A stretch of 52,822 bases of DNA from Spirochaetota bacterium (lineage in GTDB: Bacteria; Spirochaetota; UBA4802; UB4802). The position numbers were made by a program, and so were the translations under genes. The notes beneath the pieces were generated by a model. That model was not told the origin of the DNA. It worked only from the letters and a program-made list of their open reading frames with translations, and did not search any database. The stretch is taken from assembly GCA_026414805.1 (NCBI GenBank), contig JAOAIH010000011.1, positions 1-52,822 of the forward strand, written 5' to 3'. This document shows positions 1 to 52,822 of this stretch, one piece after another. Every line of letters begins with the position of its first letter. Position 1 is the first letter of the stretch.

Positions 1-140
1 TTGAAATATATTTTTTTAATTGTTTAATGAAAAAGCTATTTTTATTTTTCTTTGGCATAACTACCTCTCATAAAAAAAATTTATGTCACATATATTATGT
101 CGGATGAAAAAATAATTTACTTAATATTTTTTTTAATTTA

Positions 141-162
141 ATAATATCGTTATCGATATTAT
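141..162. promoter_or_regulatory. Palindromic operator upstream of the 7TM-DISM phosphatase gene
   Basis: Perfect inverted repeat with 9-bp arms (141-149 and 154-162) around a TTAT spacer; the core is ATCG-TTAT-CGAT. The same ATCG-N4-CGAT core recurs at 3592-3603 and 10629-10640, next to the sugar-transporter and transketolase operons. A TATAAT hexamer at 185-190 could be the -10 box of the downstream gene; the TTGATA at 165-170 is only 14 bp away, so the -35 is uncertain. I infer that this is a binding site for the ROK repressor encoded at 2363-3553. The rest of 1-283 is AT-rich with no gene visible. Confidence 0.65.
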
Positions 163-283
163 AGTTGATAATTTTCTTTTACTATATAATTATTGATTAA
201 TATAAAATAACATTTTAAGGATATTATCATAAAGTTTAAGAATACATAAGTGACAAGCTTATATTACAATTTTGAGGAAATTT

Positions 284-2329
284 ATGCAATCAAAACAAAA
301 TAAAGCAATGATGATAATATTTGTTTTAATAGGGGTTACAATAATTCCTGCAATTGCAATCGCTAAAAGTTTCTCAATCAAAAGCTGGCATTATGCAATA
401 GGTGAAAAAAATCAGGATTATGAATCAGCCATTCAATTATCATATAAACCTCTACAAACAACCAGCAATCTACATGACCTCTTACCATCCAAAGAGGGGT
501 ATATCTGGGTGCGACGTGATTTTGAAATATATAACAATTTTTCACATAAAAGTTTAATGGGTCTACTTATCGAGCGATTAATGATAGCTGATGAAACTTA
601 TTGCAATGGCCAATTAATTGGCTCATCCGGTAAGTTTCCTCCAAATTTTTTTAGCGAATGGAATAAAGTACGATTATATACCATCCCCACCGGATTGTTA
701 CAAAAAGAAAAAAATACCATTCTTATAAAAATATATGTTAATAATGAAGGTTCAATAGCAGGGAAAACCCTTATAGGCTCATTTAATCAGTTGGAGCGTG
801 AGTATAATTATCTGGATTTTTTAAACTCAAGGATAAATGCTATTATATCATTCTTGTTCTTTTTGGTTGGATGTTATTATTTCCTTATGTTTATTTTAAG
901 AAAAAAAGATAAAGAAAATCTTTACTTTGGATTAACGTGCATTGTGTTTTCTTTCTATTTGTTTAATTTCTTTATTACGCGAATCCCTGGTTTTACATAT
1001 GAATTAATCCCATATCTGTTATTTCAAAAAGTAATATTTATTCTTGTTTTTGTCATTGCATATTTATTAACACAATTTTTGGCAAAATATTTGGATATTC
1101 CTCAGAATAAATATTTACATTATTTATTAATTGCAGCAACTATTATTCCATCACTGTTATTGTTTTGGCCATCTAGCTACGCTTCGTTTCTTACAATACG
1201 CTATAAAATATTAATACTATTTTTACCTATATTTGTTATATATGGCATTGCAATAACTTTAATATCTCTTTTTAAACATAAAAAAGAAGCGTATATTTTA
1301 TTACTTGGGAGTATACCTTTTTACTTTTGTGTTTTCTGGGATTTAATAGTACATAACTTATTAAAACTGGATGATGCAATATATTTAATGGGTTTTGGTT
1401 TTCCATCTTTTTTAATTTCAATCGCAGTTGTTTTGGCTGTCCAGACAGTACAATATCACAATGAAGTTGAGGAACTCAATGTTTCATTAGAAAAAAAGGT
1501 TGAAGAACGTACGCAGCAATTATTTGAAGCAAACCAAGAATTAAAACTTGCTTTAGCCCAAATACGTGAACAGCAGGAAATAGCACGTAAGGATATGTTG
1601 ATGGCTGTTAATGTTCAACGAAGTATTATACCTCAAAAGCCACCTGTTGTTGAAAACTATGATATTGGTTTATTTTCCATGCCTATGTCGGGAGTTTCGG
1701 GTGATTTCTATGATTTTTATGTAAATAATTCCGTACTGTTGGGTCTAGGGCTTTTTGATGTATCTGGTCATGGAATATCTTCTGGATTATTGACCATAGT
1801 TTCAAAATCAATTATTTACCGAAATTTTATGAATTATTGTGATGTGCATTTAGGAAAAGTAATGGAGAATATAAATAATGAATTAATTAAGGAATTTGAT
1901 AAAGTTGATAATTACGTTACCGGTATACTACTTAGATTTGATAATGATAAGGTAGAATATGTTAATGCAGCTCATGCTGATTTACTTTTGAGAAGAAATA
2001 ATAGTAACTCTATTACAGTTTGTGTTCATAAAGAAAAAGATATAAAAGGAATGTTTTTAGGTATTGAAGGAATGAAAAGTGTTTTTTTACCGCTTCAATT
2101 CACTATAAAGCAAAATGACGTATTGCTTTTATATACTGATTGTCTGATAGAGCAGAAAAATAGTAATGCTGAGGAATTTGGTATAGAAAGAGTTAAAGAA
2201 GCTTTTTTGAATGCAAGGGGCAACAGTGCTCAACAAATATGTGATGAAATCATTGATGCTTTTAATCAATTTAAAGGGGATATGGATTTAACAGACGACT
2301 TGACGGTTATAGTATTAAGAAAAATGTGA
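284..2329 (+). CDS. 7TM-DISM receptor with SpoIIE-type PP2C phosphatase domain
   Basis: Membrane sensor-phosphatase of about 681 residues. An N-terminal hydrophobic signal is followed by an exported jelly-roll-like domain (about 25-170) resembling the carbohydrate-binding-like 7TMR-DISM extracellular domain, seven hydrophobic helices (about 175-395), a coiled coil (about 400-445) and a C-terminal PP2C/SpoIIE domain. The phosphatase motifs are visible: GDFYDFY, LFDVSGHG and a final DDLTVIV, which supply the metal-binding aspartates. Such proteins usually dephosphorylate anti-anti-sigma factors in partner-switching cascades. A TTG start at 272 is possible, but ATG 284 has GAGG six bases upstream and is preferred. 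An operator-like palindrome lies at 141-162. Its 3' end faces the ROK gene with a 33-bp gap. The ligand is unknown; a sugar or sulfonate is my inference from context. Confidence 0.85.
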   Translation: MQSKQNKAMMIIFVLIGVTIIPAIAIAKSFSIKSWHYAIGEKNQDYESAIQLSYKPLQTTSNLHDLLPSKEGYIWVRRDFEIYNNFSHKSLMGLLIERLMIADETYCNGQLIGSSGKFPPNFFSEWNKVRLYTIPTGLLQKEKNTILIKIYVNNEGSIAGKTLIGSFNQLEREYNYLDFLNSRINAIISFLFFLVGCYYFLMFILRKKDKENLYFGLTCIVFSFYLFNFFITRIPGFTYELIPYLLFQKVIFILVFVIAYLLTQFLAKYLDIPQNKYLHYLLIAATIIPSLLLFWPSSYASFLTIRYKILILFLPIFVIYGIAITLISLFKHKKEAYILLLGSIPFYFCVFWDLIVHNLLKLDDAIYLMGFGFPSFLISIAVVLAVQTVQYHNEVEELNVSLEKKVEERTQQLFEANQELKLALAQIREQQEIARKDMLMAVNVQRSIIPQKPPVVENYDIGLFSMPMSGVSGDFYDFYVNNSVLLGLGLFDVSGHGISSGLLTIVSKSIIYRNFMNYCDVHLGKVMENINNELIKEFDKVDNYVTGILLRFDNDKVEYVNAAHADLLLRRNNSNSITVCVHKEKDIKGMFLGIEGMKSVFLPLQFTIKQNDVLLLYTDCLIEQKNSNAEEFGIERVKEAFLNARGNSAQQICDEIIDAFNQFKGDMDLTDDLTVIVLRKM

Positions 2330-2362
2330 TACTAATAGTTGCTTCATTAATTATGCAAGAAA

Positions 2363-3553
2363 TTACACCTGATATCCCCAGTCCTGTTTTATCAAGCTTA
2401 AACATACACCGTGGGCAATTGCTTCGGTCTTTATGCTTTGGAATTCTATTAACGCCCGCTTATACATTGTTATGTATCCGGTATCATGAAATATGTCTTT
2501 TATGTGAATATCTATCTGAGCAACTGGATCATTGTATATTTCAAACAAATCCCCGGTAAGGAGTATGTAATCCGGTGAAAAAACATTTATCACATCAAGT
2601 AATGCTTCAGAAAAATATTTTAAGGCTATATCAAGTTTTTCAAATATGCCTTTAGTTCTATTAGTATAATGATGATTAAGTTTGATAATTATGTTATCAT
2701 AGCATTCATTTTCGTCTATGATGTTTTCCCCCTTCAACAGATTTACAAATGCTTCATATGAAAAATAACAATCAAGGCAGCCATTTCTTCCACAGATGCA
2801 TTTGTGGTTTTCATTGCTGACTTTTATATGGCCAATCTCCCCTCTACTATTAACTATCGCCCCTTTATAAATTAAACCCAGTGCACTTGCAGCACGTGCC
2901 GAAACTACCATTATCCTGTCATATCGTTGATTAATATCTGATGTTGAAAGTATATACGATATCATACTACTGATATTATGATCAAAAAAAATACGAGTAT
3001 TGGGGAATTTACTTGATAACAATGACATTAAATTAAAATCTTTTAGCTGAGGCATGAGTGTATATGAACGTAAGATACCGTTTTTTGTATCAATGTCGCC
3101 AGGGACAGTACAACCAACGGCAACTAGATTTGTAGCAAAAACAGGGTTTTTTGATAGCACTTCATCAATTTGTTGCACTATGATACTAGTGAATTCTTCT
3201 TTTGTGATGTTGCCTGGAATTCCTATTTTAGAAGTAGCTAGTACCTTATTGCTGAAACTTACTATGGATGTATACACTGCCTTCTGATTAAAGGTTATTC
3301 CTAAATATACCTGCTTTTCATGATTGAGTGTGTAAAACAAAGCTTTACGGCCTTTATCCTTTTGCTTGCCTTCTGTAGGCACTATTATACCTGTATTTTT
3401 TAATATTTTAAACGAAGTCATGACAGTATCCATGGAATACCCTGAATACCGCTTTGCTTCAGCTTTTGATAACGTAGAATGTTGCCTAAAAATGTCGACT
3501 ATATGCTTTCGTTTATTTTCTTTTCTTTTGTTTATTTTTTCACCATGTGCCAT
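2363..3553 (-). CDS. ROK-family (NagC/XylR-type) transcriptional repressor
   Basis: DNA-binding ROK regulator of 396 residues, the normal length. A winged helix-turn-helix occupies about residues 15-70 (LSKAEAKRYSGYSMDTV region). The ROK fold follows, with GEIGH at 238-242 and the zinc site CICGRNGC at 252-259 (His242, Cys252, Cys254, Cys259). The ATP-binding DxGxT motif of ROK kinases is absent, so this is a regulator and not a sugar kinase. It is transcribed divergently from the GPH importer gene, and an ATCG-ATAA-CGAT palindrome sits in the shared promoter region. I infer that it represses the sulfoquinovose locus and perhaps itself, released by a sugar such as SQ, sulfofructose or an SQ glycoside. 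The ligand cannot be read from sequence. Confidence 0.9.
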   Translation of the reverse strand: MAHGEKINKRKENKRKHIVDIFRQHSTLSKAEAKRYSGYSMDTVMTSFKILKNTGIIVPTEGKQKDKGRKALFYTLNHEKQVYLGITFNQKAVYTSIVSFSNKVLATSKIGIPGNITKEEFTSIIVQQIDEVLSKNPVFATNLVAVGCTVPGDIDTKNGILRSYTLMPQLKDFNLMSLLSSKFPNTRIFFDHNISSMISYILSTSDINQRYDRIMVVSARAASALGLIYKGAIVNSRGEIGHIKVSNENHKCICGRNGCLDCYFSYEAFVNLLKGENIIDENECYDNIIIKLNHHYTNRTKGIFEKLDIALKYFSEALLDVINVFSPDYILLTGDLFEIYNDPVAQIDIHIKDIFHDTGYITMYKRALIEFQSIKTEAIAHGVCLSLIKQDWGYQV

Positions 3554-3581
3554 ATCATAACCTCTGGGTTTAGTAATTTTC

Positions 3582-3611
3582 TTGACATATTATCGATAAC
3601 GATTTTATTAT
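3582..3611 (+). promoter_or_regulatory. Promoter of the importer operon with embedded ROK operator
   Basis: TTGACA at 3582-3587 and TATTAT at 3606-3611, 18 bp apart, make a plausible sigma-70 promoter reading towards the transporter gene. The palindromic core ATCG-ATAA-CGAT (3592-3603) lies exactly between the -35 and -10 boxes, where a bound repressor would block RNA polymerase. The sequence TTGACATATTAT is shared with the site at 10617-10628, so the two promoters look built to one plan. Confidence 0.7.
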
Positions 3612-3701
3612 TATACTTACGGTTAAAATTTATAATATAACATTATTGCAAATAATTTTTACTTATGCAACAATTTTTTACAATTTAAAATAGGTATGGT
3701 T

Positions 3702-5141
3702 ATGAATCAAGAAAGAAAAATTACAATCAAGAATTTATTGTCGTATGGTGTGGGTGATATTTTTGGGGGAGGTTCATTTGTTATTATTAATCTTCTTTTC
3801 ATCTATTTCCTTACCGACATTGCCAAATTAAATCCAGCACTTGCTGGGCTTGTGGTACTTGCTGGCAAAGCCTGGGATGCAATCAGTGATCCAATAATGG
3901 GCTATATTTCTGATACCACAAAGTCCCGATATGGCAGGAGGAGAATATTTTTCTTATTGGGAATAATTCCAATTATCCTGAGCTTTATTGCAATGTGGCT
4001 GCCGCTTTCATCTGATAGCCAGATGATAAAATTTTTATATTATGCTTCTGCTTATGTTTTTTTCAGTACTGCTTTCACCATGGTGATGATACCATATTCT
4101 GCACTCAATGCTGAGATGACACGCGAATATAAAGAACGAACACGTTTATCAGGAGCACGTTTGATATTTTCTCAGATATCTTCACTGATTTCAGGGACAG
4201 TTCCCAAAATGATTATAGATAGATTTCAGGATAAAGGTGAAGGCTTTCTAGTAATGAGCATACTATTTGCTATCTTTTTTGCGTTGCCATGGATTATAGT
4301 TTTTTTTGGAACATGGGAATTACCTGATGTCCACATTGAAAATAAATCACTCACAGATTTTTTTAAAAACCTTACTATAATATGGACAAACAAATCCTTC
4401 CGCATTCATATTGGATTGTATATTTGCGCTTACTCAGCACTGGATTTAATTATGGCAATGTTTATTTATTATCTCACGTATTATATACAGAAACCTCAGA
4501 TATTCACAGTGTGTTTGGGTTCAATGCTTGTTACACAGGTTTTGTTTTTGCCTGTATACGTTTTTATTGCAAATAAAAAGGGTAAGGGTTTTTCCTATAG
4601 GGTAGGAGTAAGTATATGGGCGATAGCTCTTGTCAGTACACTCCTGTTTGACAGTAACACTCCAATGTATTATATTGTTGCACTTTCGGTTGTAATGGGT
4701 GCGGGAATGTCGGCAGGCACAATGATTCCTTGGGCAATTTTGCCATCGGTAACTGATGTAGGTGAATTGATTACTGGCAAACAGCAAGCAGGTGTCTATG
4801 CAGGTGCAATGACATTTATACGTAAGCTTGTGCAGGCAATTGTTCTTGCTGTCTTTGGCGCTGTATTAGGAGCAATAGGATATAAAGCGGGAATGATTCA
4901 AAGCCCTGAAACCTTAGAACGATTGCGTTTGTTGTTTGCATTGCTGCCACCATCACTCATGATTTGTGGCATACTGATATCATTACAATTTAAAATCACA
5001 CCAGTAACACATCCAATCCTTATACAGGAGATTAACAGATTAAAAATGGGTGGTAGTAAAGACACAGTTGAACCTCATGTAAAAGAAATTTGCGAAATAT
5101 TAACCGGATATAAATATCAAAATCTCTTTAGAAAGCAATAA
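3702..5141 (+). CDS. GPH-family sugar:cation symporter (probable SQ or SQ-glycoside importer)
   Basis: Inner-membrane transporter of about 479 residues with roughly twelve hydrophobic helices. It belongs to the glycoside-pentoside-hexuronide (MelB-like) family: the helix II motif AWDAISDP (Asp59, Asp63) is followed by GYISD and RYGRRR at about 67-81. Those aspartates bind the coupling cation in MelB. The E. coli SQ importer YihO belongs to the same family, and this gene is immediately followed (12-bp gap) by the isomerase and sulfoquinovosidase genes, so import of SQ or sulfoquinovosyl glycerol is the best inference. ATG 3696 is also open, but ATG 3702 has AGG seven bases upstream. The promoter carries the ROK operator. 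Confidence 0.85.
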   Translation: MNQERKITIKNLLSYGVGDIFGGGSFVIINLLFIYFLTDIAKLNPALAGLVVLAGKAWDAISDPIMGYISDTTKSRYGRRRIFFLLGIIPIILSFIAMWLPLSSDSQMIKFLYYASAYVFFSTAFTMVMIPYSALNAEMTREYKERTRLSGARLIFSQISSLISGTVPKMIIDRFQDKGEGFLVMSILFAIFFALPWIIVFFGTWELPDVHIENKSLTDFFKNLTIIWTNKSFRIHIGLYICAYSALDLIMAMFIYYLTYYIQKPQIFTVCLGSMLVTQVLFLPVYVFIANKKGKGFSYRVGVSIWAIALVSTLLFDSNTPMYYIVALSVVMGAGMSAGTMIPWAILPSVTDVGELITGKQQAGVYAGAMTFIRKLVQAIVLAVFGAVLGAIGYKAGMIQSPETLERLRLLFALLPPSLMICGILISLQFKITPVTHPILIQEINRLKMGGSKDTVEPHVKEICEILTGYKYQNLFRKQ

Positions 5142-5153
5142 CAGAGGTGTGCA

Positions 5154-6470
5154 ATGAAAGAAATTACTCTTGGTGTAGTGTGTGTTGCACGTAAAACATT
5201 TGATTACAATGCAGCAGGTGAAATATTTGCCCGCATACAATCCCAATTGAAAAATGTAAAGGCAGTTCAATGGCACTGTTATGGTGATCTTGTATTTGAA
5301 TTGGAAGATGCTCACAAAGCTATCTCGTTTTTGAAAAAAAAGGATTTGGATGCACTAGTGTGTATTAGTGGTACTTTCCATTTAGGTCATCTTGTGTTGG
5401 AACTAGTTAAACATTTTCCCGTCCCTGTTATGTTGTGGGGATTACCTGAATTGCCCTATGATGGGGGCAAAATACGGCTTAACTCAATTTGTGGTGTTAA
5501 TCTTGATGCAAGCAATCTATACAAGGCGGGAATACGAAATTATTATGCACATTTTGGGAATGCAATTGATACTGACTGGGTAGGTGCAATACGTATTTTA
5601 TCCATGCTTAAAAATGCAAAAATAGGGCTGGCTGGGTATCATGCACATGGCTTTTTTAACATTGATACATGGCAACCCGCACTATATCATCAATTTGGTG
5701 CAATGGTAGATCATTTTGAGTTAGCACAATTATATAATCACCCGGTCAATAAACAGTATGCTGATGAGTATAGGGAAATAATTGAATCAAATTTTGATAC
5801 TGGTGAGATCAATTCAATACAAAAACAAAAGGTCATTGAATTAAGTTCACGACTCAAAAGCTTTATTGAAGACAACAATCTCACTGCACTTGCTATTCGT
5901 TGCTGGCCTGAATTTGCAGCGCAATTTGGCATTGCACCGTGTGCAGCAATGTCACTTGTGCAGGCTCATGATCTTATTATTGCCTGCGAAGGGGATGTAG
6001 ATGGTGCAATATCTATGTTAGCTCACAAAGCGATAGGTGCTCAAACCCCATTTTTATTTGATTTTTCACAAGTGAACCTTGATGAAAATTTTGCATTGCT
6101 ATGGCATTGCGGAGTTGCACCGTTTGTGCTTAAAGATACCGCAAACCAGGCTTCGCTGGATACGTATTTTGCTGCAGGAAAAGGTGTCACTACAGGCTTT
6201 GTCTTGAAGCCTGGTGATGTCTCAATATGCAGATTTGATTTTGATGGCAGTAACTATCGCTTGCTCTTATTAAAAGCGCATGGCGTCACTATGGATAAAT
6301 TGTTAAAGGGAACATTCTTAAAGGTTACCTTTGATATGCCTGTTAGAAAAGTTCTTGATACCATAATTTATAATGGCATAGCACATCACGCATCAATGGT
6401 GTATGGGGATTATATAAAACCATTAGAGATAGCAGCCAGAATAAAGGGGTGGGAGATAGTGACATGTTAA
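5154..6470 (+). CDS. L-fucose/L-arabinose isomerase-like protein, proposed sulfoquinovose isomerase
   Basis: Cytoplasmic aldose-ketose isomerase of 438 residues, related to the fucose/arabinose isomerase superfamily. The C-terminal half carries the metal-site pattern of that family: ACEGDVDGA (Glu279), LFDFSQ (Asp303), WHCG (His318) and a late His-His pair (411-412). In transaldolase and transketolase sulfoglycolysis the SQ-to-sulfofructose step is done by isomerases of this superfamily (SftI/SqvD/SqwD). It is shorter than FucI (about 590) and close to AraA-like proteins. It sits between a GPH importer and a sulfoquinovosidase, overlapping the latter by 7 bp, so translation is probably coupled. 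The exact substrate is inferred from context; a pentose or fucose isomerase remains the alternative. Confidence 0.78.
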   Translation: MKEITLGVVCVARKTFDYNAAGEIFARIQSQLKNVKAVQWHCYGDLVFELEDAHKAISFLKKKDLDALVCISGTFHLGHLVLELVKHFPVPVMLWGLPELPYDGGKIRLNSICGVNLDASNLYKAGIRNYYAHFGNAIDTDWVGAIRILSMLKNAKIGLAGYHAHGFFNIDTWQPALYHQFGAMVDHFELAQLYNHPVNKQYADEYREIIESNFDTGEINSIQKQKVIELSSRLKSFIEDNNLTALAIRCWPEFAAQFGIAPCAAMSLVQAHDLIIACEGDVDGAISMLAHKAIGAQTPFLFDFSQVNLDENFALLWHCGVAPFVLKDTANQASLDTYFAAGKGVTTGFVLKPGDVSICRFDFDGSNYRLLLLKAHGVTMDKLLKGTFLKVTFDMPVRKVLDTIIYNGIAHHASMVYGDYIKPLEIAARIKGWEIVTC

Positions 6471-8449
6471 AAGTAGACTATAATGAAACATCCTTTTCAG
6501 TTTATTACAAAAATCGCTGTATATTGAAGCATTCATTACAAAAGCCGTGTATAGCATTAGGTAATGGTACTGCTGTATATACAATGAAAGAAGGCAATTT
6601 TACAATAAAAGATTCCATTTTGTTTAAACAGTACCTTACACAATTTACAGTAAAGGAATATACTGGTTCAATCATAGTAGAATTTGAAGATGTTTTAACT
6701 TTAAAAATTACTGCAGATACCTACTGTACTATTGCAATTGAAGCTAAAAATCAGTTTAACAGATTTTGGTTACATTGTGTAGCCGACAGCAATGAGCATA
6801 TATATGGCTGTGGAGAACAGTTTTCAAAACTGAATTTAAAGAAAAGAAAGTTACCTTTGTGGGTAAGAGAGCAGGGAGTAGGGCGGGGGCACGATTTAAT
6901 TACGCTGTTAGCTAATATTTTATACGATGCTGGTGGTTGCTGGTATACTACATACTATCCACAACCAACATTTGTATCGAGCAACAATTACTTTGTCCAC
7001 TGCAATGCGTCTTCATATGCTGAGTTTACATTTAAGAAAAAAGAACACATCCTTCATTTCTTGCAGATACCGGATTCGATAGTTGTCGGTGTATACAATA
7101 CTCCGGTTGAATGCATAAAAGCAGTAGGTGATTTGTTGGGGCGACAGCCACGGCTGCCTCAGTGGGTACACGATGGGATGTGGTTAGGTGTGCAAGGTGG
7201 TATAGATGTTGTAAAGAAAAAACTCCAAAAGGCCCAAGATGCAGGTGTTAAAGTATCTGCGGTGTGGGTGCAGGATTGGGTTGGCAGAAGAATCACATGG
7301 TTTGGGAAACGCCTTTTCTGGAACTGGAAATATAATAACGAGTTATATCCCAATCTGCCATCATTTATTCAGGAGCTATCGCATAAAAATATTAAATTTT
7401 TAGGGTACATTAATTGCTTTTTAAATTCTGAAGGCGATTTATATAAAGAAGCAGTAGAAAAGGGATATTTAGTAAAAAACAAAGACGAATCAGTATATCA
7501 GTTTGATACCACTGGTATTATTGCAGGAATTTTAGATTTAACCAATCCCCATACGTGTACCTGGATAAAAAATGTAATTAAAGATAATATGATCGGCATT
7601 GGCATTGCTGGCTGGATGGCTGATTTTGGTGAGTATTTAGAAACTGATGTAAAGCTATATTCAGGTGAATCAGCTGAAATGTATCATAACAGATATCCGG
7701 CTGAATGGGCTCGAGTCAATTATGAAGCGCTTCAGGAAGCAGGTAAAGTTGGAGAAGTAGTATTTTTTACCCGTGCAGGATACACTGGCTCATCACACTA
7801 CAGCACATTAGTGTGGGCAGGCGATCAGCTTGTCAACTGGAGTATGGATGATGGATTGGCTTCCGTTATTCCTGCTGGTATTTCACTTGGATTTTGTGGG
7901 GTTGGATATTTTCACTCAGATATAGGTGGATATACGTCATTAGCCTGGATTAAGCGCAAAAAAGAGCTTTTTATGCGATGGGCAGAATTAGGTGCATTTA
8001 CTGCAGTTATGCGCACGCATGAAGGAAATAGGCCAGATTCAAATTGGCAATTTGACAGCGATAACCAAACTCTTCAGCATCTGTCAAAAATGACTAAAGT
8101 TCACGCTGCACTCAAACCATATATTGAACACTGTAAGGACGAATATCACACCAAAGGGTTACCCTTGATGCGACACCCTTTTATACATTATCCTGAAGAT
8201 AAAAGGCTCCATTCCTTTCAGTATCAGTATTTATTTGGCCGTGATATATTTGTGGCACCTGTGTATAAACCACGGATAAAAAAGTGGAAGCTATATTTAC
8301 CAAAAGACAGATGGATTCATATATGGACAGCCAAAGAATATGCTGGAGGGTGGGTTACAGTTGCTTCTCCTTTAGGTTATCCTCCGGTTTTTTATAGAAA
8401 AGAGTCAAAATATGCAGATCTTTTTGAGATTATCAAAGATATAAATTAG
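6464..8449 (+). CDS. GH31 alpha-sulfoquinovosidase (YihQ family)
   Basis: Cytoplasmic retaining glycosidase of 661 residues that should release SQ from sulfoquinovosyl glycerides. Aligned from memory to E. coli YihQ (678 residues), the key residues all fall at a constant offset of 18. Nucleophile Asp405 is Asp387 (WMADFGEY) and acid/base Asp472 is Asp454 (WAGDQ). Sulfonate-pocket Arg301/Trp304/Tyr508 are Arg283/Trp286 (GKRLFWNW) and Tyr490. Sugar contacts Gln262, Gln288 and His537 are Gln244, Gln270 and His519. The KRxxW pocket separates SQases from ordinary alpha-glucosidases. There is no signal peptide, so the glycoside must be imported. GTG 6449 is open, but ATG 6464 has GGGAG upstream and overlaps the preceding stop by 7 bp. 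Confidence 0.92.
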   Translation: MLKVDYNETSFSVYYKNRCILKHSLQKPCIALGNGTAVYTMKEGNFTIKDSILFKQYLTQFTVKEYTGSIIVEFEDVLTLKITADTYCTIAIEAKNQFNRFWLHCVADSNEHIYGCGEQFSKLNLKKRKLPLWVREQGVGRGHDLITLLANILYDAGGCWYTTYYPQPTFVSSNNYFVHCNASSYAEFTFKKKEHILHFLQIPDSIVVGVYNTPVECIKAVGDLLGRQPRLPQWVHDGMWLGVQGGIDVVKKKLQKAQDAGVKVSAVWVQDWVGRRITWFGKRLFWNWKYNNELYPNLPSFIQELSHKNIKFLGYINCFLNSEGDLYKEAVEKGYLVKNKDESVYQFDTTGIIAGILDLTNPHTCTWIKNVIKDNMIGIGIAGWMADFGEYLETDVKLYSGESAEMYHNRYPAEWARVNYEALQEAGKVGEVVFFTRAGYTGSSHYSTLVWAGDQLVNWSMDDGLASVIPAGISLGFCGVGYFHSDIGGYTSLAWIKRKKELFMRWAELGAFTAVMRTHEGNRPDSNWQFDSDNQTLQHLSKMTKVHAALKPYIEHCKDEYHTKGLPLMRHPFIHYPEDKRLHSFQYQYLFGRDIFVAPVYKPRIKKWKLYLPKDRWIHIWTAKEYAGGWVTVASPLGYPPVFYRKESKYADLFEIIKDIN

Positions 8450-8495
8450 TATTATTAAAAATAAAAAAATTGTAAAAATAAGTTGCATAATACTA
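8447..8495 (+). terminator. AT-rich inverted repeat after the sulfoquinovosidase gene
   Basis: A 9-bp perfect inverted repeat (8447-8455 and 8487-8495, TAGTATTAT) starts at the stop codon, with a 31-base AT-rich loop. It may help end the importer-isomerase-glycosidase transcript, but it has no GC-rich stem or clean T-run, so the assignment is weak. Confidence 0.25.
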
Positions 8496-8611
8496 GTAGT
8501 TAATATTAAATAAAAAATAATTTGGCATAAGTAATTTATTGTTAGTTACTATGTGTTTTATATAGCATGCTTTTGTGGGATAAATTTTATTTAAATTTGG
8601 AGGATATTATA

Positions 8612-9304
8612 ATGTCACTAAAAAAAATTATAGTATCAATCATTGTTATTATAACGCTATATTCAATTGTTATTGGCAACACTGGAAGATATAATCTTAT
8701 CAAAAACAATATATTAACAATATGTGAATGGGAAAATGCAGGAGCAACATCAACATTAATAGATAGTAAAGATGCTACCAGATATGAACCTAATAAAATA
8801 TTTGATGGTGATATCAAAACTGCCTGGGCAGAAGGTGATAAGGGACCAGGTATTGGCGTTAAAGTTGTGTTTGAGATTCCCACTCCCGGCTATTCAACTA
8901 ATCTTTCAAACGGTGCTAAAATAATGAATATAGTAAATGGACTTGCATATTCTAAACAGCTATTTTATTCTAATAACAGGATCAAAGATCTAACCTTAGA
9001 ATATTATGTTGGGGTTGATATTGGAGAGGAAGAGAACAACTGTTCTCGTTATGTATTGTATTTGTATGATACAAAATCGTATACTTTAAAAGATACCATG
9101 GATAAACAAAGTTTAAACCTCAATATAAATTTTGAAAAAGCTAAAAATTTCTGGAAGCAATCACGAGATATTGCCCGAAAAAAAGGATATAAAGTTTTTG
9201 AAGGTGACTATGGACGATATTTGTTTGGAGTACTAACGATAAAAAGCATTTATAAAGGCACTAAATATGATGATACCTGCATAAGTGAAATTTCTTTTGA
9301 ATAA
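8612..9304 (+). CDS. Exported protein with discoidin-like (NADase-type glycan-binding) domain
   Basis: Protein of 230 residues of unknown function. An N-terminal hydrophobic segment (about 4-25) is a signal peptide or anchor. The mature part contains ATSTLIDSKDATRYEPNKIF, then DGDIKTAWAEGDKGPGIG. That pattern (variable strand, D-G-x-x-x-T-A-W, then a G-rich turn) resembles the F5/8-type-C-like domain found in many exported spirochaetal proteins. It probably binds a glycan or other surface ligand. ATG 8567 is open, but ATG 8612 has GGAGG at 8599-8603 and begins the signal sequence. It stands alone between the glycosidase and the metallo-hydrolase genes, and I see no ROK operator in front of it. 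Confidence 0.6.
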   Translation: MSLKKIIVSIIVIITLYSIVIGNTGRYNLIKNNILTICEWENAGATSTLIDSKDATRYEPNKIFDGDIKTAWAEGDKGPGIGVKVVFEIPTPGYSTNLSNGAKIMNIVNGLAYSKQLFYSNNRIKDLTLEYYVGVDIGEEENNCSRYVLYLYDTKSYTLKDTMDKQSLNLNINFEKAKNFWKQSRDIARKKGYKVFEGDYGRYLFGVLTIKSIYKGTKYDDTCISEISFE

Positions 9305-9310
9305 ATATAG

Positions 9311-9423
9311 TCAAAGCCATTGTACTTCGTATTCAACTTTTGTTGCTTCACTTGCCAGTGTAACAATTTTTGCTTGGCCCCATTGTGAACGGAATGAATT
9401 ACAATCAGAAAAAACATGCCTTA
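9311..9423 (-). pseudogene. Possible decayed 3' end of a lost gene
   Basis: Within the 299-bp gap between the exported protein and the metallo-hydrolase, the minus strand reads 37 codons that look like real protein (including SFRSQWGQAKIVTLASEA and VEYEVQWL) before a TGA at 9311-9313. Upstream it is interrupted by a TGA in the same frame just before 9423. The composition looks coding rather than random, like the C-terminus of a deleted gene. I do not recognise the family. The rest of the gap (to 9590) is AT-rich and shows nothing. Confidence 0.3.
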
Positions 9424-9603
9424 GTCATTAACATTGTTTGCAAAAGTCAATTAAAAATTTATTTTTTATATTACCTGTATTAAATGAATGAAATGAAATA
9501 CTGTTTTTATGTTAACAATAAAGTAATTGACAACTATTTAAATTATAAATTTACATACTTTACAAACTTTTATAAATAATTTGACAATATTATAAGGGCA
9601 AAA

Positions 9604-10608
9604 TTGAAGCTATCATATAAAATATCAAATATCAATAATACAATATATAGAATTTCATTACCATTACCAGGATATCCTCCATATATAAATGTATATCTCT
9701 TTAAAGGTGAAGTTAATACTTTATTTGATACGGGGATTTACTGGACATGGCGTTTATTACGCAACGCTTTAAAAGAGCTGGGTTTGCAATTTTCCGATAT
9801 TCATCAGATTATTCCATCACATGGGCATGTGGACCACTATGGTGCAGCGTATGCGATAGTTAATAAAAATAAATATGCAGCAGTAATAGCACATAATGCT
9901 GATTCAAAGCGTATAGAAGAAGGCATATATGCAAAGCCTTTAGATATGCTTCGCTTTATAACTGCAATGGGTGTTCCAACACCGTTAATTGTACCACTTG
10001 CATTTCTTGATGTTATATTCAAATCAATGGGACACACTGTTACAGTTACTAAAAAAATTGTTGGTGATGAGTTTTCTATATTAGTTGGGAATTATAATGC
10101 CAAATTACTATTAACACCGGGGCATTCTAAAGGAGCAATGTGTTTATACATTGAAAAAGAAGGATTTTTATTTTCTGGTGATCACATTGTACCTGGTGTA
10201 AAACCTATCATATTGGCTGGTTTTGAACCAAATACTTCATTTCCCGTTTGGCAAAGCCATACCATATTTCATAATTCTTTGAAGAAAATTGAAAAATTAA
10301 ATCCAAAATATATATTTCCTGCTCATGGCGAACCATTCCAGGAGAAATTGAGTCGTTTAATATCAAAATACCTGAAGGTATATCAATTCAGAAGAAAAAG
10401 AATGTTTAATCTATTACTCAATAATGACTATACAGTATATAGTCTTGCTCGTAATGTTTTTAAAAACCTTAAAGGGGTAAATCTGGTACTTGATTTATAT
10501 CTTTCATTATCTGAAACTTATACTCATCTTGAAGCGATGTGCAATGAAGGTGAGGTTATACGATATAAATTTGATAAGGTATATTATTATACAGCTTCAT
10601 TATTATAA
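9604..10608 (+). CDS. Metallo-beta-lactamase-fold hydrolase
   Basis: Cytoplasmic metallo-hydrolase of 334 residues. The zinc-site motifs are intact: SHGHVDH (His73, His75, Asp77, His78), TPGHSKGAM, FSGDH and PAHGEP. A C-terminal helical segment (about 260-334) resembles the winged-helix tail seen in glyoxalase-II/LACTB2-like hydrolases. Substrate is unknown; thioesters, lactones or RNA ends are handled by relatives. The TTG at 9604 is the likely start, with AAGGG five bases upstream and no in-frame ATG near it. It lies inside the sulfoquinovose locus but carries no visible ROK operator, so membership in the pathway is open. Confidence 0.8.
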   Translation: MKLSYKISNINNTIYRISLPLPGYPPYINVYLFKGEVNTLFDTGIYWTWRLLRNALKELGLQFSDIHQIIPSHGHVDHYGAAYAIVNKNKYAAVIAHNADSKRIEEGIYAKPLDMLRFITAMGVPTPLIVPLAFLDVIFKSMGHTVTVTKKIVGDEFSILVGNYNAKLLLTPGHSKGAMCLYIEKEGFLFSGDHIVPGVKPIILAGFEPNTSFPVWQSHTIFHNSLKKIEKLNPKYIFPAHGEPFQEKLSRLISKYLKVYQFRRKRMFNLLLNNDYTVYSLARNVFKNLKGVNLVLDLYLSLSETYTHLEAMCNEGEVIRYKFDKVYYYTASLL

Positions 10609-10616
10609 AATTGCAG

Positions 10617-10640
10617 TTGACATATTATATCGATATCGAT
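10617..10640 (+). promoter_or_regulatory. ROK operator and promoter of the DASS-transketolase operon
   Basis: TTGACA (10617-10622) is followed by the palindromic core ATCG-ATAT-CGAT (10629-10640). The arrangement matches 3582-3603: the first 12 bases, TTGACATATTAT, are identical. The -10 box is less clear (TTAATG at 10640 or GATAAT at 10645). I infer that the ROK repressor at 2363-3553 controls both operons. Confidence 0.65.
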
Positions 10641-10691
10641 TAATGATAATCAACTCAATGTTTTAATTAAAATTTTTAATGCCATCCTGAA

Positions 10692-12137
10692 ATGACAATG
10701 GAGCAGGGTAGAAGAAAAATAATCTATTTGATAGTTGCTATTGCAGCAGCCTGTGTAATTGTTTTGTTACCATTAGAAACACTAATTGTAGCAGGCAACG
10801 ATATACAATTAACAACAACCGGAAAAAAAGCACTGGCTATTTTAGTATTTGCCGTCATATCCTGGGTAACCGAAATTATGCCATTTGCAATTACTGGCTT
10901 GTTATCTCTTTCGCTTTTGGTGATAGCTGGATGTGCTAATCTGGCTGACCTTATCAAGGAGGGATTTGGTAATCAGGTAATAGTATTTTTTATTGGTGTA
11001 ATGATAATAGGTGCCATAGTTAATGAAACATCCTTCATTGCAAAGGCAACACATTATATTTACAAAAAATATTATAATAATCCAAAAATATTAATACTCA
11101 TAGTATTATTTACAGGAATGTTACTTGCCGGTTTTGTTACCGAAATGGCTGCTGCTGCAATGCTGCTTCCTTTTTCAGTATCCATTTTAAAGAAAGCACA
11201 GGTTGAACCTTTGAAAAATGATTTTGGAAAAGCTCTGATGATTGCATGCGGATGGGGACCAGTAATAGGTGGTATCGCAACACCAGCAGGTTCTGGAGCT
11301 AATCCAATGACTATCAGTTTTTTAAAAGATCTTGCAAATATTAAATTAACCTTTGTTGATTGGATGCTTGTTGGATTTCCTGCAGCTTTGTTAATGTTAC
11401 CATTTGCATGGATTATTTTAATCAAAAGCTTTGATGTATCTTCAGTTACTATCGCTCCAAATGAAGAAAAGATACCAATGCCAGTTACAAAAAAAGATAT
11501 AATTATTGGGATTCTTTTTATTATTACCGTATCACTGTGGATTTTTGAACCATTAATTCATAGCCTTTTTCCCGCTTTACAATTCATAAACATGTCATTT
11601 GTAGCGTTAACAATTTCATGCCTTATGTTTTTACCAGGTATCTCACCCATAAGCTGGCAAAAGATTGAAAAATCCATAAACTGGGGTGCAATAATTCTAA
11701 TTGTTTCGGGATTAGCTATTGGATCAACTATATATACAACGGGTGTTGCTAAATGGCTTGCATGTTTATTTTTCAGCCATCTGAATGTATTGCATCCTGT
11801 TGTAATGGTCTTTGTGATAGTTCTTGGAGTTTCAATTATTAAAGTATTGTTTTCAAGCAATACGGTTACTAGTATTATTATGGTTCCACTATTGATTGCT
11901 CTGTCAACTACTATTGGTATAAGCACTTCGCTTGTTGCAATACCTGCAGGATTAACTTCATCATTATCATTTATTCTTGTAACATCAACTCCAACAATTG
12001 TCATTCCTTACTCTGCAGGATACTTTTCAATATCTGATATGGTAAAACCTGGGATATACATGACTATAATTTCGTCGGTATGTGTTACAATAAGTTTTCT
12101 GGTGTTTGGTACTTTGTTTAATATAATAACATGGTAA
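10692..12137 (+). CDS. DASS/SLC13-family anion transporter
   Basis: Inner-membrane protein of 481 residues with about eleven to twelve hydrophobic helices, of the divalent anion:sodium symporter family. The two repeat signatures are visible: TPAGSGANPMT in the first half (about residue 200), in the place of the usual SNT-T-P hairpin, and SSNTVTSIIMVPL (about residue 395) in the second. Relatives carry dicarboxylates, sulfate or sulfonates. As first gene of the operon that makes sulfoacetaldehyde, it could export the C2-sulfonate end product (isethionate or sulfoacetate) or import an anion; direction cannot be read from sequence. The Shine-Dalgarno sequence before ATG 10692 (or ATG 10698) is poor. 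Confidence 0.82.
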   Translation: MTMEQGRRKIIYLIVAIAAACVIVLLPLETLIVAGNDIQLTTTGKKALAILVFAVISWVTEIMPFAITGLLSLSLLVIAGCANLADLIKEGFGNQVIVFFIGVMIIGAIVNETSFIAKATHYIYKKYYNNPKILILIVLFTGMLLAGFVTEMAAAAMLLPFSVSILKKAQVEPLKNDFGKALMIACGWGPVIGGIATPAGSGANPMTISFLKDLANIKLTFVDWMLVGFPAALLMLPFAWIILIKSFDVSSVTIAPNEEKIPMPVTKKDIIIGILFIITVSLWIFEPLIHSLFPALQFINMSFVALTISCLMFLPGISPISWQKIEKSINWGAIILIVSGLAIGSTIYTTGVAKWLACLFFSHLNVLHPVVMVFVIVLGVSIIKVLFSSNTVTSIIMVPLLIALSTTIGISTSLVAIPAGLTSSLSFILVTSTPTIVIPYSAGYFSISDMVKPGIYMTIISSVCVTISFLVFGTLFNIITW

Positions 12138-12207
12138 GTGTACAAATACATTGTGATTAAAAATTTTTTAATTTTTTGTGCGATAGTTACTGTTAATGGA
12201 GGCTTTC

Positions 12208-13050
12208 ATGAATACAATATCAACTGCACAACTTGAATCTTTGGCAAAAGAATTCCGCTATGTTATAACTGACATGATTTGCCGCGCTGGCTCGGGCCAC
12301 TTAGGTGGTTCACTGAGTTTAGTGGAAATTGTCATGACATTGTATTACCGTATAATGAATGTTAAACCAGACAATCCAACCTGGGAAGATCGCGATAGGT
12401 TGGTATTATCCAAAGGTCATGCTGGGCCGGTATTGTATGTTGTACTGGCATATTTGGGATTTTTTCCTAAAACCTGGCTTAAAACGCTAAATCAAAATGG
12501 CACAAATTTGCCAAGTCATGTAGATCATAATAAAACACCTGGTATAGATATGACTGCGGGGTCATTAGGGCAGGGATTATCTTGCGCTTGTGGTATGGCA
12601 TATGCAGCAAAATTAAACAATAAAAGCCATAATGTATTCTGCATTATTGGCGATGGTGAAAGCAATGAAGGTCAGATATGGGAAGCAGCAATGTTTGCAG
12701 GTCATAATAAACTGGATAATCTTGTTGTAATATGTGATTATAACAAAATGCAAATTGATGGTTTAACAGATGATGTTGTTACATTAGAACCATTAGCAGA
12801 TAAATGGCGAGCTTTCAATTTTGAAGTATTTGAAATGGATGGTCATAACTGGGATGATATTTATTCAACAATTAATAAAGCAATTTCAGTACAAGGGAAA
12901 CCATCAATGATAATTGCACACACAGTGAAAGGAAAAGGAAATGCTGAAGTAGAGAATAAAGTTGCAAGCCATAATATTAAAATTAATAATCAGGCAGATT
13001 ATGATAAGTACATGAAAGGCCTGGGATATACAATTGAATTACCATATTGA
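12208..13050 (+). CDS. Transketolase N-terminal (TPP-binding) subunit, proposed SqwG-type
   Basis: Thiamine-diphosphate-binding half of a split transketolase, 280 residues. Motifs: SGHLGGSLS (29-37), SKGHAGPVLY (68-77), TAGSLGQGLS (116-125) and the TPP/Mg motif starting GDGESNEG (148) and ending at DYN (177-179). GGAGG at 12198-12202 sets the start at ATG 12208; the upstream ATG 12196 precedes the Shine-Dalgarno and is rejected. It forms a heterodimer with the product of 13194-14132. In the sulfo-TK pathway a two-subunit enzyme (SqwGH) takes C2 units from 6-deoxy-6-sulfofructose and then from 4-deoxy-4-sulfoerythrulose onto glyceraldehyde-3-phosphate. An ordinary pentose-phosphate transketolase cannot be excluded from the sequence alone. 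Confidence 0.85.
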   Translation: MNTISTAQLESLAKEFRYVITDMICRAGSGHLGGSLSLVEIVMTLYYRIMNVKPDNPTWEDRDRLVLSKGHAGPVLYVVLAYLGFFPKTWLKTLNQNGTNLPSHVDHNKTPGIDMTAGSLGQGLSCACGMAYAAKLNNKSHNVFCIIGDGESNEGQIWEAAMFAGHNKLDNLVVICDYNKMQIDGLTDDVVTLEPLADKWRAFNFEVFEMDGHNWDDIYSTINKAISVQGKPSMIIAHTVKGKGNAEVENKVASHNIKINNQADYDKYMKGLGYTIELPY

Positions 13051-13096
13051 TTGTAATAAAATTTATGCTAAAAAAAATTATTACACACAGTGTTAA

Positions 13097-13113
13097 CCTG
13101 AATTTTATTCAGG
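13097..13113 (+). other. Short hairpin between the transketolase subunit genes
   Basis: Perfect 7-bp inverted repeat CCTGAAT / ATTCAGG with a 3-base loop, in the 143-bp gap between the two transketolase subunits. There is no T-run directly after it, so it is not an obvious terminator. It may stabilise the upstream message or tune subunit ratio. Confidence 0.35.
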
Positions 13114-13193
13114 ATCTAAGTCTTTTAGTTAGTTTGAAATCTAGCTGGGAATTATACTGTAGATGGATTTTAATTTTTATGGGGAGATAAAAA

Positions 13194-14132
13194 ATGAACT
13201 ATCAAGATATGGAAATGCGTGCAGTGTATGGATTAACATTATGTGAACTTATGGAAAATGATAAAAATGTATTGTGTTTAGAAGCCGATTTAAGCAAAGC
13301 ATCGGGAACAAATCCTGCTGTATGTACAGCATATCCACAAAATTTTATTAATGTTGGTGTTGCCGAAGCCAATATGATTGGGCTTGCTGCTGGCCTTGCG
13401 CGTGAAGGGAAAATTCCAATTTGTGCAAGCTTTACTTGCTTTGCTTCCCGCCGAGTATATGACCAGATTACTATCAGCGTTGCTTATGCAAATACTAATG
13501 TTAAAATAGTTGGCACAGCACCTGGTATTACACAGGGGCCAAATGGTGGCACTCATATGGATTTTCTTGATCTTGCTATCATGCGTGCAATGCCAAATAT
13601 GCATGTATATAGTCCCTGCGATGTATATGAACTGAGAGCTGTTATGAAGTATATGGCAACACATTATCAACCCACATACATGCAGTTATTGCGCGCAAAG
13701 ATGCCTACTGTATTTGATGAAAGCTTTGAATTTAATCCAAAAAAAGCAACTATTGTATCTACAGGAAATGATGTTACTATCGTTACAACAGGATATACAA
13801 CACATTTGGCTGTAAAAGCAGTTAAACAATTAGATGTTGAAGGAATTAAAGCAGAACATATTCATTATAGTTCAATTAAGCCATTTGATGAAAACACTCT
13901 TATTGAATCAGCAAAAAAAACTAAAGCAGTGGTTACTGTTGAAAACCAGAATATAATTGGAGGATTGGGTAGTGCAGTGTGTGAGGTTTTAAGCGAAAAA
14001 TTTCCTGTAAAAGTTAAGCGATTAGGCGTACCAGATCAATTTGGTGAAGTGGCAACTGAAGACTATTTATTAAACAAATATGGATTCAATGTAGAACATA
14101 TTGTAAATGCTTGCAAAGATTTGTTAAGGTGA
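13194..14132 (+). CDS. Transketolase C-terminal subunit, proposed SqwH-type
   Basis: Pyrimidine-binding and C-terminal domains of a split transketolase, 312 residues. INVGVAEANMIGLAAGLA contains the TPP-activating glutamate (Glu58). The loop GITQGPNGGTHMDFLDLA corresponds to the substrate loop with its histidine (THQ in typical enzymes, THM here). The C-terminal domain begins near residue 185. GGGGAG precedes the ATG. It is separated from the partner subunit by 143 bp rather than overlapping, as is common for split transketolases, and is followed by the RpiB-like gene, the same content as the sulfo-TK operons known from Firmicutes. Confidence 0.85.
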   Translation: MNYQDMEMRAVYGLTLCELMENDKNVLCLEADLSKASGTNPAVCTAYPQNFINVGVAEANMIGLAAGLAREGKIPICASFTCFASRRVYDQITISVAYANTNVKIVGTAPGITQGPNGGTHMDFLDLAIMRAMPNMHVYSPCDVYELRAVMKYMATHYQPTYMQLLRAKMPTVFDESFEFNPKKATIVSTGNDVTIVTTGYTTHLAVKAVKQLDVEGIKAEHIHYSSIKPFDENTLIESAKKTKAVVTVENQNIIGGLGSAVCEVLSEKFPVKVKRLGVPDQFGEVATEDYLLNKYGFNVEHIVNACKDLLR

Positions 14133-14255
14133 TAATAATTTTGTTACGGCCAATCCCTCTCTCTTATTTAGTATGGGGGAGGAGGTATGAGTTAAGTTAA
14201 TTTAAGTTAAGTTAATTCTTACTTTACTTTTAATTTTATTAAGGAGGAAATCCTC
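14133..14255 (+). repeat. Intergenic repeat-like stretch before the RpiB-family gene
   Basis: This 123-bp gap contains a C/T-rich run TCCCTCTCTC (from 14154) partly complementary to GGGGGAGGAGG (from 14175), and then two or three copies of TTAAGTTAA (about 14190-14215). It may form a hairpin and resembles dispersed intergenic repeats of bacteria. GAGGAAATCCTC at the Shine-Dalgarno (about 14243-14254) could also fold on itself, close to the start codon. Confidence 0.3.
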
Positions 14256-14729
14256 ATGAATTTTGTGATAGGATCTACACGTGCTGGATTACAATTGAAA
14301 CGTTCGATTATAGAATATATGACAAAAAATGGTCACATGGTTGAAGATGTTGGGATGAAGGATGAAGAAAACTTTGTACCATATCACATCGCAGCGGCTA
14401 ATGTTGCTAAGCTAATTTCGCAGGGTAAATATGAAAAAGGCATTATAATTTGTGGGACTGGTGCTGGCAGTGCAATAGTTGCAAATAAGTTCAAAGGAGT
14501 ATACGCAGTACATTGTACTAATTCCTTTGAAGCAAAAAAAGCATCAGCAATAAACAATGCAAATGTTCTTGTACTTGCTGAATGGCTGACACCTGCAAAT
14601 CATGCATTTGAGATAATTTCAGATTGGCTATCAACACCATTTGGTAGCGGTTTTGATGAGGATTGGAAAACATTTTTATCAAACTGCATTGATGAGATTA
14701 AAGACATCGAGGAAATAAATTTTAAATAA
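14256..14729 (+). CDS. RpiB/LacAB-family sugar isomerase, proposed sulfoerythrose isomerase (SqwI-type)
   Basis: Isomerase of 157 residues, typical RpiB length. The catalytic-cysteine loop is intact: IICGTGAGSAIVANKFKG with Cys66. The N-terminal signature differs: RpiB has GxDHxG, whose Asp-His handles ring opening and the sugar, but here it is GSTRAG (residues 6-11), with Thr-Arg in place of Asp-His. In the sulfo-TK pathway an RpiB-family enzyme converts 4-deoxy-4-sulfoerythrose to sulfoerythrulose. The altered pocket fits a non-phosphorylated, sulfonated substrate, but that is inference. AGGAGG precedes the start. It is the last gene of the DASS-transketolase group; 236 bp follow before the next gene, with no strong terminator seen. 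Confidence 0.82.
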   Translation: MNFVIGSTRAGLQLKRSIIEYMTKNGHMVEDVGMKDEENFVPYHIAAANVAKLISQGKYEKGIIICGTGAGSAIVANKFKGVYAVHCTNSFEAKKASAINNANVLVLAEWLTPANHAFEIISDWLSTPFGSGFDEDWKTFLSNCIDEIKDIEEINFK

Positions 14730-14965
14730 TTTACTACAAGTAAAGTAATAGTTATTTTCATTATATATTTTTTTGTATTAAATTATAAATAGTTTTTAAT
14801 TATTATATTTTTAATGTGACATAATATATCTTATCGGAAGTAAAAAGTCTTTATTGTTATCAATGATATTATAGAAATGAAATGTTTATGGACAAAAATA
14901 ATAACAATATTGTATATGTATTATAGTTATAAAAATTAAATTAATAAAAACGGTTTTGAGTTTTA

Positions 14966-16153
14966 ATGATGACCAAAATATATATTAAATTTATCATACT
15001 ATTAACGTTTATTTTAAGTTATTGCAGTATAATTAATTCAACACAAAATAATTCAATAACTATTACATTTATTGGCGATGTCATTATGCATGGCCCTGTG
15101 AAGTCTTTTGCTTTAAGGAATAATATAGTTGATCCAAAAACAAAAAAATCAATAAACAACAATGGTTTTGATATACTCTTTGAAAATATAAAGTCTGAGT
15201 TTGAATCATCAAATCATGTAGTTGCAAACATGGAATTTCCTGTAGCACCTCCGTATACAAGTAAAGCATTTATATTTAACTGTCAACCTCAAGTACTGGA
15301 TGCTTTCAAAAATATTAATATTAACATTGTGAGTTTAGCCAACAATCATATATTAGATCAGGGTTATGAGGGTTTAATTGCCACACTACAGATATTAGAA
15401 TTAAAGAAGATACAATATGTCGGTGTAAGCAAAAAGGATAATTTAAAACAAAATGGACTAATTATTGGCGATGAATTGAAGGTTGGAATTGTTGCATATA
15501 CTGGGGTCTTTAACTATGAGCTATCGCATAAATATAAAAATAGCATATACATCAATAATATTTATGATACTAAAAAAGTACTCAGTGATATTACTGATAT
15601 AAAAAACAAATGCGATTTCCTTGTGATGATTGCTCATATTGGAAGCGAGTACAGTACACAACCATCAAAAAGCGATATGAATATGTTGCGTATGTATTGT
15701 GAAGCTGGTGTAGATTGTGTTATTGGACATCATCCACATGTAATACAGCCTGTAGAACAGATTAAAACAAGCGATGGACGTATATGTACTATATTTTATA
15801 GTTTAGGTAACTTTATAGCTAACCAATCATCAACTCATATTGATAGTAAAAGTGGTGTCAATTGCAGTACACGAGAAGGCTTAATTGTTAGGTTACTATT
15901 GAAGAAACAGAATGAAAAAATATATAATGAGTATACTGTTATTCCTATTTTTATTTATAATATCCCAGAGACAGATGCAAAGTATAAATATGGTAGAAGA
16001 ATACAACCAATAAGTTTTAAAAAACATATTGCAATGCAGAATGAAAAATATAACAACAGCGAGAATACAAAAGAATTTCAGAACAGGCTGAATGATATAA
16101 AAAAACATTTGTTTTTATATGGTAAATATGATAACATAATTTATTCAGATTAA
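14966..16153 (+). CDS. CapA/PgsA-family metallophosphatase-like protein
   Basis: Exported protein of 395 residues of the CapA fold (calcineurin-like phosphoesterase relative). It has an N-terminal hydrophobic signal (about 5-25) with a cysteine at the end (LSYC); the lipobox is unorthodox, so lipoprotein status is uncertain. Family motifs are visible in order: FIGDVIMHG, NMEFPV, NNHILDQGYEG, AHIGSEY, GHHPHVIQPVE and YSLGNF. Relatives act in poly-gamma-glutamate or capsule production, though many have no known role. Its 3' end overlaps the convergent acyl-CoA dehydrogenase gene by 9 bp. The 236 bp in front are AT-rich with no recognisable element. Confidence 0.8.
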   Translation: MMTKIYIKFIILLTFILSYCSIINSTQNNSITITFIGDVIMHGPVKSFALRNNIVDPKTKKSINNNGFDILFENIKSEFESSNHVVANMEFPVAPPYTSKAFIFNCQPQVLDAFKNININIVSLANNHILDQGYEGLIATLQILELKKIQYVGVSKKDNLKQNGLIIGDELKVGIVAYTGVFNYELSHKYKNSIYINNIYDTKKVLSDITDIKNKCDFLVMIAHIGSEYSTQPSKSDMNMLRMYCEAGVDCVIGHHPHVIQPVEQIKTSDGRICTIFYSLGNFIANQSSTHIDSKSGVNCSTREGLIVRLLLKKQNEKIYNEYTVIPIFIYNIPETDAKYKYGRRIQPISFKKHIAMQNEKYNNSENTKEFQNRLNDIKKHLFLYGKYDNIIYSD

Positions 16154-17266
16154 AGAAGCAATTATCATCTTCTGAACATTCTCAGTACCATCAATGAACA
16201 TCATTGTTTTTGCAAAATCATTTAATTGCTTAATTTCGCTTGTGTCAATAACGGACCTATAACCTAAGGCATCCATTCCAAAATTAGTGATATCAACAAA
16301 CAATCTGCTTGCATAATATTTAGCCATTGAAGCTTCTTTTGTAAATGGCTCATTATTGTCTATTTTTTCACAAGCATCTCTGTATAGCAAACGGGATGCA
16401 TAGAGACGTGTTTCAAATTCTGCTATCGGGAAATTGATACCCTGAAAATCATATAAAGCTTTTGAAAATTGTTTTCGGCTTTTCACGTGGTTTATAATAA
16501 TATCGAGCGCTCGTTGAGCACCACCAACACAACATGCTGCAACTAAAGGCCTGCCTTTATCCAGCATTTCCGTTAGCAAAAAATAACCACTGCCTTCATC
16601 ACCAATCTGATATTGTGCATCAATTAAAACATTCTCAAATGTAATTGAACCAATAACACTATTCACAAAAGCTGACACATCCATTCTTTCAACTTTTATG
16701 CCTTTAGAATTTGCTGGAATTAAAAAAGCATTCAACCCTGCTCTGCCCTTTTTGCTACCTTGAGCTATGATAAGATAAAATCCAGCAATTCCACTGTTGA
16801 TAACAATTACTTTTTTACCATTGATTAAAATTGAATTGTCATTTTTAACGGCAGTTGTGCGAATAGAAGTAATATCAGAACCAGCCTGTTCTTCTGTGAG
16901 GCAAAATGCTAATGGTTTTTCGGTATCAGTTACTAACTTCAATAGCCATTTCTTTTTGTTATTATCTGCAAAAGATTTAATCAGTTCATAGCAATGTATA
17001 GTTGTTAATAATGTTGGTAATGTGTGATAATAATCATATGCCAGCGTTTCAAAAATGTAGCCTGCCTGCGTAAAAGACGATGATAGGCCTTGGTATTCGC
17101 TATTTAATAATAACAGATTTATTTTATGAGTACGATAGATAGCATAATATGCCAGTGCACGATCAATATCAGATAAATTATGTATTTGCTTGGTTTGTGA
17201 TTGCAGAGATTCAAGACATTTATTTAAAGCTTTATTAATATTTTCAGGCAAGTATGCATTATTCAT
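16145..17266 (-). CDS. Acyl-CoA dehydrogenase-family protein
   Basis: FAD-dependent acyl-CoA dehydrogenase of 373 residues. FCLTEEQAGSDITS is the flavin/substrate-binding motif and the C-terminal domain is complete. At the usual catalytic-glutamate position (Y-E-G-T in short- and medium-chain enzymes) this protein reads FIDGTENVQ, so an aspartate is present. The start codon overlaps the end of the XRE regulator gene (17259-17266), so the two are translationally coupled and probably form one operon. Substrate is unknown. Confidence 0.85.
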   Translation of the reverse strand: MNNAYLPENINKALNKCLESLQSQTKQIHNLSDIDRALAYYAIYRTHKINLLLLNSEYQGLSSSFTQAGYIFETLAYDYYHTLPTLLTTIHCYELIKSFADNNKKKWLLKLVTDTEKPLAFCLTEEQAGSDITSIRTTAVKNDNSILINGKKVIVINSGIAGFYLIIAQGSKKGRAGLNAFLIPANSKGIKVERMDVSAFVNSVIGSITFENVLIDAQYQIGDEGSGYFLLTEMLDKGRPLVAACCVGGAQRALDIIINHVKSRKQFSKALYDFQGINFPIAEFETRLYASRLLYRDACEKIDNNEPFTKEASMAKYYASRLFVDITNFGMDALGYRSVIDTSEIKQLNDFAKTMMFIDGTENVQKMIIASLI

Positions 17267-17606
17267 GGTCCTTTCTCCAGAGAAGAAAATCGATAAACTG
17301 GTTTAATTGTGAAAGTTCTTCGTTGTTCAAACGTTTTATTTTATATATAAGCAAATATATTTTTTCATCAGAAATTTCATTACAATTATTTTCTGAAAGC
17401 GATTCCTCATCAAGAAAATATGAAACTGGTTTTTCAAGATAATTGGCAATTTCTTCAATTTGATGAAAATATACCCTTCTTTTACCTAATTCATAATTAG
17501 ACAATGCTGCCTGGGTAATGCCAAGCATTTTTGCAAGTTCAAGCTGTGTAATACCCTTTTCTTCACGGGCTAACTGTATCTTTTTCCCTATTTCTTTAAA
17601 TGCCAT
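17259..17606 (-). CDS. XRE-family helix-turn-helix regulator
   Basis: DNA-binding protein of 115 residues with an N-terminal Cro/C1-type HTH (about 6-60; GITQLELAKMLGITQAALSN holds the recognition helix) and an acidic C-terminal tail. It is coupled to the acyl-CoA dehydrogenase gene by an 8-bp overlap. The divergent promoter region contains a phased TATAACA array (17730-17769) that is the obvious candidate operator, so it may control both acyl-CoA dehydrogenase genes. The effector is unknown. Confidence 0.88.
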   Translation of the reverse strand: MAFKEIGKKIQLAREEKGITQLELAKMLGITQAALSNYELGKRRVYFHQIEEIANYLEKPVSYFLDEESLSENNCNEISDEKIYLLIYKIKRLNNEELSQLNQFIDFLLWRKDHE

Positions 17607-17721
17607 AATAATTTACTATTGAGCATTCAACTTGATGATATGTAACATTTTAAAATATCCAAAAATTATTCATAAATTCAGTAAAGCATATTTTTAATTA
17701 TTAAAAAATTCAAGAAATTCA

Positions 17722-17769
17722 TTGACAAATATAACAATTATAACAGAAATATAACAAAATGTTATATTT
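17722..17769. promoter_or_regulatory. Phased TATAACA operator array between XRE regulator and acyl-CoA dehydrogenase
   Basis: TATAACA occurs at 17730-17736, 17739-17745 and 17750-17756 and in inverse at 17760-17766, spaced 9, 11 and 10 bp, which puts all copies on one DNA face. The last two form a perfect inverted repeat with 10-bp arms (17747-17756, 17760-17769). A TTGACA at 17722-17727 lies at the edge. I infer a cooperative binding site for the adjacent XRE protein. The rest of 17607-17874 is AT-rich without a gene. Confidence 0.6.
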
Positions 17770-17874
17770 TGATTTAAACAATTACTATAAATTTAATTAT
17801 TTTGTGATGCGATAGTAACTTATGCAAACAAAAACAAGCTACAAAACAAAATAATATAATCTCTGGAGGCGTAT

Positions 17875-19122
17875 ATGTTTGATTTCATAATGACAGATGA
17901 GCAAATAAAATTGCGAGATGAGGCACGAGATTTTGTAAAATGGGTCCCACGTGAAATGATTCTGGATATGGATGCAGAAAAGATTCATTTTCCAAAAGAA
18001 TTTTTAAAAGAAGCCGGGAGGAGGAATCTTTTAGGAATACGTTTGCCAAAACAATATGGTGGCAGAGGGCTCAAATGGGTAGATGATTGTATCGTAGCAG
18101 AAGAAATAGGTGTTGCCAGTTATTCTCTGGCATGTTTGTGGGGTGTAGGTGCCGATATTGTATGCGAGGCGATAGTTGAATTTGGCAATGAGGAATTAAA
18201 ACAAGAAGTTGTTGTTCCCCTTCTCAAGGGTGATGTATATGCAGCAGAGTGTTTGACTGAACCGCGAGGCGGGTCAGATTTTTTTGGTGCAACAACTATC
18301 GCCAAAAAAGATGGAAGTGATTGGATAATTACTGGCCAAAAGCGATTTATAGTTGGTGCAGAAGGTGCTGACTGGTTTATGGTATATGCCGTAACAAATC
18401 CAGAAGGAAAGCCACATGAGCGCCTTACCTGTTTTATGGTTCCCAGAACAAGAGGTGTTGAAACAAAGTATATCTATGGGTTGATGGGAGTACGCGGTGG
18501 CGGTGCTGGAAGATTAATTTTAAATGAGGTAAGAGTACCAGAACGATATGCATTAAATGGCATCAATGGTGGTTTTGATGTGTTTGTAAAAAATATGATA
18601 CCTGAACGATTAGGAACAGCAGCAATGACAATAGGCAGTGTTAGACCAGCTGTGGAAATAGCTACACGGTATACATCAATGCGAAAAGCATTTGGTCAAC
18701 CTATTGCTAATTTTGAAGCTGTTGGATTCAAAGTAGCCGATAGTGTGATGCTTCTTGATGCAACACGGTCATTGGTATATAGTACCGCTTTGGCAATAGA
18801 TTCGGGTAAAGTTCATCCCGGAAGAATCAGAAGAATGGTATCAGAATCAAAGAAGTTTGTAACTGAATCCGCCTGGACTATTGCCAATAATTGTATGCAG
18901 GTTATGGGAGGTATTGGTTATACAAACGTTTATCCTATTGAAAGGATTGTGCGTGACATTCGCCTTTCAATGATATGGGTTGGCACTAACGAAATAATGG
19001 ATCTAATTATTCAAAATGAATGGTACAAAGAATATTTCAAAGTAATTTCTAAAGAAAATATTCGTGATGTTGAACAGGATGCACCAGGTGCTGATCAGAT
19101 AGAGGAAAAAGTATACGAATAA
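17875..19122 (+). CDS. Acyl-CoA dehydrogenase, long-chain/isovaleryl-like type
   Basis: FAD enzyme of 415 residues. Motifs: ECLTEPRGGSDF, RKAFGQPIANFE and IWVGTNEIMDLII. The last has Val where short- and medium-chain enzymes carry the catalytic Glu; in long-chain and isovaleryl-CoA enzymes that position is Gly or Ala and the base lies in another helix. A Glu in AVEIATRY lies near that alternative place, but I cannot confirm it by structure. Strong GGAGG before the start. It is transcribed divergently from the XRE-acyl-CoA dehydrogenase pair and ends at a strong hairpin. It may be part of fatty or branched-chain acid oxidation. Confidence 0.88.
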   Translation: MFDFIMTDEQIKLRDEARDFVKWVPREMILDMDAEKIHFPKEFLKEAGRRNLLGIRLPKQYGGRGLKWVDDCIVAEEIGVASYSLACLWGVGADIVCEAIVEFGNEELKQEVVVPLLKGDVYAAECLTEPRGGSDFFGATTIAKKDGSDWIITGQKRFIVGAEGADWFMVYAVTNPEGKPHERLTCFMVPRTRGVETKYIYGLMGVRGGGAGRLILNEVRVPERYALNGINGGFDVFVKNMIPERLGTAAMTIGSVRPAVEIATRYTSMRKAFGQPIANFEAVGFKVADSVMLLDATRSLVYSTALAIDSGKVHPGRIRRMVSESKKFVTESAWTIANNCMQVMGGIGYTNVYPIERIVRDIRLSMIWVGTNEIMDLIIQNEWYKEYFKVISKENIRDVEQDAPGADQIEEKVYE

Positions 19123-19135
19123 AAATAATATAAAT

Positions 19136-19174
19136 TGTGTAGCTATCTCTGTTCAACGCAGTGATAGCTACACA
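19136..19174. terminator. Bidirectional hairpin terminator
   Basis: Inverted repeat TGTGTAGCTATC (19136-19147) / GATAGCTACACA (19163-19174), extended by CTG/CAG past one mismatch, with a loop of about 7 bases. It lies exactly between two convergent genes and is AT-rich on both flanks, so it can end both transcripts. Its stem contains AGCTATC, part of the word overrepresented in this window. Confidence 0.75.
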
Positions 19175-19178
19175 TATA

Positions 19179-20780
19179 TTATAATTCATCGTTTATCATA
19201 CTAATCAATTCACGTACATCTTCTATATCATGTTCTACTTGATTCCAGTTAATTCGCCTACCCTCCTCTTTTGCTTTTTTATACCGCATCTTTAATGTTG
19301 CAAGCATCTGCGATATTATGTCAATTTCAGATTCTATGTTATCAGCTCTTTCTATAGGGCTGTATTGTGCATATTCAGATTTTAACGTGTCACAATCGAT
19401 TATCTCTCCCCAATGTGGTACATACACTGTGTAACCAAATCTGTTGCGGACTTCATCTGCAAAAGCTGTTGATGCTTTTTCTTCACCATGTATCACAAAA
19501 ACCTTAAGAGCAGGGTTTTTAATATGGCTCATCCACTCTAGCAAGCCCTCTTTATCAGCATGTGCTGAAAATCCGCCAATAGTGTATATTTTGGCTCGTA
19601 CAGCTACATTTTCGCCATAAATTTTTACAAGTTGTGCACCATCGATAATTCTACGACCCAATGTGCCTTCGGCCTGATATCCAACAAATACAACTGAAGA
19701 CTCGGGCTTGTACAGGTTATTTAAAAGATGATGTTTGATTCTTCCTGCAGTGCACATACCGCTTGCTGCAATGATTATCGCACCCTTTGCATTAGTATTT
19801 AACCACTTAGATTCTTCCACCGTCTGTACAAAATGAAGATTAGGAAAATCAAGAGGGCTATCGCCTGATTTAAGAAGTGATTTCATTTCATCATCAAAAC
19901 AATCCTGGTTATTCATGAATATCTCAGTAGCTGATGTTGCAAGTGGTGAATCCAAATATACCGGTATTGGAGGTATTTCCCCTTTTTTTACAAGTTGCGC
20001 TATTGTATACAAAATTTCTTGAGTTCGTTCTATAGCAAATGCTGGAATAATAATATTACCTTTCTTATTATATGAATCAAGTATAACATGTTTTAATTCA
20101 TTATAGGTATCTTCTTTACTTTTATGCAATCTGTCACCATATGTTGATTCAATAAGAAGAATATCAGCATACTCTGGAAGTTCAGGGTCTTTAATTATGG
20201 CCTGATTTTTTTGCCCAATATCACCGGAAAAAACAATAACTTTCTCTTTAGAATTATCTTGTATATGCATTTCAATAAACGAAGAGCCTAATATGTGTCC
20301 GGCATCGTTAAATCGTACTTTAATTTGAGGGTGAATGGATATTGTATCATGATAGTTAACTGGATTGAAATATTGTAAACATTGTTCTGCATCTTCTGAA
20401 GTGTATATGGGTTGGATAAATTCACGACCAAGTTTTTTTCTTTTTTTGTTTATTATCTCTGCATCCTGTTCTTGAATTCGGGCACTATCTGGCAACATTA
20501 TTGTGGCTAATTGACAGGTTGCTTTTGTTGCATAGATTGGTTTTCTGAATCCTTCTTTTACAAGTTTAGGAATAAGCCCACTATGGTCAATATGTGCATG
20601 GGTAAGAAGTAAGCAATCTATCTGTGGTGGAGCATATATAAGGTTTAAGTAATTGCGTTCACGTAGTTCCCTTGTACCTTGAAACATCCCGCAATCAACC
20701 ATAACGGTAAAATTGCTACTTTTAACAATAAATGATGAACCCGTAACTGTACGTGCACCACCAACAAATTCAATTTTCAT
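19179..20780 (-). CDS. Metallo-beta-lactamase/beta-CASP RNA-processing exonuclease-like protein
   Basis: Protein of 533 residues of the CPSF73/YSH1-like MBL family with beta-CASP and RMMBL parts. Near the N-terminus FVGGARTVTGSS and VDCGMFQG are followed by the zinc motif THAHIDHSG; later STYGDR, the beta-CASP region, SGMCTAGRIKHH, GYQAEGTLGR, SAHADKEG and the late VIHGEEKA. The C-terminal 70 residues are helical and charged. Relatives degrade or trim RNA. A start at 20813 would overlap the ABC gene by 17 bp, but ATG 20780 has AAGGA eight bases upstream and begins the typical MKIEF sequence, so I choose it. Confidence 0.85.
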   Translation of the reverse strand: MKIEFVGGARTVTGSSFIVKSSNFTVMVDCGMFQGTRELRERNYLNLIYAPPQIDCLLLTHAHIDHSGLIPKLVKEGFRKPIYATKATCQLATIMLPDSARIQEQDAEIINKKRKKLGREFIQPIYTSEDAEQCLQYFNPVNYHDTISIHPQIKVRFNDAGHILGSSFIEMHIQDNSKEKVIVFSGDIGQKNQAIIKDPELPEYADILLIESTYGDRLHKSKEDTYNELKHVILDSYNKKGNIIIPAFAIERTQEILYTIAQLVKKGEIPPIPVYLDSPLATSATEIFMNNQDCFDDEMKSLLKSGDSPLDFPNLHFVQTVEESKWLNTNAKGAIIIAASGMCTAGRIKHHLLNNLYKPESSVVFVGYQAEGTLGRRIIDGAQLVKIYGENVAVRAKIYTIGGFSAHADKEGLLEWMSHIKNPALKVFVIHGEEKASTAFADEVRNRFGYTVYVPHWGEIIDCDTLKSEYAQYSPIERADNIESEIDIISQMLATLKMRYKKAKEEGRRINWNQVEHDIEDVRELISMINDEL

Positions 20781-20796
20781 ATTATTTTCCTTAAAA

Positions 20797-21516
20797 TTAT
20801 ATTCTGACATCACTCTGTATCATACCATCGATAAGTGTAATTACTCGCTGGGTTTTTGATGCTATATACTGATCGTGTGTAACAATAACCACTGTAGTAC
20901 CCGTCTCATGACAACTTTTAAATAATAAATCAATTAATAAATCCGAGTTTTTTCTATCTAAATTACCTGTTGGTTCATCAGCTAGTATAATGTCAGGATG
21001 TGTAATGAGAGCACGAGCTACGGCAATACGCTGACATTCACCACCAGATAATTCAGCAGGTTTGTGATGAGCTCTATCGGCTATTCCAAAATGGTCTAAT
21101 AATTCTAATGCCTTCTTTTTTGCTTTTTTTGTAGGTTGGCGCATAATCAGAAGAGGCATCATAGTATTTTCAAGGGCAGTAAATTCAGGCATTAAATTAT
21201 GCATTTGAAAAATAAAACCAATATGAGCATTCCTGAAAGAAGATAGATCATCATATGAATAAGGTGCAATATCCTGATGCAATATCTGTACACTGCCTCC
21301 TTGAAATGTATCAAGGCAACCAATAATATGGAGCAGTGTTGATTTACCTGCACCCGATGGACCCATGATAGAAACTATCTCCCCTTTATTAATACTTATA
21401 CTAACATTTTTAAGGACAGTTAACGAACTGCTGCCATATCCATACTGTTTTAGTAAATTATCAGTTTTAATTACTATATTTTCAGAATATGTTTGTTGAA
21501 TCATTGTACTATCCAT
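20797..21516 (-). CDS. lolD: LolD-like ABC transporter ATP-binding protein
   Basis: ATPase of 239 residues of the MacB/LolD class. Walker A GPSGAGKST, Q-loop FIFQMHNLMPEFTALEN, signature LSGGECQRIAVARAL, Walker B IILADEPTGNLD and the switch histidine in VIVTHD are all present. It follows the permease gene by 5 bp, so together they should form the LolCDE-type complex that releases lipoproteins from the inner membrane. The E/LLxDD details that separate LolD from related peptide exporters were not tested. Confidence 0.85.
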   Translation of the reverse strand: MDSTMIQQTYSENIVIKTDNLLKQYGYGSSSLTVLKNVSISINKGEIVSIMGPSGAGKSTLLHIIGCLDTFQGGSVQILHQDIAPYSYDDLSSFRNAHIGFIFQMHNLMPEFTALENTMMPLLIMRQPTKKAKKKALELLDHFGIADRAHHKPAELSGGECQRIAVARALITHPDIILADEPTGNLDRKNSDLLIDLLFKSCHETGTTVVIVTHDQYIASKTQRVITLIDGMIQSDVRI

Positions 21517-21521
21517 TACGT

Positions 21522-22826
21522 TTATTCATATCGAATTGACTCAACAGGATGCAATCGTGATGCATGCCATGATGGCAATATAGCAGCAACTGTAGCAATA
21601 AAGATTGCAAGTATAGCAACAAGCATAACAAATTCCGGTTGAATCTGAGTGGGGAGCGAATCTATATAATATACATTTTTTGGTATCAAAGAAACAGGAT
21701 AAAATATACCAAGATCAAATGTGATATAAATCCATGACATTAAACCATTAATAACACCTTCAACCCAGTGAATGATTGCCTCTAAATTTATTGCTGTTAC
21801 CAGTCCTGTAATAACCCCAATTATTGCACCAATCAGTCCAATAAAAAATCCTTCCAGAATAAAAATTATCATTATTGAGTATGGTTGTGCTCCCATTGCT
21901 TTTAAAATGCCAATAGCTTTTCGTTTTTCCATAACCACCATTACCAAAGTACCCATAATAGTGAATGAAGCCGAAATAATTACTAAAAAAAGGATTATTG
22001 TCATAATAAGTTTTTCTAATTTCAATGCATAAAATAGATTCTGGTTTTGCTGTTCTGCAGTTATTACCTGATAGTCATACCCAATAATTCCCTGGATAAT
22101 TGACGAAACTTTATCCATATCGTACACATCATGAAGTTTTAATCCAAGACCGCTAATTATATTACCAATACCAAATAAATTTTGAGACTGTGTAAGAGTC
22201 ATGAGAATAAGTTTTGTGTCAAAATCATAATACCCTGTCTTAAAGAAAGCAGCAATTCTGTATCTACCAATTCCAGGCGTTATTCCTTCACGTGCTGTCA
22301 ACCTACCCTTTGGGACAATGATTTCAATGTAATCTCCCAACCTCAGATTATAATTGAAAGCCATCTCTTCACCAATAGCAATTGCGTTGGTGCTTTTAAA
22401 TTCTTTATCGCCTGCAGTGATAAATTTTGTTACATCTTGTGGAACTTCACCAGGTTTGCCATATCCACGGATGGCTACCGGGAAAATATATGATTTAACA
22501 CGCACCAGCCCCTGCCCCTGGACAAATGGCAATATGGTTTTGATGTGTGCAACATTTTTAATTTTGTTCGATAGCTCATTGTAATTTGGTATTCCCTCAC
22601 TATCGGTATCAGCATAGTAACGGCTTATTGTGACATGTGCATCGACATCAAGAATTTTATCGCGTATTTGACTTTGGAAGCCGGTCATTACAGACATCAC
22701 TACAATTAACACAAACACTCCAATGGCAACAATGAATATGGAGAGAAATGTATTGAACGAAATAAACCCCTGAGATTTTTTAGCTTTGAGATATCGCCAG
22801 CCAATAAAAAGCTCAAACAAATGCAT
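21522..22826 (-). CDS. LolC/LolE-family lipoprotein-releasing permease
   Basis: Inner-membrane permease of 434 residues. It has one N-terminal helix (about 20-45, FLSIFIVAIGVFVLIVVMSV), a large periplasmic MacB-like domain (about 46-265) and three C-terminal helices (about 270-300, 315-345, 400-420), ending in ASRLHPVESIRYE, the classic FtsX/LolC ending. Only one permease gene is present, so the complex may be a homodimer (LolF-like) or its partner lies elsewhere. It is upstream of and co-directional with the ATPase gene. Confidence 0.87.
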   Translation of the reverse strand: MHLFELFIGWRYLKAKKSQGFISFNTFLSIFIVAIGVFVLIVVMSVMTGFQSQIRDKILDVDAHVTISRYYADTDSEGIPNYNELSNKIKNVAHIKTILPFVQGQGLVRVKSYIFPVAIRGYGKPGEVPQDVTKFITAGDKEFKSTNAIAIGEEMAFNYNLRLGDYIEIIVPKGRLTAREGITPGIGRYRIAAFFKTGYYDFDTKLILMTLTQSQNLFGIGNIISGLGLKLHDVYDMDKVSSIIQGIIGYDYQVITAEQQNQNLFYALKLEKLIMTIILFLVIISASFTIMGTLVMVVMEKRKAIGILKAMGAQPYSIMIIFILEGFFIGLIGAIIGVITGLVTAINLEAIIHWVEGVINGLMSWIYITFDLGIFYPVSLIPKNVYYIDSLPTQIQPEFVMLVAILAIFIATVAAILPSWHASRLHPVESIRYE

Positions 22827-22917
22827 AGTAAATCCTTTTGATAAAAGTTTTTACGAATGTATTTGCTAATTTTATTTTGTCAATTAGTTATAGATAAAGT
22901 TACGAGTTATTTGTTTA

Positions 22918-23295
22918 TTATTTACTACTTAACTGTTCATATAGTGTTTTTGCTAGTCCAAAATTTGCAGTTTTTGACATCTGGAGGGCATATTCATTAT
23001 ACAACATATCCTCAAATATTTCCTGAGCCATTCCACCATAGAGCAAATCGTTCTCTTTGTGGAGAGTTTTCCGCATCTCTTTCAGCATCTGGTAAACAAA
23101 TAACGACTCCATTTCAATACATACATCCATTAGCTTTTTATCAACAGGTTTTTCACTTTGTTTTGCAATTGCATCATTGAGCATTGATTTGAATTCTGTA
23201 GATTTGCCTTGTAGCTTTTGCTCTATATATTTTTGTCTGTTAATTGAATTAACCGTTTTTTGGTTATCAATAATATTATTTATTGTTGTATCCAT
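22918..23295 (-). CDS. flgJ: FlgJ N-terminal-type rod-binding protein
   Basis: Flagellar rod-capping protein of 125 residues corresponding only to the N-terminal half of enterobacterial FlgJ: MESLFVYQMLKEMRKT and GGMAQEIFEDMLYNEYAL are the family pattern. The muramidase domain of FlgJ is absent, as in many bacteria where a separate hydrolase opens the wall. A TTG start at 23313 would overlap flgI, but ATG 23295 has GAGG five bases before it. It is the last gene of the flgG-flgA-flgH-flgI-flgJ run. Confidence 0.85.
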   Translation of the reverse strand: MDTTINNIIDNQKTVNSINRQKYIEQKLQGKSTEFKSMLNDAIAKQSEKPVDKKLMDVCIEMESLFVYQMLKEMRKTLHKENDLLYGGMAQEIFEDMLYNEYALQMSKTANFGLAKTLYEQLSSK

Positions 23296-23302
23296 ACAAA
23301 CC

Positions 23303-24295
23303 TCACTGCACAATTAACTCAGCATGAAGGCATCCTGCCTGCTTCATTGCCTTTAAAATAGCAATAATATCCTGAGTGCTCATACCAATATAATTTAACG
23401 AATCAACAAGGTCTTTTACTGTTGCTGCATCTTTCAGTAAATACATGCTCCCCTTTTTACGTGTTTCTTCTATTGTAATTGTTATGCCCTGCTTACTTAT
23501 TACAGCCTGAGAAACACGAATATCACCACCCATAACGATAGTACCATTGCGTTCATTAATAACAACACGCGCACTATATACAGGAACAATTTCAATATTT
23601 TCAACTTCAGCAATAAAATCGGTAGCAGAAACATTTTGTGGAATAGTACACTGTATGAAACCCTTATCAATAAGTGGTTGCGAATCTGGATATTTTTTTT
23701 CTATGGCAGTTTTAATTTCCCTTGCAACAGAAAAATCAAAATTTAAAAGTGAAAATCGTATTTTTCCATCTTTAACAATCTCAGGTAAGATTTCTTTTTC
23801 AACAATACCACCAGAAACTATCCTACCTATTGTTCCCCCTTTACGCTTATCACCGGCAATGGAAACAACACCCTGTGCCACTACATAAGTAATATCATCA
23901 GCACCCTTTAATGCTGATTGTAATAGCACACCATTTTCAAGTGATTTTGCATCACCAATGGAAGAAACAGTTACATCTATTCTATCACCAACTCGCACAT
24001 ACGGTGGAAGGGTTGCAGTTACAAGTACCGCAGCAATATTTTTTGAATTAATATTTTCATCATTAAGCCCAAGATTCTTTAATACATTTGAAAGCGAGCT
24101 CTGTGTTAATTTAACTTTACTATCGCCTGTACCCTGCAATCCTATAACAAGGCCATACCCATATACTTGATTTTCTTTCAGCCCATCAATTGTTACCAGA
24201 TCTTTAATTTTTACTGGTACTTCAGCTTCAAGAGATGTTGCACAAAATATAATAACTACTATCACATACCATATTTTTAATGAAAAGTGTTTCAT
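23303..24295 (-). CDS. flgI: Flagellar P-ring protein FlgI
   Basis: Periplasmic P-ring protein of 330 residues with a signal peptide (about 1-25). Recognisable stretches are the conserved N-terminal region LVTIDGLKENQVYGYGLVIG, LPPYVRVGDRIDVTVSS, RVVINERNGTIVMGGDIRVS and the C-terminal ATVKDLVDSLNYIGMSTQDIIAILKAMKQAG (given here in parts: KDLVDSLNYIG, IAILKAMKQAG). It overlaps flgH by 4 bp (ATGA type). P-ring genes are absent from Treponema and Borrelia but kept in Leptospira, which is part of my taxonomic guess. Confidence 0.93.
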   Translation of the reverse strand: MKHFSLKIWYVIVVIIFCATSLEAEVPVKIKDLVTIDGLKENQVYGYGLVIGLQGTGDSKVKLTQSSLSNVLKNLGLNDENINSKNIAAVLVTATLPPYVRVGDRIDVTVSSIGDAKSLENGVLLQSALKGADDITYVVAQGVVSIAGDKRKGGTIGRIVSGGIVEKEILPEIVKDGKIRFSLLNFDFSVAREIKTAIEKKYPDSQPLIDKGFIQCTIPQNVSATDFIAEVENIEIVPVYSARVVINERNGTIVMGGDIRVSQAVISKQGITITIEETRKKGSMYLLKDAATVKDLVDSLNYIGMSTQDIIAILKAMKQAGCLHAELIVQ

Positions 24296-24918
24296 TGCTG
24301 TGTTAACTCACCTAAAATTCTTTGAAGATATTGAATTATGATCTGTTGTTTTTCCTGCTCGGTCAATGCTGATGAAGCTGTTTCACCTTCTTTCAATGGC
24401 GGTCGAGTTATCTGCACACCCTCTTTGATACCCTGTATCTGCAAAACCAAATTTGCAATATCGCTTGAATTAATTGTGCCACCCTTTATAGCTGCAGGGT
24501 TAACGATGCCAGCAACGTTGAAAACAGTTGTTACACCACTAAATGAAAACGTTTTGGTACCTGCAATTCTGAAGTTACCATTGTCAAGGCGTTGCTGCAC
24601 TGTTGCTGCAATATACAGCGCAATATTACCGCGATGCTGTAGATTTGTGCTGTTATTCTTTGTTGCTTTTTTATTTGCATTTACCTGTGGCAGAAATGGC
24701 GTGATGTTGCCATCCGGGCTTGAAGTGACCGTAAACGAATCGTTATTAGCAAGTGTCAGCGTAAAGCGCATTTGCGAAATATCTGTTATTGCTACTGTAA
24801 AAATATCGCCTACCTTTATGGTATCCTGTGCAGTGTAAATATTTTTGTCTCTCCAGATTGTATCAGCATACAAAGATGGAACAATCACCAGAGCTATCGC
24901 CAACAAATATTTTTTCAT
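24292..24918 (-). CDS. flgH: Flagellar L-ring-like protein FlgH, without lipobox
   Basis: FlgH-family protein of 208 residues. The DTIKVGDIFTVAITDI segment, repeated beta-rich GNFRIAGTKTFSF and the C-terminal GIVNPAAI...SSDIANLVLQI pattern match the family. Unlike typical FlgH, which is an outer-membrane lipoprotein, the signal peptide (about 1-18, ending SLYA-D) has no cysteine, so it should be cut by signal peptidase I and be a soluble periplasmic ring protein. ATG 24918 overlaps the flgA stop in an ATGA junction; the GTG at 24927 is rejected. It lies in flgG-A-H-I-J order. Confidence 0.85.
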   Translation of the reverse strand: MKKYLLAIALVIVPSLYADTIWRDKNIYTAQDTIKVGDIFTVAITDISQMRFTLTLANNDSFTVTSSPDGNITPFLPQVNANKKATKNNSTNLQHRGNIALYIAATVQQRLDNGNFRIAGTKTFSFSGVTTVFNVAGIVNPAAIKGGTINSSDIANLVLQIQGIKEGVQITRPPLKEGETASSALTEQEKQQIIIQYLQRILGELTQQ

Positions 24919-25439
24919 AGATAACACTCTATACTATTATTACCAATTTTACCAATGACAGTTTTACCATTAAATAATGAAATTTTTATTTCGTCACCGG
25001 TTTTTCCACTTTGTAGTGCTTTACCTGTCATTTCTATCACTATTGATTTTTTAATTAGCCTGACAGTAACCACATCACCTTTAGCTACTATTAATTCATT
25101 TAAAATTGGCGATAGCTCCTTTGAAGAGCTATCGGGTATCAAGAAAACCTCAGGCTTTACCAGCTTGACTGCACTTCCGTTAACAATAGCAAGACCGCTT
25201 ACAACATTTTTTAATGATTGATACACTTCATTTCGAGTAATATATCCGTCTTTGAGTGCATCGTTAGTTATATTTACTTTTTTTACTGCTTCAGCTTCAT
25301 CACCATCTACTATCGCAATATCATCAACTGTAACTATTTCTTTAGCTAAAATAGTTGATTTTAAATACACCACTACATCTGCATACAACAACGAATGTGC
25401 AAAAAATATAATGAGCGTTAATAATAGTATCCTATTCAT
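24915..25439 (-). CDS. flgA: Flagellar P-ring assembly chaperone FlgA
   Basis: Periplasmic chaperone of 174 residues with a signal peptide (about 1-20). The SAF-like domain and the terminal thickening typical of FlgA are seen: KGDVVTVRLIKKSIVIEMTG and ALQSGKTGDEIKISLFNGKT, ending GKIGNNSIECYL. It helps FlgI form the P ring. The gene starts at the last base of flgG and overlaps flgH by 4 bp, so the operon is tightly coupled. A 9-bp inverted repeat (25110-25134) lies inside the coding sequence. Confidence 0.87.
   Translation of the reverse strand: MNRILLLTLIIFFAHSLLYADVVVYLKSTILAKEIVTVDDIAIVDGDEAEAVKKVNITNDALKDGYITRNEVYQSLKNVVSGLAIVNGSAVKLVKPEVFLIPDSSSKELSPILNELIVAKGDVVTVRLIKKSIVIEMTGKALQSGKTGDEIKISLFNGKTVIGKIGNNSIECYL
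25109..25134. repeat. Inverted pair of the GAGCTATCG word inside flgA
   Basis: CGATAGCTC (25110-25118) and GAGCTATCG (25126-25134) form a perfect 9-bp inverted repeat with a 7-base loop within the flgA coding region. The first copy extends to the full 10-base GCGATAGCTC word (25109-25118) that recurs across the window at 4620, 7373, 15518, 24891, 41266 and 44098. Confidence 0.6.
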
Positions 25440-26233
25440 TATCGCTTTAATCCAATTGCAGTACCTAACATGTTATCAGATGTCTGAATGGCTTTTGAAT
25501 TGATTTCATATGCACGCTGAGCAACAATCATATTAACCATCTCTTCAACTACCTTTACATTGGACATTTCTAAAAAACCTTGATGCGTACGTGCCATTCC
25601 ATCAATCCCCGGAGGGCCAGCTATTTCTTCCCCCGATGCAGGTGTTGTTTTATATAAATTGCCACCAATGTTCTGCAACCCTGCAGGGTTAACAAATCGC
25701 GCTATCTCAAGCTGGCCAACTTCAATGGGATCATCATCACCAACTATTTTTACAGTAATCCTCCCATCCTGACTTATGGATAATGTTTCCATAATAAAAT
25801 TTTCTGGCAACACAATTGGTGGTTCAAGTAAATAACCGTTGGAAGTAACAATCTGTCTGTTTGAATCTATTTTGAAAGAACCATCACGAGTATACGCTAT
25901 TGTTCCATCATAGAGTTGCACTTTAAAAAATCCCTCACCTTCAAGCGCAATATCAAGCTTATTACCAGTTGCCTGCAAACTTCCCTGATCAAACAGCTTC
26001 TGGGTTGCTGCAACCTTTACACCATGACCCACTTGAATGCCTGTTGGCACTTCACTTATTTCAGTTGCTGGTGTGCCAGCCATTAGGACGGTTTGGTATA
26101 TTAAATCTTCAAATTCAGCTCTGATCTTTTTGAAACCTGTTGTGTTAACATTGGACAAATTATTGGATATCGTATCTATATTAAATTGCTGTCCTATCAT
26201 CCCTGATGCAGCAGTCCATAATGAACGCATCAT
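25439..26233 (-). CDS. flgG: Flagellar distal rod protein FlgG
   Basis: Rod protein of 264 residues, full length. N-terminal MMRSLWTAASGMIGQQFNID and SNNLSNVNTTGFKK, the central GEGFFKVQ and TRDGSF motifs, and the C-terminal EEMVNMIVAQRAYEINSKAI are all typical of FlgG. It builds the rod beyond FlgB/C/F. GAGG lies seven to eight bases before the ATG. It heads the operon, behind a sigma-28-like promoter at 26275-26302. Confidence 0.95.
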   Translation of the reverse strand: MMRSLWTAASGMIGQQFNIDTISNNLSNVNTTGFKKIRAEFEDLIYQTVLMAGTPATEISEVPTGIQVGHGVKVAATQKLFDQGSLQATGNKLDIALEGEGFFKVQLYDGTIAYTRDGSFKIDSNRQIVTSNGYLLEPPIVLPENFIMETLSISQDGRITVKIVGDDDPIEVGQLEIARFVNPAGLQNIGGNLYKTTPASGEEIAGPPGIDGMARTHQGFLEMSNVKVVEEMVNMIVAQRAYEINSKAIQTSDNMLGTAIGLKR

Positions 26234-26274
26234 ATAAACACCTCGTTACAATAAAATAGTGTACTTTTATGTAC

Positions 26275-26302
26275 TTTTCGGCATATTTATTTTATTGCTT
26301 TA
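26275..26302 (-). promoter_or_regulatory. Sigma-28 (FliA)-type promoter of the flagellar operon
   Basis: On the minus strand TAAA (26302-26299) is followed 16 bases later by GCCGAAAA (26282-26275). The FliA consensus is TAAA-N15-GCCGATAA, so only one base of the -10 box and one spacer base differ. It lies about 40 bp before the flgG start, at the right place for a short leader. Confidence 0.6.
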
Positions 26303-26415
26303 TAGAAATGATTGACAAATGAGCTATAAAAGGGTAACAGCGTAGAAGATATAAACAATTATTTGTAACTTTAATACTATATTCAACACACAGTATAAAA
26401 ATAAAGGAGACACTT

Positions 26416-27741
26416 ATGAAATTAAAAAAAGTGATAGTTTTATTTGTTATTGGACTGCTATTTGCTGCTTGTTCAAGTGTGGATAAGAAAAGTAATTCCT
26501 CCAACACATCAACTTCATCACCTAAAAATGGTCCAGGAAAAATCTACTGGGACGACAAATCTTTAAAAGGTGAAGGAAATTTTACTAATGGAGCAAAAAC
26601 TGGCAAATGGATTTTGTACCATAAGGGTACTGGCGAAAAATTAGCTGAAGGGGAATATGTAGACGACAAACAGCAAGGATTCTGGACATATTATCATAAG
26701 AATGGAGCAAAAAGCCTTGAGGGTAATTTTGACCAAGATCAAAAAACAGGAGAATGGATAGCATATTATCCTGAAGGCCCTATCATGTGGAAAGCTACCT
26801 TTGTTATAAAGCAAAAAACTGAAAGTGGCTTTACCATGAGAGTTGGTAGCATTGAAGGTACAAAGACATGGTTTTATCAGTCAGGAAGAATCTGGAAGGA
26901 AGAGCAGTTTACTAATGGTGAACAGACAGGAAGAAGCCAGGAATACTATGAAAACGGCAATCCAAAAATTATTGCATGGTATAAGGCAGGACAGCTTGAT
27001 GGACAATGTAATAAATGGTATGAAAATGGCAAAAAATTAGAAGAAGGCACATATAAGGAAAACAAGAAAAACGGTAATTTTAAATTTTATTTTGATAATG
27101 GACAGGTTTCTGCTACTGGAAGTTTTATAATGGATAAACCTGAAGGTGACTGGAAATTCTATTCAAAAGAAGGTCTATTGCAAAAAGAAGGCAAATATAA
27201 GGATGGCAAAGAAATTGGTTTATGGAATTTCTACATGTATCCAACCAAAGTACAAAGAATAAAAATAATGGAATTGCCTCTACAGGGTGGGATGATAGAT
27301 AATACCAATGAAAGTGCAAAATTATATAATGAGAAAGGTCAACTTATTGGTTTTGGCCAGTTAACTGGAATTCCAAAAGGCATATATACAATAATGAAAG
27401 ATGGAAAACCAGCTGGTGAAATGTCATCATCATCTGTACCAGCTGATGATGTTAAAGAAAAAGTTACATATATTTGGACAGGAAAATGGGAAACTCCAAA
27501 GAAAAACGGTAAGTGGACTGAATATTATCCTGGCACAAAGAATATAAAATTGGAAGCAACATATTTAATGGATAAATTAAATGGTTCGTATAAAGAATTT
27601 TATCCAAATGGTAAAATAAAATCCGAAGGTGAATATTTAAATGACAAGATGAATGGTGAATGGAAAGTATATAAACCAGATGGATCACTGGATGATGCAC
27701 AGTCGGGCAAGTACATGCTTGGTAAAAAAATGAGTTTTTAA
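26416..27741 (+). CDS. YwqK/MORN-variant repeat lipoprotein
   Basis: Exported protein of 441 residues. The signal peptide ends in LLFAACSS, a plausible spirochaetal lipobox with Cys20, followed by a Ser/Asn-rich linker. The rest is about a dozen repeats of the form G-x-F/Y-x-x-G-K-x-x-G-x-W-x-x-Y-x-x-N-G (for example GEWIAYYPEG, NGNFKFYFDNGQ, NGEWKVYKPDG), the MORN_2/YwqK repeat. Such proteins are common and expanded in spirochaetes; their role is unknown, though some relatives are called antitoxins. It has AAGGAG before the start, and is divergent from the flagellar operon. Confidence 0.85.
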   Translation: MKLKKVIVLFVIGLLFAACSSVDKKSNSSNTSTSSPKNGPGKIYWDDKSLKGEGNFTNGAKTGKWILYHKGTGEKLAEGEYVDDKQQGFWTYYHKNGAKSLEGNFDQDQKTGEWIAYYPEGPIMWKATFVIKQKTESGFTMRVGSIEGTKTWFYQSGRIWKEEQFTNGEQTGRSQEYYENGNPKIIAWYKAGQLDGQCNKWYENGKKLEEGTYKENKKNGNFKFYFDNGQVSATGSFIMDKPEGDWKFYSKEGLLQKEGKYKDGKEIGLWNFYMYPTKVQRIKIMELPLQGGMIDNTNESAKLYNEKGQLIGFGQLTGIPKGIYTIMKDGKPAGEMSSSSVPADDVKEKVTYIWTGKWETPKKNGKWTEYYPGTKNIKLEATYLMDKLNGSYKEFYPNGKIKSEGEYLNDKMNGEWKVYKPDGSLDDAQSGKYMLGKKMSF

Positions 27742-27801
27742 TATGTTCAGCAAATATATAAAAAGTTGACTATCATTGTACTGTGATTTATAATATGTTT
27801 T

Positions 27802-27825
27802 CACTTATTTGAATAAGTGCATTTT
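27802..27825 (+). terminator. Rho-independent terminator of the repeat lipoprotein gene
   Basis: CACTTATT (27802-27809) / AATAAGTG (27812-27819) with a TG loop, then CATTTTT. Located 60 bp after the stop codon of the plus-strand gene. Confidence 0.6.
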
Positions 27826-27835
27826 TGTTGTACAT

Positions 27836-27862
27836 GGGGTTGTCTTATTTTGTGACAGCCCC
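27836..27862. terminator. Second hairpin between convergent genes
   Basis: GGGGTTGTC (27836-27844) and GACAGCCCC (27854-27862) pair along 9 bp with one G-T wobble. It abuts the stop of the minus-strand histidine kinase gene (27865) and probably ends that transcript or protects it; a clear T-run is present only on the plus strand (CTATTACTTTTT). Confidence 0.5.
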
Positions 27863-27864
27863 TA

Positions 27865-30800
27865 TTACTTTTTATCCAATATATTTCGTAATTTCTTAGC
27901 TAAATCTAACATTGAAAAAGGCTTTTGTAAAAAATTTGTTTCTTTGTTTATTATATGCTCATAAAGCATTATATCTGTATAACCTGACATAAACAAGCAC
28001 TGTATATCAGGCTTGATTTGTTTAATTTTTTCATAAAGTTCAACACCATTCATCTGTGGCATTACCAAATCAGTAAGTAGCATGTCAATTTCATTGCTTT
28101 TTGTTTTCATTATATCAATAGCCTCAGAAGGTGAACTGGTTATAATTACTTTATACTGTAGCCTCTCCAGCATTATCTGAATCATTTTCAACAGTGATTG
28201 TTCATCCTCTACAACCAGCAATGTTTCTCCATTACCAAGAGGTTTTTCATCAATTTTGATTTCATCCTTAATAGTATCTGGAGTTACGTATCGCGGTAAA
28301 TAAATCTTAAAAGTGCTTCCAATTCCTTTTTCGCTGTATACGGTAATAAATCCATTATTTTGTTTGACTATACCATACACCGTTGACAATCCTAATCCAG
28401 TACCTTTACCAATTTCTTTAGTTGTAAAAAATGGGTCAAAGATTTTATTAATAATCTCTTTATCAATACCGCACCCATTGTCACTTACCGAAAGTACCAC
28501 ATATTCACCAGGCAGGCAATCTGTAATATCCCTGCAGTAGTCTTCATCAAGAAGCATGTTCTGTGTATGTATAGTAATAATGCCATTATCACTAATCGCA
28601 TCACGAGCATTTATACATAAATTTGCTACTATCTGGTTAACCTGAGTTGGGTCAATGAGTACATTCCAAAGTTGAGGATGTGGATTAAATCGTAATTCAA
28701 TATTCTCGCCAATTAATCGTTGTAACATCTTCAACATATTTCCTACAACGTCGTTGATATTTATCACATGGGGCTCAGTGATTTGCTTTCGTGCAAAAGT
28801 TAAAAGTTGTCGGGTGACATCAGCTGAACGCTTTGCTGCGCTTATAATTTCATTTAAATATATTTCCAGATCCTTTTTATTATCTATTTGCATTAATGCT
28901 AACTGTGCATTTCCCATTATTACTTCAAGCATGTTGTTGTAATCATGAGCAACACCCCCTGCCAACCTGCCAATTGATTCAAGTTTTTGAGCCTGTATGA
29001 GCTGTTCTTTTAATCTATCTCTTTCTTCTTCAGCTTTTTTCCTTTCGGTTATGTCAATATATAAGGTAGCAATATATGCTGGGTTCTTGTCACTATCATA
29101 TAATACAAACCTATTGGCCATCCACCACTTAATGCCTGATTTATGATGTAGAGCAACTTCAACTGGTTCAACTTTTCCTTCTTTAATAGCCTCTCTATCT
29201 CCCCTAAGCAGTTTTTCAGCATCCTCTTTAGGAAAAACATCGTAGGGAGTTTTGCCAAGCCAATCTTCTTTTTTTAATTCCATAACCCTTTCCCACTCAT
29301 CATTTAAATAAATATATCTTCCCTGCAAATCGCGTATGACAACAACAAGTGGGAGATTTTTCATAAACAATGAAAATTTTTCTTCTGATTCTTCTATCTT
29401 TTTTGCAGCTATCTTAATATCAGAAATATCTTTAAAAACAGTTGCAAACTGTCCCTTTTGTGGTGAAAACACTGAGATAATAAAATATTTATTCATTGGC
29501 TCATAATATGTTTCAAAAACAGTTGATTTACCAGTTAAAGCTACTTCTTTGTATATTTCAAAAAAAGGTGGTTTTTCTGTGTTATATACTTCTGTTGCTA
29601 ATTTATACAACACATCTTCCTTTTTTAATGATAGAATTTGTTCATATTGCGGGTTGACATCTATAATTCTATAATTTACGGGATTATTGTTTTCATACAC
29701 AAGCTCATGCAGGCAAATTCCATCATTGGAATGAATAAATATATTTTTGAATTTTTCTTCGCTTATTCGCAGTATTTCTTCTATTTTTCTGCGTTCAGTT
29801 ATATCATGGGCTATGGCATAAGCTATTCCAAGTGATGTAACAGGATGTGAATTCCACTCTAACCATCGATATGTTCCATCTTTGCAACGATACCTGTTTT
29901 CAAATGTTATTAGATCATTTCCTTTGAGTAAATCATTTTGAATTACATGCAATGTTTTTTCAATATCATCAGGGTGTATAAATTCTAAGAATGGCCTTGA
30001 CAGTAGCTCTTCCTGTGTATATCCCAGTGTTTTTTCAAATGCGGGATTAACCATTAAAAATGTTGCCGTGTGTAAATCTGTAATGCATGCTAAATCCTTA
30101 GTTAAAAGAAATAGATTTTTATAAGACTCCTCCTTTTCTTTATGGAGTTGAATTTCGTATACTATCTGGGATAATATGGTTACCCTGCTAATGTCTATCG
30201 GAGAATATTCCTTACTGATAGTGCCAACTCCTAAAATTGCAACTAATGAATTATTAATGAAGACAGGGATAAAAAGTTCACTTAATGGTTTTGAAATATT
30301 TGTAACTTTACAGCTAAAGTATTGTGATTCTTTATTATTTATAACCGGTTTTTTAGTTTCCTTACATTCATTCCACAATTTTTCATAATCTATACTGCAA
30401 TCAATGGTATTATCAATGCAAAATGAGTGGAATGAATCTGGTGATACAATATTTGTTAATTCACCGGTTTTATTATAATAGTATTTATAACAAACAAAAC
30501 AACTTACCTGGCTATCAGTAATATCTGCAATCAATTTTAACGCATATTGGATAAATTCCTCTTTAGAATGCTGCATTGAGTAGTTGATGAATCGTATTCT
30601 GATTTCGGATAATAGCTGAAAAAAACTTTCTTTTGTTCTATCCTGAATAATAATGACTGTACCCAGAATATTTCCTTCATTATTTTTTATTATTGTACCT
30701 TTAAAATCTATAGGAATCACTGTATTATTTCGTGAAAGAAGAACAGTTGTATAGTAATCTCCTTGAAATGAACCTTTGAGTATAGATTGATAGATATCAT

Positions 30801-32040
30801 CATTAGATATTAATAAATTTTTATTAATAATATTAAGAACATCACCAACGTATTTTCCTTTAACATCTTCGTACTGCCAGCCAGTCAATAATTCAGCAAT
30901 ATAGTTGAATATCTCAATGTTTCCATTGCTGTCGGTGACAACAATTGCATCCCCTATTGATTCCAGAATTAGTTTGTATTGCAAAAATTGTCTTAGTTGT
31001 TCACTTTTAGCATCGGAAAGTTTTTGGAAATAAAGTTTTTCATTATTTTTTGTATATATAATAATATATGCAATAACTAATCCAATGGATAACACAGCAA
31101 CAATTAAAGTTAAGAAAAATACATTGAACCATTGGCTCAATATAACTGAGTAGTTTTGTTTAGTTATAACCACCCATTCAATATCCGGAATAAATAATGA
31201 ATAAGCTAAAACTTTATTGGAATCATTATCATATCCAAAAAGCAAACCACATTTCCCATTAAAAGATTGATAAATGACGTTATCTTTCTTTAATGAATCA
31301 ATCTTGAATATTATAAACTGTGGATTATGATTCTTTATGTTAAAAGAATAAACTTGTCGTGTCCGTTTTTGAATTAAAACAGTTTCAGCTGATTGGGTTA
31401 CTCCTGCTGCCCACTGAGATAATAGTGGCAAAAGATAATCTTGTGCCCTTGAAATACAAATAAGAAAATAAGAAGGCAATACATTTTCATTTACAAATAA
31501 TGGCGCAATAAGGCTTATATGTAAATTGGATTCAGGGTAGTCATAATGGAGGTCTGTAACCGTAATTTTTTTTTGTGTTTTACAAGTGTTTAAAAACAAT
31601 ATACTTTCAGCGCTGAGTTTTTCTACAGTGTGATGTAATGTAAAAATGATAGAATGATTGGCACTTACTATTAAAATATCATATATGTCATTATTTTTAG
31701 CATAGAAATTTAATAACTGCCAAAGCTGTCCATATTTTTCTTTATCAGGATTGGAAAGATAGTTTTTTGAAAGAACAGTAAACATATTTGAATTAATAAG
31801 AAGAGTAATGTCATCAATCTGGTCTTTAATCCAATTTTGTATACCGTCCTTTTTTATTTTTGCATTACTTGATAACCTATATACAGAATGTGTCCGTACT
31901 GTTTCAAACTGTATATACAGCAAAGCTATGCTGAATGCTAAAATACAAAACAAAATAATACCAAGAATTATTATGATTTTTCGGGGTATTATTGATATAT
32001 TGAATAAGCGAGATAACTGTTGTAATTTAGATTCTATCAT
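27865..32040 (-). CDS. Hybrid sensor histidine kinase with PAS, GAF and receiver domains
   Basis: Membrane-bound hybrid kinase of 1391 residues. A transmembrane helix (about 17-42), an extracytoplasmic sensor region (about 45-300, Cache-like length) and a second helix (about 303-328) are followed by a PAS domain (about 350-470), a GAF domain (about 480-635) and three further PAS domains (about 645-1000). Then come HisKA with GGVAHDYNN (His1032), HATPase (GRLAGG upstream; DNGCGID and KGTGLGLS boxes) and a C-terminal receiver with phospho-acceptor Asp1324 in LLTDLVMP. It has no visible DNA-binding output, so the signal must pass to another protein. The gene stands alone; the 274 bp in front (32041-32314) show only a weak hairpin near 32270-32300. 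Confidence 0.9.
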   Translation of the reverse strand: MIESKLQQLSRLFNISIIPRKIIIILGIILFCILAFSIALLYIQFETVRTHSVYRLSSNAKIKKDGIQNWIKDQIDDITLLINSNMFTVLSKNYLSNPDKEKYGQLWQLLNFYAKNNDIYDILIVSANHSIIFTLHHTVEKLSAESILFLNTCKTQKKITVTDLHYDYPESNLHISLIAPLFVNENVLPSYFLICISRAQDYLLPLLSQWAAGVTQSAETVLIQKRTRQVYSFNIKNHNPQFIIFKIDSLKKDNVIYQSFNGKCGLLFGYDNDSNKVLAYSLFIPDIEWVVITKQNYSVILSQWFNVFFLTLIVAVLSIGLVIAYIIIYTKNNEKLYFQKLSDAKSEQLRQFLQYKLILESIGDAIVVTDSNGNIEIFNYIAELLTGWQYEDVKGKYVGDVLNIINKNLLISNDDIYQSILKGSFQGDYYTTVLLSRNNTVIPIDFKGTIIKNNEGNILGTVIIIQDRTKESFFQLLSEIRIRFINYSMQHSKEEFIQYALKLIADITDSQVSCFVCYKYYYNKTGELTNIVSPDSFHSFCIDNTIDCSIDYEKLWNECKETKKPVINNKESQYFSCKVTNISKPLSELFIPVFINNSLVAILGVGTISKEYSPIDISRVTILSQIVYEIQLHKEKEESYKNLFLLTKDLACITDLHTATFLMVNPAFEKTLGYTQEELLSRPFLEFIHPDDIEKTLHVIQNDLLKGNDLITFENRYRCKDGTYRWLEWNSHPVTSLGIAYAIAHDITERRKIEEILRISEEKFKNIFIHSNDGICLHELVYENNNPVNYRIIDVNPQYEQILSLKKEDVLYKLATEVYNTEKPPFFEIYKEVALTGKSTVFETYYEPMNKYFIISVFSPQKGQFATVFKDISDIKIAAKKIEESEEKFSLFMKNLPLVVVIRDLQGRYIYLNDEWERVMELKKEDWLGKTPYDVFPKEDAEKLLRGDREAIKEGKVEPVEVALHHKSGIKWWMANRFVLYDSDKNPAYIATLYIDITERKKAEEERDRLKEQLIQAQKLESIGRLAGGVAHDYNNMLEVIMGNAQLALMQIDNKKDLEIYLNEIISAAKRSADVTRQLLTFARKQITEPHVININDVVGNMLKMLQRLIGENIELRFNPHPQLWNVLIDPTQVNQIVANLCINARDAISDNGIITIHTQNMLLDEDYCRDITDCLPGEYVVLSVSDNGCGIDKEIINKIFDPFFTTKEIGKGTGLGLSTVYGIVKQNNGFITVYSEKGIGSTFKIYLPRYVTPDTIKDEIKIDEKPLGNGETLLVVEDEQSLLKMIQIMLERLQYKVIITSSPSEAIDIMKTKSNEIDMLLTDLVMPQMNGVELYEKIKQIKPDIQCLFMSGYTDIMLYEHIINKETNFLQKPFSMLDLAKKLRNILDKK

Positions 32041-32314
32041 GTAATAAACTCAATACATGGATAGCTCACATAAAATTTATGAAATTATATATAGAGTAAA
32101 AAAACGATATCAGCAAAAACTACCCATTTATTTTATAAAAATATTTTGCCAAAGTCAAACAAATTTATTGTAGTGTTATTATGAAATTTAAATTTCATTT
32201 AGACTAAATTGTATTAGTTAACATGAAAAAAATATAAGTATGGAAATATGTAATTGATTGAAGACTAAATGCGTATAGTTGCTTTTTTACAACCATACAT
32301 AGGGATTGAATATT

Positions 32315-33124
32315 CTATAAAAAATATTCTACCGCATTTTTAAAAATTTTTAAACCTTCACCGTATACTGGCATATCCGTTTTATTTCTTTTATATTCTT
32401 CACGTAGATATGTCCAGTCATCTCGTTGCATAAAATAGATATGACGCTCAGGATGTGGCATCATTCCCATTATCCTTCCAGTAGTATCGCAGATGGCAGC
32501 GATATCTAACATAGAGCCATTTGGGTTATATGGGAATTGTCCGTGTGCTAAAGTGCCATCTGGTTTACTATACTGCATTATTATTTGATTGTTTTTAGTT
32601 AATGCATCTATAATATTTTGTGGTGCAACAAAATTACCTTCACCATGTGCAACTGGAATATGCAACATATCAATTCCCTTTGTAAAGACACAGTTGGAAT
32701 TGGGATTAATTTTTAAATCAATCCATCGGCATTGAAATCTGAATGTTGCGTTGTGCTCAAGAGAAACCTCTACCTTACCAAATGGCAAAGTTAAACCCGG
32801 AACTATCCCAAGGTTAACCATAACCTGAAATCCATTACATATACCAATCATCAAAGTATCACGCTGTAAAAAAGCATACATCTCATCGGATAAATTATTT
32901 TTTATTTTATTAGCAAGAGCTTTCCCGCTACCGGTATCATCCCCATAAGAAAATCCTCCAGGGAATGCAAAAATCTGATAGTTGTTGAGGATAGATGTAT
33001 TTTCAATGATATCATTTATGTGTACAATAGTTGCTTCAGCACCTGCTAATGCAAATGCAAAACGGGTTTCTTCATCACAATTAATTCCATATCCTGTCAG
33101 TATGAGTGCACGTGGTGTAGCCAT
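32315..33124 (-). CDS. purQ: Phosphoribosylformylglycinamidine synthase glutaminase subunit PurQ
   Basis: Class I glutamine amidotransferase subunit of 269 residues, which feeds ammonia to PurL in step four of purine synthesis. The nucleophile is Cys96 in GICNGFQVM, and the His-Glu pair is in MMPHPERH near the C-terminus. The N-terminal ALILTGYGINCDEETR is the PurQ pattern. It follows purL by 8 bp, so the two are co-transcribed. At about 269 residues it is longer than Bacillus PurQ (227), as in other bacteria with the fused PurSL. Confidence 0.93.
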   Translation of the reverse strand: MATPRALILTGYGINCDEETRFAFALAGAEATIVHINDIIENTSILNNYQIFAFPGGFSYGDDTGSGKALANKIKNNLSDEMYAFLQRDTLMIGICNGFQVMVNLGIVPGLTLPFGKVEVSLEHNATFRFQCRWIDLKINPNSNCVFTKGIDMLHIPVAHGEGNFVAPQNIIDALTKNNQIIMQYSKPDGTLAHGQFPYNPNGSMLDIAAICDTTGRIMGMMPHPERHIYFMQRDDWTYLREEYKRNKTDMPVYGEGLKIFKNAVEYFL

Positions 33125-33132
33125 TTATACCT

Positions 33133-36120
33133 CTAAAATTCACTGAATGTCGATTTATATGCTGTGTGAAGTTCGTTAACCGAAATTGAAATTATAGTTT
33201 TGTTGTTCAGACCAATTACATTAATATATGGCTCATTTTCAACATATCCAATGTGTGCAAAGGGTATGTCTTTGCAAAGTGCTTCAAATTCTTGTTTATT
33301 CTCAGGAGCTATCGAAACTAAAATACGCCCCTGTGATTCTGAATACAGCAATGTATCATTTCGATCAATATTGTGGTGAGGTATTTTACTTAAATCGATA
33401 TGAGCACCCAATAAACCACCCATTGACGATTTTGCCAAAGCTATCGCTATACCACCTCGTTCAACGCTGGCACTTGATGCAATAAGTCCATTACGTAATG
33501 CTTTTTCAACAGTTATGTAAATTGCACTATTGCGCTGCGGATCAACTTTAGGCACAGTACTACCGATATATTTTTTCCCTGATAATTTTTCCCCCATATA
33601 AGCAAGATATTCACTTCCACCTAGTTCATCGTTAGTAATACCAAGTATATAAATTAAGTCGCCGGGCTTTTTAAAATCTAATGTTTGGCAATATGAAATA
33701 TCGGAGACAACTCCAATTGAAGAAATCAACAGTGTAGGAGGAACAGAAATAAATACTTCATTGAAATTTTCATCGTATCCTTTGAAATCATTAAACATGC
33801 TATCTTTTCCGCTAATGAATGGTGTTTTATACGCTACAGCAAAGTCATAGCATGCGCGTGCTGCTTCTTTTAACTGACCTAATCTGTATGGATTAGTAGA
33901 ATCACACCAGCAGAAGTTGTCGAGCAATGCTAATCTATCAAAATCACAACCAGCAGCAACAGCATTGCGAACTGCCGTATCAATTGAACATGCTGCCATC
34001 CAATATGTATCAATATCACTGTATGAAGGATATAATCCGTGGGATAGCACTACTCCGCGCTTTGATGTGAGCACTGGACGAATAACTGTAGCATTGCCAT
34101 TAACTTTTCCTTTCCCCTGCAATGGCTTGATCACACTGTTTCCCTGTACTTCGTGATCATATTGTGTTGATATAAATTCAAAACTAGCTGTATTGAGACG
34201 TTGAACCATCGCTATAAAATCATTAGTTGCATTCAGTGGATCATCAAATGCTGGATATGGATGTGATTGTGGTGCATAGGTACTTGTAAGCTTTTTCTGA
34301 GGAAGACCTTCATGTAAAAAGTGAAGATCAATATTAAAGACTATCTCATTGTTATAGTATACTATGCCTCTGCCTGAATCAGTAAACTTACCTATAACCC
34401 ATGCATCCACTCCCCTTCGTTTCATTAAGTTTAAAAATTCCTGCAGCGTTTCATCCGGTACTGCAAGCGTCATGCGTTCTTGAGATTCTGAAACCCATAT
34501 CTGCCAGGGAGCAAGGCCAGGATACTTTAATGGCACTTTGTCAAGATACACAATAAAGCCACCAGCTTCACGTGCCATTTCAGAAACTGAGCATGAAAGA
34601 CCACCTGCACCGTTATCGGTTATTGAATGATATAGCCCTTTATCGCGGGCTTCCTTTACAATGGCATCAGATAACTTTTTCTGAGTAATAGGATCGCCTA
34701 TTTGAACTGCAGTGGCTGGACTCCCTGATGTCAAAGCTTCGGAAGAAAATGTTGCGCCATGAATTCCATCGCGTCCCACTCTGCCGCCAACCATTACAAT
34801 ATTGTCGCCAGGCATGGCCTTTTTCTGGACTGATGATTTGCCTTTTATTTTTTTTGGTATAAGACCAACTGTGCCCACAAATACAAGAGGTTTCCCTTTA
34901 TAACGATCATCAAAATATACAAATCCCTGGGGTGTTGGAATACCAGAACAATTGCCACCAACATTGACGCCATGGATTACCCCTTCCATGATTCTTCTGG
35001 GTGAAAGCATTTTGGAATTTTTATCTTTTGATTTGTATAATGGCTTTGTGTCAAAAGGATTAGCAAAGCAGAAACCATAGCGATTGGCAACAGGTTTTGC
35101 GCCCAATCCAAACCCAATAGCATCCCTGTTTACACCTACAATCCCGGTGATAGCACCACCAAATGGGTCCAGTGCACTTGGACTGTTGTGAGTTTCAACC
35201 TTATCAGCAATAACATACTCATCATCAAACTCTATCCCTCCTGCATTATCACTAAATACAGAAACACAGATGTCGTTTTTTCCCTTCTCTCGCCTTATTC
35301 GTAACGTTGCTTCCTTAATATAATGCTTGAATATACCGTCATTGATATCATCCAGTTGAGCTGCAAATATAGTGTGTTTGCAGTGCTCGCTCCATGTTTG
35401 AGCTATGGACTCAAGCTCTACATCAGTAGGATTTCGCTTCTCTATCTCTTGATAATATTTTTTTATTGCTTCTAAAGAAAGCATATCAAGAGCTAATGGT
35501 CCTCGCCGTGTCCCATCAGGATTTTTTATGCCTTCTTTCCCCAATGCTAAAAGCTCTTCTTGAGATACGTTTAATGACACTATTTCGGCTTTTGGATCCT
35601 CATGTAGGGTTACAACAGGGATAGCATTTCCAAACCCGTTATTTGAAATATAATCATCATATGTTAAAATATTTGCTCTTTGTATCAATGGATTATACAA
35701 TTCCAACGAAATCTCGTGTATATCATTATAGCTTATATCACCCCATAGAAAATAAGTTGAAGTAGTGAAAACAGATTTTTCAGGATCACATTCGGTTTTA
35801 AAAATGTCCTGTATCATTTCTCGGGTTGTGTGGGCTACGTTATCTGTTACTCCCGGAAGATAGCCAATCTCTATGGCATACGTAAAATGATTGGGTATAT
35901 ATGGTTGATTTATACAGTAATTTTGTGTTACAGGCTGTATAAGGGCTTTTGCAACATTTTCAATTTGAGTTACGGTAAGAGGTATGTTAATGAGATAGTT
36001 ATCGGTACGAACACATTGTTCAACATGAAACCCTAAATGGGATAATTTCTTTTTTAGAACAATACCCCTTGAATCAGGGATAGTATAATATATTTCAATG
36101 CGATAATGAGCCAATTCCAT
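33133..36120 (-). CDS. purL: Fused PurS-PurL phosphoribosylformylglycinamidine synthase
   Basis: FGAM synthase of about 995 residues. Residues about 1-165 form two PurS-like segments (RIEIYYTIPDSRGIVL and AIEIGYLPGVTDNVAH), and the rest is a complete PurL: EHCKHTIFAAQLDD, DKVETHNSPSALDPFGGA, the GGxVGxDGIHGATFSS motif, DNGAGGL and the second ATP-grasp-like half. PurS is normally a separate small protein, so this is a fusion; PurQ is separate. An ATG at 36198 is open, but ATG 36120 has AAGGGG upstream and starts the conserved sequence. The leader (36194-36276) is structured, which suggests attenuation. The ordinary product is FGAM. Confidence 0.92.
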   Translation of the reverse strand: MELAHYRIEIYYTIPDSRGIVLKKKLSHLGFHVEQCVRTDNYLINIPLTVTQIENVAKALIQPVTQNYCINQPYIPNHFTYAIEIGYLPGVTDNVAHTTREMIQDIFKTECDPEKSVFTTSTYFLWGDISYNDIHEISLELYNPLIQRANILTYDDYISNNGFGNAIPVVTLHEDPKAEIVSLNVSQEELLALGKEGIKNPDGTRRGPLALDMLSLEAIKKYYQEIEKRNPTDVELESIAQTWSEHCKHTIFAAQLDDINDGIFKHYIKEATLRIRREKGKNDICVSVFSDNAGGIEFDDEYVIADKVETHNSPSALDPFGGAITGIVGVNRDAIGFGLGAKPVANRYGFCFANPFDTKPLYKSKDKNSKMLSPRRIMEGVIHGVNVGGNCSGIPTPQGFVYFDDRYKGKPLVFVGTVGLIPKKIKGKSSVQKKAMPGDNIVMVGGRVGRDGIHGATFSSEALTSGSPATAVQIGDPITQKKLSDAIVKEARDKGLYHSITDNGAGGLSCSVSEMAREAGGFIVYLDKVPLKYPGLAPWQIWVSESQERMTLAVPDETLQEFLNLMKRRGVDAWVIGKFTDSGRGIVYYNNEIVFNIDLHFLHEGLPQKKLTSTYAPQSHPYPAFDDPLNATNDFIAMVQRLNTASFEFISTQYDHEVQGNSVIKPLQGKGKVNGNATVIRPVLTSKRGVVLSHGLYPSYSDIDTYWMAACSIDTAVRNAVAAGCDFDRLALLDNFCWCDSTNPYRLGQLKEAARACYDFAVAYKTPFISGKDSMFNDFKGYDENFNEVFISVPPTLLISSIGVVSDISYCQTLDFKKPGDLIYILGITNDELGGSEYLAYMGEKLSGKKYIGSTVPKVDPQRNSAIYITVEKALRNGLIASSASVERGGIAIALAKSSMGGLLGAHIDLSKIPHHNIDRNDTLLYSESQGRILVSIAPENKQEFEALCKDIPFAHIGYVENEPYINVIGLNNKTIISISVNELHTAYKSTFSEF

Positions 36121-36193
36121 TATTATTAAACCCCTTGATTGTCTTTGTGAATGAGAAAAATTTCTATAATAAAAATCAAGCCATAAAATTAAA

Positions 36194-36276
36194 AGCACAC
36201 CAAAATGGTGCGCTTTTTATTAAGATTCTATCTTTAGCTGCTCGGTATGTATCAGTTTTGTTCAGTGCTAAAGATA
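36194..36276 (-). promoter_or_regulatory. Candidate structured leader/attenuator of purSL
   Basis: On the minus strand the purSL message would first contain a perfect 10-bp stem (36276-36267 with 36238-36229, TATCTTTAGC / GCTAAAGATA) closing a 28-base loop, and then, 14 bases later, a hairpin AGCGCACC / GGTGTGCT (36214-36207 with 36201-36194) followed by TTTTAATTTT. That is the layout of an aptamer-like stem plus intrinsic terminator about 75 bases before the start codon. I do not recognise a known riboswitch class. The second hairpin also reads as a terminator on the plus strand. Confidence 0.5.
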
Positions 36277-36425
36277 CGAAAACAAACTGTTGCATGTAAT
36301 AATTATATCAAAACTAGTATGATTATCAAAAAAATATATTATTTTATTTTCGTTCTATAGATTGATTTTATTTTTCTAAATTAGTATATTATTGTAGAAA
36401 TATATATCATTTAGGGAGGTGTGCC

Positions 36426-36716
36426 ATGAAAGCAGGTTTATTAATCACCGGTAATGGTGCCTTAATCTATTTAACCTCGTACGATAGCTTTATGAATGAA
36501 AAACTTAAAGAAAAATTAGCATCTAAGGGAATTACAAAATTCATTGCGTATGAAATACCTGTAGAAGAAGCTAAAAAAAGATATGGTGGACATTTTGATA
36601 TTGTAATTAGAGATTTACATGAAACTGATGATTTGCGTATACTTGACTACGATGGTTCAAGAGCATTTAAAATGTTTTCGTTCAAAGAATTAGGAAAGCC
36701 AGTATATCATGAATAA
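36426..36716 (+). CDS. Conserved-looking hypothetical small protein
   Basis: Soluble protein of 96 residues with no signal peptide or membrane segment. Sequence features: MKAGLLITGNGALIYLTSYD start, a charged central helix (LKEKLASKGITKFIAYEIP) and a C-terminal HFDIVIRDLHETDDLRILDY part. I do not recognise the family. It has a strong AGGGAGG Shine-Dalgarno and its own strong terminator at 36715-36749, so it is a real, probably well-expressed, single-gene transcript between purL and hppA. Confidence 0.6.
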   Translation: MKAGLLITGNGALIYLTSYDSFMNEKLKEKLASKGITKFIAYEIPVEEAKKRYGGHFDIVIRDLHETDDLRILDYDGSRAFKMFSFKELGKPVYHE

Positions 36717-36749
36717 AAAAGCAGGGGGGTTTAACCCCCCTGCTTTTTT
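36715..36749. terminator. Strong bidirectional intrinsic terminator
   Basis: AAAAAAGCAGGGGGGTT and its complement AACCCCCCTGCTTTTTT flank a one-base centre: a G6/C6 stem with A- and T-runs on both sides. It serves the 96-residue protein gene on the plus strand and the pyrophosphatase gene on the minus strand. Confidence 0.92.
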
Positions 36750-36751
36750 TC

Positions 36752-39109
36752 TTACTTCATCATACCTAATAGTTTTGCAATCTGTGGGTAGAAGTGAACC
36801 ACTACACCAGCAAATACTACAGATACCATACTCATAAGCTTCAAGAGAATGTTAAGAGATGGACCTGAAGTATCTTTGAATGGGTCACCAACTGTGTCGC
36901 CTATAACACCGGCTTTGTGAGCATCAGAACCTTTTCCGCCATAGTTACCTTTTTCAATAAATTTCTTTGCATTGTCCCATGCACCACCTGCATTGTTAAG
37001 CATACATGCAAGTGCAAATCCTGCTGCCAAAGCACCAGCAAGAACACCAGTTGTTCCTGCAACACCCAATAGTAATCCTGCTGCGATAGGAACAATCAAA
37101 GCTAACATTGAAGGAAGGATCATCTTTTTCTGTGCACCAGCAGTTGAAATCATAACGCAACGTGCGTAATCAGGCTTCTGAGTTCCTTTCAATATGCCTG
37201 GGAATTCCTTGAACTGACGACGTACTTCTTCAACCATTGCACCAGCTGCTCTACCAACAGCCTTTATAGTCAATGCTGATATAACGAATGCCATCATAGC
37301 TCCAAGGAATAAACCGCAGAGTACCATAGGATTAAGCAGAGTGATATCATATGCTCGTACAAAATCGCCGATTGTAGCATTTTTGATAAGTACGTTATTT
37401 AAATCAGGAGTTATATTTGCAGGCAATATATTATAAAATTTAACAGAACCAACCTGGAAGAAACCTTCTGCACTTCGTGCTGCATACTTGCTAACCCAGA
37501 TTTTTACTTCCTCAATATACGCAGCAATAAGAGCCATAGCAGTAAGTGCAGCAGAACCTATAGCAAAGCCTTTCCCTATTGCAGCTGTTGTATTGCCTAA
37601 CATATCGAGTGCATCGGTTTTTGTTCTTACTTCTTTACCTAAACCACTCATTTCTGCATTACCACCAGCATTGTCAGCTATTGGTCCATATGCATCAGTT
37701 GCAAGTGTAATACCAAGGGTAGAAAGCATTCCAACAGCGGCAAAAGCAATACCATATAATCCTTTTGATACTGCTTCAGGTTCTGTTCCAAAACCGCCTG
37801 CAAGGCCAAATGCAGCAAGGATGCCTAGTACTATGGTAAGGACTGGTATACCTGAAGATAACATACCAGTTGAAATACCATCAAGAATACCTGTTGCAGG
37901 TCCCATTGTATGCTGTTTTGCAATACCCTGAGTTGGCGAATAATCATCAGCAGTATAGTATTCAGTAGATTTACCAATAATTAAGCCTGCAATTAAACCA
38001 GCTATAGAAGAACCAAAAACACCCCACGAAATAATATTAACATGAGCTAACACCGCTAATGCGATAATTAAAAGGAATGAACTTCCCCATACGCCACGGT
38101 TAAGTGCTTTCAGCAAAGTTTTCATTGAGGCATCTTCTTCAGTTCTAACAAAGAAGATACCAATAACTGAGAAAATAATACCAAGACCAGCAACAATCAT
38201 AGGTGCAATTACTGCATTGATGTTTTCTATACCAACAAGTGGCAAAGCAGCACCTAATGCAGCAGTTGAAAGGATTGAACCGCAGTATGATTCATAGAGG
38301 TCGGCACCCATACCGGCAACGTCACCAACATTGTCGCCAACGTTGTCAGCAATTGTAGCAGGGTTGCGGGGGTCGTCTTCAGGAATCCCAGCTTCAACTT
38401 TACCAACTAGGTCAGCACCAACGTCTGCAGCTTTGGTGTAGATACCACCACCAACACGAGCAAAAAGGGCCTGAGTAGAAGCACCCAAACCAAAGGTAAT
38501 CATTGTTGTAGTAATTTCTACAAGTTTGCCATGTTTAAATGCTTCATTAGTAAGCAGTGAAGCATCAAATGTTTGTCCAGCAGCAATAATGCCTATTTTT
38601 TCAGCTAATGCCTGGCTGAATCCCATGATATTATTATCATACACCCAATTCAGAACAATATACCATAAAGAAATGTCAAGCAAACCAAACCCTACAACTA
38701 CCAGACCCATAACTGCACCCGAACGGAAAGCTACCTGCAATCCTCTGTTTAAAGATTCCTTAGCACCCTGAGCTGTTCGTGAAGATGCATGGGTAGCAGT
38801 ATTCATTCCCAAAAATCCACACAATCCTGAGAAAAAACCACCTGTTAAGAAAGCAAATGGTACAAACGGATTCTGGATCCCATAATACGCTAGAATTGAC
38901 AATAAAATTACCAGGATCACAAAGACTAAAGAGACCACCTTGTATTGTTGCTTGAGATAAGCAAAAGCCCCTTCACGCACTGCCTGTGCAATTTCGATCA
39001 TTTTTTCATTTCCTCTATCTGCTTTCATCATCATTTTATAGAAGATGTAAGCAAATAAAAGAGCAACGATCGACCCAATTGGGGCTATCCAAAAAAGCAT
39101 ACTATCCAT
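36752..39109 (-). CDS. hppA: Membrane ion-translocating pyrophosphatase
   Basis: Integral membrane pump of 785 residues with about sixteen helices that couples pyrophosphate hydrolysis to H+ or Na+ export. The catalytic loop GADLVGKVEAGIPEDDPRNP and DNVGDNVGDVAGMGADL are intact, as is GDTVGDPFKDTSGPSLN near the C-terminus. The GNTTAAIGKG segment has Ala where K+-independent enzymes have Lys, so it should need potassium; whether it pumps H+ or Na+ is not clear. It ends at the strong terminator. The 5' side is a 550-bp intergenic region. Confidence 0.95.
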   Translation of the reverse strand: MDSMLFWIAPIGSIVALLFAYIFYKMMMKADRGNEKMIEIAQAVREGAFAYLKQQYKVVSLVFVILVILLSILAYYGIQNPFVPFAFLTGGFFSGLCGFLGMNTATHASSRTAQGAKESLNRGLQVAFRSGAVMGLVVVGFGLLDISLWYIVLNWVYDNNIMGFSQALAEKIGIIAAGQTFDASLLTNEAFKHGKLVEITTTMITFGLGASTQALFARVGGGIYTKAADVGADLVGKVEAGIPEDDPRNPATIADNVGDNVGDVAGMGADLYESYCGSILSTAALGAALPLVGIENINAVIAPMIVAGLGIIFSVIGIFFVRTEEDASMKTLLKALNRGVWGSSFLLIIALAVLAHVNIISWGVFGSSIAGLIAGLIIGKSTEYYTADDYSPTQGIAKQHTMGPATGILDGISTGMLSSGIPVLTIVLGILAAFGLAGGFGTEPEAVSKGLYGIAFAAVGMLSTLGITLATDAYGPIADNAGGNAEMSGLGKEVRTKTDALDMLGNTTAAIGKGFAIGSAALTAMALIAAYIEEVKIWVSKYAARSAEGFFQVGSVKFYNILPANITPDLNNVLIKNATIGDFVRAYDITLLNPMVLCGLFLGAMMAFVISALTIKAVGRAAGAMVEEVRRQFKEFPGILKGTQKPDYARCVMISTAGAQKKMILPSMLALIVPIAAGLLLGVAGTTGVLAGALAAGFALACMLNNAGGAWDNAKKFIEKGNYGGKGSDAHKAGVIGDTVGDPFKDTSGPSLNILLKLMSMVSVVFAGVVVHFYPQIAKLLGMMK

Positions 39110-39659
39110 AGGGCCACTCCTTTTTTATTAATATTTTAAATAATTGTAAAACATTTAAAAATAGTAAAGTGCTCTTTTGATGTCTAAAAAAATGAAATAC
39201 CATTTATTGTCAAGTGTATTTTACAATTAAAAAATTTAATGGCTGGGAAACTTCAAGTTTGAAGTGCAACATTTAGATGATAGTGTAGCAGTTCATAGGG
39301 AGATTCATAATTCCATGATTCTTGTAATTTTACCTTTTTTATATCGTTTATAGCATGGATACACATATCAGGTTATAGCTCTCATAACACGTTTGCACCT
39401 AAGCAGCTAACTATGGGTGCAGTTACAAGTAAAAATTTTTCTTTCTGCATACCACATTTTTTTAATGACTTTATACTCATTATCATTTATATTTATGTGA
39501 ATACAGCTTTGAAAGTGCACTCCACAGGTGCCATTATAAATTACAATTAACTAACTTTATTGGATATGCTTCTTTAGAGGCTAATTTTTTTAAATAATAT
39601 GGACAGTATAACTTAATTTTTGTATATTGAGATAATTAATTTATTTACAAAGGCTATAT
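39110..39659. other. Long intergenic region between hppA and the HD-GYP gene
   Basis: This 550-bp AT-rich gap should hold two divergent promoters. I see a 7-bp palindrome ACTTCAA-GT-TTGAAGT (near 39250) and a TGCACC/GGTGCA inverted pair (near 39392-39420), neither convincingly a terminator. No ORF longer than about 25 codons looks coding and no known RNA was recognised. Confidence 0.4.
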
Positions 39660-40901
39660 ATGGAATGTGACGAGAAAAAAAGAAAACTCTCAATAGAAGA
39701 AATAATAAAACTCTCAAATGAGCTCAATACTATTCAGGATTTAGATATACTGCTTGAAAAATTACTTTATGAAGCCCGAAAATCAGTAAATGCTGATGCA
39801 GGTTCCATATATATAAAAGATAAGGATGAGCTTGTTTTTAGTCATGTGCAAAATGACACTCTTATACAACGATTGCCTCCAGGACAAAAATTAATATATT
39901 CAACTTTCCGTGTTAAAATTAATACCCGTTCCATTTCAGGTTTTGTTGCTTCAACGGGCACTATAGTAAACATTCCCGATGTGTATAATATTTCCCCCCA
40001 CGTACCGTACAAATTCAATTCTACTTACGACGAAATCTCTAAGTATAAAACAACATCAATGCTTACAGTCCCCTTGCAAACAGTAAATGGCACCATCATT
40101 GGTGTATTGCAGTTAATAAATGCAAAAGACGATAAAGGAAATGTAATATCATTTACTAAAGATGATGAACCAATAGTAATGTTGTTTGCAAATAATGCCA
40201 GCCTTGTATTGCAGCGTGCTCAGATGACCAGAGCACTGCTTTTAAGAATGATAAGCATGGCCGAATTGCGTGACCCCAAAGAGACAGGTGCCCACGTTAA
40301 CCGTGTAGCTACTTATGCTATTGAGCTATATGAGCGTTGGGCAAAAAACCATTCTATTGATCAAAAAGAGATAGAAACTAATAGGGATATTTTGCGTATG
40401 GCTGCCATGCTTCATGATGTTGGTAAAGTAGCTATATCTGATCTCATTTTGAAAAAACCTGGTCGATTTACTAAGGAAGAATATGATATTATTAAAGGAC
40501 ATACATTTCTAGGAGCCAGGTTATTTAAGGATACTCAATCACAGTTTGATGAGATAGCAAGTATAGTAGCACTTACACATCACGAAAACTGGGATGGCAC
40601 TGGATACCCCGGCTATGTTGATGTTGATACAGGGAAGCCTCTTGAAAAAGGTATTGATGGTAAACCATTGCCACGTAAAGGTGAAGAAATACCCATATTT
40701 GGACGAATAGTTTCACTGGCTGATGTATATGATGCGCTTTCATCACGAAGAGTATATAAGGATGCATGGGATGAAAATGACGTGCTCAATGAAATTAAAA
40801 ATGCTTCAGGAAAGAAATTTGATCCCGAGCTAGTTGATATATTTTTTGAATGTCACGACTTTCTAAAATCTATCAGGTTGCGGTATCCTGATAGTGAATA
40901 A
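39660..40901 (+). CDS. GAF/HD-GYP cyclic-di-GMP phosphodiesterase
   Basis: Cytoplasmic protein of 413 residues: an N-terminal GAF domain (about 15-190) and an HD-GYP domain (about 195-400). The catalytic motifs are complete: HDVGK (His252-Asp253), KGHTFLGARLF, THHENWDGTGYP (GYP at 315-317) and DVYDALSSRR. It should break down c-di-GMP to pGpG or GMP, with the GAF domain sensing a small molecule. AAAGG precedes the ATG. It stands alone next to asd, to which it converges 28 bp apart. Confidence 0.92.
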   Translation: MECDEKKRKLSIEEIIKLSNELNTIQDLDILLEKLLYEARKSVNADAGSIYIKDKDELVFSHVQNDTLIQRLPPGQKLIYSTFRVKINTRSISGFVASTGTIVNIPDVYNISPHVPYKFNSTYDEISKYKTTSMLTVPLQTVNGTIIGVLQLINAKDDKGNVISFTKDDEPIVMLFANNASLVLQRAQMTRALLLRMISMAELRDPKETGAHVNRVATYAIELYERWAKNHSIDQKEIETNRDILRMAAMLHDVGKVAISDLILKKPGRFTKEEYDIIKGHTFLGARLFKDTQSQFDEIASIVALTHHENWDGTGYPGYVDVDTGKPLEKGIDGKPLPRKGEEIPIFGRIVSLADVYDALSSRRVYKDAWDENDVLNEIKNASGKKFDPELVDIFFECHDFLKSIRLRYPDSE

Positions 40902-40928
40902 ATAAAAAATTTACGTACATATACATTA

Positions 40929-41942
40929 TTATACCATCTTCTTTTCTATTAATAATTCTGCGATTTGAATAGCATTGAGTGCTGCACCCTTGCGTATATT
41001 ATCAGATACTATCCACAGGTTGATTCCATTTGGTATTGATTCATCCTCTCTGATTCTGCCTACAAAGACATCATCTTTGCCTGCTGCATGAATTGCCAGA
41101 GGATATTCATTCTTTGATGGGTCATCAACAACTGTTACACCTTTTGCATTTCGTAGCAGTTCTCGCACTTCCTGTGGAGTTATCTTCTTTTCAGTTTCAA
41201 TATTCACTGATTCTGAATGTCCATAGAATACTGGGACCCTTACTGTTGTTGCAGTTACTTGAATAGAGCTATCGCCCATAATTTTTTTGGTTTCGTTAAC
41301 CATTTTCATTTCTTCTTTTGTGTATCCATTTTCAAGGAATACATCTATATGAGGCAATACATTAAAAGCTATTTGATGTGGATACACTTTTCGTTGCGAA
41401 ATGGGATTTCCATTGATTATATCTTTTACCTGAATCTGTAGCTCCTCAATTGCTTTGAGGCCAGTCCCTGAAACAGCTTGGTATGTGCTAACTACAATTC
41501 GCTTTATCTTTGCCACATCATGTATAGGTTTGAGGGCAACCACCATTTGTATTGTAGAACAATTGGGATTGGCTATAATACCATTGTGCCAGTCAACATC
41601 ATTGGGATTAACCTCGGGAACAACTAATGGAACATCCTTTTCCATACGCCATGCTGAGCTGTTGTCAATTACAATACATCCTGAATCAGCGGCTTTACGT
41701 GCTACTTCACGACTAATAGAAGCACCAGCTGAAAACAAAGCAATATCAAATCCTTTAAATGAATTATCAGTCACAGGTTCCACAGTAACCTTTCTGTCCC
41801 CAAACTCTAAAGTTTGCCCTACTGTAGTTTTACCCAAAAAACGGATATTATTGATAGGAAAATTGCGCTGTAATAAAATTTTTCTGAACTCTATACCAAC
41901 AGCTCCAGTTGCACCTAATATCACTATGTTGTATTTCTTCAT
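40929..41942 (-). CDS. asd: Aspartate-semialdehyde dehydrogenase
   Basis: NADP-dependent oxidoreductase of 337 residues which reduces aspartyl phosphate to aspartate semialdehyde on the way to lysine, diaminopimelate, threonine and methionine. GATGAVG is the nucleotide-binding glycine motif (10-16); the catalytic cysteine is Cys128 in NPNCSTIQ; RVPVFYGHSE carries the second catalytic histidine. Length is normal for the bacterial type. Monocistronic by layout. Confidence 0.95.
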   Translation of the reverse strand: MKKYNIVILGATGAVGIEFRKILLQRNFPINNIRFLGKTTVGQTLEFGDRKVTVEPVTDNSFKGFDIALFSAGASISREVARKAADSGCIVIDNSSAWRMEKDVPLVVPEVNPNDVDWHNGIIANPNCSTIQMVVALKPIHDVAKIKRIVVSTYQAVSGTGLKAIEELQIQVKDIINGNPISQRKVYPHQIAFNVLPHIDVFLENGYTKEEMKMVNETKKIMGDSSIQVTATTVRVPVFYGHSESVNIETEKKITPQEVRELLRNAKGVTVVDDPSKNEYPLAIHAAGKDDVFVGRIREDESIPNGINLWIVSDNIRKGAALNAIQIAELLIEKKMV

Positions 41943-42368
41943 GTTTATTCCCCTGAAATTTTTATTTAGTATTTTTCTTATATAGCACTTTTTTTTGTCA
42001 ATTATAACTTTTTTATTAAGAAATTTTTTACGTTATAACACATAATAATTTTTCTCAATTGACAATCAGTGTAGCATTGGGCATAACGTTACAAGTATTA
42101 TAAATTTTTTTGTTCGATAGTTATTGATAAATGTTTTATTTATTTTGACAAGTTGTATAAAATTTCTATCACAGTACATTGTATACTAACTATAACCGTA
42201 TGTGATATTATAATAAAATTATAAATGAATGACAAGATTTTGGAATAAATTTTTGACATTGATAATATGGAAGGAAGGATATTAGTAAAAAAATTAAAAT
42301 CTTTTTTGGTAGATTAAATTCTTGAGAATAATATTGACAAAATTTTATTTTTAGTAGGAGACATCATT
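41943..42368. other. Intergenic region between asd and argC
   Basis: Very AT-rich 426-bp gap holding the divergent promoters. TTGACA hexamers occur near 42058, 42252 and 42333, without a convincing -10 at the right distance. No gene, terminator or recognisable RNA is visible; the argC Shine-Dalgarno TAGGAG lies near 42355. Confidence 0.4.
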
Positions 42369-43415
42369 ATGAAAAAAGCATTAATAGTTGGAGCTACAGG
42401 ATTTGGTGGACTTGGATTAATTGAGATACTATTACGCCATAAGGGATTTAAGATTGCACAGCTAGTAGCTCGTAAAGATGTTGGAAAAAAAATATCTGAT
42501 GTATTTCCTCACTTAGAAGGATTCTGCGATATGATCGTTGAATCACCTGAAGAAATACACTATGATGATATGGACATTGCCTTTTTTTCAACCCCTGATA
42601 AAGCAGGTATGCAGCTAATTCATGAATTTTATAAACGTAATATCCCTGTTATTGATTTCAGTGGCGATTTCAGGTTCACCACTGTTGATGATTATACTGT
42701 GTATGCAAAAAATAAAGGAATGAGTACCGAACACTTGGCTACTGATGTTCTTGCTCATACCGTGTATGGTCTTCCTGAAAAATATGCAGACAAAATTAAA
42801 AAAGCCAGAATTGTTGGCAACCCTGGCTGCTTTGCAATAGCAATGATTTTGGGATTACTCCCTGCAGTAGAGGAAGGTATAATTGAATCAGATACAATCA
42901 TATGTGATGGTAAAACAGGTGTATCAGGTGCAGGGAAAAATCCAGGTGAAGCAAATTTTTATCCTCAGCGCTACGAAGACGTTAATACATACCGTGAAGG
43001 CCATCACCAACATATTGTAGAAGTGGAAAATATTTTGAATGCACACAGTAAAAGTCACAAAAAAATATTATTTATACCACAGATTGTACCTTTAAATAGA
43101 GGAATTCTGATTACTATCTATGCTGATGTAAAAGCTTCAATAGATGCCACAAAAGTCTTTGATTTATACAAAAGTTATTACGCCAATAAACCGTTCATTC
43201 ATATAACCCAACGTTCTTGCCATACCACCGATGTACGCGGTACAAATCGCTGTCAGATACGCCCTTCAATTGACCAACGTACCGGCAAGCTTTTCATAAC
43301 CTCAGTGATAGACAATCTTATAAAAGGACAATCAGGGAATGCAGTGCAAAATGCCAATTTAATGATGGGTTTTGATGAAACCGAAGGATTAATGGTTCCT
43401 GCTTTTTACCCTTAA
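42369..43415 (+). CDS. argC: N-acetyl-gamma-glutamyl-phosphate reductase
   Basis: NADP-dependent enzyme of 348 residues for the third step of arginine synthesis. GATGFGGLGL is the nucleotide-binding motif (8-17), and the catalytic cysteine is Cys154 in VGNPGCFA. HHQHIVEVE and PSIDQRTGKLFITSVIDNL belong to the ArgC C-terminal domain. Its stop is 8 bp from that of the convergent pcm gene. No other arg gene is nearby. Confidence 0.93.
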   Translation: MKKALIVGATGFGGLGLIEILLRHKGFKIAQLVARKDVGKKISDVFPHLEGFCDMIVESPEEIHYDDMDIAFFSTPDKAGMQLIHEFYKRNIPVIDFSGDFRFTTVDDYTVYAKNKGMSTEHLATDVLAHTVYGLPEKYADKIKKARIVGNPGCFAIAMILGLLPAVEEGIIESDTIICDGKTGVSGAGKNPGEANFYPQRYEDVNTYREGHHQHIVEVENILNAHSKSHKKILFIPQIVPLNRGILITIYADVKASIDATKVFDLYKSYYANKPFIHITQRSCHTTDVRGTNRCQIRPSIDQRTGKLFITSVIDNLIKGQSGNAVQNANLMMGFDETEGLMVPAFYP

Positions 43416-43423
43416 GCAAAGCA

Positions 43424-44152
43424 TTATTCATTTGACGGAACCATAGGTACAAAACGCACATAGGTTATTACTTTTTGTGAATATTTATTGCCGTTGCGGA
43501 CAATTTTTACAAGTTCTTGGTGATAATCGCCTACCGGTGCTACCAGTATACCACCATCCTCTTTGAGCTGGTTGAGCAATGCATCAGGCACTGTTGGTGG
43601 TGCTGCAGTTAACATAATAACATCAAACGGAGCATGTTCAGGCCAGCCTTTATAGCCATCACCAATTTTAACAGTAACATTTTTATATCCTAACGATTTT
43701 AGTCGCATGGCTGCCTGTTTACCAAGTGGTTCAACTATCTCAATGGTATACACTTCTTTTGCAAGCAATGACAAAATTGCAGCCTGGTATCCCGAACCGG
43801 TACCAATTTCAAGAACTTTCTCACTGCCATCAAGTTCACATAATTCGGTCATCAATGCTACAATATATGGCTGCGAAATTGTCTGTCCATAGCCAATAGG
43901 TAGTGGATGGTCTTCATACGCTTGAGGGATACTGAGTTCTGGTACAAACTTATGCCTTTCTACTTGAAGCATAGCCTTTAACACACGAGGGTCTTTCACT
44001 CCACGGGCTTCTATCTGTTTTTTTACCATCAATTCACGAAGCTGTTGCAAAGATTCCCCCTTTACATCATTGAACGTAGCATTAAATAATGAAACAAGAG
44101 CTATCGCTAGTGCAATCATTATAAATATAACTGTTGTAATTTGCCAATTCAT
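43424..44152 (-). CDS. pcm: Protein-L-isoaspartate O-methyltransferase with N-terminal anchor
   Basis: SAM-dependent repair enzyme of 242 residues. After a single N-terminal helix (about 6-25, IFIMIALAIALVSLF) comes a complete PCMT domain: RHKFVPELSIPQAYEDHPLP, GYGQTISQPYIVALM, VLEIGTGSGYQAAIL (SAM motif) and VIMLTAAPPTVPDALL. Ordinary Pcm is cytosolic and about 205 residues; the extra 35 residues suggest an exported or membrane-anchored, periplasm-facing form, which is plausible in long-lived envelope proteins but unproven since SAM is cytoplasmic, so a cytoplasm-facing anchor is equally likely. Confidence 0.9.
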   Translation of the reverse strand: MNWQITTVIFIMIALAIALVSLFNATFNDVKGESLQQLRELMVKKQIEARGVKDPRVLKAMLQVERHKFVPELSIPQAYEDHPLPIGYGQTISQPYIVALMTELCELDGSEKVLEIGTGSGYQAAILSLLAKEVYTIEIVEPLGKQAAMRLKSLGYKNVTVKIGDGYKGWPEHAPFDVIMLTAAPPTVPDALLNQLKEDGGILVAPVGDYHQELVKIVRNGNKYSQKVITYVRFVPMVPSNE

Positions 44153-44333
44153 TTTTCAAATTATATTGAGTTACTGCTTTTAATTCTAAATATAAAATTT
44201 TTTATTTATCTTGACAAGTTTTTTACAATAAATATTCATTTCATTTTCAAACTTGAATTGAATATTTTGATTTACATTTTAATATATTTGACAATATACT
44301 TGAGCAACAGCTACTGGTAGTAGGTACAATATC

Positions 44334-46079
44334 ATGTCAAAATCAATAGAAGGTATTATTGCTTCACCAGGGATTGTAATAGGCAAAGCCTATATTTACA
44401 GAGGTGATAATATTATTGTTCCCAAATACACTATACCCGAGGATCAGGTTGAAAAAGAGATAAGAAGGTATGATGAATCTCTTGCAAAAACTAAGGAAGA
44501 AATTAAAGCGATCCAGTCCCAGATAGCAAGCAGTCTATCCAATGATATGGCCGATATCTTCAAAAGCCATTTGATGGTACTTGAAGACCCCTATCTTGAC
44601 CAAAAAGTTCGAGAAACTATCAGCAAAGAAAAGCGTAATGCTGAATGGGTACTAAATGATATATCTTTACAGTTAATTCAGAGTTTAAAATCTATTGAAG
44701 ATGAATATCTCCGCGAACGAATTATAGACATATCAGATATAAATAAACGACTTATTAATAATTTACAGAAAACTCATGATGAATCACTGGCAGATTTAAA
44801 AGAGGAAGTAATTGTAGTAGCAACTGACCTTACTCCATCTGATACTGCAATGATGAATAAAAAATATGTTCTGGGATTTATTACTGACCGCGGTGGGAGG
44901 ACATCGCATACGGCAATTATGGCCAGAGCCCTTGAAATACCTGCAATAGTTGGTTCACAGGTTGCAACATCCCTAATAAAACATGGCGATATTATTATTC
45001 TGGATGCAATTCATGGTAAAATAATTGTCAATCCATCAAAAGATGAAATAAGTGAATATGAAAAATACCGCGAAGACTTAAAACAACTTGAAAATGAACT
45101 AGCTTCTATAATAGAGCTTCCCTCTCATACTTTAGATAACGAAACTATATATATTTATGGCAATATTGAAATTCCTGATGAAATGAACATAATACGCGAC
45201 CATGGTGCACAAGGTATTGGACTTTTCAGATCCGAGTTTCTTTTTCTTGACAAATCACTACCGGATGAAGAAAAGCAATTTGAAGAATATAAAAAAGTAG
45301 TAGAGTTTTTTAATCCACATCCAGTTACCATACGCACTCTTGATATTGGTGGTGATAAAATTTATGCATTTACTAAACAATATAAAGAGCGCAATCCTTT
45401 CTTAGGATGCAGAGCAATACGTTTTAGTCTTGAAAATGAATTTTTATTCAGGCCACAGCTAAGAGCTATATTACGCGCTTCGGCGTATGGCAATGTTAAG
45501 CTGATGTTTCCCATGATATCTTCAGTAGAAGAGCTTCTGAAGGCAAAATCAATTCTATATGATGAGATGGAAAATCTGCAAAAATTAGGAATACCATTTA
45601 ATCAAAATCTTCCTGTTGGCATAATGATAGAAGTTCCTTCAACTGCAATTAACGTTGATATCTTCTGTAAATATTGTGATTTTTTCTCTGTTGGTACTAA
45701 TGACCTTGTTCAGTATACGTTGGCAGTTGATCGCATCAGCGAAAAGATAGCTTATCTTTACAATCCTCTCAATTTAGCAGTCCTTCGTCTGCTTAAATTA
45801 ATTGCAGATGTATCAAGTCAAAATAATATACCTCTTTCTATATGTGGCGAAATGGCTGGCGAACCAAAATATACTATGCTTTTAATAGGTTTAGGTTACC
45901 GTCAATTATCCATGAGTTCAGCATTCATGTATCAGATCAAGCGTATTATACGCTCTGTTACTGTGGAGGAATGCAAGGAGATGGTTAATAATCTCATGCA
46001 ACTGGACAGTACGTATGAAATTGAAAATGCTATGATGGAAGTATTAAATAAAAAATTCCCCAACATGTTTTTTAAATAA
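44334..46079 (+). CDS. ptsI: Phosphoenolpyruvate-protein phosphotransferase (enzyme I)
   Basis: PTS enzyme I of 581 residues. It has the N-terminal HPr-binding domain with the phosphorylated histidine, His192 in GGRTSHTAIMARAL, the PEP-binding TIM barrel (GIGLFRSEFLF, MFPMISSVEEL, FSVGTNDLVQY) and the C-terminal SICGEMAGEP cysteine motif. No HPr or EII gene is visible here, so partners lie elsewhere or it serves a regulatory (PTS-Ntr-like) phosphorelay; the GAF domain of PtsP is absent. It is followed 11 bp later by a methyltransferase gene. Confidence 0.93.
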   Translation: MSKSIEGIIASPGIVIGKAYIYRGDNIIVPKYTIPEDQVEKEIRRYDESLAKTKEEIKAIQSQIASSLSNDMADIFKSHLMVLEDPYLDQKVRETISKEKRNAEWVLNDISLQLIQSLKSIEDEYLRERIIDISDINKRLINNLQKTHDESLADLKEEVIVVATDLTPSDTAMMNKKYVLGFITDRGGRTSHTAIMARALEIPAIVGSQVATSLIKHGDIIILDAIHGKIIVNPSKDEISEYEKYREDLKQLENELASIIELPSHTLDNETIYIYGNIEIPDEMNIIRDHGAQGIGLFRSEFLFLDKSLPDEEKQFEEYKKVVEFFNPHPVTIRTLDIGGDKIYAFTKQYKERNPFLGCRAIRFSLENEFLFRPQLRAILRASAYGNVKLMFPMISSVEELLKAKSILYDEMENLQKLGIPFNQNLPVGIMIEVPSTAINVDIFCKYCDFFSVGTNDLVQYTLAVDRISEKIAYLYNPLNLAVLRLLKLIADVSSQNNIPLSICGEMAGEPKYTMLLIGLGYRQLSMSSAFMYQIKRIIRSVTVEECKEMVNNLMQLDSTYEIENAMMEVLNKKFPNMFFK

Positions 46080-46090
46080 TTATCATTATT

Positions 46091-46843
46091 ATGAAATTAT
46101 ATCACGACTTAGCTGAATATTATTTTACTATAGAAAAATGCCATCGAAATATTACCGATGATATTAATCTTATTTCAGAGCTTGCTAGTAATATTAAAAA
46201 TCCAGCTCTTCTTGATTTGGGGTGCGGCACCGGTGAGCATCTGGGTGAGCTTTCTAAAAAGGGCTTTGTATGCACCGGTATTGACAATAGTAAAAGCATG
46301 TTAACATATGCAAAATTGCGATTCCCAAATGCTGCTAATTTTTTACTATCTGATATTACAAGTTTTGATTTCTTTGAGGATTTTGATGTTATTATTTCTT
46401 TATTTGGATCATTTGATTACATGATAGTTGATGAAGATGTGGATAAAGTTTTATGGAATACATGGCAAGCATTAAAAAATAATGGATTTTGTCTTTTTGA
46501 AATATGGAATGCAATACCAGTACGTGAAATAAAAGAAAAACCATTAACTACAGTATCAAGAGTTCATTATAAAAATCTGATCATTGAACGTCAACGAGGC
46601 TTTACGCTCATGCCTGATAATTCAAAAACCATTGCAGAAGTAAACTATTTATATACAATTTCAGATGGAACAACTATACAGCATATCACCGACAAACATG
46701 TAATGCGTGCGTTTTTTAAAGAAGAAATTGAAGGATTTTTAATGGCCAATGGATTTAAAATTGTAAATATTTTTGCAAATTCAAAAAAAGAACCCTTTAT
46801 CAAAACATCCAATAAGCTTTTAATCCATTTTATAAAAAACTAA
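46091..46843 (+). CDS. SAM-dependent class I methyltransferase
   Basis: Methyltransferase of 250 residues with the Rossmann SAM motif LLDLGCGTGEHLGEL (about 38-52), the acidic FTGID-type second strand (VCTGIDNSK) and post-motif DVIISLFGSFDYM. The substrate is unknown; the C-terminal half resembles small-molecule methyltransferases. It probably shares the ptsI transcript (11-bp gap). No clear Shine-Dalgarno is visible, which fits coupled translation. Confidence 0.8.
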   Translation: MKLYHDLAEYYFTIEKCHRNITDDINLISELASNIKNPALLDLGCGTGEHLGELSKKGFVCTGIDNSKSMLTYAKLRFPNAANFLLSDITSFDFFEDFDVIISLFGSFDYMIVDEDVDKVLWNTWQALKNNGFCLFEIWNAIPVREIKEKPLTTVSRVHYKNLIIERQRGFTLMPDNSKTIAEVNYLYTISDGTTIQHITDKHVMRAFFKEEIEGFLMANGFKIVNIFANSKKEPFIKTSNKLLIHFIKN

Positions 46844-46847
46844 AAAA

Positions 46848-46876
46848 TATCCATGATTTTATCATAACCATGGATA
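46848..46876. terminator. Hairpin between methyltransferase and lon genes
   Basis: TATCCATG (46848-46855) / CATGGATA (46869-46876), preceded by A6 and followed by ATTAATTTT. A moderately stable bidirectional terminator for two convergent transcripts. Confidence 0.6.
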
Positions 46877-46911
46877 ATTAATTTTAGAAATTCAACAGTT
46901 TTTTATGTTTT

Positions 46912-49359
46912 TTATGTATAATTATATTTTGTCAACAATTCATTGCTTATATCTGAAATCACAGATTCCCTTACTGTATCTTTCCATTGTTCATTAAGTT
47001 TTTCAGTTTTTTGTCTATCCTTAAAGAACTTGTCAGGTTCTTCTAATGACAGGAATAACACTTCTTCCATACTTGTAACCGGATGAAATATAAGCTGCTT
47101 ACGAACGTATTCAGGAATCTTTTCAAGGTCTTTTTCATTATCCTTGGGAAGTATAACATGTTTAATCTGAGCACGATGTGCAGCAAGTACCTTCTCTTTT
47201 AAACCTCCAATAGGCAATACTTTCCCCCGAAGAGTTATTTCGCCAGTCATTGCAACATCACATCGTACTGGAATCTGACTCAGGAGTGAAGCAATCACTA
47301 CTCCCATTGTAATACCAGCTGATGGCCCATCTTTTGGAATAGCACCTTCAGGAACATGTAAATGTATGTCATGTTTTCGCAATACATCTTCGGGAATGTT
47401 AAAATATTGAGCATTTGCTCTAACATAGGTGAACGCAGCATGTGCTGATTCCTGCATAACCTCGCCCAACTGCCCTGTTAGTATCAATTGTCCCTTTCCT
47501 TTTATTAAGGATGCTTCTACCTGAAGCACATCACCACCAACCTCAGTCCATGCAAGTCCATTTGCAAGGCCTATCTCACTTTTTTGTTCTTTTTCGCCAT
47601 ATTTAAACTTAATGGGCCCTAAATATTCATGTAAGATGTCAACTGTAATTTCACGTACATGTGAAGAACCGTATTTTACCACTTCACGTGCAACTTTACG
47701 GCACACCTTTGCTATTACTCTTTCTAAATTTCTCACACCTGCTTCTCGTGTATAGTGCCGTATGGTGTATAACATCATATCTTCGCTATATTTAATATTT
47801 GAATTATTTAATCCATTTTCCTTTATTTGTTTTGGCAACAAAAACTGTAAACCTATATTTAATTTTTCAGGCTCAGTATAGCTGTTTATTTCAATTATCT
47901 CCATTCTGTCCTGCAGTGGAGCCGGTATTCTATGCTGAACATTGGCAGTAGTAATAAACAAAACATCTGAAAGGTCATATGGTACTTCCAGATAGTGATC
48001 TACAAATGAATTATTTTGCTCAGGGTCAAGGACTTCAAGCAACGCAGAAGAAGGATCACCTCTGAAATCCATTGACATCTTATCAACTTCATCAAGAAGA
48101 AATACGGGATTAACGACTCCAGCTTTTTTCATTTGCTGAATTATTCTTCCTGGTAAAGCACCTACATATGTGCGTCTGTGGCCCCGTATTTCAGCCTCAT
48201 CTCGCACACCACCCAATGACATTCTGACAAATTTCCTGCCTAATGCTCTTGCAACTGAACGCCCTAGAGAAGTTTTCCCCACACCCGGAGGACCAACAAA
48301 GCACAGTATTGGGCCTTTCAATTTGTTGGATAGATGACGTACTGCAATATATTCAATAATCCTTTCTTTGACTTCTTCCAGACCATAGTGATCTTCATTG
48401 AGAACCTGCATCGCATGGTCAATATCACGATTATCTCTTGTTCGCTTATGCCATGGAACATCTCGTAACCATTCAATATATGTACGAACAACAGCCGATT
48501 CAGCAGATAACGGTGGCATTTTTTCAAGTCGTTTTAGTTCTTTTAGCGCCTTGTCTTTTGCTTCTTTAGACATTTTAGCTTCTTCAATGGATTTGCGAAG
48601 TTCTTCAACTTCATCAGCTAAGTCATCGCCCTGTCCTAATTCCTTTTTAATAACTTTTATCTGTTCATTGAGATAATATTCTTTTTGAGTTTTTTCCATC
48701 TGTTTTCTAACTTTACCTTGTATCTTCTTTTCAATGTACATTATCTCAATTTCGCCGTTGATAAGTTCAATGAGCTTTTCAATTCTATCGACAGGGTTCC
48801 CAAGTTCTAGAATGGCCTGTTTATATTCCACACGCATTGTTATATATGAAGCTATAACATCAGCCAAATGCGAAATATCTTCAATCTGCATCACTGTTGT
48901 AAGAGCTTCCTGCGGAACTTTTTTATTTAATTTTATATATTTTTCAAAAGTATCAATTAAATTGCGTTTCAATGCTTCAACTTTGGAATCGTTTTCGTAA
49001 GGGCGCTCAATATCCTTTATGCCTACAATAATTCCGCTATCCGTTGATTCAAAATTAGAAATATATACTCGCGAAATGCCTTCAACAAGAACTTTTACTG
49101 TACCATCAGGCAATTTTAAGAGTTGAAGAATTTCTGAAAGAGTTCCTACATCGTGTATATCTTCTTTTTTTGGATTTGCTATTTGCGAATCAACCTGAGC
49201 AGCAAGGACCAGGAGGCGGTCGCCTTTCATAGCTGAATCCAATGCTTTAATTGAAATATCCCTGCCTACAAACAACGGTATTACCATATGTGGGAAAATT
49301 ACCATATCACGCAATGGTAACAGTGGATATCGTTTAAAATAATCTATATCTTTTTTCAT
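46912..49359 (-). CDS. lon: ATP-dependent protease Lon
   Basis: Lon protease of 815 residues. N-terminal substrate domain ([20 protein letters not shown]), AAA+ module with Walker [13 protein letters not shown] and Walker [10 protein letters not shown], and the C-terminal serine-lysine protease with [13 protein letters not shown] (catalytic Ser) and [12 protein letters not shown] (catalytic Lys). AGGAG precedes the ATG. It degrades misfolded and regulatory proteins. It follows clpX by 72 bp in the tig-clpP-clpX-lon order found in many bacteria. Confidence 0.97.
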
Positions 49360-49431
49360 AGTTTCTCCTGAATTTTCTGTGTAATATTCCCATTAATAAA
49401 ATAATGAAAATTGTGCAATTTGTACATATAC

Positions 49432-50700
49432 TTATGCACTTTTTTCTGCTGATCGTTGAATGATTTCAGGGGATTTCTTGTGAAGCACCACATCTTCGTT
49501 GATAATAACCTTTGCTATGGATTTCTTGGAAGGAATTTCATACATAAGATCCAGCATTATTTCTTCAAGAACTGATCGCAATCCGCGAGCTCCTGTTTCG
49601 CGTTCAATAGCTATTTGTGCTATTGCATCAATCGCAGAATCAGTAAATTCAAGTTCAACATTTTCAAAGGCAAAAATTTTCTGATATTGCTTTATCAATG
49701 CATTTCGAGGTTTAGTAAGTATTTCTTTCAAGGCTTGTTTATCAAGCTCATGTAATACTGCGTGTACATGCAATCTCCCTACAAATTCAGGTATCAGGCC
49801 ATACTTAATTAAATCTTCGGGAATCATTTTATCAAGAATATTTGCTTTCCCTATATCTTTTACAGATTTTATTTCTGCACCAAATCCCATTGTTTTATTG
49901 CCAATACGTGCATGAACTATTTTATCCAGCCCAACAAATGCACCACCACATATAAAAAGAATATTCTTGGTGTCGATAGATATAAATTCCTGGTGGGGAT
50001 GTTTCCTTCCACCCTGAGGAGGCACATTTGCAATAGTCCCTTCAACAATCTTCAGTAATGCTTGTTGTACTCCTTCACCTGATACGTCACGAGTAATTGA
50101 TGGATTTTCTGATTTACGTGAAATCTTATCTATTTCATCTATATAGACTATTCCGATCTCGGCTCTTTTTACATCACCATCAGCATTCTGGATAAGCCTG
50201 AGTAATATATTTTCGACATCTTCACCAACATAGCCCGCTTCGGTTAACGAAGTTGCATCAGCTATCGCAAATGGTACTTTCAATATTTTTGCCAAGGTTT
50301 GTGCTAGTAAAGTTTTACCACTGCCTGTTGGACCAATAAGCAAAATATTGCTTTTGTCTAATTCAACATCGCCTTTGCGCAAGTTAAAATTGCTAGTAAT
50401 CCGTTTATAATGATTATAGACAGCAACTGAAAGAACTTTCTTTGCATACTCCTGCCCAATCACATATTCATCCAGAATTGCTTTAATTTCATGAGGTTTG
50501 GGCAAGTTGCTTGTTAAAAGGTCACCACCTTCTAGAGCCCAGTCTTCCTCTAAAATTTCATTGCATAATTCAATACATTCATCACAAATATAAACATTTG
50601 GGCCTGCTACTAATTTACGTACAAGATCCTGACTCTTCCCACAAAACGAGCAATAATGAGTGATCTCTGGTTTGCCATTATCTTTTTTCTTGCTTGACAT
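49432..50700 (-). CDS. clpX: ATP-dependent Clp protease ATP-binding subunit ClpX
   Basis: Unfoldase of 422 residues, standard length. The zinc-binding domain has Cys17, Cys20, Cys39 and Cys42; the AAA+ module has [15 protein letters not shown], the Walker [11 protein letters not shown] and the pore loop GYVGEDV, followed by [13 protein letters not shown] in the C-terminal sensor domain. It feeds substrates to ClpP, encoded 34 bp upstream in the same direction. Confidence 0.97.
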
Positions 50701-50734
50701 ATATCCTCTTACAAAAAGTTCTCTTATACATTAC

Positions 50735-51325
50735 TTATCTACTATCTTTTCGGATAACTTTATCAATTAATCCGTACTCGACAGCTTCTTGAGCATCCAT
50801 AAAATAATCTCGATCTACATCCCTTTCAATTTTTTCTATAGGCTGCTTGGTATGAAATGCATAAATTTCATTTAACCTTGACTTAATTTTCAAAATTTCT
50901 TTAGCATGAATAGCAATATCTGATGCCTGCCCCTGAAAACCACCCATCGGCTGATGTATCATAATACGTGAATTGGGAAGTGCTGAACGCTTTCCAGGTG
51001 CACCTGCTGCCAGTAATAAAGAAGCCATCGATGCGGCTTGCCCAAGGCAGATAGTTGCCACATCAGGTTTTACATATTGCATTGTATCATAAATGGCTAA
51101 ACCAGATGTTACAATCCCACCGGGAGAGTTAATATACAGATAAATATCCTTATCAGGATCTTCTGCTTCCAGAAATAATAACTGAGCTATTACCAGACTT
51201 GCCAAATGGTCATCAATAGCATCACCAATGAAAATGATGCGGTCTTTCAATAAACGGGAATATATGTCATACGCCCGCTCACCACGTGCTGTTTGCTCTA
51301 CCACAATTGGTACTAGATAGCTCAT
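50735..51325 (-). CDS. clpP: ATP-dependent Clp protease proteolytic subunit ClpP
   Basis: Serine protease of 196 residues that forms the double-ring proteolytic chamber. The triad is present: Ser99 in GQAASMAS, His124 in MIHQPMGG, Asp173 in DRDYFMD. The IGF-binding pocket residues and the YINSPGG oxyanion strand are conserved. It lies between tig and clpX. Confidence 0.97.
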
Positions 51326-51420
51326 GCATTACCTCAACAAATTAATAAATTTCTAAACAACCTTTATTATATTGTAGCATTAGTTTATATAACTTCTATA
51401 AAATTATAGAGAATAGTTTT

Positions 51421-52764
51421 TTACTTCTTTTCGTTAATGTACTCCTGGAAGGTTACGGGTTTAAGCATTTTTATATCAGCTACCTGATAAATGTAATCAT
51501 AGGCTGTATCAAGTATTAAATCACCCTCAATTTCTTCTCTGTTACCCTTCTCTTCAATTACCTTGACAACTTCTTCTTCTGTAATTCCATTTCTCTGAGC
51601 TATTGATTTGATAAATTTCTGAAATTGTTCTTCTGAAACTTTAAGTTGCTCAAGTTCTGCAATTTTAGTAAGCACTAATGCATTTTTGATATTGCGTTCA
51701 GCTTCATCTTTTATTGATTTAGTTAATTCTTCGGGATTAATCCCAAAAATTGATGCAAATTCATTAATATCTTTGCCAACATTACCAAATCGTGATTGCA
51801 ATCGTCTGAAAATTGCATACATTTCTTTTTGGATTAAAGATTGTGGTATATCAAATTTACTGTTTTCTACAATTTTTGTAAGGATATCATTCTTTGCCTG
51901 ATTTAATGTTTGCTCTTTTGCATACGTTTCCAGATTTTCTCGTATACGAGCTTTTAACTCTTCTAAAGTATTATATTCACCAACACTTTTAGCAAATTCG
52001 TCATTGAGCTCTGGTAACTGTCGCTCAAAAATTTCTTCTATTTTTACTAAGTAAGTTACTTTTTGTCCCTTAAGATCTTCTACTTCATAATCTTTTGGAT
52101 ATTTTACTTTAATTTCTTTTTCTTCGCCTTTTTTCATTCCAATAATATCATTATCAATTGCCCATGATTCTTTGCTTTTGCCTACAATAAGGCTATGGGA
52201 TGTAAAAGCAGCTGCATCTATCTGTTCAGGTGTTTTGTCATCAATTCGTTTCATCTTCAAGGTTACCTGGTCACCTTTATTTACTTTTACATTCTCACCT
52301 TCTTTTTTAGTTACTGTCGCCATGCGTTCCCGCATTGATTCAATTTCTGCATCCACATCCTCATTAGTTACTTTCACAGTTTTCTGTTCAACATGAATTC
52401 CTTTATAATTCCCAAGTTCAATTGTTGGAGGAATATCAAATTCCACAATAAACGAAAAAGGTTTGCCCTTTTCAAGATCGTTAAAATCAAATACAGGCTG
52501 GCTCACTGGTGTATAGCCTTTTTGCTCAATTGCTTCAATATATGCTGAACGCACTATGTTTTCTGCAGTTTCCCCAATTACGAAATCAGCATATTTTTTT
52601 TCTACTAAATCAATTGGGGCTTTCCCAACCCTGAAACCCTTTATCTCAGCCTTTTTTTGTACATTTTTTAAAACTTTTTCATATTCGGCATTAACCCTCT
52701 CATGAGGTATTTCAATATCAAGCCGTATTCGTGCATTTTCAAGTTTTGACTCTTTAATTTCCAA
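51421..52764 (-). CDS. tig: Trigger factor
   Basis: Ribosome-bound chaperone of 447 residues, complete. The N-terminal ribosome-binding signature is GFRVGKAPI (42-50), followed by a PPIase-like FKBP domain (about 150-245, with the DQVTLKMKRI entry strand) and the long helical C-terminal arm ending QEYINEKK. It heads the tig-clpP-clpX-lon group; its promoter lies in or beyond the last 58 bases of the window, where TATAGT/TATGAT-like sequences occur on the minus strand but cannot be ranked. Confidence 0.96.
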   Translation of the reverse strand: MEIKESKLENARIRLDIEIPHERVNAEYEKVLKNVQKKAEIKGFRVGKAPIDLVEKKYADFVIGETAENIVRSAYIEAIEQKGYTPVSQPVFDFNDLEKGKPFSFIVEFDIPPTIELGNYKGIHVEQKTVKVTNEDVDAEIESMRERMATVTKKEGENVKVNKGDQVTLKMKRIDDKTPEQIDAAAFTSHSLIVGKSKESWAIDNDIIGMKKGEEKEIKVKYPKDYEVEDLKGQKVTYLVKIEEIFERQLPELNDEFAKSVGEYNTLEELKARIRENLETYAKEQTLNQAKNDILTKIVENSKFDIPQSLIQKEMYAIFRRLQSRFGNVGKDINEFASIFGINPEELTKSIKDEAERNIKNALVLTKIAELEQLKVSEEQFQKFIKSIAQRNGITEEEVVKVIEEKGNREEIEGDLILDTAYDYIYQVADIKMLKPVTFQEYINEKK

Positions 52765-52822
52765 TGTTGATCTCCTATAGTATATGATAATATAAATGTT
52801 TTACTCATATTATACAGGAAGG

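Follow-up and report, generated by a model that had tools for sequence, protein, structure and literature searches.

An arginine of the sulfonate pocket with a probable second origin: the sulfoquinovosidase of a spirochaete sulfo-transketolase operon

Gene content of the locus

The window (the whole stretch of DNA that was analysed, 52,822 nt of contig JAOAIH010000011.1 from a Spirochaetota bacterium) contains genes for a ROK regulator, a GPH importer, a sulfoquinovose (SQ) isomerase, a sulfoquinovosidase (SQase), a metallo-beta-lactamase-fold hydrolase, a DASS transporter, SqwG, SqwH and SqwI. By this gene content the locus is a spirochaete sulfo-transketolase (sulfo-TK) operon: SQ isomerase, SqwG, SqwH and SqwI, whose joint presence we used to recognise the pathway, occur together, and the same order is seen in sister species. 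The ROK-family regulator (2363..3553, minus strand; all other features are on the plus strand) is divergent from the operon, and each of the five species of the genus retains it. In the divergent promoter, a TTGACA box and the TCGATAnCGAT near-palindrome behind it (3582..3603) are invariant in the five species, and we infer that these are a candidate promoter and a candidate ROK operator.

The first gene of the operon encodes a GPH/MFS_2 symporter (3696..5141), assigned by family matches, which from its context likely imports sulfoquinovosyl glycerol or SQ. It is followed by a FucI-type SQ isomerase of the SqvD-like, second clade (5154..6470), which is 24-29% identical to the SftI type and keeps the metal-ligand pattern E279, D303, H412. 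Its score against the SftI equivalog model NCBIfam NF048012 (222 bits) is below the curated cutoff of 700, within the same superfamily. Downstream of the SQase gene (6464..8449) lies a gene for a protein with an NADase-type glycan-binding (F5/8-like) domain (8567..9304), which is absent from this place in the sister species, and then the metallo-beta-lactamase-fold hydrolase (9604..10608), which adjoins the SQase in all four species for which the region is seen. The next gene is assigned to the DASS family of anion transporters by family matches (10692..12137); DASS genes adjoin SqwD/SqwKL in loci L015, L027, L182, L197 and L198, and the window’s transporter is a probable C2-sulfonate exporter, its direction of transport being that suggested by this context. 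The sulfofructose transketolase is split: its N-terminal subunit, SqwG (12196..13050), is 52-55% identical to SqwG of other SQ loci, and its C-terminal subunit, SqwH (13194..14132), is 44-48% identical to SqwH of SQ loci and 34% to the other split transketolase of its own genome. SqwI, an RpiB-family 4-deoxy-4-sulfoerythrose isomerase (14256..14729), is assigned by family and SQ-locus matches.

No known sulfoacetaldehyde-handling enzyme is encoded in the operon, which contains neither of the known end modules (SqwF, or SqwD with SqwKL) and no DUF4867 protein (SqvB/SftX), a family that is common, though not universal, in sulfo-TK loci. Searches of the same genome for SqwF, SqwD and SqwK-type proteins gave weak or generic matches only (iron alcohol dehydrogenases at 28-35%, an aldehyde dehydrogenase at 24%). 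The DUF4867 search had no match in this genome and none in the control genomes either, and the family is probably absent. Iron alcohol dehydrogenases encoded beside an aldehyde:ferredoxin oxidoreductase (AOR) on another contig (C23) were considered for the missing step and not linked to the pathway, because they are also kept in G002, the one species of the genus without the pathway. A sulfoacetaldehyde or thioester step catalysed by the metallo-beta-lactamase-fold hydrolase is likewise disfavoured, since the hydrolase persists in G002, which has no SqwGHI. Each genome of the four pathway species has 7-10 AOR-family matches, some being fragments of a single gene, and G002 has none, a distribution that is at most suggestive of a part in the sulfoacetaldehyde step.

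The sulfoquinovosidase and its pocket

Sulfoquinovosidases release the sulfur sugar from plant sulfolipids, and the arginine at the position of Arg301 in E. coli YihQ is regarded as essential in sulfonate recognition. The window’s open reading frame is intact (661 aa), with no signal peptide seen; its start is that of the sister genomes, and its first 7 bases also belong to the end of the isomerase gene, stop included. The protein has 48% identity to YihQ of E. coli MG1655 (NP_418314.1; phmmer E 3.6e-212), a match well beyond chance, and scores 899 bits against the YihQ model NCBIfam PRK10426 (cutoff 553). Its predicted fold has a TM score of 0.97 to solved SQases and of about 0.72 to the E. 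coli xylosidase YicI. The 23 PDB chains nearest in fold are all SQases (TM 0.94-0.97), the next being other GH31 enzymes at about 0.7; by predicted fold the enzyme thus groups with SQases and well apart from the rest of GH31. The best sequence and fold matches are BmSQase (PDB 8R56) and E. rectale SftG (6PNR), in which the Arg, Trp, Tyr and acidic partner residues discussed below are present. A search of plasmids with a short SftG fragment gave no hits.

The preliminary description held that all known pocket residues are conserved, each exactly 18 positions earlier than in YihQ. In our alignment all eight residues are indeed identical: Gln244 (YihQ Gln262; codon 7193..7195), Gln270 (Gln288; 7271..7273), Arg283 (Arg301; CGC at 7310..7312), Trp286 (Trp304; 7319..7321), Asp387 (Asp405; 7622..7624), Asp454 (Asp472; 7823..7825), Tyr490 (Tyr508; 7931..7933) and His519 (His537; 8018..8020). 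In YihQ, we take Asp405 to be the nucleophile, Asp472 the acid/base, and Arg301, Trp304 and Tyr508 the sulfonate pocket; by alignment, therefore, the GH31 catalytic Asp pair is present as Asp387 and Asp454, and the sulfonate sites are occupied by Arg283, Trp286 and Tyr490 and not by other residues. The constant offset adds nothing to this, because the alignment is gap-free after residue 195 of the window's protein, and the eight sites lie in that one block; the offset is 9, 13, 16 or 17 before that residue and exactly 18 afterwards.

Only part of the eight-residue set is informative, because YicI also has both catalytic Asp residues and the His; its Trp is aligned with the Trp site in one alignment and not in a larger one. 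The sites that tell SQases from YicI are Gln244, Gln270, Arg283 and Tyr490. In an alignment of 109 proteins (108 SQase-like proteins and YicI), conservation is 99% or more at seven of the eight sites but only 76% at the Arg283 site, where 25 rows have Gln. The Agrobacterium SQase (5OHY) resembles the window’s enzyme in fold and in Arg/Trp/Tyr, but at the positions of YihQ Gln262 and Gln288, both also Gln in the window's enzyme, it has Lys and Glu. The set of pocket residues thus varies at these sites too.

Sequence, predicted fold and pocket, together with the genes for an SQ isomerase and a sulfo-transketolase close by, agree that this gene encodes a real GH31 sulfoquinovosidase. That it is an ordinary α-glucosidase or α-xylosidase with a coincidental pocket match is extremely improbable: NCBIfam does name the family “alpha-glucosidase” and the catalytic residues are common to YicI, but in sequence and fold SQases are by far its closest relatives within GH31, and the gene sits among SQ-isomerase and sulfo-transketolase genes in a synteny kept across species. 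The earlier assignment to SQ and not to ordinary α-glucosides therefore stands, with a change in what carries it. The arginine by itself is no anchor, because close relatives in complete SQ operons, and G002 of the same genus, have Gln at this site; the operon is the anchor.

Probable origin of Arg283 within a glutamine clade

A large clade of relatives has Gln at the position of YihQ Arg301, and many of its members lie inside complete SQ operons (L005, L015, L027, L063, L072, L181, L182, L184, L185 and L189). Of the five species in the window’s genus, four have Arg at 283 and G002 has Gln; the codons are CGC in the window, CGT or AGG in the three sister species, and CAG in G002. The differing synonymous Arg codons suggest that Arg has been maintained for some time. 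In three trees, each built without column 283, two changes at this position are counted (3/3 trees), and in two of the three the genus is nested in an otherwise all-Gln clade (SH-aLRT 99). A single origin, with all Arg rows in one clade, is rejected (p-AU 1e-55; 0/200 bootstrap trees), although support among the deep Gln lineages is partly weak (82/82 in the constrained-test tree). Recombination of a segment from the Arg clade into the genus was also considered and rejected, since the flanks are genus-specific and common to G002; in the motif ITWFGK(R/Q)LFWNW the Arg species and G002 differ at that one site only, consistent with a local substitution. The direction of change is read as Gln to Arg because G002 keeps the Gln-clade loop TTxFPAG, whereas the Arg species have the derived DTTGI(I/Q)AG. 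Because the genus is nested in the Gln clade and G002 still has Gln, Arg283 of the window's enzyme is probably a second, independent origin by a secondary Gln-to-Arg change, and not inherited.

Two other residues switch with Arg283. Asp348 (YihQ Glu366; 7505..7507) is part of a pairing in which the site is acidic in 79/79 Arg-type and 0/24 Gln-type proteins of a first sample, and in 9/9 and 1/11, respectively, of a new sample. Pooled, the acidic residue is present in 94/94 Arg-type proteins and in one gene (G374, L164/L185; Asp) among about 45 Gln-type proteins. Asn45 (YihQ Asn54; 6596..6598) is coupled to Arg to a similar degree. Of 17 clade-diagnostic columns, the genus has switched only at 45, 283 and 348. 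Because the data contain only two independent Arg origins, a comparison of independent pairs cannot make this covariation significant (sign test, p 0.5). In the predicted model, strands 281-284 and 346-348 are no more than compatible with a 283-348 contact, and Asp348 may orient Arg283.

Three other readings of the Arg/Gln distribution were weighed. An ordinary YihQ-type SQase, whose whole pocket, Arg included, came down unchanged from a common SQase ancestor, Gln then arising by several losses, would fit with the window’s full residue set and with the presence of Arg in all characterised SQases with structures. It would, however, need about five Arg-to-Gln losses on the trees versus two changes, and it is made improbable by the Gln in G002, in the nearest outgroups (L005, L006, L181, L182) and in three lineages at the base of the YihQ clade (L062, the second copy of L192, and L189/L195). 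Alternatively, Arg, Asp348 and Asn45 would already have been present in the ancestor of the genus and have disappeared from G002 by relaxation as its SQ pathway decayed. G002 does lack the importer, isomerase, DASS transporter, SqwG, SqwH and SqwI, and its SQase has oddities (Thr before the nucleophile, a fused SecG-like N-terminus), but a return to the exact Gln-clade residues and the FPAG loop is not what random loss should produce. We consider this unlikely, and even here Arg would still have been gained on the genus stem, the surrounding clade being Gln.

The third reading concerns substrate: the Gln-type proteins may not be SQases, acting instead on a neighbouring substrate, so that Arg marks a substrate switch within the clade rather than an alternative mode of binding one sulfonate. 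Fourteen Gln-type proteins are about 740 aa long, begin with lipobox-like sequences and are encoded away from SQ genes. Several genomes (G244, G357 and G386) encode both types; there the Arg type belongs to a sulfo-TK operon or neighbours an SQ isomerase, while the Gln type lies elsewhere, next to a GPH transporter. Against this, at least ten Gln-type genes, those of the complete operons listed above, are the only GH31 seen in sulfo-TK or sulfo-TAL loci with SqvD/SftI, SqwGHI, SqwDKL or SqwF, and a substrate switch is possible but doubtful.

Proposed pathway and significance

The account that we prefer, a cytoplasmic retaining SQase in a sulfo-TK operon with Arg283 re-evolved in a Gln clade, is one that we hold with good confidence; it builds on homology, residues, operon, tree position and covariation. 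A sulfoquinovoside, most likely sulfoquinovosyl glycerol, would be taken up by the GPH symporter and cleaved by the cytoplasmic GH31 α-sulfoquinovosidase, with Asp387 as nucleophile, Asp454 as acid/base and the sulfonate gripped by Arg283, Trp286 and Tyr490. The SqvD-like isomerase would convert SQ to sulfofructose, from which SqwGH and SqwI would take off two C2 units to leave sulfoacetaldehyde; the operon encodes no step for disposing of this product. Four of the five species known in the genus would descend from an ancestor in which Gln283 was replaced by Arg, along with an acidic 348 and Asn45. This would have restored a YihQ-type arrangement within an otherwise different sequence and presumably improved sulfonate binding.

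The enzyme resembles YihQ (PDB 5AED, 5OHT) in fold, length, the eight named residues, acidic 366 and Asn54, but the window's enzyme and its Arg-bearing sisters do not have the YihQ-clade state at 14 of the 17 clade-diagnostic columns, and the E. coli operon is of the sulfo-EMP type. BmSQase and SftG are Firmicute enzymes that resemble the Arg clade, whereas the window’s enzyme branches outside it. The sulfo-TK pathway of Clostridium sp. MSTE9 and Acholeplasma combines an SqvD-type isomerase, SqwGH and SqwI with an SQase (PMC9594981, PMC12890257, PMC11659671), and has already been reported in spirochaetes, including rumen Sphaerochaetaceae (PMC13219744). Unlike the MSTE9 and Acholeplasma systems, the window’s operon has no SqwF/SqwE, SqwD/SqwKL or DUF4867, and has the metallo-beta-lactamase-fold hydrolase and DASS transporter; it points to an unassigned route of sulfoacetaldehyde disposal in spirochaetes.

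What is new here is the Gln at YihQ position 301 in a large clade and the probable independent re-origin of Arg in the window’s genus, which make the sulfonate Arg a poorer fingerprint of the SQase family than assumed. We would give even chances to a broader proposal, that Arg301 is replaceable in SQases, that a large clade, most of it from spirochaetes, has Gln in this place and still cleaves SQ glycosides, that Gln may be ancestral, and that an Arg/acid module (with Asn) evolved twice, in the YihQ lineage and in the window’s genus. Functional calls of sulfoquinovosidases depend on the residue signature, and the Gln-type proteins score far above the PRK10426 cutoff. Should the Gln-type enzymes of SQ operons prove to cleave SQ, a clade escapes the signature; should they prove not to, PRK10426 and similar family models over-annotate. 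The genus provides a natural pair, Arg+Asp versus Gln+Val at about 69% identity, in which the sulfonate Arg and its partner could be tested by few swaps.

Identity of the enzyme

The ORF at 6464-8449 (forward strand) is open throughout and encodes 661 residues. Its best PDB matches by phmmer are the sulfoquinovosidases (SQases) BmSQase (8R56), YihQ, E. rectale SftG and the Agrobacterium SQase (E ~1e-165 or better), with every other GH31 in the PDB at E 1e-45 or worse, and the NCBIfam YihQ model gives 899 bits (cutoff 553). The AlphaFold2 model, built with the window protein and 19 relatives as input (mean pLDDT 86.6), superposes better on solved SQases (TM 0.94-0.97) than on other GH31 (~0.7). 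The nearest named relative of the window genome is the spirochaetal MAG Spirochaetota bacterium A05DMB-I-13, and the two SQases are 79% identical.

In an alignment to YihQ of E. coli MG1655, the eight residues singled out in the preliminary description (window Gln244, Gln270, Arg283, Trp286, Asp387, Asp454, Tyr490 and His519) are all identical, and each lies at minus 18, as it had claimed. The offset rises from 9 to 17 across the N-terminal domain and is 18 from window residue 195 on; because all eight sites lie past this point, the constancy counts as one fact (the alignment is gap-free beyond residue 195) and not as eight. The xylosidase YicI, also a GH31 enzyme, has both catalytic Asp residues and the His as well, so that the informative sites are both Gln, Arg and Tyr; one alignment pairs the pocket Trp with a Trp of YicI, another does not. 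We consider it very likely that the residue match is real and that the protein is an SQase.

The surrounding operon and its decay in a sister species

On one side the SQase is flanked by a gene for an SQ-isomerase-like protein with membership in the FucI fold family (5154-6470); upstream come a GPH symporter and, divergently oriented, a ROK regulator. Downstream are an MBL-fold hydrolase (9604-10608), a DASS transporter, the split transketolase genes SqwG and SqwH, and an RpiB-family SqwI. SqwG shares 52-55% identity, and SqwH 44-48%, with the counterparts in other SQ loci; against the second split transketolase of the same genome, the identity of SqwH is 34%. The locus is a sulfo-transketolase pathway, known from Acholeplasma and Clostridium sp. 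MSTE9 and, from earlier reports, in spirochaetes too (PMC9594981, PMC12890257, PMC13219744). The sister species G003 and G004 share this gene order, as does G001 up to the SQase, where its contig ends; a discoidin-like gene (8567-9304) is an insertion peculiar to the window.

Several other features of the locus can be described. In the stretch that separates the operon from the ROK gene, a TTGACA box and a TCGATAnCGAT near-palindrome (3582-3603) are invariant in the five species of the genus. The SQ-isomerase-like protein belongs to a second clade, with relatives in L009, L026, L036, L055, L061, L063, L072 and L077 (48-55% identical); the window protein is only 24-29% identical to the SftI type, and the clade has the metal-ligand pattern while scoring under the SftI equivalog cutoff. 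In four species the hydrolase adjoins the SQase, including where the remaining pathway is gone; its closest relatives of solved structure are 8zxg, a Bacillus paraoxonase, and 2zo4, a protein of the MBL family. The sqwH of one sister locus (L116, G004:C38, ~15.3-16.2 kb) is interrupted by a TAA in frame at about residues 22-30, which may reflect a broken gene or an assembly error.

SqwF, SqwD, SqwKL and DUF4867 were not found in the window operon, and elsewhere in the genome gave weak matches only. Among related loci, DASS genes co-occur with SqwD/SqwKL (the sulfoacetate variant) in L015, L027, L182, L197 and L198, and SqwE with SqwF in L072/L183 and L192, pairings that hint at sulfoacetate as the product. 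The aldehyde:ferredoxin oxidoreductase family has 7-10 matches in each of the SQ-pathway species (the window genome, G001, G003 and G004) and 0 in G002, the sister with Gln at position 283; oxidation of sulfoacetaldehyde by such an enzyme is compatible with this distribution over five genomes, and is only a lead.

In G002 (93% complete) the ROK regulator, SQase and hydrolase remain, and the importer, isomerase, DASS, SqwG, SqwH and SqwI have been lost from the locus; the edges of the deletion are marked by short stretches that match window 12168-12214 and 14807-14848, and no counterparts of SqvD and the pathway SqwH were found elsewhere in its genome. Its SQase (L117, G002:C59, 2111-4450) follows a diverged second SecG copy in an in-frame fusion, a normal secG being kept besides, and this fusion would put the enzyme at the membrane.

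Arginine and glutamine at position 283

Seven of the eight sites are at least 99% conserved among 108 SQase-like proteins and YicI. The exception is Arg283, replaced by Gln in 25 rows, mostly spirochaetal, within an ungapped FG-x-(R/Q)-x-x-W-x-W block. Some Gln-type genes are the sole GH31 gene seen within full SQ loci: they occur with SqwGHI and SqwD or SqwKL (L005, L015, L027), with SqvD and SqwGH (L063), or with SqvD, SqwGHI, SqwF, SqwE and DUF4867 (L072), and later sampling added SQ loci L181, L182, L184 and L185 and a sulfo-TAL locus, L189. Other Gln-type proteins are ~740 aa long, with lipobox-like N-termini and no SQ genes nearby. In genomes with both types (e.g., G244, G357 and G386), the Arg type adjoins SQ-pathway genes and the Gln type lies elsewhere, beside a GPH transporter. 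Given both settings, one common substrate for all is not assured, and Gln-type genes may differ among themselves in this respect. L137-L149 are spirochaetal proteins of the ~740-aa kind, exported or lipoprotein-like and likewise without SQ genes nearby; NCBIfam scores them as YihQ, as checked for L140. Relatives with rebuilt pockets (L193, L194 and L174/L200; GRQWC and ERRWD replacing QQRWY) probably have other specificities.

All trees built without column 283 require exactly two Arg-Gln changes. The genus is a 100% clade of five species, with Arg in four and Gln in G002; two trees nest it in an otherwise all-Gln clade (support 99), a further tree joins it to other Gln rows at 82/82, and a topology constrained to unite all Arg rows is worse by 167 log-likelihood units (p-AU 1e-55). 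Recombination as the source of the genus Arg is disfavoured, since in ITWFGK(R/Q)LFWNW G002 and its sisters differ at the R/Q residue alone, the flanks being identical. The loop of G002, TTAFPAG, is likewise still that of the Gln clade; in the Arg species it reads DTTGI(I/Q)AG, and these species therefore represent the derived state. Their Arg283 codons (CGC, CGT, AGG and AGG) have diverged with the residue unchanged.

When each of the 661 columns was scanned for a residue class splitting Arg from Gln rows, one perfect column emerged apart from 283: window 348 (YihQ Glu366), which is acidic in 79/79 Arg rows versus 0/24 Gln rows. Of 17 columns separating the YihQ clade from Gln rows, only 45, 283 and 348 hold the YihQ-clade state in all four Arg species. 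Among 21 further spirochaete proteins, 348 is acidic in 9/9 canonical Arg types versus 1/11 Gln types, L174 with its rebuilt pocket being left out of these counts; the pooled figures are 94/94 versus 2/46 Gln-type entries, the latter two being two readings of one gene. Because the YihQ-clade Arg rows share one ancestry, these counts represent only two independent Arg events, too few for a sign test on independent pairs to reach significance. An acidic side chain at 348 may orient or balance Arg283 in the sulfonate pocket.

The preliminary description held that the pocket residues anchor the locus to SQ. This is half right: the match stands, but the anchor is the operon, and the most specific pocket residue, Arg, is evolutionarily labile and in the window was most probably re-acquired.
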